DNA from: a virus
Direction: 5' to 3' (one strand)
Virus record (IMG/VR): IMGVR_UViG_3300025141_000219
Location: 1 to 42,639 of that record
DNA length: 42,639 bases
The notes under the pieces were generated by a model. That model had not been told where the DNA came from. It saw only the letters and a program-made list of their open reading frames with translations, and did no database searches. The position numbers were made by a program, and so were the translations under genes. Positions 1-42,639 of the stretch are shown here, one piece after another. Every line of letters begins with the position of its first letter. Positions within the stretch are counted from its first letter, which is position 1.

Positions 1-138
1 CCACAACTCTAGGCCCACGTGGACCCACGTGGACCTACGTAGACCTACGTAGACCTACGGGTCCCCGGCGGGAGTCCAGGGCCGGTGGTGTCCCCGGACC
101 GGGCCAGCGGAGGCCCCGGGGGGGGGCTGGACCTAGAA
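1..138. repeat. Direct terminal repeat, left copy
   Basis: The first 138 bases recur at 42501-42639. The only difference I see is the G-run near position 118-126, which is 9 G here and 10 G at the right end. This is what a short terminal redundancy of a linear phage genome, or the overlap of a circular contig, would look like. The length mismatch argues against a pure k-mer assembly overlap, which would be identical. Confidence 0.85.
11..60. repeat. Five tandem 10-bp repeats inside the terminal repeat
   Basis: Five consecutive decamers of the form (a/g)g(c/a)c(c/t)acgt end to end, each holding a palindromic core (cacgtg or tacgta). The period equals about one helical turn, so identical faces would be presented to a protein. 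A packaging or end-recognition site is a reasonable guess, but no known site is matched. The same array recurs at 42511-42560. Confidence 0.8.
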
Positions 139-707
139 TCCAGCGCTAGGGGCGGCTGGGCCGCGCAGCGGGCCGCCAGGGCCGGTTTGGAGGCGTAGAC
201 CCCCCCACCGGGGCGCAGACGGCTCACAATGGTGATTGTGGGACGTGGACCCTGTATCCCCCCGCCGACGAGGGTCGAGTCCAGGTCTGGTGGGAGCGGT
301 GCCTACCCCTGTGGGCAGGGGGGTCGGCGGCCTGTTTAGCAGAAGATCTTCCTGTCTCGCGCCTGCCCGAGCGCCCCCCCGGCCCCTGTCCGGCGGCGCG
401 AACAGTTTATAAGCTTAGACCCCTGCCGGACCGGTACACCTCCAGACCCCTACTTAACATAATAATGCGGGTTCTTTTAATCCCTCTAGATCCTCTTAAT
501 AAAGGGGTCGTAGACCCCATCTGGGGATCTACCGGGTGTCTACGTGAGCGTTCTAGTAAGACAGGGCTTGACAGGGGGGTGTAGACTCCCCGTAGAGACC
601 GGAGGAGAGGAGGTCTACGACCTCTTTTCTCCGGAGGGATCGGAGGGGACGGGGAGGGGGGAGGGGACATTTTTTTTGTTTCTTTTTTTTGCGGAAAGGA
701 AATCCAC
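139..707. other. Non-coding left end
   Basis: I see no convincing gene here; open frames have unnatural composition and no Shine-Dalgarno start. The stretch holds three exact copies of tagacccc (196-203, 416-423, 511-518), the last forming an inverted repeat ggggtc-gta-gacccc with the preceding bases. An AT-rich patch lies at 451-505. A consensus -35 box ttgaca sits at 568-573, but no good -10 follows at proper spacing. A stem ccggag/ctccgg lies at 599-634. It probably serves expression of the first gene or DNA ends rather than coding. Confidence 0.6.
645..690 (+). promoter_or_regulatory. G-quadruplex-type tract followed by T-runs
   Basis: Four G-runs of at least four (645-648, 651-654, 656-661, 663-666) separated by one or two bases meet the usual G-quadruplex pattern. 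They are followed by 8 T, 3 T and 8 T up to position 690, just before the Shine-Dalgarno of the gene at 708. The tract could influence transcription or leader folding; a terminator-like role of the T-runs is also possible. Confidence 0.5.
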
Positions 708-1196
708 ATGGCCCGCAAGACCGACGAACTGGCCGTCTCTGGCCGTATCCGGGAAACGCTGGCGAACGCCGCTGAGTCCCTTTCTATTGAAGACCCTGCG
801 GTACTGGCGACACTGATCGCGCCGGACATCCCGGAAGTACTTGAGACCCTGGCTCAACTGGCGACCGGCACATATGAGACCGTCCAGACCTACCGTACAG
901 CGGCTGGTAAGGTATCGAAGCGGAAGTCGCGACAGGCCCCTTCGGTCCCGGCGGCGACACTCCTGCTTGCGTATGTCTACGGTCCTCCACCCAAAGAAGT
1001 CCGCATCACCGACGCTCGCAGCCCGGGCCAGAGATACCTGGACGCTATCCTGGAGGAGCGGATTGAAGACGCCGAGTTCACCACCGGCAACGGGAGTGCC
1101 GATGATGATTTACCACTGCCGGAAGTGCAGCAAGAGAGTGAGTCCGAAGTTGAACGTGACGAGAACCCCAATGAAGGGACTGAACATGGAGGGTGA
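708..1196 (+). CDS. Hypothetical protein, 162 residues
   Basis: First gene of the rightward cluster. ATG at 708 follows the purine-rich site ggaaaggaaatcc. The N-terminal half looks helical (residues 5-55, alternating Leu/Ala and acidic residues), the middle is basic, and the last 30 residues are strongly acidic and Glu-rich (pattern SESEVERDE). No family is recognised. Position before the terminase region would fit a small terminase or regulator, but I see no helix-turn-helix or other motif that supports this. The end overlaps the Shine-Dalgarno of the next small frame. Confidence 0.65.
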   Translation: MARKTDELAVSGRIRETLANAAESLSIEDPAVLATLIAPDIPEVLETLAQLATGTYETVQTYRTAAGKVSKRKSRQAPSVPAATLLLAYVYGPPPKEVRITDARSPGQRYLDAILEERIEDAEFTTGNGSADDDLPLPEVQQESESEVERDENPNEGTEHGG

Positions 1197-1200
1197 GTAT

Positions 1201-1302
1201 ATGCGCTACGAGGGATGGCTACTGCCAGCGAACGCACCGGCCAGCCGCACGCGCCGAGGCTACGTCTTGGCCCTGGCCTTCTGCCCCAGGCACCACCCGT
1301 GA
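1201..1302 (+). CDS. Possible 33-residue peptide, coupled to next gene
   Basis: A short frame with a good Shine-Dalgarno (ggaggg at 1188-1193, seven bases before ATG 1201). It ends in TGA at 1300-1302, which shares its A with the ATG of the next gene (TGATG), a standard translational-coupling arrangement. The peptide is basic with a hydrophobic centre and has no known relatives that I recognise. It may act only as a leader that loads ribosomes onto the next gene. The alternative is a longer frame starting at 1215, but that start has no properly spaced ribosome site. Confidence 0.4.
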   Translation: MRYEGWLLPANAPASRTRRGYVLALAFCPRHHP

Positions 1303-1541
1303 TGGCGGTTGAGAAGGACTACAGCAAGCGAGGCCAGGACGTGCCAGCGATCGAACTGGACGAGGACATCATGGACTCCCTCTACATGGCGCTTGACAAC
1401 CCGGAGTCGGCGCGGTGGTCGTTCGATCAACTGTCTATGCAGGCGGCGCAGGTACAGGCGACTCGGGACCAGACGCAGGTGCTGAGGGACGTGGTAGCGG
1501 CGATAGCGGCGCTGTCCCGGAGAGTATCGTCCGATGGGTAA
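1302..1541 (+). CDS. Hypothetical acidic helical protein, 79 residues
   Basis: Start chosen at ATG 1302 because it overlaps the preceding stop and because the sequence becomes natural there; upstream residues in the same frame (from 1215) are Pro/Arg-rich and look like read-through of another frame. The protein is acidic at the N-terminus and helical after residue 30 (QAAQVQATRDQTQVLRD-type heptads). Function unknown. The end overlaps the next gene by eight bases, so it sits inside a tightly packed operon. Confidence 0.55.
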   Translation: MAVEKDYSKRGQDVPAIELDEDIMDSLYMALDNPESARWSFDQLSMQAAQVQATRDQTQVLRDVVAAIAALSRRVSSDG

Positions 1542-1866
1542 CCCGTTCCTGCACTCGTCGATGACCTGCATTGAACAGTACCGGGAAGAGTTCAAGGACG
1601 CGGTGGGGACACTGCGTCAGGATATTGCCCGTCTGGACGAACTCATCACCGCCCTGACCGAGATGGTGGACGCCCACACCCAGCGAATCAATGAGGCTGG
1701 ACTGGAGGTGGACCAGATCATCTCGCTGGTGGCATCTCTCCAGTCCACTGATCGGGTGTTGGCAGAACGCATGGGCATGGAAGCAGACGTACCCGCTGAC
1801 GGGAGGCTATTGAAGGACATTTTTGAGGAGATGTTCGTCGAGGACGAGTCGTCCCAACCAGAGTGA
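1534..1866 (+). CDS. Hypothetical coiled-coil protein, 110 residues
   Basis: ATG at 1534 lies inside the end of the preceding gene. Residues 15-80 show a long amphipathic helix with heptad-like Leu/Ile/Val spacing (for example DIARLDELITALTEM), consistent with a coiled coil. The C-terminus is acidic. No family recognised. It ends shortly before a 170-base gap. Confidence 0.65.
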   Translation: MGNPFLHSSMTCIEQYREEFKDAVGTLRQDIARLDELITALTEMVDAHTQRINEAGLEVDQIISLVASLQSTDRVLAERMGMEADVPADGRLLKDIFEEMFVEDESSQPE

Positions 1867-2035
1867 GTCGGGAGGGGGCTGCTTTTCATGTGGTGCAGAC
1901 CCCCTCCCGGCACCTCGGGTCTACCTCGTCAATCGTCTCTCCAGCCTGCTTGATGGACGGTTGGACGGTTTGGACGATACTCTCCGGGACTTTGAATACT
2001 GCGAATAGTGCGAATAGTGCGACAGGAGATTGGTT
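1867..2035. other. Intergenic gap with short tandem repeats
   Basis: No gene is supported in this 169-base gap. It contains ggttggacggtttggacg-like direct repeats near 1960-1977 and a gcgaatagt tandem at about 2001-2018, directly before the Shine-Dalgarno aggag of the next gene. It could hold a promoter or operator for the small-gene cluster, but no consensus boxes are clear. Confidence 0.4.
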
Positions 2036-2224
2036 ATGGAATTGAGCATAGACCTAGAGCGGATGTACCTGGATCTGGGGAAGGCTACGAAGATGTACCA
2101 CGAGACCCGAGATACGGACACCGCTCTTATCCAACACTACGCCCAGCGCATCGAGCGTCTGCGCGGGGCGATAGACGTTGTCCGAACCTACGCCACCGTA
2201 ACCCTAGCCCCAGAGGGGGCCTAG
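2036..2224 (+). CDS. Hypothetical small helical protein, 62 residues
   Basis: ATG at 2036 is preceded by aggag (2024-2028) at good spacing; a TTG six bases earlier is in frame but badly spaced. The sequence is mostly one amphipathic helix (ERMYLDLGKATKMYHET, then a second helix with IERLRGAIDVV). No known domain is recognised. It is followed three bases later by the next start. Confidence 0.65.
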   Translation: MELSIDLERMYLDLGKATKMYHETRDTDTALIQHYAQRIERLRGAIDVVRTYATVTLAPEGA

Positions 2225-2226
2225 AC

Positions 2227-2439
2227 GTGAGCGATTACGGCGGCGAGTACCCCAGGGGTCTTCCTCGTGCGAACCCCGACTACGATGGAGTTCTGCGCCA
2301 GTGGCGAAGGCCGCCCCCTCAGTGGCTGTGGTGGTACAGGCCCAAACCGACGCACAACACCTGGGACACCGTGGCCGGAATCCTCGGGCTGGCCCTGCTG
2401 GTCCTGGCCGTCTGGGGATTTGTCGCATGGGCGCTTTGA
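2227..2439 (+). CDS. Small membrane protein, 70 residues
   Basis: Starts at GTG 2227, three bases after the previous stop, with a weak gaggggg site. The N-terminal 45 residues are Pro/Tyr/Trp-rich (for example QWRRPPPQWLWWYRP) and would be outside the bilayer. Residues 50-70 form one transmembrane segment (TVAGILGLALLVLAVWGFVA) ending at the C-terminus. A single C-terminal anchor is typical of small accessory phage membrane proteins. The next gene begins 13 bases before its stop. Confidence 0.6.
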   Translation: MSDYGGEYPRGLPRANPDYDGVLRQWRRPPPQWLWWYRPKPTHNTWDTVAGILGLALLVLAVWGFVAWAL

Positions 2440-2726
2440 AGCGGGAGCGACCGAACTCTGCCGGGACTGTTCCCATGCGCGTCGGGCATAAGGTGCGGCC
2501 CATGCCGGTTGGCACGCAGGCGGTGCGGCACACATGCGTAATATGCCGGGGGCCGATATCCCAGGTGCCTGGGCGGGGGCGCAAGACGTGCAGCCCTCGC
2601 TGCCTTGCGATATCGCGCTATCGAACGAGGCGAGTCATGACTGGCGCGGCAGTCCCAGCCGATCCCGACACAACCCCAACGCCGACCGTTAGCGGTGGCC
2701 TGCCGGGAAGCCGGAAGGGACACTGA
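2427..2726 (+). CDS. Small basic zinc-binding protein, 99 residues
   Basis: ATG 2427 overlaps the previous gene. Four cysteines, C37-x2-C40 and C55-x3-C59, separated by 14 residues, form a likely treble-clef or ribbon zinc site (CVIC...CSPRC). The protein is strongly basic around the site, so nucleic-acid binding is plausible. The C-terminal 30 residues are Pro/Thr-rich and probably disordered. Family not named with confidence. Confidence 0.6.
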   Translation: MGALKRERPNSAGTVPMRVGHKVRPMPVGTQAVRHTCVICRGPISQVPGRGRKTCSPRCLAISRYRTRRVMTGAAVPADPDTTPTPTVSGGLPGSRKGH

Positions 2727-2727
2727 T

Positions 2728-3330
2728 ATGAACACCACTATCCGAGTGGCGCAGATAGAAGATTTAAGTTACATCAACAAGCTTCAGCGGCAGAACGCGG
2801 AGGAGTTGTCGTTCTATCCTATGACCGTCTTTGAGCGAGAGGTGCCAAATGCCCGCATCCTATTGGCTGAGGTTAACGGCGCTCCCGCTGGCTACATCTA
2901 CCACGGCTCATTCGAGAACGACTGCAAGATTCATCAAGCGTGTATCCAGTACGACGCTAGGCGGGCGCAACACGGAGCCGACATCGTAAGGTTCCTAACC
3001 CAACTATGCGGGGCCGCAGGAAGCACGGCGATTACCCTGCGTTGCGGTTCAGACATTGACGCTAATTTCTTCTGGACCGCGATGGGGTTCCAATGTGTGG
3101 GCGTCAGTAAAGGCGGCGTTAGGCGGCAGCGCGACATCAACGCATGGAGGCACGAGCTTCACCCCACGTTATTTGAGACTGTGGTTGAACCCAGCACAAC
3201 CGCGCAGGATGCCTCCCTCTGGCGGGCATCTAGGGTAGAGGGCGTCACCGTATCGCAGTTCTTGAGGGGTAAGGGCATGAAGGCATACCGCAAATACTTG
3301 GAGAATGTAGCACAGGGGCGAAATCTGTGA
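2728..3330 (+). CDS. GNAT-family N-acetyltransferase, 200 residues
   Basis: Start ATG 2728 follows ggaaggga. Residues 1-140 fit the GNAT fold: N-terminal strand-helix (IRVAQIEDLSYINKLQRQN), an arginine-containing acetyl-CoA pyrophosphate loop region (IQYDARRAQHGADIVRFL) and the late motif with an FFWTAMGFQCVG-like strand, as in acyltransferases that move an acetyl group from acetyl-CoA to an amine. About 60 residues follow the domain and are unassigned. Phage GNAT proteins are usually accessory; the substrate cannot be read from sequence. The end overlaps the next GTG start. Confidence 0.75.
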   Translation: MNTTIRVAQIEDLSYINKLQRQNAEELSFYPMTVFEREVPNARILLAEVNGAPAGYIYHGSFENDCKIHQACIQYDARRAQHGADIVRFLTQLCGAAGSTAITLRCGSDIDANFFWTAMGFQCVGVSKGGVRRQRDINAWRHELHPTLFETVVEPSTTAQDASLWRASRVEGVTVSQFLRGKGMKAYRKYLENVAQGRNL

Positions 3331-3521
3331 GGCGCTGGTGGGTTCGTCCGATGGATGTGAAACGACCCCCGACCCCCTTTCTCTGGAGGGTCTGGAGAGA
3401 CAGCGTCTACGGTCAGTCCTCACACGACAGCGACTTCATCTGTGTGGAGTGCAAGAGATATTTCAAAACCGAGACCGGAGTCCGGCAGCACATAGCAAGG
3501 AGCCACAAGAATGGCAATTGA
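3327..3521 (+). CDS. Small C2H2 zinc-finger protein, 64 residues
   Basis: GTG 3327 overlaps the preceding stop (GTGA). The C-terminal half is a textbook classical finger: C39-x2-C42-x12-H55-x4-H60, with the hydrophobic Phe and Val positions of the fold (FICVECKRYF...). The N-terminal half is Trp/Arg-rich. Such fingers bind DNA or RNA in eukaryotes and in the Ros/MucR bacterial family, although this one follows the eukaryotic-type spacing. Two other genes in this phage carry the same type of finger, which points to one exchanged module. Likely a nucleic-acid-binding accessory protein. Confidence 0.75.
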   Translation: MRRWWVRPMDVKRPPTPFLWRVWRDSVYGQSSHDSDFICVECKRYFKTETGVRQHIARSHKNGN

Positions 3522-3792
3522 GAACAGGTGTCCGAACCTCGGACACCGGAACGACCCCGACGGCGACCCGGAGAAGATGCACACCCCGCTGCCATTCGGG
3601 GCCATCATTGACCGGGAGGACAACGCGGTCCGTTCCCCCAAGAACGAGCGGGACAAAGCCGTCGCCCGTGGCGAGGGCAACCTGATGAGCTTCTGGTGTT
3701 GCTGGGTGTGCGGGGTCGTCTTCCGGTCCTCTGCCGAGCTTCGCAATAACAAACCACCACCGGAGAAGGCTCACGACCTAAAGACGTGGTAG
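3511..3792 (+). CDS. Cys-rich protein with degenerate finger, 93 residues
   Basis: ATG 3511 lies 8 bases after a strong aaggag and overlaps the previous gene by 11 bases. The C-terminal segment has C64-x2-C67 spaced as in the preceding C2H2 finger, but the first histidine position is Asn80; a histidine follows only at 88. I read this as a decayed or altered finger next to an intact one. The N-terminal half contains CPNLGH and several acidic/basic residues without a known motif. Confidence 0.65.
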   Translation: MAIENRCPNLGHRNDPDGDPEKMHTPLPFGAIIDREDNAVRSPKNERDKAVARGEGNLMSFWCCWVCGVVFRSSAELRNNKPPPEKAHDLKTW

Positions 3793-3893
3793 TCTTACCG
3801 CGATGAGGTGTCGCGCTCGGGCTGGCCTCCGTATGGAGACGGCCACCGGGGACCGCTGCGAACGGTTCCCATCGGCTTCGCAGGCCGAGAGGC

Positions 3894-4484
3894 GTGGCAC
3901 CTTTTCACTATGCCGTCCAACCAGGAGAGATCCTTATCAAACCACTAAAGAATCCCCTGTGCCGGTGGGTGATCATCCTGATCGCCCTCCTGATCGCCCT
4001 CGGTTTCGCCACACGCGAGACGGGGGCTTTGTCTATCGCCCCGAACCACATCGTGGCTCCCAAGGGCTGCGAGTTCGACGTTCTTCAGGGCAAGGCGACC
4101 CATGTCGGGCACTCCTACTACCCGTGGGAGGAAACCGTTGAGCTTCGTAAAAACTGGGGTCAGCTACCAGAGGGCTGGGAGATTGAGAAGCGCGGTCATC
4201 TGGCTGCGCTTCACGAAGCGATGGTCGATGCATCTTGGATTGGCCGTCGAGCGCTCGTCGTCTCTCACGAGACGGGTCACGCTCTCTGGGTGGACATCGT
4301 TGACGCGATGGCTGCCGGTGACCGACATCCGAACCCGGCATATCACGGTCGAGTTATCGACCTCACACCCGAGATGTTTGGTTGGCTTCTTCGCCACCCG
4401 GACGGGCCTCACGGACGAGGGGGACAGCAAGTGACCGTCCTCTTCCCACGGTGCGATGGCGTGGTCTGGCCGGTGTACGATTGA
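3894..4484 (+). CDS. Membrane-anchored RlpA-like double-psi beta-barrel protein
   Basis: A hydrophobic segment near the N-terminus (WVIILIALLIALGFA) acts as signal or anchor. The C-terminal part matches the RlpA-type double-psi beta-barrel: a strand region RALVVSHETGHALWVDIVDA and the hallmark GRVIDLTPEMFGWLL, comparable to RVIDLS-type motifs of RlpA and expansins, including a conserved-looking Asp. This suggests action on or binding to peptidoglycan. The start is uncertain: GTG 3894 has a badly spaced site, while a strong aggag (3923-3927) precedes an in-frame ATC at 3936 that begins a natural signal-like peptide. It lies directly before the terminase. Confidence 0.6.
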   Translation: MAPFHYAVQPGEILIKPLKNPLCRWVIILIALLIALGFATRETGALSIAPNHIVAPKGCEFDVLQGKATHVGHSYYPWEETVELRKNWGQLPEGWEIEKRGHLAALHEAMVDASWIGRRALVVSHETGHALWVDIVDAMAAGDRHPNPAYHGRVIDLTPEMFGWLLRHPDGPHGRGGQQVTVLFPRCDGVVWPVYD

Positions 4485-4488
4485 CGCA
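4476..4488 (+). promoter_or_regulatory. Candidate -10 box for leaderless terminase mRNA
   Basis: tacgat (4476-4481) matches four of six bases of a -10 box and ends six bases before the terminase ATG, which has no Shine-Dalgarno. That spacing would place the transcript start at or next to the ATG. No clear -35 box is visible, so the call is tentative. Confidence 0.3.
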
Positions 4489-5936
4489 TGGTCACCACCG
4501 CCACGGCCCACTATCAGCCGCCGCCGCCTTTTCAGTTGCGGCAGACGCTCGATGCGCTGGGGATCTTCCTCAGCGACGAGCAGGCGGAAATCTACTTCGA
4601 GCAGTCCCGCCTGATTCAGGTCACCGGCGGGTGGAGGGCCGGTAAGAGCTTCGTCACCGCCGCCCACCTCTGGGCGAGGGTGCTGCAAGGCCGTCTCTGG
4701 TGGATCGTCGGCCCGTCTTACGATCTGGCCGATGCGGAGTACTACTACCTGGTCCAGTGGGCCATCAAATCCGAACTCCACCACTCCCACACGACCCGTC
4801 GGGACGATTCCAACGAACTGGTTCTCAACCTCAGCCATCAGGGGGAGCCGATCCGCGTCGTCACCAAATCCGCCCGCCACCCAGAGAGGCTGGGGTCGGT
4901 AGCGCCGGACGGCATCTACATGGTCGAGGCCGCGCAGCAGTCGGTTGATGCGTACTTCCAGCTGGTGGGTCGGACCTCGGAGCGCCGGGCGCTGCTGTTC
5001 TTCAGTGGGACGCTTGAGGGGTCCGTTGGCTGGTACGCGGACTTCCACACCGACAACGCCGCCGGGTTCGGGGAGTTCTATGACGGCGATGCCGTCACCA
5101 TCGCGCTCCCGTCCTGGGCCAATCGGGTGATCTACCCGGAGGGGATCAACGACCCAGAGATCCAGAGACAGAAGCGGATCCTACCGGCAGGGGTGTTTGA
5201 GGAGAAGTACGCCGGGATCCGAACGAAGCCCGCGCACCGGGTCCTGAAGGAGTTCACCATCGAGCGCAACTGCGGAGAGCCGCCGTGGGGGCCGGGCCTC
5301 GACATGAACCGCCCGGTGGAGATCTGGATCGACCCCGGCATCGCTCACCCTCATGCGGTCTTGGCCGTCCAGTTCGCGGGCCGCACCGCCTGGGTGATAG
5401 ACATCGTTTACATGCGTGAGCGGACCTGCCAGCAGGTCATCGACGAGTGCAGGAAGCGGTTCTGGTGGCCGCTGGTCCACTACTTCGTAATGGACATCGC
5501 GGGCCGGAACCGGAACGCTGCCGGATCCAGCTACTGGCAGATCTGGTCAGAGAACCTGCCAGGTGTCCCCGGAAGGGCGACCAAGATCGCCATCGTCAGC
5601 GGCTACGACCGGCACCGGAACTGCCTCCTGGCAGAAGAGGGAGATCCGAAGATCATGTTTCTTCAGAGGCACTGTGGGCCTATCATTATTGAGTACGGGC
5701 GGCATGTGTATAAAACGCTGTCGGACGGGACGGTGGTCTCAGAGCAGCCGATTGACTTGAACAACGATGCGATCAAGGCGGCCACATACGGACTCTGGGA
5801 CCACTGGGGGCCAGTCGCCCGGGAGCGCACCCGGGGCACAGTAGCAAAGGTTCAGCTTGGCAAACCCCGAAGGAAAGGCGATGAGATTCCATTCTGGGAC
5901 CACCGCCGAAGATCTCGACCTCACCAAGCTTCCTAA
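4488..5936 (+). CDS. terL: Terminase large subunit
   Basis: Packaging motor ATPase and nuclease, 482 residues, the normal size for the family. Walker A is GGWRAGKS at about residues 47-54 and the Walker B strand is IYMVEA near 143-148. The C-terminal RNase H-like nuclease shows three acidic sites: WIDPG near 280, FVMDIAGR near 335 and NNDAIKAA near 425. It would cut concatemers and pump DNA through the portal encoded just downstream. No small terminase is recognised nearby. The end overlaps a small out-of-phase gene by 56 bases. Confidence 0.92.
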   Translation: MVTTATAHYQPPPPFQLRQTLDALGIFLSDEQAEIYFEQSRLIQVTGGWRAGKSFVTAAHLWARVLQGRLWWIVGPSYDLADAEYYYLVQWAIKSELHHSHTTRRDDSNELVLNLSHQGEPIRVVTKSARHPERLGSVAPDGIYMVEAAQQSVDAYFQLVGRTSERRALLFFSGTLEGSVGWYADFHTDNAAGFGEFYDGDAVTIALPSWANRVIYPEGINDPEIQRQKRILPAGVFEEKYAGIRTKPAHRVLKEFTIERNCGEPPWGPGLDMNRPVEIWIDPGIAHPHAVLAVQFAGRTAWVIDIVYMRERTCQQVIDECRKRFWWPLVHYFVMDIAGRNRNAAGSSYWQIWSENLPGVPGRATKIAIVSGYDRHRNCLLAEEGDPKIMFLQRHCGPIIIEYGRHVYKTLSDGTVVSEQPIDLNNDAIKAATYGLWDHWGPVARERTRGTVAKVQLGKPRRKGDEIPFWDHRRRSRPHQAS

Positions 5937-6090
5937 AGAGGCCCGGGCGGATCTGGCCCGCATCTGGCTGGCCCAGGTGGGGAAACCTGAAATAAGACTG
6001 GAGATCCGGTTCAAAAAGAACCGGATCGAGGCCATCTTCACGGTCAATCGCCGCAGTAAGTACCTATCGGATCACTCGCGGGGTGTATGA
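5881..6090 (+). CDS. Hypothetical protein overlapping terL end, 69 residues
   Basis: ATG 5881 is preceded by aaggaaagg; an upstream TTG at 5857 is in frame but less likely. It overlaps terL by 56 bases in another frame and ends exactly at the -10 box of the portal leader. The product has a helix (KLPKEARADLARIWLAQVG) and two predicted strands rich in Arg/Lys/Ile. Unknown family. The place between terminase and portal is common for small packaging-related proteins, but nothing proves that role here. Confidence 0.55.
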   Translation: MRFHSGTTAEDLDLTKLPKEARADLARIWLAQVGKPEIRLEIRFKKNRIEAIFTVNRRSKYLSDHSRGV

Positions 6091-6156
6091 TTACGATCAG
6101 GTCTTGAGGCCGTCGCGCTCTGGCAAGGAGCGGGCGGCCTTTGTCATAGGAGCCAG
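6086..6156 (+). ncRNA. Promoter and structured leader of portal operon (copy 1)
   Basis: A -10-like tatgat (6086-6091) is followed by a two-part hairpin at 6107-6140: lower stem aggccgt/gcggcct, upper stem cgctc/gagcg, loop tggcaag. Then come ttt and the Shine-Dalgarno of the portal gene. A homologous leader with the same loop but different, still-paired stems lies at 18807-18878. Retention of pairing with changed bases indicates a selected RNA structure. An antitermination or translational role is possible. Confidence 0.6.
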
Positions 6157-8223
6157 ATGGCGGACAAAGAACCCCAGGTCCCGAACACAAAGCTCGGAAT
6201 CGACTCCACGTACAAGGGTTATTACCCGACCGGCGAACTGGCCGATCTCGTTAAGGGACTCTTCAAGGCAAACGAGAAGCGGGACCGGGACTGGAAGCGC
6301 TGGAAGAAGCTGAAGTACCGGGACCACAACGTGGTCATCCCGGAGGAGTACAAGGCGCTCCACGACGAGCCGGTCAAGGTTCCGTATGTGATGAACGCCA
6401 TCACCGGCTACACAGACGGGATCCTCAACGGCGGATACCGGTTCAAGGTTCCACCCCGGACCAACACCGAGGAAGCCCGGGAACTCTCGACGATCCACGA
6501 GCGGTGGGTCACTGCCGCGATGCACACGATGGAGGATGAGGCCCCGAAGGGCGCGGTCATGCGACCGACGGCCAGCGACCTCGCTACATACGGGCAGGGT
6601 GCCCAGAAGATCGTCCCCGCCGCTGACCGGTGGAACAACATCCCGACCGCCGACTCCGAGTACGGTAAGAAGCGAGAGTCCCTCTCCAAGAAGCAGCGCA
6701 AGTCGCTCGACAAGCGCCGGAAGTCATACCTGGCGAACGCCGGGTTCCCGGTCGCCTGGCGGCATGTGCCGATCCAGGGCTTCTACCCGCTCTACACCGA
6801 CCGGCTGACGTTGGCCGTCGAGCGGACCTGGCGGACCGAGTACGAACTGATGCAGGAGTACGACTGCCGGATCCAGGCGCAGAAGGGGGACAAGAGCGGG
6901 CGGATCAAGGGCGGCGACGGTGTCAGCGTCGGCCCGTTCGGTCCGGCGATCAGTGGTGAGGCCGAAGGTGGGGCCGGGAGCCAGGAGGGGGCGTGGATCG
7001 CGGACAGCAATAACCAGGCACCATCGGAGTCTGACGACTGGACCGGCAAGCGCGGCGCTCACAACCGCCAGCGCGAGGTCTGGGAGATCGCGGACGACTG
7101 GTGCTGGTACGTGTTTGTGGGCGGTGAGCTAGTGGCTCGCTGGGTCCACGGGCAGGGCTTCAACCCGTATGACCATGTCTATGCCCGCTACGAATCTGAC
7201 GGCGAGGGCGGCAACGAGTCCCCGAGCGTCGTCTCAAACCTCGACGGGATCATCCAGGCGTTCGACCGGCACCTCACGATCAAAGAGATCGCGGCGGTCA
7301 AGAACGTCGGCCAGTACCACATCCTCGCTGCGGACGATGTCACCGCCCGCCCGCCCATGTCGCAGGACAACCGGCAGCCCGCGACGGTGCCGCTCGTCCA
7401 CGGCGAGATGGCATACATCGAGGCCGGATTCAAGCCGATGTCGGTCTCCGAGCAGGTCTCGCCCGATAATCTCCAGACGATCTTGTTGTTCGGAGAGTTA
7501 TCCCGCGAGCAGGGGATCAACCCGATTGCCCAGGGCGGCGAGGGCGCAACGTCCGGCTACGACCGGAACCAGATCTCGAACGCCTTCGGGATCTCCCGGG
7601 CACCGTTCGCCACCGCGCTGTCGAAGATCGCGGCGTCTCAGGGCAAGAAGCTGCTCCACATCTACGAACACGACATCGCCGAGAAGATCGAACTCCATGT
7701 GGACAAGTGGGTAGAGGCTCCGTCCTCGACCCCGAACGAGGCTGTCTACGCGGTGGACCCGGGCAAGCTCAAGGGCTGGCACCACCTGCTCTGCCTGCTG
7801 GAGCCACGAGACATGTCCTTCGACATCGGCAGGATGCAGATGGGCCTCCAGTTGTGGCAGGGCACCGGCAACAAACGGGGTATCGCTCACGGTCGGGTGG
7901 CCGAGGACTTCTGGGGCTACGAGAACCCAGATGAGATCGTGAACGAAGTGGCGGCGGACGAGTTCCTGGACACCCCGGCAGTGAAGTCGGTGGTCAACAA
8001 GATCGCCGCCTCAGAGGCGGGTGTGGACCAGCTGTACGAGGCTGCGCTCGAAGACACCCGTGGTCAGCAGTCGATGGAAGGCCCGGCACCACAGATGCCG
8101 GACATGGGCGCGACCTCGCCGGGGCCAGGCATCGAACAGCCGCTCGCCCAGCCGGGCGAGATGGGCGTTGACCCGTCCGGCGGCGGCCCCGTCCCCGCAC
8201 CGATACCGATGGCCGGGCCATGA
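6157..8223 (+). CDS. Portal protein, 688 residues
   Basis: ATG 6157 follows aggag. Size, place after terL and composition fit a phage portal: an N-terminal helical part with an early strand region (KVPYVMNAITGYTDGILN), a central mixed region with Trp/Tyr-rich strands and a Gly/Ser insertion near 250-290, the stem/wing helices around 370-480, and a Pro/Gly-rich acidic tail from about 640. Portals form the dodecameric ring through which DNA is packaged and ejected and to which the neck attaches. No internal stop or frameshift is seen. The next gene overlaps it by four bases (ATGA). Confidence 0.85.
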   Translation: MADKEPQVPNTKLGIDSTYKGYYPTGELADLVKGLFKANEKRDRDWKRWKKLKYRDHNVVIPEEYKALHDEPVKVPYVMNAITGYTDGILNGGYRFKVPPRTNTEEARELSTIHERWVTAAMHTMEDEAPKGAVMRPTASDLATYGQGAQKIVPAADRWNNIPTADSEYGKKRESLSKKQRKSLDKRRKSYLANAGFPVAWRHVPIQGFYPLYTDRLTLAVERTWRTEYELMQEYDCRIQAQKGDKSGRIKGGDGVSVGPFGPAISGEAEGGAGSQEGAWIADSNNQAPSESDDWTGKRGAHNRQREVWEIADDWCWYVFVGGELVARWVHGQGFNPYDHVYARYESDGEGGNESPSVVSNLDGIIQAFDRHLTIKEIAAVKNVGQYHILAADDVTARPPMSQDNRQPATVPLVHGEMAYIEAGFKPMSVSEQVSPDNLQTILLFGELSREQGINPIAQGGEGATSGYDRNQISNAFGISRAPFATALSKIAASQGKKLLHIYEHDIAEKIELHVDKWVEAPSSTPNEAVYAVDPGKLKGWHHLLCLLEPRDMSFDIGRMQMGLQLWQGTGNKRGIAHGRVAEDFWGYENPDEIVNEVAADEFLDTPAVKSVVNKIAASEAGVDQLYEAALEDTRGQQSMEGPAPQMPDMGATSPGPGIEQPLAQPGEMGVDPSGGGPVPAPIPMAGP

Positions 8224-8615
8224 CGATTCTAGATAGACGACAGAAGGCGATCTCCCAGGCGATGGAGTCCCGTGTGGGATGGGCGAAGAGGTTCGGTCAG
8301 GAACTGCTCGGGTTCGGGATGGTCCGCATGAAGGACGACGACCTGGCGGATATGTACATGCAGGACAAAGAGAAGAGCGTCAAAGATGTGAAGGACCGGC
8401 TGGGCGCAGAGGAGGCCGGTCGATACCGGTCCGAGATGGAGAGGATACTCGCCGGACAGGGATACCCCGAGGACCCCAAGATGGTGCTACCGGAGGTCGG
8501 GGCGGAACTCCCTCCTGCCGCCCCGGCCCCGGCGGCACCCCCGATGCCGCCGACCGACCCGCTGGCCGCCGCCGGGCCGCCGCCGGTGCCGCCCACTAAC
8601 GGAGCGACGTACTAA
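8220..8615 (+). CDS. Hypothetical virion-region protein, 131 residues
   Basis: Coupled to the portal by an ATGA overlap. Residues 1-85 are helical and charged (QKAISQAMESRVGWAKRFG; DKEKSVKDVKDRLGAEEAG), then a Pro/Ala-rich tail of about 45 residues follows. Its place directly after the portal suggests a head-completion or portal-associated part, but no family is recognised. The stop overlaps the next start (TAATG). Confidence 0.7.
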   Translation: MTILDRRQKAISQAMESRVGWAKRFGQELLGFGMVRMKDDDLADMYMQDKEKSVKDVKDRLGAEEAGRYRSEMERILAGQGYPEDPKMVLPEVGAELPPAAPAPAAPPMPPTDPLAAAGPPPVPPTNGATY

Positions 8616-10555
8616 TGGACCCACGAGTGCAACTCCAGCAGATGGTCGATGCTCTCTCCGAGGCGAGGTTCGCTCTGCACCCGACCCTTGCAGCGGAGGC
8701 CCAGAAGCAGATCGAAGAGTTCGCTGCCAAGCACGGGCTTGAGGTTCCGAACCCGTCCGGGGGCGTCCTCGGCGACGTGCCGCTGATCGGCCAGCCGCTC
8801 CAGGCAGCGGCGTCGGCAGTGGTCAACGGCACCATCTTCCGGGGCCGCCTGGAGGGCGGGTACAGGGACGCCCCGCCTGCTGAGAGCACCCCGCTGATCG
8901 ACGCGACGGCGACACCGGAGGCGATGGCGGGACCGGCGGCCACCGCCACCCCCAGCCCGTCACCGACGCCCGTGGCCTCCGCCCCCGCCGCCATGCCCGA
9001 GGCACCGGCACCAGCCGCCACCCCTGCGGTGGAGCGCACCCGTCGGCGCAGCGTGTGGAACTTGCCTGCGCCCTACGAGGGGCCGGTGGACATGGGGCCG
9101 GACCCCGGCAGCTTCGCCCCCCACGTCGGCAGAATTGAGGAGTCGCGGGGGATGGGGGCGTCGCGCCCGGGCCAGGTGACCAGTGGCGTCGACAATCTGC
9201 GGGGAGTGCCGCTCAACCTGCAGTCCGGCGACATCCCTCCGTTCCAGGCGCCACCGGGCACCTACCTCACGACTGAGGACCCGAACACCGGCAACGTCAC
9301 CGTCAAGGTGGACATGGGCGACGGGCGGTTCGAGCAAAGCACCTACGAGTGGTCGCCCGGGCAGGTCGAGCCGGGCTACTCCTCCATCCAGGAAGACGGC
9401 AGCACGGTCAACTACCCGGCGCGGTATGTCCCCGGCACGGCTGGCTGGCGGAAGGTCGCTGGCTCCACCTGGCAGGGCGTCATGGAGCCCGGCGAGGCGG
9501 AGCGGCCCTACTCCGAGGTGGCGGCAGAGAACGAGCTTCGAGGATCCAATATCATCCCGGTGTACACCGGCGGCCACGAGGCGGACTACTCCAGCGGGAG
9601 GGATTACCCCGAGCGAGGGGAGCGGCGGACCGGGGAGATCGACGTCACCGACACCGAGGCCTTCCCGTTCGGCAGTTCGGCGGAGCAGGTGGGCGGCGGG
9701 TACATCGTGCGCTCACCGGACCGGGCCGACGTTGCCTACTCCACCGCAGACATCTATTACATGGATGGCACGACGGCGTTGGAGGACGGCTTCCAGCCGG
9801 ACGGGGCGATTGACTGGGACCTGACCGGGGGTGCGCGCAACGCCATCGGTGGTGGCGGCGGTGGAGTAGGCAGCGGCCCGTCCGCGTTCGAGATCGCGTC
9901 CGCCGCCTACCCCCTCGGAGAGATGTCCCCGATGCAGTTCGGGGGCGAGGTCATCCCGGACATGTTCGTCTTCAACGACGGTCGCGCCCTCCAGATCTAC
10001 AGTTCGCCCAGCGCGGTGGGCCTAGAGCCTCAGCAGATCGCCACGATCACCGGCGGCAACCTCAGCGAAGTGGGCGATGTGGTAGCGTCGATCCTCAACG
10101 GGGCGAAGGACAAGCAGTACTCGGTCGAGTCGGCCCAGACCGCCATCGATGGCGTTTGGGAGATCTACGACAAGGCGGAGTTGGCCCGCGAACAGCAGCG
10201 GATCCGGGACTTCAATGCCCAGGAGAACGAGTTCGACCGGGTACTCCAGCGCGATCTCCAGGACCGGCGGGACATCATCGCCCGCGAGGGCTACGCAGCG
10301 CAGCTGACGGCGACCGCAGCCCAGTACCGCACCGACAACATCGGGTACGCCATCGCACCCGGCCAGACCTACACCCGGGGCAAGCAGCCCGGCGGCCCGT
10401 TCGCCACGGTGTCCGAGTACACCGGCTCGGCGTACACGGCCCAGCCCGCCGAGCGCATTCCAATTGACTTCCAGCAGGTCTACTCCGAGGCAAAAGAGGC
10501 CGCGTTCTCTGGCGCTGACGAACCCGAAACGGTAGCAACAACGGAGACGGCGTAA
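8615..10555 (+). CDS. Hypothetical structural protein, 646 residues
   Basis: Begins in a TAATG overlap. After a short helical N-terminus comes a long Ala/Pro/Thr linker (residues about 95-150), then a large Gly/Asp/Tyr/Ser-rich part with many short strands (pattern SGDIPPFQAPPGTYLTTED), and a helical C-terminus near 520-590 (REQQRIRDFNAQENEFDRVL). Composition and position between portal and capsid suggest a virion component such as an internal or neck protein. No family is named. The stop overlaps the next start. Confidence 0.7.
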   Translation: MDPRVQLQQMVDALSEARFALHPTLAAEAQKQIEEFAAKHGLEVPNPSGGVLGDVPLIGQPLQAAASAVVNGTIFRGRLEGGYRDAPPAESTPLIDATATPEAMAGPAATATPSPSPTPVASAPAAMPEAPAPAATPAVERTRRRSVWNLPAPYEGPVDMGPDPGSFAPHVGRIEESRGMGASRPGQVTSGVDNLRGVPLNLQSGDIPPFQAPPGTYLTTEDPNTGNVTVKVDMGDGRFEQSTYEWSPGQVEPGYSSIQEDGSTVNYPARYVPGTAGWRKVAGSTWQGVMEPGEAERPYSEVAAENELRGSNIIPVYTGGHEADYSSGRDYPERGERRTGEIDVTDTEAFPFGSSAEQVGGGYIVRSPDRADVAYSTADIYYMDGTTALEDGFQPDGAIDWDLTGGARNAIGGGGGGVGSGPSAFEIASAAYPLGEMSPMQFGGEVIPDMFVFNDGRALQIYSSPSAVGLEPQQIATITGGNLSEVGDVVASILNGAKDKQYSVESAQTAIDGVWEIYDKAELAREQQRIRDFNAQENEFDRVLQRDLQDRRDIIAREGYAAQLTATAAQYRTDNIGYAIAPGQTYTRGKQPGGPFATVSEYTGSAYTAQPAERIPIDFQQVYSEAKEAAFSGADEPETVATTETA

Positions 10556-11652
10556 TGGCAATCATCAGAGACCCGGAAACCGGGAACTACTACAACACCG
10601 ACAGTGGTGAGCATATCGCCAAGGGCCTGACCGGCCAGGAGGGCCACAATGTCCTCATGGCGGCCCTGGCCGCAGAGCAGCAAGTCGGAGTTTCCGAACA
10701 GAGCGGCTGGTCCGCACCTGCCGCCGCAGCCCTAGATCCCACCTTTGAACCGGATCCAGGCCGGACCTTCCAGCATGTCGGAGGGGAGCATGCGGACGAA
10801 GCCGGGTTCAAGGTGGTTAAAACGTATCAAGAGTGGGGTAGTGCCCACATCGGCACCGACCCGAACGTCCTCTACCAGGTTGAGCAGTTCTCCGCGCCCG
10901 GACGGGGAGACTACTGGCACCGGACCCCGATCAGCAACAAGACCGTCGAGACAACGCGCCAGCAGATCCGGGATGCGCTTGGGAAGACCGACGACACCAC
11001 CGACGACACCACCGACGACACCACCGACGATACGACTACGACTACGACGACTACCGACACCGGGGGCGCATTCGACGCGGCTGGTGGCTACTACAACGAC
11101 CTACTTGAACTCCAGGCCCTTGAACTGGCGGCGAACACCCAGTTGCAGCGCGACGCCCAGGCGCTCCAACGGGAACTCGGCTTTGCTGGATTCGATGTAG
11201 ACCTAGCCGGACAAAAAGTCCAGAGGGACATCGCCGAGCAGCAGTCTGGCCTCAGCGTCCTCGATCTCGCCCTGCGGAACCGGGGTCCAGAGAACGCCAT
11301 CCAGTACTCCAACCTCTCTCGCGGTCTGGCGGAAGGTGAGAGGGACTACCCGGCGATCCTGAGGCGGGTGGCCCGGATGAAGAACGCCGGGACGCGGACA
11401 GCTAACCCTTTCCTCGGCATGGTGAACCTGAACCAGTTGCCGGACGAGGCCGTCGGCAGTTCGCCGGGCATCCTCCGGGCGTACAACCCGTACCAGGTTT
11501 CACTCCAGGAACTCAACCGTCTCAGCAGTGACGACTTCGATCTGCTGATCAACAGTCTTGAGGCGGCAGGCGGAAGCGGCTCCCAGTACGCGGCGGCTAT
11601 CGACAAGCTCATGCCGAGGGCCGGACGGGCGGCAGGCGGGAGGGCGTTCTAG
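10555..11652 (+). CDS. Hypothetical structural protein with Asp-Thr repeat, 365 residues
   Basis: TAATG overlap with the previous gene. A low-complexity DDTT repeat followed by a Thr run lies near residues 143-163, acting as a flexible acidic linker between an N-terminal part and a C-terminal helical part (residues 175-290, with LALRNRG and LQRDAQALQRELG-type helices). The end resembles the linker regions of virion proteins. Its stop is immediately followed by the GTG of the giant gene. Function unknown. Confidence 0.7.
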   Translation: MAIIRDPETGNYYNTDSGEHIAKGLTGQEGHNVLMAALAAEQQVGVSEQSGWSAPAAAALDPTFEPDPGRTFQHVGGEHADEAGFKVVKTYQEWGSAHIGTDPNVLYQVEQFSAPGRGDYWHRTPISNKTVETTRQQIRDALGKTDDTTDDTTDDTTDDTTTTTTTTDTGGAFDAAGGYYNDLLELQALELAANTQLQRDAQALQRELGFAGFDVDLAGQKVQRDIAEQQSGLSVLDLALRNRGPENAIQYSNLSRGLAEGERDYPAILRRVARMKNAGTRTANPFLGMVNLNQLPDEAVGSSPGILRAYNPYQVSLQELNRLSSDDFDLLINSLEAAGGSGSQYAAAIDKLMPRAGRAAGGRAF

Positions 11653-14600
11653 GTGGCCCGCCTCCCCCGCGCATGGCGCTTCGCCACTCCCCAGCTGGCG
11701 ATGCGCCAGGTATCGGACCGGGTGGCTCGCCGCGCTACTGAGCAGCAGGAGTCCCGGAGAGAAGCCCTCTCCATCGGGGGGATCAGCAACGTCAACAACG
11801 CTCGCCTCCATACTGCGCGCTCGGCACAGCTGAGGGCGCAGCAGCTGCAATTCATCCAGCAGCGAGAGAACGGTCGGTCCCGGGAGGCGATGGTCAACCA
11901 GGAACGGATGCGCCAGATCTCAGTGAACTCGCGGCTGGCCGCCGCCGCCAACAACGAGGCCGCCCGCCTGTCGGTGCAGCCGGACTATCCAGCGGGCCAG
12001 CCGTACACCCTCGACCGGCAGTTGCGGGAGATTACGGCGGCGGAGTACGCGCTGCCGCCAGGGCAACGCATCGGAAGCGACGCCTACTACCAGCGGATCC
12101 TGGCGACCCAGCCGACGAACCTGGCCCAGTACGGGCCGCAGGAAGATGGTGGGGACCCCCGGTGGCGGGACATCCCCTTGCTCAGCGGATTCTTCAGGAA
12201 GCCCGAGTCCGAGGGCGGCGTGGGCGAATCCTCCATCTTTGACATGCCCGTCTTCGGCGGCCTCTTCGCCACATCTGGCTTCTTCTGGGACAAGACGGGT
12301 AGCCTCCTAGAATTCACCGGCGATTTCATGGAACGGGATCAGAACCTCGCCCGACTGAAGAGGGCGACCGGGGAGCCGCTGCTCAAGGGCCTCATGAGCG
12401 TGCTGCTCTGGCTCCAGGAGAACGGGGCCGAGCCAATCGGCGGACTCCTCACGGCACCCTCTCCCAGGGGCGACTACCGCAGCGTTCCGCTGTTCTACTT
12501 CGACGATCCGGATCCCGAGACTGGCGAGCCGGGCTACGGGGTGGGCATGAGGAACTGGATGGACAACCTCTTTGACGGCACCGGCGAGTACTCGGGCCTG
12601 TACCAAGATGAGGTCGATGCCGGGCCGCTCGGCAACTTCTGGAACAACTTCCGGGCGGCCTGGGGCCGGGGCGGGGAGTTGTGGAGGGAGTCGAATGAGC
12701 CGTTCGCCGGGTACAAGGGCGGCATCGAGATCCTGACGGACCCCCTCTCCTGGCTCTGGACGCCAGCATCCGCCGCGCTGAAGGCCGGGAGCAAGGCCGG
12801 ACTAGTGAGGTTGGTAAAGTATGCCGACAACGCCGACCCGTCCGTCCTCAACGCGCCACTGCGGACCGCGATCAAGGGCATCGACACGTTTGGGACCCAC
12901 TTCAGCAACGAGTACCGGTGGTGGCGCGTCGGAGCGCCGAAGATGCACGAGATGTTGCGGCGATACCAGGCGGAACACCGGGCGATCCCCAGGCGGGTCT
13001 TCGACATGGTCGAGCAGGCCATTGGGTCCAATCGGCGGACGGGGGGGGTCACCGGCCAGCGGGGGATCAGTGAATTCCAGGACTACTTCCTGTCCGACGC
13101 AGCCCGAGCCGAGTCCCACATGCATGACCTCCTAGAGCGCTACCCCGAGATGGTGCCCCAAGAGGTCCTCGACGACGCAGCGAAGTTGGAGTCTATCGGC
13201 TTCGAGGACCTGAGTGACGCCGACATGCGGAAGGTCCTGGAGTGGCACCGGGACGAGTGGCGGCCCGGTGCCGAGAGGGAGAAGATTGCGGCTGGGTTCA
13301 ACCCGGACTTCAAGATCGATGACTACTTGCACCGGTACTGGGGCCACCACCTAGACGACGCGCTGGCCTACACGCCGCCGTCGGCCATGAAAGAGGGCAA
13401 GCTCGGCAGTGCGTATCGCCGGTCGTCCCAGGTGCCCGAGGAGGGCATGGTCCCGTCGTTCCTCTATAGCATCATCCGGGACAGGATTGAGACGCGGCTG
13501 TTCGCCCTCCGCAAGAACTTCATCGCCGACGTGGTCGGGGAGTGGGGGATCCACCCGGAAACGCTCCAGCCGGTCAAGGGCGGGAAGCGGTTCGCCGGGC
13601 AGCGAGAGTTCGTCACCGAACTGAAGCGCCTCCAGACGGAGCTTGGCGACGTGATGCCCCAGGTGGCCGAGGTCAACTCCGACATCCTGATGGCCCGGGG
13701 CCAGATGATCCGGGCCGGAATGACACCGGAGGTGGCCGACGAGTTCATCGAGAAAGTCCTGATGCCGAGTGCCCAGTGGGCAGTGACACTCGACCCCCAA
13801 CGCTTCCCGACCATCGCCGACTACACCCGCGAACTGCCCACCTGGATAAAGGGCAGCGACGAGATGGCGCAGGCCCTCCAGTCCGGCCCTGACCCGGACG
13901 TGCTGTTCGAGTGGATGGACGACATCCAGGTCCCCACCAGCCCCGACATGGCCGAGTTGAAGCGGATCGTGGACGACGGCCTCGGCAAACGGGGCGCGGG
14001 GTGGAGAGCGTGGTACGAGAACGCGGGCGGCAGCTACCAGATCCTCATGCCCGACGAACACCACGCCCGCTTCTTCAGCAAGGTCGCGGCGGCACTCAGC
14101 CCCCGGACCCAGCTGCGAGCCAACGTGCAGGAGGCCCTGGCGGTCACATTCAACATCCGGGCAGGCAGGCCGTGGAACACCAATCTCCGGGTCCCCAACT
14201 GGGGCGGCAAGTGGGCGCGAGAGGGCGGCAAGCAGCCGGTGATCAACAACCTGAGGTCCCGGAGGCCGAATGTGGAGCGCGTCCTGCTGGCCTTTGGTGT
14301 AGATCCCCAGAATCCGGCGCGGAAGCTGCTGGTGCCCAACCGGCGACCGTTCGACAAGCGGCTCCTAGAAAAGACCGGCGAGAAGAAGCTGATCGCCGAC
14401 ACCGGCGTGATGACGGACGAACTGGGGGCGCTCCAGGGCAACAAGGTCGTCAGCTACGACATCAACAAAGTGGAAGGAATGACGGGGCAGACCGGGCGAC
14501 TGGACGCGCTGATGGGGATCGCGCCGCTGACGATTGACGGGCACATGTTCAACTTCTACGGGCAGGGAGGCACGACCTCCTTCGAGTACTTCGGTTCGGT

Positions 14601-17600
14601 CAAGCGCACCCAGGACGTGGCGGACGAGTTCGGCCTGGCGGGGACAGACATCCAGGGCCTTCTGTGGGGCGAGCAGCTGGAGCGGGCAGGGCGGGGCGGG
14701 TCGCAATCCGTCACCATGACGATGTCCGAGATGATCGAGATCGACTCCGACGCCATCCGCCGCATGTGGGGCGGCGACGCCTTCGATCCGTTTCTGAAGG
14801 AGACGGTCGATAAGCGAATCCGGGGAGCCATCCGCTTCGCTGCCGAGGAGGGCAACGCCCAGCCGATGGTGTACCTGTTCGAGACCGCCGACTTCAGGAC
14901 TCTGGTCCACGAGCAAGGCCACTTCATTCGGCGGTTCCTCCCGAAGCCGCACTACGACGCGGTGGCGGAGGTGTACACGCAGGGCGGGAAGTGGACCCGG
15001 GAGGCTGAGGAGGCGTTCGCCAGCGACTTCACCGACTTCGTGGTGTCGTCCCGGGTCGCTGACCACCCGAAGTTCCGCTGGGGCATCCGAGACGCCTTCC
15101 ACCAGGTGAAGACGATCCTGAAGGCGATCTACAACGACATGGTTGGCAAGACCCTCGGCAACACCAGGCCGATGCCCGCCCGCCACATCTTCGAGGAATG
15201 GTTCAGTAATGCCGGGCCGACGGTGGACGCGGCAAGCGCCACTCGCCAGTTCAACCCCCAAGTGGTGGTGGCCCCGGCAGAAGGGGCAACCCAGAAGGCC
15301 ACCAAGTTCGGCGATGCTGATTCCCTGAAGGGGGAGTTCGACCAGGCGGTCCAGGCCCACGCGGACACCGTGGGTGGCAGCGACAAGATCCTGGGGGTTC
15401 AGGTCAACCGGGGTGCGTGGTTCAACCCGGAGACCCAGAAGCTGCAACCAGAGTTTTCGACGATCATCGATCTGGCCCCGGATGTGCCAATGGAGAACGT
15501 CTACGACTTCGCCGACCAGGTCGGTCGGTCGCAGAAGCAGTGGGAGACTTGGGTCGTGGGACCCGAGGCCGACGCGGCCAAGATCGGGGTCCATGCCGAG
15601 ACCTGGTTCGACATCAAGCTCGGCGGGCAGGTGTCCTCAAAGGAGGCCGGTGCCTACCTGAAAATCCTAGAGGTCCTGGGCGGGGGTGCGACCGTAACGC
15701 CTGATGGCCGAATCTTGTTGATGAACAGCGCGCCCTACCAAGTGACCCGGCAGGGCACCCTCGCGTATAATCAGGCCAGTACATGGCTCAAGAGAACAGC
15801 GGATGACATTGATGGACTTCTCAGGAACGCCGGACACAGCGGGGCCACAATCACCCCCCGACGAGGGCACATCCGCCGACTTAACACCGGTGGTACAGGA
15901 ACTCAGCCAGCTACAGTTGGAGGAGCTTACCCCCGTGGGCAAGCAACTCCTGTTGTCGGGAGTGAAACTTTTGATATCCCGACTCGGTCCGCAGGTGGAG
16001 CAGGAGTTGAGGCAGAAGTTACCGAGGCTCTTCGCGGTGTTCGACCGGATGGAGGCGGAGCAGGGGCAGCAGCCGTTGACCCCAGTGTCGCAGCCGGTTC
16101 CCGTTCAGCCACCGGCGGGTCCCTCAGTGATCTTCCGAGGCGGAGGCCCCGTGTCCCAACCACCGACGACATCGAGCGATACCAGGATCTCAAGGGAGGG
16201 TACTCAGGCACCCCCGAGCAGATCTGGGACCAGCGGGTTGCCGCCAACGATCTCCCCGAACTCCCTCTAACCTACGGGAAGCAAAAGCGCCCGCCGCCGG
16301 GCTACGCCGAGTACTACCCGAAGGGGCCGGTCGGGTTCTACCCCATCGCGGGCGGCACGGAGCTTGTAGAGGCGGAGGCGCGAGCGCTAGCCAAAGGGCC
16401 GGGCGTCGCGTCCGTTACTCTCGATCCCGGCGCAAAGGGCATCGAGACCACCCTCCAAAGGACGAAGGGTGGCCTGGGAATCAAGAAAAACGAGATGTAC
16501 TGGCTGCCCGAGGAGATCAAGAAGGCCCTGGAGATGGGCGACGACCCCCTGAAGCAGTTCCGGGTGTTCCGGGGCTACGACAAGGGGGCGGCGTACATGA
16601 AGCTGCTGTTCACGCGCTTCTTCACCGACTACCATGCCCGCAACTTCTGGTCCGGCTACCACAACATGGTTCTCGACGGCGTCTGGAACCCCCAGTACAT
16701 CTTCAAGGCCGGGCACGTCTTGATGTCGTACATGTTCCCCGACGCGAAGTGGGCGGCGAAGACGGTCAACCGGGTGCCGATTGACGACTACCTGCACTCG
16801 CTCCGCGCCGACGGCGTCCTCGGCACTGGTCAGGTGTCCGGTGAGATCGACGAACTGCTCGGCGGGATCACCAGCGAACTGGGGATGCCGAAGGCGAAGG
16901 GCGGCAAGCTCGGGCGGGCACTGGAGTTCAGTCAGACAGCAGCGGAGTTCATCGAGAACATCCCCCGGGTGGCTCACCACCTGGGACTCACGGCGCAGAA
17001 GGTGCCCTTCCGGCAGGCAGGCAAGCGGGTGCGGCGGCTCCAGGTGGATTACAACGACCTCACCCCGTTTGAGAAGATGGGGCCGCGCCGCCTGGCGTTC
17101 TTCTACACCTACGCCCGGAAGATGGGTCCGGTCATGGCCCACGAGATGCTCAAGGGGCGGAAGCTGGCCGGGGTCAATATGGGGCCGACGGCGATGGTCT
17201 ACAGCCGCACCACCCGGGGCCTCCAGAACCTCTTCGATCCCACTGGTGAGGACACCCGCAAGGAGGCCGGGCTGGCGAACGCCTGGCTGTGGGACCGGTT
17301 CAGCTTTGCGATGGGCCGGACGCCGGACGGCAACCCGAAGATCCTCTACGCTACTGGCCTCCCCGTGGAACTCATCAACAACTTCTGGATGGGCAACGCC
17401 GGGCGCACCTTCGACATGTGGAAGTCCCAGGTCCAGCCGTTGCTCAAGGCCCCGTTCGAGGCACCGATCCAGGCGCTCTGGGACCCCGACACTGCTGGGA
17501 AGACGGTGTCTCCGAACTACTCCACGTTCACCCACCGCACCGTCGATGACCCGTCTTACCAGAACTGGTTCCGGCGCGGCGCTCCGTTCATCAACAAGAT

Positions 17601-18783
17601 CCCTGGCCTCCGCGACTGGCTCCAGATGGAGGAGACCGAGATCCCGATCAAGGACACGGGGACGGGCGCAGCCACCGGCGAGATGAGGTCGATCTTCAAC
17701 GTCAATCCCCACCGGATGTACCTCTTCATGTCGGTCATCGGTCGGTTCGTGAACACCGCACAGGAGGGGGTCGAGGCGGTTCAGGGGGTCATGGGCGACG
17801 ACTCCATCCAGCAGCAGCAGAAGTCCATGCCCGAGCGGATCCTCCAGCTGATCAGCGGCGCAAAGTTCGCCACCATCGACCTCCAGCGGCGGCAGACCAT
17901 CGGTTTCGGGGTCGAACACACCGCCGCCTACGATGGGTACGGCAGCACCTACGAAGAGATGGCGCGGTGGTGGTCGGCGGGCCAGATGCCGGACGGCACC
18001 CCGTACACCGGCGCGATGATGATGGAGGCCCGCGCTGACATCAAAGAAGAACTCGCCCAGGACCTCGCTGTGGCAGACAACAACCTCGTCAAGGCCGGGC
18101 ACCTGTCCCGGGAAGAGGTGGCGGACCGTGAGTTCCTGCGGATCTCGCTGTTGTCAGGAGAGGACCGCAAGCTGGCCGAGCTTGATAATTTGAACCCGGA
18201 CAACTTCCGGCTGGGGGACGGCTCGGTGAACTGGGACGGGTACTGGCTGGAGTTCGACCAGCGATACGAGGCGCTCTCGCCCGAGCAGAAGGCCCTCCTA
18301 GATGCCCGCAAAGAGGAGACAATCATGCGGCTACCCGAAGGTGCCCGGCCAATGGAGCGCCTGATCCAGCAGGCGTTCGATGTTTCCCGGCAGATCGCCG
18401 ACGTGCCCGGCTGGGTCACTGCCGCCGGTGGTGCCGTCAACCCGGCGATGGCGGAGCAACTGGACGAGGCGGACCGGTACATCCGGGGGCTGGCCCGGGG
18501 GCTGGGCGAGGGGGCGATGGAGTTCGCCCGCCAGGAGTACATCCGCAACTCTGCCTACCCGGGGACGCCGGGGGAGAAGATGCGGATGGTGGACATGCTG
18601 CGCCAGGTAGAGCGGAATCCGCTCCGCGCCCAGCTGCGGGTGCATCACGCGGCCCTCTTGAAGGCTGTGTTCGGCGACGTGCCGATGGACGTCCTCGGTT
18701 CGCAGCCGGTCCAACGACAGATTGCCACGGCCCAGCAGCGGTCGCTTGGGGGGGGGGCGCTTGGCGGTGGTCCCCGCGGGTGA
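11653..18783 (+). CDS. Giant polyvalent virion protein with zincin motif, 2376 residues
   Basis: GTG 11653 directly after the previous stop. Parts in order: helical, Arg/Gln-rich N-terminus; region about 440-680 with DYLHRYWGHH-type motifs seen in large polyvalent proteins; region about 770-1030 with AALSPRT, LTIDGHMF and DIQGLLW, resembling an uncharacterised phage domain (DUF7178-like); zincin motif H1086-E-x2-H1090 in a TLVHEQGHFIRRF context; a beta-rich part 1230-1390; a doubtful linker 1390-1500; a C-terminal polyvalent-type domain with NDLTPFEKMGPRRLAFFYT near 1800. Such proteins are packaged and injected in other phages. No tape-measure features. Frame integrity near 15854-16150 is uncertain. 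Confidence 0.75.
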   Translation: MARLPRAWRFATPQLAMRQVSDRVARRATEQQESRREALSIGGISNVNNARLHTARSAQLRAQQLQFIQQRENGRSREAMVNQERMRQISVNSRLAAAANNEAARLSVQPDYPAGQPYTLDRQLREITAAEYALPPGQRIGSDAYYQRILATQPTNLAQYGPQEDGGDPRWRDIPLLSGFFRKPESEGGVGESSIFDMPVFGGLFATSGFFWDKTGSLLEFTGDFMERDQNLARLKRATGEPLLKGLMSVLLWLQENGAEPIGGLLTAPSPRGDYRSVPLFYFDDPDPETGEPGYGVGMRNWMDNLFDGTGEYSGLYQDEVDAGPLGNFWNNFRAAWGRGGELWRESNEPFAGYKGGIEILTDPLSWLWTPASAALKAGSKAGLVRLVKYADNADPSVLNAPLRTAIKGIDTFGTHFSNEYRWWRVGAPKMHEMLRRYQAEHRAIPRRVFDMVEQAIGSNRRTGGVTGQRGISEFQDYFLSDAARAESHMHDLLERYPEMVPQEVLDDAAKLESIGFEDLSDADMRKVLEWHRDEWRPGAEREKIAAGFNPDFKIDDYLHRYWGHHLDDALAYTPPSAMKEGKLGSAYRRSSQVPEEGMVPSFLYSIIRDRIETRLFALRKNFIADVVGEWGIHPETLQPVKGGKRFAGQREFVTELKRLQTELGDVMPQVAEVNSDILMARGQMIRAGMTPEVADEFIEKVLMPSAQWAVTLDPQRFPTIADYTRELPTWIKGSDEMAQALQSGPDPDVLFEWMDDIQVPTSPDMAELKRIVDDGLGKRGAGWRAWYENAGGSYQILMPDEHHARFFSKVAAALSPRTQLRANVQEALAVTFNIRAGRPWNTNLRVPNWGGKWAREGGKQPVINNLRSRRPNVERVLLAFGVDPQNPARKLLVPNRRPFDKRLLEKTGEKKLIADTGVMTDELGALQGNKVVSYDINKVEGMTGQTGRLDALMGIAPLTIDGHMFNFYGQGGTTSFEYFGSVKRTQDVADEFGLAGTDIQGLLWGEQLERAGRGGSQSVTMTMSEMIEIDSDAIRRMWGGDAFDPFLKETVDKRIRGAIRFAAEEGNAQPMVYLFETADFRTLVHEQGHFIRRFLPKPHYDAVAEVYTQGGKWTREAEEAFASDFTDFVVSSRVADHPKFRWGIRDAFHQVKTILKAIYNDMVGKTLGNTRPMPARHIFEEWFSNAGPTVDAASATRQFNPQVVVAPAEGATQKATKFGDADSLKGEFDQAVQAHADTVGGSDKILGVQVNRGAWFNPETQKLQPEFSTIIDLAPDVPMENVYDFADQVGRSQKQWETWVVGPEADAAKIGVHAETWFDIKLGGQVSSKEAGAYLKILEVLGGGATVTPDGRILLMNSAPYQVTRQGTLAYNQASTWLKRTADDIDGLLRNAGHSGATITPRRGHIRRLNTGGTGTQPATVGGAYPRGQATPVVGSETFDIPTRSAGGAGVEAEVTEALRGVRPDGGGAGAAAVDPSVAAGSRSATGGSLSDLPRRRPRVPTTDDIERYQDLKGGYSGTPEQIWDQRVAANDLPELPLTYGKQKRPPPGYAEYYPKGPVGFYPIAGGTELVEAEARALAKGPGVASVTLDPGAKGIETTLQRTKGGLGIKKNEMYWLPEEIKKALEMGDDPLKQFRVFRGYDKGAAYMKLLFTRFFTDYHARNFWSGYHNMVLDGVWNPQYIFKAGHVLMSYMFPDAKWAAKTVNRVPIDDYLHSLRADGVLGTGQVSGEIDELLGGITSELGMPKAKGGKLGRALEFSQTAAEFIENIPRVAHHLGLTAQKVPFRQAGKRVRRLQVDYNDLTPFEKMGPRRLAFFYTYARKMGPVMAHEMLKGRKLAGVNMGPTAMVYSRTTRGLQNLFDPTGEDTRKEAGLANAWLWDRFSFAMGRTPDGNPKILYATGLPVELINNFWMGNAGRTFDMWKSQVQPLLKAPFEAPIQALWDPDTAGKTVSPNYSTFTHRTVDDPSYQNWFRRGAPFINKIPGLRDWLQMEETEIPIKDTGTGAATGEMRSIFNVNPHRMYLFMSVIGRFVNTAQEGVEAVQGVMGDDSIQQQQKSMPERILQLISGAKFATIDLQRRQTIGFGVEHTAAYDGYGSTYEEMARWWSAGQMPDGTPYTGAMMMEARADIKEELAQDLAVADNNLVKAGHLSREEVADREFLRISLLSGEDRKLAELDNLNPDNFRLGDGSVNWDGYWLEFDQRYEALSPEQKALLDARKEETIMRLPEGARPMERLIQQAFDVSRQIADVPGWVTAAGGAVNPAMAEQLDEADRYIRGLARGLGEGAMEFARQEYIRNSAYPGTPGEKMRMVDMLRQVERNPLRAQLRVHHAALLKAVFGDVPMDVLGSQPVQRQIATAQQRSLGGGALGGGPRG
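15766..15771 (+). promoter_or_regulatory. Perfect TATAAT hexamer inside the giant gene
   Basis: A consensus -10 hexamer lies 31 bases before the ATG of the alternate frame at 15803. A gtgacc at 15742-15747, 18 bases upstream, is a poor -35. It may be chance, but TATAAT is rare in this GC-rich sequence. Confidence 0.3.
15803..16270 (+). other. Alternate-frame coding segment within the giant gene
   Basis: Open in the +1 frame relative to the giant gene for 155 residues. Its middle (LTPVVQELSQLQLEELTPVG and following) is a natural amphipathic helical sequence, while the giant frame over the same bases is Gly/Ala/Arg-rich and unnatural. The reverse holds before about 15840 and after about 16150. 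Either a nested gene overprints the giant gene, or two one-base homopolymer errors (C6 at 15854-15859, C4 at 16147-16150) displaced the frame and this segment really belongs to the giant protein. Confidence 0.5.
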
Positions 18784-18806
18784 CCGGGCAGGTCGCTGGA
18801 GTGTAG

Positions 18807-18878
18807 TACAATCTGTGGCAGGTCATAGACCGTTGCTCGCTGGCAAGGCGGGGGACGGTCTTTTTTTGTGGGAGCGAT
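18807..18878 (+). ncRNA. Promoter and structured leader of scaffold/capsid operon (copy 2)
   Basis: tacaat (18807-18812) is a good -10 box. A hairpin follows at 18827-18861: lower stem agaccgt/acggtct, upper stem ctcgc/gcggg, loop tggcaag, then seven T, and the Shine-Dalgarno gggag before ATG 18879. It is homologous to the portal leader at 6086-6156. The hairpin plus T-run resembles an intrinsic terminator, so regulation by read-through is plausible. Confidence 0.6.
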
Positions 18879-19751
18879 ATGGCAGACGAGTCAGAGAACG
18901 GGTCTACCGCCGTCCAGTCACTCGCAGAGGTATACGCCGAGCAGGCGGATGCCGCGAAGGTGACTACGGACATCCCGGGCGTATCGTCCGGCGATGCCCT
19001 ACCGGAGGCGCAGGACCCGGCGGGCAGCGGTTCTACGGAGCCGCCCCCCGACGCGACTAGTGACCAGACCAACGGTTCTACGGAGCCGGGTGCCGACCCT
19101 GAGGGTTCTGCGGAGCCTGCTGACGGGAAGGGTTCTGCGGAGCCTCAGGCTGGGACGGTCGATCTGGACAACCTCACGGACGATGCCTTCGACCGCATCA
19201 TGCAGCACCCGAGGATGGTGAAGAACCAGGACGACCTGGTACGCCGGACCCGGGGCGACATCGATACGGAGAGGGCGCGAATCCAAGAGGAGCAAGCGGT
19301 GAAGGAGCGCGAGGACGCCGTCCTCAACGGAGACCAGCCCAAGCTGGCCGAACTCCAACGCCAAGAGCGCACTCAGATTCTCCAAGACCGACTCCAGAAT
19401 ACCGTGTCGCTACAGATAGCTGACGGTGTTCACGACCTTCTCGCCACGGACGGCCACGGCGTGGAGTGGACCAGTTCAGATCGACAATCCTGCAAGAACA
19501 CCTCCCAGATCTTCGACCGATGGCGGGGCAAGCTGATCGAAGGCAACGATGCCAAGGTTGAAGCCCGGGCCAAGGAGATTGCTGACGCTCGTGCCGTGGA
19601 AGACGCGGACGCTCGACGCCGGGGCATCCCGGCACCGTCCCGTAGTTCCGGCGCGGCTGCTGGGGGTGAGGCGCAGAAACCCGGACCAAACGCAAGTATC
19701 GCTGAGATCCACGCTTATGAGATGGACCAGGCGAGACTGGCTGCTTCATAG
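18879..19751 (+). CDS. Probable scaffolding protein, 290 residues
   Basis: Placed directly before the major capsid gene, as scaffold genes usually are. It is strongly acidic and helical with few aromatic residues. Residues 50-85 hold four GS(T/A)EP repeats in a flexible part, residues 115-170 form a long charged helix (RTRGDIDTERARIQEEQAVK), and the C-terminus ends in a basic helix-like stretch, the typical capsid-binding end. Assignment rests on position and composition, not on a specific motif. Confidence 0.65.
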   Translation: MADESENGSTAVQSLAEVYAEQADAAKVTTDIPGVSSGDALPEAQDPAGSGSTEPPPDATSDQTNGSTEPGADPEGSAEPADGKGSAEPQAGTVDLDNLTDDAFDRIMQHPRMVKNQDDLVRRTRGDIDTERARIQEEQAVKEREDAVLNGDQPKLAELQRQERTQILQDRLQNTVSLQIADGVHDLLATDGHGVEWTSSDRQSCKNTSQIFDRWRGKLIEGNDAKVEARAKEIADARAVEDADARRRGIPAPSRSSGAAAGGEAQKPGPNASIAEIHAYEMDQARLAAS

Positions 19752-19763
19752 GAGCTTATTTAG

Positions 19764-20720
19764 ATGGCACTCCCATCGAGTTTCAACACCGACGTACTAG
19801 CGTCAACCATCCGACACTGGATGACGGCGAATGGGTTCGTTGACAATATCTTTCAGAGCAACGCGCTCTTCTACCTGATTCAGGAGAAGAGCCGCAGCGG
19901 CGGCATGGTCGGTGGCGGTCACGCCATCGTCCAGCCTCTTGAGTACGCGAAGAACGGCACGGCTGGTTCTTACAGCGGGTACGACCTGCTGGACATCAGC
20001 CCGGCTGAGATCTTCACGGCTGCGGAGTTCTCCTGGCGACAGTTGTTCGTCTCCGTCTCGATCAGCGGACTGGAGCAACTCCAGAACGCTGGGTCTGAGT
20101 CGCAGTTGAGCGTCTTGGAAGGCCGCTTGAAGAACGCCCGGAGGTCGATGATCTCCGAGTTCGACGCGCAGCTGTACCTGGATGGCACCGGCAACAATTC
20201 CAAGAACATCACCGGCCTCGCGCTGGCGGTTGACTCCGCTGGCACCTACGGCGGCATCAGCCGAACCACAGAGACCTGGTGGAGTTCCAAGGAAACCGCT
20301 GCTGGTGGAGTCCTAACAACCGGCATGATGCAGACCATGTACAACGACTGCCAGAAGGCAGCCCCGAAGGAAGCCCCGGACGTGATCCTCACGACCCAGG
20401 CCATCCACGAGGGGTATGAGGATCTGCTGGAGCCGGACAAGCGCTTCCAGAACTCGGAGATGGCCTCGGCTGGCTTCGAGAACCTGAAGTACAAGGGCGC
20501 TCCCGTGATCTGGGACCCGGACGCCACGTCTCAGACCATGTGGTTCCTGAACTCCGACTACTTCACCCTGGTCACCCACACGAGCCGGGACTTTGTCGCT
20601 ACCCCGATGAAGTCGCCGATCAACCAGGACGCGGAGTCGATGCAGATCCTCTGGGCCGGTAATTTGACCCAGTCGAACTGCAAGAAGTCCGGCAAACTCA
20701 CGGGCATCACCAACTCATAG
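19764..20720 (+). CDS. Major capsid protein, 318 residues
   Basis: Length and pattern fit an HK97-fold coat protein without a large N-terminal delta domain. Recognisable stretches are a spine-helix region (ESQLSVLEGRLKNARRSMI), the acidic TTQAIHEGYEDLLEPDKRF and the A-domain strands LKYKGAPVIWDP and MWFLNSDYFTLVTH, typical of coat proteins of small temperate phages. It would assemble the icosahedral shell with the scaffold upstream. A short UUCG hairpin follows the gene at 20729-20740. Confidence 0.82.
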   Translation: MALPSSFNTDVLASTIRHWMTANGFVDNIFQSNALFYLIQEKSRSGGMVGGGHAIVQPLEYAKNGTAGSYSGYDLLDISPAEIFTAAEFSWRQLFVSVSISGLEQLQNAGSESQLSVLEGRLKNARRSMISEFDAQLYLDGTGNNSKNITGLALAVDSAGTYGGISRTTETWWSSKETAAGGVLTTGMMQTMYNDCQKAAPKEAPDVILTTQAIHEGYEDLLEPDKRFQNSEMASAGFENLKYKGAPVIWDPDATSQTMWFLNSDYFTLVTHTSRDFVATPMKSPINQDAESMQILWAGNLTQSNCKKSGKLTGITNS

Positions 20721-20728
20721 GATCGGAC

Positions 20729-20740
20729 GGGCTTCGGCCC
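20729..20740 (+). other. Short UUCG hairpin after capsid gene
   Basis: gggc-ttcg-gccc, a stable tetraloop hairpin, within a possible larger stem acggg/cccgt (20727-20750). It has no T-run, so it is more likely a message-stabilising or attenuating structure between the capsid gene and the next gene than a full terminator. Confidence 0.45.
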
Positions 20741-20767
20741 AGTATCCCGTAAGGGGGAAAACTAAAA

Positions 20768-21253
20768 ATGATCCGAGGCAGAAATCTAGACTTCATCGAT
20801 AACGACAAGGTCTACTTCGGGACGCCGGAAACAACGGGCGTCCGCCCGGTCTGGCTCGTGTGGACCGGGTCGCAGTTAACGCTTGGGGCGACCGATGCGG
20901 GCACATACCTGCGCCTAGCGAACGTCTCACTACTGCATCACGAGATTACGGACCCCGGAGACGCGGGAGCGGTCCCCGTCACCGACTCGGGATTCTGCAA
21001 TCTCGTCACCGCAGGAGCGGAGACGCGGACGATGGCGATTCCGGCAGCTGAGGGCTTGGAGATCACGATCAACATGCTCACTGATGGCGGGAATGGAGTG
21101 CTTACCGTGGCGTCGGCGGTCAACGCGACAGGGAACAACACACTCACGTTCGGCGCAACGTCGGACGTGGTGCGTTTCCTGGCGGTAGACAACGGCGGCA
21201 CCCTGGCCTGGCGAATCATCGCCAACGACGGCGTAGCCCTCAGCACTGTTTAA
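20768..21253 (+). CDS. Probable capsid decoration protein, 161 residues
   Basis: ATG 20768 follows aaggggga. The protein is beta-rich, with many Thr/Val/Gly strands (for example NNTLTFGATSDVVRFLAVDN) and few charged helices. Position right after the coat gene and this composition fit a head decoration or head-fibre protein. The C-terminal half resembles compact beta domains seen in phage virion accessory proteins. Not assigned to a named family. Confidence 0.6.
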   Translation: MIRGRNLDFIDNDKVYFGTPETTGVRPVWLVWTGSQLTLGATDAGTYLRLANVSLLHHEITDPGDAGAVPVTDSGFCNLVTAGAETRTMAIPAAEGLEITINMLTDGGNGVLTVASAVNATGNNTLTFGATSDVVRFLAVDNGGTLAWRIIANDGVALSTV

Positions 21254-21255
21254 GG

Positions 21256-21546
21256 ATGAGTGAACCAGTGTCCCGCGATCAGGACCTTTACTACCTAGAA
21301 GAGCTACAGATGGATCTCCAGGAGGACCTGGAAGTCATCAATGCTCAAGGCGCTGCTTACGGCCAGGCTGCCGAGGAGTCCCATCGACTCCTTGTGCGGA
21401 CTGAGGGCGTGAAGCAGTACCTGCAAGGGAAGTTGGCCCAGGTCGCGGAGGCACTGGTTACTCTCAACGCCGAGCCGTCGGAGAACGGCGTGGCGGACCC
21501 AGACCTCATTAAGGTCGCAGCCCCCGGCGATAACCCGGGGGAGTAA
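21256..21546 (+). CDS. Small coiled-coil protein, 96 residues
   Basis: Starts three bases after the previous stop. Residues 5-75 are acidic and helical with heptad spacing (YYLEELQMDLQEDLEVINAQ; GVKQYLQGKLAQVAEALVTL), indicating a coiled coil. It lies between two probable decoration genes. Role unknown; a minor head or neck part is possible. Confidence 0.65.
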   Translation: MSEPVSRDQDLYYLEELQMDLQEDLEVINAQGAAYGQAAEESHRLLVRTEGVKQYLQGKLAQVAEALVTLNAEPSENGVADPDLIKVAAPGDNPGE

Positions 21547-21577
21547 TGCCGTGACAAGCGGCGAGGAGAAAACCTAG

Positions 21578-22096
21578 ATGGCAACGGAAAGCAACAGCAA
21601 CACCTTCAACTCCGAGTTTCGGAAGGTGATCGATCCTCTCGGGGCGAATCTCGATCAGGTCGATAGTTCGGCCAAGCACACGCTGGGCACCCACGCTCGC
21701 GACTCTCGCGGCGGGGTCTACGTGTACCTGAAGGGCGTGGCGAGTAACGTCCAGTTCGCATGGGTGAACTACTTCATCGGCGGGGACATCACGGCGGCTG
21801 TCGCTCTGGCGACGACCACCACAGTGGACACCCGGGATCCGATTGCGGTGTCCTGCGCGGCCATCACGGCTGACGAGTACGGCTGGTTCCAAATCCAGGG
21901 ACCGGCCTACGCTCGCTACCTGGTGAGCATGGCGACAGGCAGCACGGTCCAGAGTACGACCACGGCGGGATGCATGGATGACACCGACACCACAACCGTG
22001 GTGGGGGTCGTCTGCGCCGAGACCGAGGGCGGCAGCGGGACCGACAACCTGAAGACGTTCCTCGTCTTCCCGCCCCAGGCAGGAATCGCTCTCTAG
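21578..22096 (+). CDS. Probable decoration/minor capsid protein, 172 residues
   Basis: ATG 21578 after gaggagaaaa. Beta-rich sequence with a pattern common in phage decoration proteins: YVYLKGVASNVQFAWVNYF, alternating Thr strands, then DEYGWFQIQGPAYARYLV, where the YGW(F/V)Q(I/V)xG motif is typical. It would coat the shell after expansion. Two cysteines occur but no zinc motif. Confidence 0.65.
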   Translation: MATESNSNTFNSEFRKVIDPLGANLDQVDSSAKHTLGTHARDSRGGVYVYLKGVASNVQFAWVNYFIGGDITAAVALATTTTVDTRDPIAVSCAAITADEYGWFQIQGPAYARYLVSMATGSTVQSTTTAGCMDDTDTTTVVGVVCAETEGGSGTDNLKTFLVFPPQAGIAL

Positions 22097-22098
22097 TT

Positions 22099-22434
22099 AT
22101 GAGTACAGAGACACCGGTGGGGCGCGCCCATCTGTGCTTCAAGGGGCACGAGTTCATGGCGGTGCGGCGCGAGGGATCTCGCGTCGCCCCCATGTGCCCT
22201 GTGTGTGCGGAGAACGGCTCCCTCTCAACTGGCCGCTTGATCGACTCGTCTTCCAACGAGATCTACGGCAAACCTAATATAAGCATCCCCTCCAAGTTCC
22301 ACGTCGGGTGGTACGACGTTCACGACCGAAGCCCGAAGGAACTGGCGAAGGATCCGACTATCGAGAGATACGCACCGTCCCAAGTGAGGACGGGCCAGAC
22401 CAATCAGGGCGGGATGAGCCGCCTAGAGGATTAG
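22099..22434 (+). CDS. Zinc-ribbon-like small protein, 111 residues
   Basis: Starts three bases after the previous stop. C13-x3-H17 and C33-x2-C36 could form a zinc site resembling a short ribbon (LCFKGH...CPVC). The rest is polar with a KFHVGWYDVHDRSPKELAKD stretch. No family recognised. It stands within the virion gene block, next to a C2H2 finger gene. Confidence 0.6.
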   Translation: MSTETPVGRAHLCFKGHEFMAVRREGSRVAPMCPVCAENGSLSTGRLIDSSSNEIYGKPNISIPSKFHVGWYDVHDRSPKELAKDPTIERYAPSQVRTGQTNQGGMSRLED

Positions 22435-22446
22435 GAGTCCGCCACC

Positions 22447-23031
22447 ATGCCTGACATCGACCGACCAGCACAGACCATCGAAGAGAAGTTCCTGACCCAC
22501 CGACGGGCTGCCTGGGGCGACCCGGAGGAAAAGCGCCGGTTTCCAAAAAAAGAGCAGTTAAAGTTCCTATGGGGATCACTGGGTGCCACTAAGGAGGAGG
22601 CCGAACGGATCCAGTCCATCCCTATTGGTCCTGGCGTCCCGCTGGAGTCCGCCGCTGACCTGGCCGACATCGTGCGAGAGCGCCAAGATATGGATTTCCC
22701 ATTCACCGATGCGGAGATGGAAGTGGATGAGTCCTTGGTGGCGGTGGCTGGGCTGGAGGCGGTGGTTGCCAGCGACGGCAGCACCTACACCGAGGAAGCC
22801 CCCGGGCCTGCCCCGGTCCATTACTGCTTGTTCTGCGAGCGGTCCTTCGGATCCGCCGCTGGCTTGAAGAGCCACGAGAACTCGAAGGCCCACCTGGCCC
22901 GCGTCAGGGAGGCCGAGGGGACGCCTGCGCCCGCTCCTGCTGACGCCACCAGAGTGGACGGGAACGCACCGATCACCAGCGGCACCGAGAGCGCCAGCAT
23001 GGAAGTAGACCCGGAGCTACTGGAGGAGTAG
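22447..23031 (+). CDS. C2H2-finger protein in virion region, 194 residues
   Basis: ATG 22447 after aggag. N-terminal 100 residues are helical and charged (DPEEKRRFPKKEQLKFLWG). A classical finger follows: C127-x2-C130-x12-H143-x5-H149 with Phe134 and Leu140 at the core positions. The tail is Pro/Ala-rich and acidic. Between decoration and head-tail adaptor genes, a finger is unexpected; it might bind DNA in the head or a partner protein. The same finger type occurs at 3327 and in the RecT gene. Confidence 0.7.
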   Translation: MPDIDRPAQTIEEKFLTHRRAAWGDPEEKRRFPKKEQLKFLWGSLGATKEEAERIQSIPIGPGVPLESAADLADIVRERQDMDFPFTDAEMEVDESLVAVAGLEAVVASDGSTYTEEAPGPAPVHYCLFCERSFGSAAGLKSHENSKAHLARVREAEGTPAPAPADATRVDGNAPITSGTESASMEVDPELLEE

Positions 23032-24228
23032 TTGGCTACTAATACCCGCGCACAGCTGAGGGCGGCGGTCCTCCGGGAACTGAACCCCGGTAAGGACAGC
23101 TTCGTCTCGGACACGGCGACTAGCCACGGGACCGCGACCACGGTGGTCTGCTCCCGACTAACCTCGTTCCGGCGGACGAAGTCGTTCTACCAGGGGAAGC
23201 AACTCTACATCCCCGGCGCGGCGGCGGCGGACCAGACCCGTATCATCAACGACTTTGACCCGGACAACGGCACGGTCACTCTCGACCGGGCCGTCTCGGG
23301 GACTCCGGTGACGGTAAGCGGGACCGCGTTCGAGATCTTCCCCACGTTCGACGTGGGGCGGATCCACCGCACGATCAACCGGACCCTCAGGAACTGCGAG
23401 TACGTGTCCCGGGTGAAGTTGTACGGTGTGTCTGGGACGACGTTCTACGACCTAACTACCGCCACCCGGAATCTGATAATCGACGCCACCAATAAGAACC
23501 TCGACTTCCAGGAGGTGTCTACCGAGTACAACGAGGTGCTGACCGAGGACGAGTACGACGCCGACGACCTGGCGACCCATATCCAGACGGTAATGAACGA
23601 CACCAGCGGGATCTCGAACACGTACACGGTCACCTTCAGCCGGACCACGGGCAAGTTCACCATCGCCCGGGACACCGGCTCGGCGGCAATCGCCCTGCTC
23701 TGGAAGACCGGCACCAACGGCTACGACAACACCCTCACCAACCCCGGCACCGTGATGGGGTTCACCGTTGCCGCCGACGATTCCGGTGCGACGACCTACA
23801 CCAGCGATAGCGCGGTTGACACCAACACCTGGATCGAGGAGAGTCGCCAGGTCGGGCGGTCCCGGTGGCACTGGTCCGGTGGGTTCGGGGATATCCTGAC
23901 CCCCCGCCAGATGGGCCTCCACGAACACAACAAGCACGTCGAGACGTATGTGAGAACCCAGCTGTACTCCTCCAGCCACTCCTTGTGGGTCCCGACGCTG
24001 CGCCCATTCAGAGAACTGACCGCTGAGACCCACGTCACCACAGCCAACATCGACATGGTCGTGGCCGGGACGCTCAGGTATCTCTATCTGGCTCTGGTTG
24101 CGGATGAAAGCGCCGGTCATGCCGAGCAGTACACAGACCTGCTGGAGTTCTGGACCGGGGAGTTCGGGGTCCAGACACGGCTTCACCAGGGCAGACTGCC
24201 ACGCCAGACTTACGGGGAGGTGGCGTAG
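23032..24228 (+). CDS. Head-tail adaptor / tail tubular A-like protein, 398 residues
   Basis: TTG 23032 directly follows the previous stop with ggagga upstream. N-terminal helix RAQLRAAVLRELNPGKD and alternating strands resemble podovirus adaptor proteins that seat on the portal, followed by a beta domain (residues 140-290) and a C-terminal helical part (YTDLLEFWTGEFGVQ). The next gene is beta-propeller-like, the usual neighbour in short-tailed phages. Assignment is by pattern and order. Confidence 0.55.
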   Translation: MATNTRAQLRAAVLRELNPGKDSFVSDTATSHGTATTVVCSRLTSFRRTKSFYQGKQLYIPGAAAADQTRIINDFDPDNGTVTLDRAVSGTPVTVSGTAFEIFPTFDVGRIHRTINRTLRNCEYVSRVKLYGVSGTTFYDLTTATRNLIIDATNKNLDFQEVSTEYNEVLTEDEYDADDLATHIQTVMNDTSGISNTYTVTFSRTTGKFTIARDTGSAAIALLWKTGTNGYDNTLTNPGTVMGFTVAADDSGATTYTSDSAVDTNTWIEESRQVGRSRWHWSGGFGDILTPRQMGLHEHNKHVETYVRTQLYSSSHSLWVPTLRPFRELTAETHVTTANIDMVVAGTLRYLYLALVADESAGHAEQYTDLLEFWTGEFGVQTRLHQGRLPRQTYGEVA

Positions 24229-26645
24229 TGTCCGGCGACATCACCCTCGGGGTAGACGCCAACGGCGACCCCATCCCTTACCGACTGGCCCTGACAAGCT
24301 CTGGGGACGGGGGCGGCGCTCAAGGAGTCCCCGCGTGGCGGCGCGAAGAGCTTGACTACCGGACCCCTAAGATCGCGCAGGGGAGCGTGACATCGGCCAG
24401 CCTTCCCACCCAGGTCGGCGATAGTCATGAGGTGAACAGTTGGGCATCCGGGCTAGGTGTGTCAGCGCAACAGCCCGGGCAAGCCACCACCGGATACCGG
24501 TACACCGAAGGTGGGGACGCGGCCAGCGGCTCCTTCGTGCGGGCCAGCCCGGCGAAGAACGAGGTCGCGATTTCCAGTTCCAGTGGTGTCGGCCATCTGG
24601 TCGAATACAAGAGCGAACTCTACGCCGGTGCTGGGCGAACCTTCGGCAAGATCAACTCCAGCGGGATCTACAGCGACGTTTACGAGTTCGACAGTGGCTC
24701 CCTGATCACCGGAATGGTGGTCTATCGGGGGGACCAGGACGACGACTACCTCTTCCTCGCAGTCAGTGGCGCGGGCGGCTACTACGTCTACGACGGCACC
24801 GACATGACCCAGGACACCGAGGTCACCACCGAGATCCCGGACGTGACTGAGTTCACCACCAACGACGGCATCACCTACACCGAGGACGACACCGCTCCGT
24901 TCACTGTCACCTTGAACTCGATGAACACGCTCGCCAACGGGGACTGGCTAATCGTCGGCTGGAACCAGGACTTCAACGGTCTCCGGTTCGACATCGACGA
25001 TGCCAACGGGAACGCCGCCACTATGGCCGTTCATTACTGGAGTGGGGCGGCCTGGACCGCCGTCACCAACCTCACCGATGGGACCGCGTCCGGTGGGGCG
25101 ACGCTCGCCGTCGATGGCAGCGTCACCTGGGATCCGATCACCGACATGGGGACCACCGTCATTAACGACCAGAGGATCGTGCCGGTGCGGGTGACCGTGT
25201 CCGCCGCGCTCGACTCCAGTGTCTCGACTACCGACATCTTCGTCATCCGCCGGTCCCAGGCGAGCAAGTTTGCCGCCTTCACTGACGCCTCTAATTCCGC
25301 CGGTGCCAAGCTCTTCCGGGCGCACAAGTACCTGGGCCGCCCGGCGGTCTCCACCTCGCTTGACGGCGGCACCAGCGCCACCTGGGGAGGGACGCTGACG
25401 TTCGGAGACCAGGGGGAGGTCATTACCAATATCCACGCGATCAACAGCCGGGTCCTGGTCGAGACCGACCGTGACATCTACTCCTTTACCCGGGACTTCA
25501 CTTCCCTTGTCCAGGCACTGAGGCCCGAGGACCACGACTTTTCCTCCACCAACAACGGCGTCGGATCGAAGGTCCTGGAGGGCGTGGTCTTCCTGTCTCG
25601 GCAGAACGGCCTCGTCATGTACAACCCGGAGGTCGTGGACCAGGCCAATATGCTACACGTTGGGCTGGAGACGCTGCCCGAGAACGACACGCCCGTCAGC
25701 GGGCGGACCACGGCCATCACCTTCGATGGGTACTACGTGATCGCCGCCGTCTACAACGGGGCAGACACCTATATCAATCGGATGCCGATGGCGCTCGAAG
25801 GACAGTCTCGCCGGTGGCAGTCTTGGCTGAAGCTGGCCGGGGTCCAGTGCGACGTTCTACAGGTCTCCGACGTAGTCACCAACACTAAGCGGTTGTACTA
25901 CGGGCGGGGAGGCGACCTGGGTTACGTCGAACTGCCCCGGTTCGGGCACGATCCGGCTGGCGAGAACGAGACGACGACCGCGTACACCACCAGCTTCAAA
26001 GTCTACGTGCCCAGGACCATCACCGACACCCCACAGCACGACACAAACTGGTTGCGGATCGGCGTCCTCGGCGACGATATCGATGCGACTCACCAGGTCG
26101 AGATCTGGTACAGGTCCAGCGCCTCGTCCACCTGGTCCTCGCTGGGCACGTTGTCGGCAGCCGGATACAAGAACCTCCCCGAGGATCTCGACGCTACCTG
26201 GGTGGACACCCACCTTGTCTGCACAGCCACGGCCAGCCAGAGTCCGGCCATCCGGTCGGTCGCGGTGGAGTTCCGCAAGGCGACCCCGTACTTCCGCGTC
26301 TTCGAGTACGCCATCGACATGGCGGCCACTGTCACCAGTGGCGGGATCTGGGTGAACCGAACCCGGGAGGACATCGCCAACACCCTGGACACACTCGTTG
26401 CAGCCAGGGACCTAGTCCGGCACAACTCACCTGAGGGCCAGCGGTTCAAGGTGTTCGTGAGGGATCTGGGCGTCACTCCTCTCCAGTCAGCGGCAGCCCA
26501 GAACGCGGAGGCGGTCCGCTACATCGAGTGCATCGAGTACCTTCAATTGGACACCTCGGGCACCTGGGACGACTTGGAGTCCTTTAGCTGGACCTCTCTC
26601 GACAGCTACACATGGGATGAACTTGACGAAGTGAAGGCGGCATAG
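24228..26645 (+). CDS. Tail nozzle / tubular B-like protein, 805 residues
   Basis: GTG 24228 overlaps the previous stop. A long beta-rich protein with repeated strands and FLSRQNGLVMYNPEVVDQ near residue 460, the pattern of the nozzle proteins of short-tailed phages. The C-terminus carries tandem Trp motifs (WDDLESFSWTSLDSYTWDEL). It would form the tail tip through which DNA leaves. Siphovirus-type tail genes are absent, which supports this reading. Confidence 0.6.
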   Translation: MSGDITLGVDANGDPIPYRLALTSSGDGGGAQGVPAWRREELDYRTPKIAQGSVTSASLPTQVGDSHEVNSWASGLGVSAQQPGQATTGYRYTEGGDAASGSFVRASPAKNEVAISSSSGVGHLVEYKSELYAGAGRTFGKINSSGIYSDVYEFDSGSLITGMVVYRGDQDDDYLFLAVSGAGGYYVYDGTDMTQDTEVTTEIPDVTEFTTNDGITYTEDDTAPFTVTLNSMNTLANGDWLIVGWNQDFNGLRFDIDDANGNAATMAVHYWSGAAWTAVTNLTDGTASGGATLAVDGSVTWDPITDMGTTVINDQRIVPVRVTVSAALDSSVSTTDIFVIRRSQASKFAAFTDASNSAGAKLFRAHKYLGRPAVSTSLDGGTSATWGGTLTFGDQGEVITNIHAINSRVLVETDRDIYSFTRDFTSLVQALRPEDHDFSSTNNGVGSKVLEGVVFLSRQNGLVMYNPEVVDQANMLHVGLETLPENDTPVSGRTTAITFDGYYVIAAVYNGADTYINRMPMALEGQSRRWQSWLKLAGVQCDVLQVSDVVTNTKRLYYGRGGDLGYVELPRFGHDPAGENETTTAYTTSFKVYVPRTITDTPQHDTNWLRIGVLGDDIDATHQVEIWYRSSASSTWSSLGTLSAAGYKNLPEDLDATWVDTHLVCTATASQSPAIRSVAVEFRKATPYFRVFEYAIDMAATVTSGGIWVNRTREDIANTLDTLVAARDLVRHNSPEGQRFKVFVRDLGVTPLQSAAAQNAEAVRYIECIEYLQLDTSGTWDDLESFSWTSLDSYTWDELDEVKAA

Positions 26646-27374
26646 ATGGCAACCTCATCGACCAACCTGAGTCTAACTCTCCAGACCGGCAGTGAGGGCA
26701 AGGGCAACCGCCTCACTATCCTGAACGCGAACTGGAATGTAATCGACGCTCTTTTCCATGCGACCACCGGGCACGCGCATGACGGCAGTTCCGGTGAGGG
26801 GCCGAAGATTACCGTCACGAACCTGGACCCCACCGGCAGCACCGACGGCCAGGTGGCAACGTCCACCGGGTCCGGCACCAGTCCGGCTTGGGAGAACGCG
26901 CCCGGCACTGCGTTGACGGTTCGCAATGAGTCCGGCGGGACCCTCGCAATCGGCACCCTCGTCTATGCCTCCAGCTGGGACGAGGACGAGACCGCTTGGC
27001 TGATCTCGAAGGCCGATGCCGACGTGGCGGGAGCCGAAGCGCTCTTTGTCCTGGCGGCAGCGATCAACAACAACGCCAACGGCACCGCATACAGGTCCCA
27101 CCGACTCACCTCCCAGAACACCAGTGCCGGTAGCGTTGGCGATCCGGTCTACCTCTCCACCACTGCTGGTGGGTGGACGCTCACTGCGCCCACTGCAACG
27201 GACTCTGTCCAGATCGTGGTCGGGCGGGTGGCCGTGGACCACGCCAGTAACGGCGTCGTAGAGGTCAATATCGATGCCGGACAGACCCTCAAGATCGGGA
27301 GCAATCAGCTACAGAGTGGGGCCGCCGGAAGCGGCCTCTCGTATTTTGACGTGGCCTTCGCCGCGTCTCTATAG
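26646..27374 (+). CDS. Tail fibre/appendage protein, 242 residues
   Basis: Starts right after the previous stop. N-terminus (LTILNANWNVIDALFHATTG) followed by GHAHDGSSGEGPKI and a STGSGTSPAWENAPG stretch; these short motifs are common at the start of phage tail fibres and the HxH-type repeat can bind metal. The C-terminal half is beta-rich. It likely forms a trimeric fibre or connector together with the following genes. Confidence 0.65.
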   Translation: MATSSTNLSLTLQTGSEGKGNRLTILNANWNVIDALFHATTGHAHDGSSGEGPKITVTNLDPTGSTDGQVATSTGSGTSPAWENAPGTALTVRNESGGTLAIGTLVYASSWDEDETAWLISKADADVAGAEALFVLAAAINNNANGTAYRSHRLTSQNTSAGSVGDPVYLSTTAGGWTLTAPTATDSVQIVVGRVAVDHASNGVVEVNIDAGQTLKIGSNQLQSGAAGSGLSYFDVAFAASL

Positions 27375-27380
27375 GAGTCA

Positions 27381-27689
27381 ATGATGCCTAGCCAATTGAA
27401 AGCGCCGACCGGCGTGGATACAGCCGACGTGACCCTCGTGGCGTCGGGCAGTGCTCGTACCAAGGTAGTGGTGACTATCTACAACCGCTCCAGCGCCTAT
27501 AACTACTGCGAACTGTTTATCAGTTCCGACACCACTAGCGCTGCGGATGAGCAGTGTGGTGGGGCGAATGTCCCGCCTTATGACACCCGCTATGTCCTCG
27601 TCCCCGTCCTGGGGTCCGGCGATAATCTTCTGGCGAAGGGCGAGAATGCTAACGCCGCTGTCTGCACCGTGTACGAGGAAGGCAGCTAG
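27381..27689 (+). CDS. Small beta-rich tail protein, 102 residues
   Basis: aggag at 27374-27378 precedes two adjacent ATG codons (27381, 27384). Beta-rich, with VTLVASGSARTKVVVTIYNR and DTRYVLVPVLGSGDNL. Its place between fibre genes suggests a fibre connector or virion surface protein. Not assigned to a family. Confidence 0.6.
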   Translation: MMPSQLKAPTGVDTADVTLVASGSARTKVVVTIYNRSSAYNYCELFISSDTTSAADEQCGGANVPPYDTRYVLVPVLGSGDNLLAKGENANAAVCTVYEEGS

Positions 27690-28661
27690 ATGCCCGCTAC
27701 TTGGACTGGCGCACCGGCAGGCCAGCGCCTCCTGCCCATCCTCCTCAACGGTGGAGACGGCTCGGACGGTGCCTTCTCGTCGTCGAGCAGCCCCAATTAC
27801 TCCGGTATCAGTGGTGTGTCTGCGGACGGCAACGCGGTCTACATTGGAAACTTCACTACGTTCGCCATTAACGATGGTCACACGGTGACCCTCGACAACT
27901 CTAGGAACCTCCTCCTCGCTACCGGTGCGGTCACTCTCGGCAGTGGCTCCTCCGGGGTTATCGACGGCGACGACAACGGACCCACGGGCGGCAGCGGTAT
28001 CGGCAGTCAAGGACCCTCGCAAGCTGGGCATGGTTGGGGGCGAGGTGAGGGTGGCGAGTCGAATGACAGCAGTGACGGTGGAGGTGGTGGTGGGAGCGGG
28101 GTGAACGGCACCGACGGGGCCAATCACTCCAACTCCGGGGGGAAGGAGCAAAGCTGGCTGGACTACTTTGTGACTGGCGATACGAACCGCATCCCGGGAG
28201 CCGGTGGTGGTGGCGCTGGTTGCACGCAGATGAATGTCAATGCTGGAGGGATGGGCGGTGACGCTGGCGCAACGCTGGTCATCGTCAGCGAGGTGTCTAT
28301 CACTATCAACGATGGCTTCACATGGACGAGCGACGGGGCCACTGGGAGTAACGGCACCGGCACATCAGGTGGTGGAGGAGGCGGGGCTGGGGGAGCCTGC
28401 ATCCTCTGCGCCCCGAAGATCACGATGGCCGAAACGACGGGGACCGTGATTGGCCTGCTGGGTGGGTCCGGGGGCACTGGTGGCGGCGGAAGCGCCAATG
28501 GCGGCGCTGGGGCTGTTGGCCGTTGCGTCCTGCTCTATCAGGACTGGTACTCGGTCGGTGGAACCTTGATGGGTTCCGCAAACCTCGCATCCCGAACCGA
28601 CCCCGACGCAGTTGCGTACCAGTTCCGGCCTTATGTGGGTCGCAGCGGAAGGATTCTCTAA
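27690..28661 (+). CDS. Poly-glycine adhesin-like tail tip protein, 323 residues
   Basis: Follows the previous stop without gap. From residue 100 on it holds several glycine-rich blocks (GGGGGGSG, GAGGGGAG, GGGGGGAGG, GGSGGTGGGGS) alternating with polar loops. This resembles the polyglycine II sandwich of T-even-like gp38 adhesins, where loops decide receptor choice. The N-terminal 95 residues and the C-terminal YQFRPYVGRSGRIL part would attach it to the fibre. Probably the receptor-binding protein. Confidence 0.55.
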   Translation: MPATWTGAPAGQRLLPILLNGGDGSDGAFSSSSSPNYSGISGVSADGNAVYIGNFTTFAINDGHTVTLDNSRNLLLATGAVTLGSGSSGVIDGDDNGPTGGSGIGSQGPSQAGHGWGRGEGGESNDSSDGGGGGGSGVNGTDGANHSNSGGKEQSWLDYFVTGDTNRIPGAGGGGAGCTQMNVNAGGMGGDAGATLVIVSEVSITINDGFTWTSDGATGSNGTGTSGGGGGGAGGACILCAPKITMAETTGTVIGLLGGSGGTGGGGSANGGAGAVGRCVLLYQDWYSVGGTLMGSANLASRTDPDAVAYQFRPYVGRSGRIL

Positions 28662-29002
28662 TGGCTGATGTCGTCAGTAAGAAGGTGATAGCTCCCTCGT
28701 TCGTTGAGCAGGGGGCCAGCGGCCCGATCTTCACCGGCACGGCGGTGGTTGAGTTCGACGATGGTGCGACAAGCACGCGAGCATTCCGTTTCGAGATTCC
28801 CGCCCGCGAATTGGCCGGGTTGACCAAGGCCGAGAAGGAGCAGGTGGTAGAGACGAAGTTTGCCGAGCAGCTTCGCAATGAAGAGGGGCGTGCGGTGCAG
28901 GACACTTACGGGCAGGCTGCCCTCAACACCCTTCACGAAGATCAGAAAACCTCAGCAGCGACCGGCGTAGATAGCCTCGGCCTCCCAGCCGAGATCGCAT
29001 AG
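28661..29002 (+). CDS. Hypothetical protein after adhesin, 113 residues
   Basis: ATG 28661 shares one base with the previous stop (TAATG). Beta strands at the N-terminus (SGPIFTGTAVVEFDDGA) and a charged helix in the middle (LTKAEKEQVVETKFAEQLRN). It may be an adhesin chaperone or a small virion protein, by position only. Confidence 0.6.
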   Translation: MADVVSKKVIAPSFVEQGASGPIFTGTAVVEFDDGATSTRAFRFEIPARELAGLTKAEKEQVVETKFAEQLRNEEGRAVQDTYGQAALNTLHEDQKTSAATGVDSLGLPAEIA

Positions 29003-29012
29003 GAGTTCAATC

Positions 29013-29414
29013 ATGGCTCAGCCGAAGATCAACGAACCGTTCGAGATCCTGGCGAGTGCCGCCAGGACGGCAACGGCAACCAGTGACGGGTATAACGTCC
29101 CCGGAATGCAGGCCCTAATCCTGTTCCTCGACGTGACGGCAGAATCATCCACGCCGCAGCTAACGCTATCGATAGAGATGAAGATGCCCAAATCGACGAC
29201 GTATGAACAGGTCTGCGCCTTCACCCAGATCTCCCTGAGCGGTGCGGCCCAGTACGTGCTAATTGCCGGTCCTGGTCTGCTCGCAGCGGGCGTTAATGGC
29301 ACCAACGCTCAGGGCCTCCAGACCTACGTGCCTCCGCAGTGGAGGGTTGTGGTGACGGCGGCTGACGCCGACAGCGCGACGTACAGCCTGGGCGGCGTTT
29401 GCCTCAGAGGATAG
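29013..29414 (+). CDS. Beta-rich virion protein, 133 residues
   Basis: Strong aggag seven bases before ATG 29013. Beta-sandwich-like composition: MQALILFLDVTAESSTPQLT, YVLIAGPGLLAAGVNG and WRVVVTAADADSATYSLGG. Similar small proteins occur among decoration or tail proteins of temperate phages. Family not named. Confidence 0.6.
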   Translation: MAQPKINEPFEILASAARTATATSDGYNVPGMQALILFLDVTAESSTPQLTLSIEMKMPKSTTYEQVCAFTQISLSGAAQYVLIAGPGLLAAGVNGTNAQGLQTYVPPQWRVVVTAADADSATYSLGGVCLRG

Positions 29415-29420
29415 GTTGCT

Positions 29421-29744
29421 ATGGCAGAAATGCTGCAAGGTGGAGAACAGGCAGGCGGCTGGGCTGTCGCGGTAGCCTCCTTGGCTATCACCTCGTGGGT
29501 TCTGAAGATGTGGGTCTCCGACCGCAACGGAGGGTCAATACGGTCGATGATCGCCGAACTGCTGCGGGAGGTGCGCGAGGGCAACGAAAAGCTGGCCCGG
29601 GCCATCGACCTCGCTGACTCCACGCACTCGCAGGTGCGGGCGCACGACAAGGACGCCCGCGAGATGCACCGGGATGTCCGTGAGGCAGCGCAGGCGCAGG
29701 CCACCGCGTCTGCCCGGATCGAGACAAAACTGGGGGGACGATGA
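29421..29744 (+). CDS. Membrane protein with coiled coil, lysis cassette, 107 residues
   Basis: One transmembrane helix at about residues 12-31 (AGGWAVAVASLAITSWVLKM) followed by a long charged helix to the C-terminus (heptads through MIAELLREVREGNEKLARAI). It overlaps the amidase start by four bases. This layout fits a holin-like or spanin-like lysis partner in a three-gene lysis cassette. I cannot choose between these roles. Confidence 0.6.
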   Translation: MAEMLQGGEQAGGWAVAVASLAITSWVLKMWVSDRNGGSIRSMIAELLREVREGNEKLARAIDLADSTHSQVRAHDKDAREMHRDVREAAQAQATASARIETKLGGR

Positions 29745-30529
29745 GCGACTTCTGCATCCAGATCGGGCACCAGGACATCGTCAGCAACGACCTAGTCCAC
29801 CTCCGGGGGGCGACCGGGGCACCGAACGAACTTCAGTTCAACGAGACGCTGGCCGACAAGCTGGCGCTGAGGCTGCGAGATCTCGGGCACAGCGTCACCG
29901 TCACCGATGCCAACTACCACGCCGGGATCTACGAGGGCGTGGACTACGACCTCTTCGTCTCCCTCCACTACGACAGCTACTCGCCCGGCAAAGACAGGGG
30001 CTGCCGGTTCAGCGCGGGGGATTTCGACCACGTCCGCGAGGAGTCCCAGCGGATGGTGGACATCCTGATCCGGGACTACCCGGGTGCCACCGGAATCCCG
30101 CTCTACCGCAACAACCAGACGACACTCGGCATGCGCCAGTACTACGGATTCAACTACCCGTCCCGGCCCACGCCTGCCGTCATCATCGAATGCGGTGTGG
30201 GCCACCACCCGGAGGACCGGCCCATCCTCACCCACGACAACGGAGACGCCCGTCAGGGGATCGCTGAGGCCATCGCGCTGGCAATGACCACATTCGCCGG
30301 TGGGGGCCACGCCGAACTGCCGTTGCCGGAAGACCACCAGGAGCCAGCTGTCGGCCCGACCAACTACCAGATGAAACAGAACAGAGAGGCCGCCTTCGAG
30401 CAGGCACTCCAGATCGCGCAGCAGTTCGAGCCGATGATGTCGGACCAGGAACTGGCGCGGTTCCACAACCTACGTGACGAGTGGTTCAAGATCGTGAGCG
30501 GCACCTCGCTGCTGATGGAATGGGAGTGA
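29741..30529 (+). CDS. Endolysin: zinc N-acetylmuramoyl-L-alanine amidase
   Basis: Amidase_3-type enzyme that cuts between muramic acid and the stem peptide. Zinc ligands and catalytic residue are visible: H10 (IGHQ), E30 (GAPNE), H76 (SLHYD) and E150 (IIECG). The domain takes about 185 residues; a 75-residue helical tail follows and may bind the wall. It lacks a signal peptide, so release depends on a holin. Flanked by two small membrane proteins. Confidence 0.85.
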   Translation: MSDFCIQIGHQDIVSNDLVHLRGATGAPNELQFNETLADKLALRLRDLGHSVTVTDANYHAGIYEGVDYDLFVSLHYDSYSPGKDRGCRFSAGDFDHVREESQRMVDILIRDYPGATGIPLYRNNQTTLGMRQYYGFNYPSRPTPAVIIECGVGHHPEDRPILTHDNGDARQGIAEAIALAMTTFAGGGHAELPLPEDHQEPAVGPTNYQMKQNREAAFEQALQIAQQFEPMMSDQELARFHNLRDEWFKIVSGTSLLMEWE

Positions 30530-30533
30530 CCCA

Positions 30534-30719
30534 ATGGTACTGAGTCCGAGAGTCCGCGACTGGTTGTCCACGTTTCTGGTAGTCCTAACGGTGGGTGCGC
30601 TGGTCGCGTTCGCCTTCCTCTTCGAGGACCAGCGGGACATGATCACCGGTGCGCTGATCGCAATGACTACGTCCATCAAGATCGCCTTCTTCACCGGCGA
30701 CGACCGCCCGCCAGAGTAG
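30534..30719 (+). CDS. Probable holin, 61 residues
   Basis: Two transmembrane segments (about residues 11-30, LSTFLVVLTVGALVAFAFLF, and 36-54, MITGALIAMTTSIKIAFFTG) joined by a short charged loop, with a basic N-terminus and acidic C-terminus. Size, two-helix hairpin shape and position four bases after the endolysin support a class II-type holin that opens the membrane. Confidence 0.7.
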   Translation: MVLSPRVRDWLSTFLVVLTVGALVAFAFLFEDQRDMITGALIAMTTSIKIAFFTGDDRPPE

Positions 30720-30727
30720 AACCTCCT

Positions 30728-30758
30728 GAGTCACCTGCCAGGTGACTCGTGATACACT
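30728..30758 (+). promoter_or_regulatory. Operator-like palindrome and promoter of recombination operon
   Basis: A perfect palindrome with ten-base arms gagtcacctg/caggtgactc and one central base occupies 30728-30748. A -10-like tacact lies at 30753-30758, so a protein on the palindrome would cover the -35 region. The first gene downstream encodes a ribbon-helix-helix protein, a natural candidate to bind it. It could also end transcripts of the lysis genes, but no T-run follows. Confidence 0.55.
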
Positions 30759-30762
30759 CTCT

Positions 30763-30824
30763 GTCCGGGCCGTATGGAGATCGGTGCTGGGGCATGTCTT
30801 GCACCAGCGCCGGTCGGCCCGGAC
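30763..30824 (+). ncRNA. Long structured leader of recombination operon
   Basis: Outer stem of ten perfect pairs, gtccgggccg (30763-30772) with cggcccggac (30815-30824), and an inner nine-pair stem (30782-30790 with 30804-30812, one G-U) closing a 13-base loop. An asymmetric bulge separates them. The structure begins about five bases after the -10 box and ends ten bases before the Shine-Dalgarno ggagg, so it fills the 5' leader. Suggests control at RNA level. Confidence 0.6.
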
Positions 30825-30843
30825 GCAGAGAACGGAGGTGCCT

Positions 30844-31056
30844 ATGACTGCGCGAACTCCTACTGGTGTGCGGGTAGACCTGGTCAAGATCCACCCAGAG
30901 ATCCCTCGCCACCTGAACAAGTGGCTCGGTGACTACGCCCGTGTCCGGGGTATGCCGAAGCAGACACTAATCCAGCAAGCGCTGGAGCAATACATGGGGC
31001 GTGAAGAGCGCCGCATGCAGAGAGAACAGGAGGCACTAAGTGCCGACAGAGACTGA
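30844..31056 (+). CDS. Ribbon-helix-helix DNA-binding protein, 70 residues
   Basis: ATG 30844 after ggagg. The pattern strand-helix-helix (VRVDLVKIHPE, HLNKWLGDYARVRG, PKQTLIQQALEQYM) fits the CopG/Arc fold, which binds palindromes as dimers of dimers. A charged C-terminal helix follows. Being first in the operon behind a 21-bp palindrome, it probably represses its own promoter. The next start lies within its end. Confidence 0.65.
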   Translation: MTARTPTGVRVDLVKIHPEIPRHLNKWLGDYARVRGMPKQTLIQQALEQYMGREERRMQREQEALSADRD

Positions 31057-32071
31057 ATGGCTCGCGGAGCGGAGGACGGGGGTGACGGCGACCGACATCG
31101 CCGCCATCAGCGGGATGTACCGGTGGAGGACACCCCTCCAGGTGTATCTGGACAAGATCGGCGACGGCCAGCCGGTCGAGATGAACACAGCCATGAGGGC
31201 AGGCCAGTTGATGGAGCCGGTGATCGGAACCCTCTACTCGGAGCAGACAGGGCATCACGTCGTGGATGCGACCCCGTTCACGCTGGTCCGGCACCCGGAC
31301 GTGGCCCACCACCTGGCGACACCGGACGCCCACGCCTACACGTCGAACATGGGTCCCGGGGTGCCCGGCACCGACGCCATCGTGGACCCGTCCAGCATGA
31401 TCCTGTTGGAGAAGAAGGCCCCCGGGTTCCGGCAGATCCCCCGCTGGGGTGAGAGCGGCAGTCAGGTGATGCCGCCCGAGTACCTGATCCAGTGCCAGTG
31501 GCAGATGTATGTCGAGGGCCTGTCTCGGTGTGATCTGGCTGCCCTGATCGGCGGGCAGGATCTCCGCATCTATCAGATTGAGGCCGACGAAGAGGTCCAG
31601 GGCTACCTGATCGACAGGGCTGATCGTTTCTGGGGCGACCATGTGCTGAAGGGGGAGCCGCCGCCGGTGGACGACACCCCCGAGTACGAGCAGTACCTGC
31701 GAGACAAACACCCGTACTCGGTCGAGAGCGTGGTCATCGCCGACGCTGTGACCGAGGAGGCCGGGCAGCTATATCTGGTGACGAAACTGGAGGTGGCTGC
31801 CGCCGAGCAGAAGCTCCAGTTCTACCGGAACCAACTCATCAACGCCCTCGAAGACTCGGACGAACTGGCAGGCGACCAGTTCCGGGTCACCTACCGGACC
31901 AGCAAAGCCAGCTACCGGACGGACTGGAGGAGCTTCGCCCACACCCTCAGTGGTCTACTGATAGACGACTTCGGCATGGACGAGGCTGACGTGGAGATGT
32001 ACGCCGACGAACATAGCGAACTCAAGCCCGGCACCCGCCGGTTTCTCATGAAGGGGCCAGACAATGACTAG
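31040..32071 (+). CDS. YqaJ-type viral exonuclease, 343 residues
   Basis: GTG 31040 follows aggagg within the end of the previous gene. The N-terminal WLAERRTGVTATDIAAI, the central GTDAIVDP, LLEKKAPGF and YLIQCQWQMYVEGL match the lambda-exonuclease/YqaJ fold; the Asp, Glu and Lys of the core and the Gln-rich helix are present. It would resect double-strand ends for annealing by RecT encoded next. C-terminal 100 residues form helices with AAAEQKLQFYRNQL. Confidence 0.85.
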   Translation: MPTETEWLAERRTGVTATDIAAISGMYRWRTPLQVYLDKIGDGQPVEMNTAMRAGQLMEPVIGTLYSEQTGHHVVDATPFTLVRHPDVAHHLATPDAHAYTSNMGPGVPGTDAIVDPSSMILLEKKAPGFRQIPRWGESGSQVMPPEYLIQCQWQMYVEGLSRCDLAALIGGQDLRIYQIEADEEVQGYLIDRADRFWGDHVLKGEPPPVDDTPEYEQYLRDKHPYSVESVVIADAVTEEAGQLYLVTKLEVAAAEQKLQFYRNQLINALEDSDELAGDQFRVTYRTSKASYRTDWRSFAHTLSGLLIDDFGMDEADVEMYADEHSELKPGTRRFLMKGPDND

Positions 32072-33365
32072 TACCGCAATTACACCGCAGAAGGTCGAGG
32101 GCATGAGGCAGATCATGAACGCCTCCCATCGGCTCAACACACTCGCGGAGGTGCTGCCCACCGGCCTCCGACCCCAGCGGATGATCGAACTCGCCATCCA
32201 GGCGATGGTTGTGAACCCAACCATCTTTGAGTGCGAGCCGGTGTCGATCTTCACCTCGATCCTGGGCGCTGCCCAGATGGGGCTGGAGATCAACCCGGCA
32301 GCTGGCTCTGCCTACCTAGTCCCATTCGGCAGGACATGCCAGCTGATCATCGGCTACCAGGGCCGCAAAGATTTAGCCTATGAGTCAGGCAAGGTCGCCA
32401 GCATCCACGCCGACATCGTGAGGGAGAACGACGATTTCGCCTTCAACGAGGGCACCGGCGAGGTTTCTCACCAGTTCTCCCTGACCGATGAACGAGGCCG
32501 GATGATCGGTGCCTACGCCGTCTGCAAGACGACGATGGGCGGCCAGATGGTGGGCGTTGTGCCGCTGCCGGAACTGGAGGCGATGCGCGACAAGGCGAAG
32601 GGCCGGTCCCCGTGGACGAACCCTGACCACTACCCCGGGATGTGCCGGGTCGCCGCGATGCGGAAGCTGGCGAAGAGCATGCCTCGCGCACTATTCGGAT
32701 CCAAGATGGCCCGCGCCGAGGCGCTGGAGACGGCGATGGAGATCGGTCAGGACCAGGGCGAGGTCATCGATGTCCCTCCCAGCGCGGTCGTGGACATCAC
32801 CGTCAAGGAAGCCAGCACGGTCGAGGACGTGAGGCAGAATCTGCGGGGCCAGGACATCCAGCCTCCTCCTCCAAAAGAGAGCGAGGCGTGGGCCGACCTA
32901 GTTGAGGACGCCCCCCACAGTGATGACGGGGTGGAGGATCCGTTCCCGGCTACTGTCGCTGTTGAGAGCGGAGTGGAGACAGGAGTCGCCTGCCCCCACT
33001 GCTCGACGGTCGTGAAGACTAAGCGCGGGCTGACCCAGCACATCAACCGCATGCACGGGGAGGCCAGCGATGAGCAAGACTCACCGGGTGAACCCGGATC
33101 AAGCGGAGGAGACGAAGCGGAGGCGCAAGGCGGCGCTGAAGCGGCGGCACCGGCGACTGAGGATCAAGAAGCTCAAGTCACCCCCCAGTTCCTCCCCTTC
33201 GCCCTCGCCGTCAGCCGACTAAACAAGGCCATCGACCAGACCGCCATCGACAATATTGCGAAGGCGGTGGACTTCCATAAGGGCAGGTATCAGAACGGGG
33301 AGTACACCATCCTTGGTCAGACGGCTGATGTCGTCAGCCTCGCGATGGCGTCCAAGACCGACTGA
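32064..33365 (+). CDS. recT: RecT-family annealing protein fused to a C2H2 finger
   Basis: Residues 1-230 are RecT-like: KVEGMRQIMNASHRLNTLAE, SIFTSILGAAQMGLEINPA and LIIGYQGRKDLAYESG match the single-strand annealing core, partner of the YqaJ nuclease. An acidic linker leads to a classical finger C310-x2-C313-x12-H326-x4-H331, then a Glu/Ala/Gly-rich tail and a small helical C-terminal part (LPFALAVSRLNKAIDQTAID). The finger is an addition to the usual RecT length (about 270-300) and may target the protein to DNA. Confidence 0.82.
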   Translation: MTSTAITPQKVEGMRQIMNASHRLNTLAEVLPTGLRPQRMIELAIQAMVVNPTIFECEPVSIFTSILGAAQMGLEINPAAGSAYLVPFGRTCQLIIGYQGRKDLAYESGKVASIHADIVRENDDFAFNEGTGEVSHQFSLTDERGRMIGAYAVCKTTMGGQMVGVVPLPELEAMRDKAKGRSPWTNPDHYPGMCRVAAMRKLAKSMPRALFGSKMARAEALETAMEIGQDQGEVIDVPPSAVVDITVKEASTVEDVRQNLRGQDIQPPPPKESEAWADLVEDAPHSDDGVEDPFPATVAVESGVETGVACPHCSTVVKTKRGLTQHINRMHGEASDEQDSPGEPGSSGGDEAEAQGGAEAAAPATEDQEAQVTPQFLPFALAVSRLNKAIDQTAIDNIAKAVDFHKGRYQNGEYTILGQTADVVSLAMASKTD

Positions 33366-34675
33366 TGCACGGTCCCGAGCGGGGACCAGTCCCCGCCTGG
33401 GAGACACCGGCAGCCCAGCAGGCTGAAGAGGCGACTCTGGGGTCTTGCCTGATCGACCCGAAACAGTGGCCGGTCGTGGCAGGACTCCTCACCGTCGACG
33501 ACTTCTCGTCTACTCACTGCAAGGATATCTTCCAGGCGATGGGGATCGTGGCATCCCTTGGTGAAATCGATCCGGTCCTGGTGGCCGCTGCCCTCGGGCG
33601 GACCCGGACCCCGGCGACTACGCTCACCCGGATCGTGGACGCCACCGTCTGGTCTGGGAACGCGGAGCGCTACGCAAAGGTCGTCGCGGGAATGGGGGAG
33701 CGGCGTCGGATTGACATAACTGGTAGACTTCTCAGTGACGAAGCCCGTCAGGGACTGCCGCCGGATGAGTCGATTGACGCCGCCGTCCAGGCCCTACAAA
33801 GCGCTCGCCGGGAACTCCCGGCGATCACCTACATTGGGGACGCTATCAATGCCTACCTACAGATGGACAGCGTCGAAGATCTGTCCATACCCACCGAGAC
33901 GAAGGCCCTCGACGCCCTTCTCGGTGGCTACCGGCGTGGCAGCCTCTACACCATCGCCGCTGCCACCTCCGTAGGTAAGAGTGCGTTCATGCTCGATCAG
34001 TCCATCCGGCAGTGCGAGGCCGGTCGCCGGTGCGGGTTCATCTCCCTAGAGTTGACCGAACTGGAACTGGCCGAGCGCATCCTGTCCCGATTCACCCGGA
34101 TGTCCACGAAGACACTGCTGGACCTGGTCGCCGTCCAAGCCTCGATGATCCCGACCGATGATGACCGGCAGAAGGCGTTGAGTGAGGCGTTCAACCAGAT
34201 CTCCCGTCTGCAATTCCACGTCTCGGTGTCCCCGACCAACTCGGTCCAGTCCGTCATGGCCTTGGCCGAGCGAATGAGGGACGAGTTGAGTCTGGATTTC
34301 ATCTGCGTGGACTACCTCCAGCTTCTGACGGCGGGCGAACGGAACCGAGTCACCGACCTGGAGATCGTCACCCGGATGCTGAAGGCGCTCTCGATCCGGC
34401 TGGACATCCCCATCATGGTGGGTGCCCAGGTCAACCGGAACGTAGACATCCGGGACATGAAGGGCGAGCGGATCCACGTCCGGCCCCAGCTGAGTCACCT
34501 TCGCGGCTCTGGCAGTATCGAGCAGGACTCGGATGTGGTCCTGATCATGTGGAAGGACAAGGACGACGCATCGAACAGGCACATCCACGTAGCCAAGAAC
34601 AGACAGGGAGCCACCGGCCAGGTCACGATGGAGTTCGTGAGAGAGTTCGGGCACTTCCAGGAAGTGGAGTTCTAA
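33365..34675 (+). CDS. DnaB-like replicative helicase, 436 residues
   Basis: Shares one base with the previous stop. N-terminal helical domain (residues 15-110, EEATLGSCLIDPKQW) as in DnaB, then a RecA-type ATPase: Walker A AAATSVGKSAFML near 200 and Walker B FICVDYLQLL near 310, with GSIEQDSDVVLIMWKD near 380. It would unwind the phage DNA at the fork, loading host polymerase. No primase domain is fused. Confidence 0.88.
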   Translation: MHGPERGPVPAWETPAAQQAEEATLGSCLIDPKQWPVVAGLLTVDDFSSTHCKDIFQAMGIVASLGEIDPVLVAAALGRTRTPATTLTRIVDATVWSGNAERYAKVVAGMGERRRIDITGRLLSDEARQGLPPDESIDAAVQALQSARRELPAITYIGDAINAYLQMDSVEDLSIPTETKALDALLGGYRRGSLYTIAAATSVGKSAFMLDQSIRQCEAGRRCGFISLELTELELAERILSRFTRMSTKTLLDLVAVQASMIPTDDDRQKALSEAFNQISRLQFHVSVSPTNSVQSVMALAERMRDELSLDFICVDYLQLLTAGERNRVTDLEIVTRMLKALSIRLDIPIMVGAQVNRNVDIRDMKGERIHVRPQLSHLRGSGSIEQDSDVVLIMWKDKDDASNRHIHVAKNRQGATGQVTMEFVREFGHFQEVEF

Positions 34676-35154
34676 TGGGCACCATCTACATCGGCATCGA
34701 TCCCGGTAAGCGCGGGGCGGTGGCCGTCCTCGTCGAGAATGAGAACGGCAAGACATTCTTGACCGCCCTCTTCGACCGGGACTCTGTGCCCCTGATCGAC
34801 CTCGCCGAGTGGATCATCGCCTGGGGGCGTCAGCCCGGCACCGTCGCCGCCATCGAGCAGGTCCACTCGATGCCCGGGCAGGGCGTTGCGTCCACCTTCA
34901 AGTTCGGCCAGAACTACGGTGAGTGGCTCGGCATGCTCGCCGCCGCCCGGCTGGAGCCGGTGCTGGTGAGGCCGCAGGAGTGGAGGAAGGCGATGGGACT
35001 GAAGCCAGAGAAGGACAAGCAGAAGAGGAAGGCAGCGTCCCGGGTTCTGGCTGGCAGGCTCTTCCCGGGCCGCCGCCCCATGTTCAAGCGGGTGCGGGAC
35101 ACCGACCGCGCCGAGGCGGCGCTGATCGCTGCGTACGCGAGATGGCACGCGTAA
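34675..35154 (+). CDS. RuvC-like Holliday-junction resolvase, 159 residues
   Basis: ATG 34675 shares its A with the helicase stop. RNase H-fold nuclease: D9 (IGIDPG), E61 (AAIEQVH) and the C-terminal acidic pair D144/E147 (DTDRAEAALIAAYA). Length fits RuvC-like phage resolvases. It would cut branched DNA made during recombination-dependent replication and before packaging. Last gene of the rightward operon. Confidence 0.82.
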   Translation: MGTIYIGIDPGKRGAVAVLVENENGKTFLTALFDRDSVPLIDLAEWIIAWGRQPGTVAAIEQVHSMPGQGVASTFKFGQNYGEWLGMLAAARLEPVLVRPQEWRKAMGLKPEKDKQKRKAASRVLAGRLFPGRRPMFKRVRDTDRAEAALIAAYARWHA

Positions 35155-35200
35155 ACGCAAAAAGGCCCGGCCCCCCGAAGGGGACCGGGCCTGTTTGCGT
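35155..35200. terminator. Bidirectional terminator between convergent operons
   Basis: Stem acgcaaaaaggcccgg against ccgggcctgtttgcgt (16 positions, one mismatch), extended by cccc/gggg around a short loop. It lies immediately after the resolvase stop and just before the integrase stop on the other strand. On the minus strand the stem is followed by a five-T run, so termination of leftward transcripts should be strongest. Confidence 0.75.
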
Positions 35201-35201
35201 G

Positions 35202-36134
35202 TCAATCCTCCTTCCTGGTCGAGCGCTGGTGCGCCCGCTCCAGGTGCGCCCGGTCGAACCGGGCGTAGATGGTCTTGGTGGTCACCGGCGAGGCGTGGCC
35301 CAGGAGATCCTGGACCTCAGCCAGGTCCACGCCGTTGCGGATCAGCCGCCTGGCGTAGGCGTGCCTGAAGTCATGAGGTGCGACCGGCTGCCCGGCGAGA
35401 CTGGCTAGCTGTGCGACAACCCGGCTGATCTGCCGTAGCGAGATCCGCCCTTTACCCCTACCCCGATCCGAGGTGAACAACGGCTGCGACCCCCGTCTCG
35501 GTCGGATCGGCGGTCGCTCGTCCAGGTACACCCGGACGGCCTCGATGGCCTCGGCGGTCAGGAACGCCACTCTCTCCCGGCCTCCTTTGCCGGTGAGGAT
35601 GATGGCGTCGTCATCGATGTCGGTGGTGTTCAGTCGGCGGACCTCGTCCCGCCGCAGCCCCGTAGCGTACAGCACCCGGATCAGCGCCCGGTCCCGCAGA
35701 ACCTGGAGCCGAACCGCGTTCTGCGTTCGCCGTCGCCGGGGCAGGCGGACCTCGTAGGCTGCCTGCACGACAGCCTCGCAGTCCACGTCGGTTCGGGGCG
35801 CTCTGTATCCGGGCGTCACCACCACCGCCTTCAGTGCCTCCAGCGCAGCCATCGCGTCGAACCCGACCGGCAGCAGCTTGCGCCGGACCAGGAAACCGAG
35901 CCAGCCGCGCACTGCGGAGGCGTAGAGGTTGGCGGTCTGCGGAGCAACCTGCTCCAGCAACTCCAGGTAGAACACCTCGGCCACGTCGTCGGTTAGCTGA
36001 TCGACCTGGTCTCGGCCATCGTCGCCGAGGCTCCGTTCCAGGAGGTCCAGCCCGCGCCGGTAGGCATTGACGGTGTTGGGGGACTTCCCCGCCAGGGTGG
36101 CGAGATAGCCCTCGATGGATTCGGTGATCTTCAT
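35202..36134 (-). CDS. int: Tyrosine integrase (XerD-like), 310 residues
   Basis: Complete catalytic set: R161, K183, H254, R257, H280 and Y290 (motifs ATGLRRDEVRRL, TGKGGRERVAFL, HDFRHAYARRL, LGHASPVTTKTIY). The N-terminal SAM-like core-binding domain spans about residues 5-90. Compact size, lacking the arm-binding domain of lambda Int, resembles XerD. It integrates the phage at an att site not identified here. ATG overlaps the stop of a 33-residue membrane peptide (ATGA). It is the last gene of the leftward operon. Confidence 0.9.
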   Translation of the reverse strand: MKITESIEGYLATLAGKSPNTVNAYRRGLDLLERSLGDDGRDQVDQLTDDVAEVFYLELLEQVAPQTANLYASAVRGWLGFLVRRKLLPVGFDAMAALEALKAVVVTPGYRAPRTDVDCEAVVQAAYEVRLPRRRRTQNAVRLQVLRDRALIRVLYATGLRRDEVRRLNTTDIDDDAIILTGKGGRERVAFLTAEAIEAVRVYLDERPPIRPRRGSQPLFTSDRGRGKGRISLRQISRVVAQLASLAGQPVAPHDFRHAYARRLIRNGVDLAEVQDLLGHASPVTTKTIYARFDRAHLERAHQRSTRKED

Positions 36135-36232
36135 GCGATCACCAGCACGATCACCATCAGGCCGAGCAGGAGCGCAAACACCGCCAGTTCGGCGATGAAG
36201 ATCAGTACCTCTCGGATGACGTTACTCACCAT
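36131..36232 (-). CDS. 33-residue single-pass membrane peptide
   Basis: Short frame fitted exactly between its neighbours: its ATG overlaps the stop of the upstream gene by seven bases and its TGA overlaps the integrase ATG (ATGA). The product is almost one hydrophobic helix (EVLIFIAELAVFALLLGLMV and on) after a short polar start. Exact packing on both sides supports real translation. It may be a small membrane effector or mainly a coupler for integrase translation. Confidence 0.55.
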   Translation of the reverse strand: MVSNVIREVLIFIAELAVFALLLGLMVIVLVIA

Positions 36233-36489
36233 AGATCAGAACCATCCTCTGCCTGCACCCGGTATCGGACCGGCAGGCCGCTCGCCGTCTGGCTCTTGTA
36301 GTGCTGGACCCTCTTCCGCCGCCCGTTGTCGATGCCCCGGACGATCCGGTGAGGATCCTTGAACTGGCGAGCTATCGCCTTGACGGCCTCCCACGGCGAC
36401 TCGGCATCGATGACTCGGGTCGTTGCCCCTTGCCCTTCGATGGCGCGGTCGGTGGTGGACCGACGAACTCTGTACTGGGCCGTCTTCAT
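36226..36489 (-). CDS. Hypothetical basic protein, 87 residues
   Basis: Start at ATG 36489 (minus) chosen because aggagg lies just upstream. Strand-helix-strand pattern with SPWEAVKAIARQF; a similar GPWDAVRRALAVRY occurs in the 182-residue gene at 38238, suggesting a shared small domain in this operon. Basic surface residues (NGRRKRVQHYK) hint at nucleic-acid contact. No family named. Confidence 0.65.
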   Translation of the reverse strand: MKTAQYRVRRSTTDRAIEGQGATTRVIDAESPWEAVKAIARQFKDPHRIVRGIDNGRRKRVQHYKSQTASGLPVRYRVQAEDGSDLW

Positions 36490-36511
36490 ACGGCCTCCTC
36501 TCATAAGGTTC

Positions 36512-36565
36512 GCCGCCTTGTTGGCGGCTCACGGTCCCCCGCCGGGCGGTCAGGCCCGACGGGGG
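36512..36565 (-). ncRNA. Intergenic RNA module A (minihelix type)
   Basis: On the minus strand: a 12-position stem (36536-36547 with 36554-36565, one mismatch) with six-base loop ctgacc, then ACCG, then a second hairpin gccgcc/ggcggc (36512-36528), then the Shine-Dalgarno of the 87-residue gene. It starts nine bases after the DUF932 stop. One of seven such hairpins in the operon. Confidence 0.7.
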
Positions 36566-36574
36566 TGGTGTCCC

Positions 36575-37834
36575 TTACCGGGCCACCTCGACCAGCACCT
36601 TGTCGGCGTCGTAGGCCGACTCGTACTGGGCCTCTGGCAGGTTCAGCACGTACCCACCGAGGGACTCCAGCTGGTGCCGGTCCTCGATCAGGTTCTGGTG
36701 CTGGGCTGCCCGGGTGATGGCGTTGACTACGCCGCCACGGGTGGCCTCGAACTCCTGGTCCAGCGAGAACAGCAACTGCTGCGTCTGAAGCTGGGTCAGG
36801 TTGGCGACCTTCCCTATCGCCTTGAGGCGGGTCCGGGGATCCTCATCGACCTGGGAGGTCTTCTGGATCCACGCCTCGATGAACTGCGGCGTGGCCTCGA
36901 TGGCCGCCAGGATGCCCTCCCGCAGTTCGGTCTCGATGACCGCCTGGAAGTCCGTGGACCACTGGCTGCCCTGGTGGCGCTTGTCCCACACCCGCTCCTC
37001 GGACACCAGCCCGTTGGAGCAGGTCACCCGGAACAGCCGGGGAGCGATGACGGTGCCGCCGTCGCCGACCTCGGAGTTCGAGAACCAGATCCCGCCGTAG
37101 AAGTCGTCGCCGGGCTTGAGTCCCTCGACGCGGACGTGCTTCCCCTGCTCGCCGCCGTAGGACGGGTTGCCGGTGTAGCGGTGGTCCTTGAACACCAGGC
37201 CCAGGTGGAACTTGGTGTCCGAGATCCCGAACGTGTCAACCTCCAGGTGGTCCGCGTCGATCCGCCCGGACAGGGCGTTGATCAGCGGGGCCAGGATCTG
37301 GTGGTTGTCGAAGATCCGGTAGCGATTCGAGAGGACCGCCCGGACCTTGTCGCCGGACCCCCGAATGAGGAACCGGCGGTCCTGCGCCGACTTCACCCGG
37401 AGCAGGTCGTTGGCGAGGTTACCGAAGACGCGAGGCTGGGCCTCGACCTTGCCCTTGCCCTTGACTAGCTGCCGGACGTAGCGGACCGGGATCTCCAGCC
37501 GGGTGGAACCCAGCTGCTCGGTGGCCCAGTCGTTCAGCGCGAACTCGGCGATGAACTGCGAGTCCCGAGGACCGTACAGCCCGTTCGGGCTGACGGCGTG
37601 TTGGCTACCCAGGACCGCGAGGTCCAGGTTGCCGGTGGGGACGGTGCCCGCCGTGGCCGCAGAGATGCGGACCTGTGCCGGATCAACGTCGTGAACGTCC
37701 CAGCTGGACGCGGCGTGAGCGCCAACCTGCCGGATGACCGGGGCTAGCTGCCCCAGTTTGTCGGCGTCAACGCGGAGGTTGGAACCCTCAGCGAACTGCC
37801 GGATGCCGTCGGACGGCTGATACTCGATTTCCAT
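36575..37834 (-). CDS. DUF932 family protein, 419 residues
   Basis: Start ATG 37834 (minus) follows tggagg; the longer in-frame start is inside the upstream module and is rejected. The core motif KVRAVLSNRYRIFDNHQIL and the later FRVTCSNGLVS are typical of DUF932 (phage/plasmid TIGR03299-like) proteins. Their role is unknown; many mobile elements carry them near replication or early genes. C-terminal 130 residues are helical. Confidence 0.8.
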   Translation of the reverse strand: MEIEYQPSDGIRQFAEGSNLRVDADKLGQLAPVIRQVGAHAASSWDVHDVDPAQVRISAATAGTVPTGNLDLAVLGSQHAVSPNGLYGPRDSQFIAEFALNDWATEQLGSTRLEIPVRYVRQLVKGKGKVEAQPRVFGNLANDLLRVKSAQDRRFLIRGSGDKVRAVLSNRYRIFDNHQILAPLINALSGRIDADHLEVDTFGISDTKFHLGLVFKDHRYTGNPSYGGEQGKHVRVEGLKPGDDFYGGIWFSNSEVGDGGTVIAPRLFRVTCSNGLVSEERVWDKRHQGSQWSTDFQAVIETELREGILAAIEATPQFIEAWIQKTSQVDEDPRTRLKAIGKVANLTQLQTQQLLFSLDQEFEATRGGVVNAITRAAQHQNLIEDRHQLESLGGYVLNLPEAQYESAYDADKVLVEVAR

Positions 37835-37851
37835 TGCGACCTCCAGTCGCA

Positions 37852-37910
37852 TGCCGCCCCATCAGGGGGCAGCCTGGTCCCACCGGCACCGAATCAACGG
37901 CACCGGGGGG
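37852..37910 (-). ncRNA. Intergenic RNA module B (minihelix type)
   Basis: Stem of 13 positions with three mismatched positions (37879-37891 with 37898-37910), loop ttgatt on the RNA, directly followed by ACCA as at a tRNA 3' end, then the second hairpin tgccgcccc/gggggca (37852-37872) and the DUF932 Shine-Dalgarno. It begins six bases after the upstream stop. Confidence 0.6.
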
Positions 37911-37915
37911 AAGAC

Positions 37916-38155
37916 CTACCGGAAGAATCCGGGGGGCCTTGTGACCTGCGCGAAGACCGGCTGCTTAGAATCGGGGCTGATCTCGTACCAGCCTTTCCGG
38001 TTCTTCACGCTCACGACATCTCTGTCGGTGACCTTCTCCACCGCCGCCATGCCGCTCCGGGCGAGGACGAAGTTCATGTCGATGAAGCCTTCGCCGATCG
38101 CGCCGTAGCGGCGGACGGTGTACAGGTTGACCAGAACGTCGACGTGCTTCGACAT
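37916..38155 (-). CDS. Hypothetical small protein, 79 residues
   Basis: ATG 38155 (minus) with aggga upstream. Beta-rich with VLVNLYTVRRYGAIGEGFID and a basic middle (VVSVKNRKGWYEI). It is framed by modules B and C. Function unknown; no motif recognised. Confidence 0.6.
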   Translation of the reverse strand: MSKHVDVLVNLYTVRRYGAIGEGFIDMNFVLARSGMAAVEKVTDRDVVSVKNRKGWYEISPDSKQPVFAQVTRPPGFFR

Positions 38156-38173
38156 CGGGGTCTCCCTTCGATC

Positions 38174-38231
38174 GTCAGCCCCCCAGCGGGGCCGACACGG
38201 TCCCCACCTGGCCGGTCAGGGCCAGGTGGGG
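38174..38231 (-). ncRNA. Intergenic RNA module C (perfect minihelix)
   Basis: The clearest copy: 12 perfect pairs (38202-38213 with 38220-38231), loop ctgacc, then ACCG, then a second hairpin (38174-38196) and Shine-Dalgarno aaggga. The length of 12 pairs equals the stacked acceptor and T stems of a tRNA. It begins six bases after the stop of the upstream gene. Confidence 0.75.
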
Positions 38232-38237
38232 TAGGTC

Positions 38238-38786
38238 CTACTGGACCCAGGACTCGCGGGCAGCCGGGACGATCCGGTAGCGGGCGGTGGCCCACTCAGG
38301 GCCGAGCGCCTTCACCTGCTCGATGGCGTCCTGGGCCTCGGCCTCGGTCGCGCTGAACGACTCGTCGAGGGGTTCCCAGGCACCATCGAGGTCTTCGATG
38401 TACTCGTTCACCGCCTGGGTGACCTGGGCCTCGACCTCGAAGCCCACCTCGTACCCAACCTCCGGGAGGGCCTTGGAGAGCGAGAAGATCTCGCCCTCGT
38501 CCCTGAAGGTCCGCTGCGTGGCGTAGCCCTCGTGGGTGAATCCGCCATCTTTATCGATGACATGCCAGCCGGTCGCCCGCCACTGGTTGGTGCCTCGGTC
38601 CACGTCCACCCCGCCGACGGTCAGGTTGGTTCCGTACCTGACGGCCAGCGCCCGGCGGACGGCGTCCCACGGTCCATCGGCCTTGATGACGATCAGCCCG
38701 GACTCCGGGTAGAACTCTTCCCCGAGACGAAAGTCGGGCTTAGCGACCCTACATTTGACCAGGAACTCGTGTTGCTCTTCGGCCAT
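38238..38786 (-). CDS. Hypothetical protein, 182 residues
   Basis: Start ATG 38786 (minus) after aggagg. N-terminal domain contains GLIVIKADGPWDAVRRALAV, similar to SPWEAVKAIARQF in the 87-residue gene, and continues with Trp/Thr strands. The C-terminal half is acidic and helical (FEVEAQVTQAVNEYIEDLDG). The longer frame upstream runs through a tRNA-like element and is rejected. Unknown function. Confidence 0.65.
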   Translation of the reverse strand: MAEEQHEFLVKCRVAKPDFRLGEEFYPESGLIVIKADGPWDAVRRALAVRYGTNLTVGGVDVDRGTNQWRATGWHVIDKDGGFTHEGYATQRTFRDEGEIFSLSKALPEVGYEVGFEVEAQVTQAVNEYIEDLDGAWEPLDESFSATEAEAQDAIEQVKALGPEWATARYRIVPAARESWVQ

Positions 38787-38837
38787 GACGGCCTCCTCTA
38801 TTCGATGCGCCGCCCCATCAGGGGGCAGCAGCACGGT

Positions 38838-38915
38838 GGACCTGTGGGGAATCGAACCCCAGTACCCGACGTGCCGACATGCGGTGTTACGTCGGGGCAA
38901 TCCATTCGCAGGCCC
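38838..38915 (-). tRNA. tRNA-like element 1 with shortened D-arm (78 nt)
   Basis: Minus strand. Acceptor gggcctg/caggtcc (seven pairs, one G-U), T-arm tgggg-ttcgatt-cccca, discriminator A then CC. The D-arm is reduced to gcg-aatggat-tgc (loop with the conserved GG). The central stem ccgacgt/atgtcgg encloses an eight-base loop aacaccgc instead of seven, and the variable region is 12 bases. So it has two sound ends and a deviant middle; amino-acid identity cannot be read. It occupies the minihelix place of module D; the second hairpin is 38806-38830. Confidence 0.45.
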
Positions 38916-38918
38916 GGT

Positions 38919-38946
38919 GCCCGGGGGGGACGGGACACCCCCGGGC
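38919..38946 (-). other. Strong hairpin 5' of tRNA-like element 1
   Basis: Nine perfect pairs gcccggggg/cccccgggc with a ten-base loop, three bases upstream of the acceptor stem on the minus strand. It may insulate the tRNA-like element or be a processing site. Confidence 0.55.
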
Positions 38947-38949
38947 GTA

Positions 38950-39030
38950 GCATCGAGGCCGCCCGCCGCCGAAGCGACGAGCGCCGACTGGACGAACCGT
39001 TCAGTCGGTAGTTGCCCCGGTCCTCGATGC
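38950..39030 (-). ncRNA. Candidate three-way-junction RNA (81 nt)
   Basis: A perfect nine-pair closing stem (gcatcgagg 38950-38958 with cctcgatgc 39022-39030) encloses two hairpins: 38984-39008 with seven pairs plus an inner acg/cgt, and 38964-38979 with six pairs closed by a UUCG loop (one G-U). The region 38947-39075 has no convincing gene, and a further palindrome aggcggc-ga-gccgcct lies at 39044-39059. The fold is too regular to be chance; function unknown. Confidence 0.5.
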
Positions 39031-39075
39031 GTGTTCGTGGTCCAGGCGGCGAGCCGCCTCCCACAGGTCCATCGT

Positions 39076-39435
39076 CTAGATGTGCGGTATCGACCCGGTG
39101 CCGTCCACCAGGTCAGCGATCTCCTGGCACAGCTTCACAGCTGCCTCGTTGCGACCATCGATCAGCGCCCCGTCATCGGCGCTGCACACCGCGCCGTAGG
39201 TGACCAGCACCTCGATGAACCAGCGCACCGTACCCTGCTGGAGGGTCCGGTGATCGTGAACCAGGGCCTCCACGAAGGTGGCGACCGTGTTCACCCCGCC
39301 GCCGTTCAGCGCGTTGCTGAGGTCACGCTGGATGGCCTCGACGCCGTGGTCCCGGACTTCGCTCACGTCGGTCAGAACGCTTTGGAAGCCGGTGCGGAGG
39401 CGCTCGACGGCCTCGCTCTTGTCGTAGAAGTTCAT
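39076..39435 (-). CDS. Hypothetical helical protein, 119 residues
   Basis: ATG 39435 (minus) with aaggga-gg upstream. All-helical composition (AVERLRTGFQSVLTDVSEVR; TVATFVEALVHDHRTLQQG) and a C-terminal cysteine-containing helix. No family recognised. It lies between module E and the structured region 38947-39075. Confidence 0.65.
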   Translation of the reverse strand: MNFYDKSEAVERLRTGFQSVLTDVSEVRDHGVEAIQRDLSNALNGGGVNTVATFVEALVHDHRTLQQGTVRWFIEVLVTYGAVCSADDGALIDGRNEAAVKLCQEIADLVDGTGSIPHI

Positions 39436-39453
39436 GCGAACCTCCCTTTGAGA

Positions 39454-39509
39454 GCCACCCCATCAGGGGGCGGCCTGGTCCCCGACTGGCCGGTCAAGGC
39501 CAGCCGGGG
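39454..39509 (-). ncRNA. Intergenic RNA module E (minihelix type)
   Basis: 12-position stem with one mismatch (39480-39491 with 39498-39509), loop ttgacc, followed by ACCA exactly as at a mature tRNA end, second hairpin gccacccc/gggggcggc (39454-39474) and Shine-Dalgarno. It begins eight bases after the stop at 39518. Confidence 0.7.
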
Positions 39510-39517
39510 TGACGCCG

Positions 39518-39716
39518 TCAGTCGATGACGATGTCGTCGTCGGGGTTCTTCACGGCCAGGCAGGCCGCGACGATGTTCCCCGGCGTCGCCGACCCGAACG
39601 GGGTCGGCAGGATGTGCGTCCCGAACAGGTCCAGGATCGTGTCGGCGTCGGCGGCCCGAGCGTTGTCGGCCTGCCAGCTGCCGTCCTGGACGAAGAGGCG
39701 GATGACGCCGCGCTCA
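39518..39716 (-). pseudogene. Frameshifted 3' part of the 125-residue gene
   Basis: A natural coding sequence (VIRLFVQDGSWQADNARA ... KNPDDDIVID) with no possible start codon lies directly after the 39714 stop in the +1 frame. Its stop at 39518 has the standard distance to module E. One G less in the five-base run at 39719-39723 (minus) would fuse both parts into one protein of 190 residues. So it is a sequencing error, a recent frameshift, or a +1 programmed shift at a GGAGGGGGCC-TGA site. Confidence 0.65.
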
Positions 39717-40091
39717 GGCCCCCTCCGGTGGGGTGACCGTCCAACCCTCGTTGGTCAAAACCTTGACGGCGTGGTCGATGCGCTCCTGGAGCCGCTTCGC
39801 CAGCTTCTCTTCGCGCTGTTCGACTTCCCAGCGGTTGCCGGTCTCGTCGAAGTAGCGCTGGTATGCGATGCGCTTCCGCCCGGCCTGCGCGGCGGCCAGC
39901 GACTTCGCTCGGCCCGAGGTGCGGTTCCGGTTGAAGACGCTCTGCTCGGTGCGGACGAACTCGTCGGCCCCGAACTCGTCCCTCCAGGAGAGGATGCCGT
40001 TCCAGACACCAACCAGGAGTTCGCCGTCGGGTCCAGGCGCTGCGCCGAAGTCGAGCGCCTCGCTCTGTCTCAGTTCCACTACGTAGCTCAT
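39714..40091 (-). CDS. Hypothetical protein, 125 residues (probably continues by frameshift)
   Basis: ATG 40091 (minus) with tggagg upstream. N-terminal strands (SYVVELRQSEALDF; ELLVGVWNGILSWRDEFG) and a basic middle (FNRNRTSGRAKSLAAAQAG) are followed by a long helix and GWTVTPPEGA before TGA. The stop interrupts what looks like a continuous protein; see the entry for 39518-39716. Function unknown. Confidence 0.65.
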   Translation of the reverse strand: MSYVVELRQSEALDFGAAPGPDGELLVGVWNGILSWRDEFGADEFVRTEQSVFNRNRTSGRAKSLAAAQAGRKRIAYQRYFDETGNRWEVEQREEKLAKRLQERIDHAVKVLTNEGWTVTPPEGA

Positions 40092-40110
40092 GCGAGCCTC
40101 CATCTGCTGC

Positions 40111-40170
40111 GAACCCCACCCGTTCGGGGGTTCACGGTCCCGACGGGGTCGAGTCAACGACCCCGGCAGG
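40111..40170 (-). ncRNA. Intergenic RNA module F (minihelix type)
   Basis: 13-position stem with two mismatches (40139-40151 with 40158-40170), loop ttgact, then ACCG, second hairpin gaacccc/ggggttc (40111-40133) and Shine-Dalgarno tggagg. Begins nine bases after the upstream stop. Confidence 0.6.
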
Positions 40171-40179
40171 TGCCGGTGC

Positions 40180-40638
40180 TCAGGTTGTGCTGATGCGTCC
40201 GGTGAAGATGCGTCCGGTGAATTCCCCGCCGACCTTGCCGGTGGCGAGCGCCTCCCGCGCCGCCTTCAGCGTGGGGAATCGGTCGAGGTTGAAGGCGTCC
40301 GGATCGAATCCCAGTTCGGAACCGTGCCAGATGACCCACTCGTCGTTGCAGAGCGAGCGGTCAATGTGCAGCTTCGTGCCGGGGACATCGTAGCTCGTAA
40401 TTCTTGACGATCCGGAGATCGCCGCCGTGCGCTCGTAATTCTTGACGATCCGGAGATCGCCGCCGTGGTCGCGGCCATAGGCAAAGACGATGCCGAATTG
40501 CTGGTTGATCGCGTCTTGCGCTATCGCAGCGCCGCCAGTGATGCCCTGATAGTGGTCGTTTTCGACTGCTGCCTGAACGCGCCCCAACTCGAGCTTGGCT
40601 CGACGGATCGCAGCCAGTGCCTGTGTCTTGCTGGTCAT
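40180..40638 (-). CDS. Hypothetical protein with internal 38-bp duplication, 152 residues
   Basis: ATG 40638 (minus) after tggagg. N-terminal helix (TQALAAIRRAKLELGRVQAA), middle DLRIVKNYER then a second translation of the same DNA in another frame (TAAISGSSRITS), then a natural C-terminal part with SLCNDEWVIWHGSELG. The duplication length is not a multiple of three, so the two copies are read in different frames, yet the frame stays open. Function unknown. Confidence 0.55.
   Translation of the reverse strand: MTSKTQALAAIRRAKLELGRVQAAVENDHYQGITGGAAIAQDAINQQFGIVFAYGRDHGGDLRIVKNYERTAAISGSSRITSYDVPGTKLHIDRSLCNDEWVIWHGSELGFDPDAFNLDRFPTLKAAREALATGKVGGEFTGRIFTGRISTT
40393..40468. repeat. 38-bp tandem duplication
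   Basis: Two copies of a unit beginning gctcgtaattcttgacg, at 40393 and 40431, identical over 37 bases. The unit sits inside the 152-residue gene. It is either a recent slippage duplication or an assembly artefact. Confidence 0.85.
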
Positions 40639-40659
40639 GATTGTCCTCCAATATGCTGC

Positions 40660-40716
40660 GGACTCCCCTCGTCGGGAGTCCACGGTCCCCGCCAGGCCGG
40701 TCAGGGCCTGGAGGGG
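40660..40716 (-). ncRNA. Intergenic RNA module G (minihelix type)
   Basis: 12-position stem with one mismatch (40687-40698 with 40705-40716), loop ctgacc, then ACCG, then the second hairpin ggactccc/gggagtcc (40660-40681) and Shine-Dalgarno tggagg. Starts seven bases after the upstream stop. Confidence 0.72.
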
Positions 40717-40723
40717 TGGACCT

Positions 40724-41233
40724 CTACCAGCTGTAGAGTTCCGGGTAGCAGGCGGCCAGCCGCCGCTCTTCGTACTCGATCCGGTCGTCGTCCAGCGCCG
40801 ACGGTGTCGGTGCCGTCCGGGTAGTGCTGGCGACCTTGTGGAAGCCGAACGTGGCGGTGACCCACCAGGCCACCTTCACGTCGTCACCGTGGGTGCTGGT
40901 CAGCTTGATGATGTCGCCGACGCTGGTGGAGCGGACCTCGGTCGAGCAGGTCGTCCAGTAGCCGGTCCCATTCTCGAACCAGTAGTCCTCGATGGTGTTC
41001 GACTGGCGGTACGCCTCGTCCAGAACGTCGCCGTCCGGGATGAGGATCAGTCCGGTCTGCCGGGTGGCGACCAGGTCGTACTTGCCGGTGCCCAGGGCGG
41101 CCAGGGCTGCCTTCGTCTTCGCCGGGTCGGCGTCCGGCGCAGGACCGGAGTCGCCTCGGATGTCGTCTCGCTCGTCTCGGCTGGTGCGGTCCCAGTTGAG
41201 GTGGAGAACGTCGATGCGTGTCTTTGCGGCCAT
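40724..41233 (-). CDS. Hypothetical protein, 169 residues
   Basis: ATG 41233 (minus) after aaggagg. Mixed alpha/beta: VLHLNWDRTSRDERDDI at the start, a helix KTKAALAALGTGKYDLV, then Trp/Tyr-rich strands (IEDYWFENGTGYWTTCSTEV; VKVAWWVTATFGFHKVAS) and an acidic C-terminus. No family recognised. Framed by modules G and H. Confidence 0.65.
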   Translation of the reverse strand: MAAKTRIDVLHLNWDRTSRDERDDIRGDSGPAPDADPAKTKAALAALGTGKYDLVATRQTGLILIPDGDVLDEAYRQSNTIEDYWFENGTGYWTTCSTEVRSTSVGDIIKLTSTHGDDVKVAWWVTATFGFHKVASTTRTAPTPSALDDDRIEYEERRLAACYPELYSW

Positions 41234-41252
41234 GATGGCCTCCTTTGACTAC

Positions 41253-41315
41253 TGCCGGGCAGCCCGTCGCTGCCGTTGGCATGGTCCCCAGGTCGCCGGT
41301 CAGAGCGGCCTGGGG
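41253..41315 (-). ncRNA. Intergenic RNA module H (minihelix type)
   Basis: 12-position stem (41286-41297 with 41304-41315, one wobble and one mismatch next to the loop), loop ctgacc, then ACCA, then the second hairpin (41253-41281: tgcc/ggca outside, ggcagc/gctgcc inside) and Shine-Dalgarno. Starts ten bases after the upstream stop. Confidence 0.68.
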
Positions 41316-41325
41316 TGGTAGTGAG

Positions 41326-41658
41326 CTACCGGTAGATGGTGGTGACGTGGCTCTCGCCTTCGAGGCCCTCGATGAGCCGGTCGTAGGTGAGGGCGTCGGA
41401 CCTGGCGTCGATCCGGCAGATGTCCTCGACGTGTACCGAGGCCACCAGGCCAGCGGGGCGGAACGTGTCCACCCGGTAGACGACCGTCTCGGCCCGGGCG
41501 TAGCCCCGGTTGCCCTCGGTCCCGTACCACTGATAGCCGGGGTGCTTGGCGACGATGATGTCGCCGGACCGTGCGACGACCTGGCCGTCTGGCTGGTCAT
41601 GCAGGCCACTGATGACGGCCTTGCCGTCGATGCTGCGGATGGTTGTGAAGGTTGCCAT
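41326..41658 (-). CDS. Hypothetical beta-rich protein, 110 residues
   Basis: ATG 41658 (minus) after gggagg. Sequence is beta-rich (GQVVARSGDIIVAKHPGYQW; AETVVYRVDTFRP) and ends with IEGLEGESHVTTIYR. A very long frame continuing to 42255 runs through two tRNA-like elements and is rejected. Function unknown. Confidence 0.65.
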   Translation of the reverse strand: MATFTTIRSIDGKAVISGLHDQPDGQVVARSGDIIVAKHPGYQWYGTEGNRGYARAETVVYRVDTFRPAGLVASVHVEDICRIDARSDALTYDRLIEGLEGESHVTTIYR

Positions 41659-41705
41659 GATGGCCTCCCGTTGCCTGCGAGCCGCGCCCGTCGGCGGCTC
41701 ACGGT

Positions 41706-41774
41706 GGATCAGCCCGGAATCGAACCGGGGGAAGCAGGAGTATGGAGTCCCGCTGGCGTCCATCGCCCTAACCC
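41706..41774 (-). tRNA. tRNA-like element 2 with shortened D-arm (69 nt)
   Basis: Minus strand. Acceptor gggttag/ctgatcc (seven pairs, two G-U), D-arm gcg-atgga-cgc (three pairs), central stem agcggga/tcctgct with eight-base loop ctccatac, variable region of three bases, T-arm cccgg-ttcgatt-ccggg, discriminator A then CC. Same unusual plan as element 1. If the loop were read as CT-CCA, the anticodon would suit Trp, but the base after it is T, so I give no identity. A hairpin gccggg/cccggc (41779-41795) lies 5' of it; the second hairpin of module I is 41679-41700. Confidence 0.45.
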
Positions 41775-41804
41775 AGGTGCCGGGGGCGACCCGGCGTCGT
41801 CCGC

Positions 41805-41987
41805 CTAGCAGTCGTGGAGCCGACCGTCTTGAGCGAACCAGAAGAGGTGCGGCGACGTGGGCGAGTTGCCCTCGGCGACGAAGCACCCACCATCGACGAA
41901 CACGTCGATGCGGACGCCGGGGTTGGCCCGGCTGATGCAGACTGCCTCGGCCTTCGCGGCCTCTTCGTTCTGCGCCTTGAGGATCAT
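41805..41987 (-). CDS. Hypothetical small protein, 60 residues
   Basis: ATG 41987 (minus) after caggag. N-terminal helix MILKAQNEEAAKAEAV, then strands RIDVFVDGGCFVAEG and a Trp/Phe-containing end. Three cysteines are scattered, no zinc motif. First gene of the leftward operon, close to the right genome end. Confidence 0.6.
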   Translation of the reverse strand: MILKAQNEEAAKAEAVCISRANPGVRIDVFVDGGCFVAEGNSPTSPHLFWFAQDGRLHDC

Positions 41988-42033
41988 GGTGATCTCCTGT
42001 GTCAGCGACCAGCACGCGTCGGCTGGTCACGGC

Positions 42034-42079
42034 AAGGCCACCGGGTCTCGAACCCGGCCATCCCCAAGCGGTTGGCCCT
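42034..42079 (-). ncRNA. tRNA-like element 3: acceptor plus T-arm only (46 nt)
   Basis: Minus strand. agggcca pairs with tggcctt (seven pairs, one G-U); T-arm ccggg-ttcgaga-cccgg; discriminator G then CC. Only 15 bases replace D- and anticodon arms. It lies in the minihelix place of module J (second hairpin gaccagc/gctggtc, 42007-42028). A longer reading with a 5' acceptor near 42105-42110 gives 77 bases but needs a bulge and has no anticodon arm. It could also be a phage copy of a tRNA 3' end (attP-like). Confidence 0.45.
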
Positions 42080-42500
42080 GTGATTGTCCTGTCGATTTGC
42101 CGGTTGGCTTGTCCGCCGAGACCCGTTGCTCTGGTCATCGCCTGCCCTGGCTGCTCGGTCCCTGCTCGCTGCCCTCGTTCGCTCTGGGGAGCCTCACCGG
42201 GGGGGTTCACCGTTCGCCTTGGCCTGCTCTCGCAGACCGCGCCTTGCGGGACCATCTCCCCCGATCCGGGTTGCCGTCAGTTCGGGTGGTGTCTCGTCTG
42301 CCGCGTGTTGTCCGCTCCTCTGGCGGGGGGCCTCGGCTGACCCATTTTCTTCACCCACTATCGGCGGGTGATGTGGATGGTAACACGAACAAGGCACATA
42401 ATGTTACGCAAGTTCCGAAAGATTTTCTGTTACCCCCCGGGTGACCCCGTGGGGACACCGGGGAACGGCCAGCTGGACCCGGGCCGTGGACCCCCAGACC
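42080..42500. other. Non-coding right end
   Basis: No supported gene. 42110-42360 is GC-rich without strong signals. 42370-42435 is distinctly AT-richer and holds three copies of tgttac/gtaaca (42380-42385, 42402-42407, 42428-42433), two of them as an inverted pair. This is the only good place for the promoter and operator of the leftward operon, whose first gene starts at 41987, but no exact -35/-10 pair is clear. Confidence 0.45.
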
Positions 42501-42639
42501 CCACAACTCTAGGCCCACGTGGACCCACGTGGACCTACGTAGACCTACGTAGACCTACGGGTCCCCGGCGGGAGTCCAGGGCCGGTGGTGTCCCCGGACC
42601 GGGCCAGCGGAGGCCCCGGGGGGGGGGCTGGACCTAGAA
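42501..42639. repeat. Direct terminal repeat, right copy
   Basis: Repeats bases 1-138 with one extra G in the G-run (10 instead of 9). It contains the same five decamers. See the left copy for meaning. Confidence 0.85.

Follow-up and report, generated by a model that had tools for sequence, protein, structure and literature searches.

The question raised by this locus is why every gap between the genes of a leftward phage operon holds an RNA element shaped like part of a tRNA, and what such elements may do there. We analysed the whole 42,639-nucleotide stretch of the IMG/VR record IMGVR_UViG_3300025141_000219 (hereafter, the window), which derives from an unclassified phage whose genome looks complete, judging from an overlap of ~139 nt between the window ends. 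It encodes YqaJ, RecT and DnaB proteins and a tyrosine integrase, and its capsid belongs to the family of Myxococcus phage Mx8 (top match, 38% identity). The leftward unit, on the minus strand, starts upstream of 42079 and includes small genes without assignment, a DUF932-like gene (weak Pfam match) and the integrase gene, and it is closed by a terminator:

35163-35192, minus strand: terminator of the leftward unit, 13 bp, UUCG loop, U-tract; directly 3' of the integrase gene

This closing terminator (35192-35163) is of the canonical U-tract type, and the internal gap elements differ from it; a second true U-tract terminator of the window lies near 18827-18867. The minus-strand operon gaps contain neither U tracts nor promoter-like sites, and the identity of the gap elements as U-tract intrinsic terminators was rejected for want of a U run. 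Codon statistics hold up along the genes and break down between them, with coding potential gone from every gap. Folding of the upstream leader (42085-42400) is unremarkable (z -0.9), and Rfam offers no meaningful match to it.

Hairpins and tRNA-like elements in the operon gaps

Seven gaps share one layout, in which a hairpin of 12-13 positions with the loop YTGAYY (helix I) is followed by ACC(A/G), a second hairpin (helix II), a Shine-Dalgarno and the start codon. Helix I starts 5-10 nt past the upstream stop codon in these seven gaps, and its stem has 12 positions in five copies and 13 in two (h4 and h7), with one mismatch in four of the seven. All seven open with a C1-G72 pair, and their hexaloop is not a T loop. 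Folded singly, the hairpins have z scores of -3.4 to -6.3, and the fourth base 3' of helix I doubles as the first base of helix II in several copies.

Both strands of the window were scanned for hairpins of 12-13 bp (one mismatch allowed) with the loop YTGAYY and ACC(A/G), and for tRNA-like elements with a 7-bp acceptor, a 5-bp T stem, a TTCRANN loop and NCC(A/G). The hairpin scan yielded exactly seven matches (5' ends at 41315, 40716, 40170, 39509, 38231, 37910 and 36565) and the tRNA-like scan exactly three (42079-42030, 41774-41702 and 38915-38834). These are the numbers given in the preliminary description of this DNA, which had claimed seven gap hairpins with six-base YTGAYY loops, flanked by RCC(A/G), and three further gaps with tRNA-like elements and an RCC(G) flank. 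All ten matches lie on the operon strand, in operon gaps and inside 36512-42079; the rest of the window is free of matches on both strands, and its 60 dinucleotide shuffles gave 0.0 matches for each scan. When the loop sequence was left free (12 bp, a 6-nt loop and ACC), there were five matches in the window versus 0.4 in the shuffles. Counting from T1 as far as the beginning of the gene at 36226-36489, ten elements occupy the ten true gaps, one per gap, and RCC lies directly 3' of the helix in each (CCG, not CCA, in seven). The elements, in operon order, are:

42030-42079, minus strand: T1, tRNA-like; 7-bp acceptor, 15-nt linker, 5-bp T stem, loop TTCGAGA, GCCG
41702-41774, minus strand: T2, cloverleaf; acceptor GGGTTAG/CTGATCC (G3-U70), T arm CCCGG-TTCGATT-CCGGG, ACCG
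41286-41315, minus strand: h2 helix I; 12 positions, loop CTGACC, then ACCA
40687-40716, minus strand: h3 helix I; 12 positions, loop CTGACC, then ACCG
40139-40170, minus strand: h4 helix I; 13 positions, loop TTGACT, then ACCG
39480-39509, minus strand: h5 helix I; perfect 12 bp, loop TTGACC, then ACCA
38834-38915, minus strand: T3, tmRNA-type tRNA-like domain; Rfam tmRNA E 1.4e-14, G3-U70, A73, ACCG
38202-38231, minus strand: h6 helix I; perfect 12 bp, loop CTGACC, then ACCG
37879-37910, minus strand: h7 helix I; 13 positions, loop TTGATT, then ACCA
36536-36565, minus strand: h8 helix I; perfect 12 bp, loop CTGACC, then ACCG

T1-T3 occupy the same gap position as the hairpins, with RCCG and then helix II, and have a common build (7-bp acceptor, 5-bp T stem, TTCRANN loop, RCCG). 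T2 folds unaided into a cloverleaf with middle arms of 4 bp and 7 bp, and its lower half lacks the tRNA consensus. T3 resembles the tRNA-like domain of tmRNA (Rfam RF00023) in its acceptor G3-U70, stemless D-like stretch, single long middle helix and T arm; it differs in being 82 nt long, in having a CCG end and in scoring 42.5 bits, under the 47-bit cut-off. The message part and the pseudoknots are absent from it, with 16 nt where the model has 308 positions, and a complete tmRNA was rejected in favour of a tRNA-like domain only, without a tag reading frame. For T1, the weak Rfam match was to mascRNA (21.8 bits against a cut-off of 42.5; E 0.71 in one search and 0.047 in another). Identity as tRNA genes fails for the elements, given that ARAGORN at default settings calls none and that neither T1 nor T2 has an Rfam tRNA match; permissive ARAGORN output was discarded as noise. 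T2 and T3 both carry G3-U70, A73 and G1-C72, and their acceptor and T stems are perfectly paired. The folding energies of T1-T3 are unexceptional (z -0.9 to -1.6); the case for them rests on their exact tRNA geometry. T2 and T3 each have an extra upstream hairpin ending in ACC, visible in the sequence and, for T3, also in the fold.

Helix II is a hairpin of 6-10 bp between the element and the Shine-Dalgarno, and it is also present after T1-T3. Its sequence varies and its pairing is kept, as judged by eye in the folds; the second hairpin, Shine-Dalgarno and next gene described earlier for each of the hairpins were all seen in folds and sequence:

42005-42030, minus strand: helix II after T1; from the fold, GTGACCAGC...GCTGGTCGC
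41677-41702, minus strand: helix II after T2; from fold and sequence
41253-41281, minus strand: helix II of h2; from the fold
40658-40683, minus strand: helix II of h3; from the fold
40109-40135, minus strand: helix II of h4; from the fold
39453-39475, minus strand: helix II of h5; from the fold, GCCGCCCC-CTGAT-GGGGTGGC
38805-38834, minus strand: helix II after T3; from the fold
38173-38197, minus strand: helix II of h6; from the fold
37853-37873, minus strand: helix II of h7; from the fold, GCTGCCCC-CTGAT-GGGGCGGC
36512-36528, minus strand: helix II of h8; from the fold

Covariation between copies and the search for relatives

Between the hairpin copies the loop is conserved and the stem sequence is not. 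Covariation was evaluated in the five 12-bp copies, all from this single genome, in which 96.7% of cells are paired and 6 of the 12 pairs have changed on both sides (10 cells), a level that 0 of 500 shuffles reached. Sliding the partner by one column lowered the pairing in these copies to 53-58%. The stem covariation between copies noted earlier is therefore borne out for copies in one genome. A covariance-model check had been suggested. With a model built from the same five copies, the matches beyond the training set were h4 (E 0.017) and these stems read as reverse complements; an unrelated site in the DnaB gene also reached E 0.017, h7 scored only E 0.89, and the cluster K phage Pixie gave no match. 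The operon proteins are not paralogous to each other in a protein comparison, so gene duplication was rejected as the origin of the repeated elements.

No related phage, and no second genome with the system, turned up among the searchable records of IMG/VR, the 85k genomes and the annotated phages, and close relatives may exist beyond these; the covariation evidence is therefore confined to copies within one genome. Only remote homologues were returned when viral contigs were searched with five proteins (DUF932-like, DnaB, the 688-aa protein, integrase and capsid) and when annotated phages were searched with six proteins or the operon DNA. Matches to the motif pattern in viral contigs and the 85k genomes were all judged to be chance, as the stem was unpaired or poorly paired or the match lay within coding sequence; two cases were a group-I-intron-like context (L003) and a terminator (L070). 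DUF932 phages and Pixie contained no arrays.

The ESAS/SAS repeats of cluster K mycobacteriophages are similar in being inverted repeats of one orientation upstream of the Shine-Dalgarno and start of many non-structural genes (PMC3203893). In contrast to the gap elements, ESAS have arms of constant sequence (TGTTGA...) with spacers that vary, accompany a 13-bp SAS and lack RCC or tRNA forms (PMC3203893). The 13-bp SAS (GGGATAGGAGCCC, up to 3 mismatches) had 15 matches versus 21.8 expected, none of them in the operon gaps, and identity with the cluster K system (a 13-bp SAS and sequence-conserved 17-bp repeats) was rejected, the model search of Pixie agreeing.

Proposed processing by RNase P and its alternatives

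Taken at the RNA level, the data support a family of elements that share the shape of a tRNA's acceptor/T half followed by RCC, and for which fuller tRNA mimics stand in at the same place. The determinants of RNase P cleavage are the 12-bp stack of acceptor and T stems, which the enzyme measures, and a 3' RCC, to which the GGU of RNase P RNA pairs; the bacterial enzyme also cleaves acceptor/T hairpins (PMC11143913). This part of the preliminary description draws on established features. Natural non-tRNA substrates include pre-tmRNA, the phage M3 and C4 RNAs and T4 gene 32 mRNA (PMC11143913). The gap elements are like these, and like the AT1 acceptor/T model hairpin, in their 12-bp acceptor/T-like helix, 3' RCC and phage or mRNA context (PMC11143913), whereas they differ from such single sites in forming a serial array, one per gap, with a YTGAYY loop and a C-G opening pair. 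A continuous helix of ~12 bp is present throughout (12 in five, 13 in two and 7+5 in three), and all ten have a 3' RCC able to pair with GGU. As CC after the discriminator is an anti-determinant for RNase Z, the elements suit RNase P better.

The best reading, to which we give a little less than an even chance, is tRNA-mimic punctuation in which host RNase P would cleave immediately 5' of each element. The earlier proposal of processing akin to tRNA punctuation thus stands as to the tRNA-half geometry, the RCC and the fuller mimics at the same place, and is weakened by the loop and the opening pair: the T-loop contact and G1-C72, which RNase P favours and does not strictly require, are lacking in the seven hairpins, unlike the TTCRANN loops of T1-T3, and the YTGAYY loop and C1-G72 would be the weaker features for this enzyme. 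Counting further against RNase P are the conservation of a hexaloop that it does not need, CCG in place of CCA in most elements, and very strong stems just past stop codons, which are also terminator-like; counting for it are the canonical terminator at the true end of the unit and gaps without U tracts or promoter-like sites.

The main rival to RNase P punctuation, which we regard as unlikely, is that helices I and II are U-less tandem intrinsic terminators or attenuators that stop or pause some polymerases after each gene and so create an expression gradient, with a phage antitermination factor perhaps overcoming the double hairpins. The GC-rich, strong stems 5-10 nt past the stop codon agree with this, and consecutive hairpins form a recognised terminator class, but the gaps offer no promoter-like sites for a restart and the unit closes with a normal U-tract terminator. 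Terminators without poly-U are reportedly described for the early region of actinophage phiC31 in a report by Ingham from 1995 (cited in PMC8355165 and PMC4411717). The phiC31 hairpins, in gaps of an actinophage early region, likewise lack a U tract; the two differ in that promoter-like gap sites are absent here, and a constant loop, RCC and tRNA-like substitutes are not known to belong to the phiC31 system. Termination would leave unexplained the invariant loop and RCC, likewise the swap for a cloverleaf and a tmRNA-like domain.

It is rather improbable that the YTGAYY hexaloop and the ACC linker are recognised by a phage RNA-binding protein whose role is message stabilisation, translational control or antitermination. 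Such a mode would resemble that of boxB or of the double-hairpin put RNA of HK022. A conserved loop on an unconserved stem and the recurrent two-hairpin layout would suit a binder, which could be among the small unassigned operon proteins, but no reliable match to a known RNA-binding family was obtained for any operon protein, and T1-T3 stand in the same place without YTGAYY.

We give an equally low chance to passive hairpins, comparable to REP/PU elements, that block 3' exonucleases or prevent translational coupling with no dedicated enzyme, the T elements being decayed phage tRNA or tmRNA genes that came to play the same part. A stable stem does follow each stop codon, and T2 and T3 lack tRNA function; an exact helix length, loop and RCC would, however, not be kept under this explanation, and the perfectly paired acceptor and T stems of T2 and T3 are undecayed. 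Decoys or sinks acting in trans on a host tRNA-binding factor (RNase P, AlaRS or EF-Tu), with incidental gap placement, are very improbable. T2 and T3 do carry the alanine identity elements G3-U70 and A73, which would favour this reading; against it, none of the seven hairpins has a third-position G-U pair, and strict one-per-gap placement throughout one operon would be needless.

Proposed division of the operon into single-gene messages

Returning to RNase P punctuation, we tentatively propose that the phage operon is divided into single-gene messages by the host enzyme at serial, stripped tRNA minihelices. One message would begin upstream of T1 and extend to the U-tract terminator 3' of the integrase gene, with each true gap holding the top half of a tRNA in RNA form, a coaxial helix of ~12 bp that is acceptor/T-like and closes with R-C-C. 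Of these elements, seven would have been worn to a plain hairpin, with T2 retaining more of the tRNA, T3 the tRNA-like domain of tmRNA and T1 the acceptor and T arm. With a probability somewhat below even, this would be an operon-wide tRNA punctuation by RNase P in a virus of bacteria, its elements grading from a cloverleaf by way of tmRNA-like and acceptor/T forms down to the bare 12-bp hairpin.

Host RNase P would gauge the helix while its GGU loop pairs with RCC, and would cleave at the 5' edge of the element once the ribosome has terminated and departed; for the seven hairpins this site lies 5-10 nt past the upstream stop codon. A short unprotected tail would then remain on the upstream message, and the downstream message would be capped by a 5'-terminal hairpin that may shield it from 5'-end-dependent nucleases, with helix II maintaining a folded leader and an accessible Shine-Dalgarno. 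The outcome would be separate messages of differing stability from one promoter, as in mitochondrial tRNA punctuation, with minihelices. The two systems are alike in placing tRNA-shaped RNAs between the genes of one transcript as proposed cleavage marks, and here every true gap has one (10 of 10). They differ in that this is a phage, seven of the ten elements are bare minihelices with no working tRNA among the ten, helix II and a Shine-Dalgarno follow, and cleavage is putative.

We know of no earlier case of a phage using a tRNA-processing enzyme to divide an operon, and tRNA-mimic punctuation would be new in a phage as far as is known. Even if another enzyme were involved, an RNA element that covaries, has no Rfam match and occupies each gap of an operon is new. 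If the RNase P reading is true, this would be the first known case of a phage borrowing a tRNA-processing enzyme for operon division, and the hairpins would be natural minimal RNase P substrates, showing a tRNA worn down to the part that the enzyme reads.

Further hairpins and the leader of the operon

In the leftward operon, whose gaps hold bare hairpins or tRNA-like elements followed by ACC or RCC, an additional hairpin with GGC-ACC at its end stands immediately before each of two tRNA-like elements, T2 (41702..41774) and T3 (38834..38915):

41774-41804, minus strand, hairpin of ~6 bp before T2
38916-38946, minus strand, hairpin of ~9 bp before T3

Because of these extra copies, the combination of hairpin and ACC occurs ~12 times in the operon, tRNA-like examples included. 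Upstream of T1 (42030..42079), the third tRNA-like element, lies a purine-rich, non-coding leader of ~300 nt (42085-42400, minus strand), for which no Rfam match was found and whose fold was not unusual.

Genes and junctions of the operon

The 125-aa gene (region 39520-40091, minus strand) ends at 39714, followed by neither a gap nor an element, and coding statistics continue to 39520 in a different frame. A programmed frameshift, an overlapping gene whose start is not of the usual kind, or an erroneous base within a G run could each account for this change. The sole junction near the operon end without gap or element is at ~36135-36236 (minus strand), where an unlisted hydrophobic peptide frame of 33 residues overlaps both neighbours. 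Within the 152-aa gene, a unit of ~35 bases occurs as a tandem repeat (40395-40468, minus strand), with CGGCGGCGATCTCCGGATCGTCAAGAATTACGAG present twice.

Record ends and a plus-strand terminator

Positions 1-139 and 42501-42639 are direct copies differing by one base, in a G run, which makes it probable that the assembly is circular and complete, at ~42.5 kb. One canonical terminator stands before the gene at 18879-19751:

18827-18867, plus strand, U-tract terminator

The DUF932 family in another phage

The operon has a DUF932-like gene (weak Pfam match). Gordonia phage VanLee (L032 5732-10903) has a gene of the DUF932 family close to both a tRNA gene and a gene for a Ro-like RNA-binding protein; the family is possibly linked to structured RNA.
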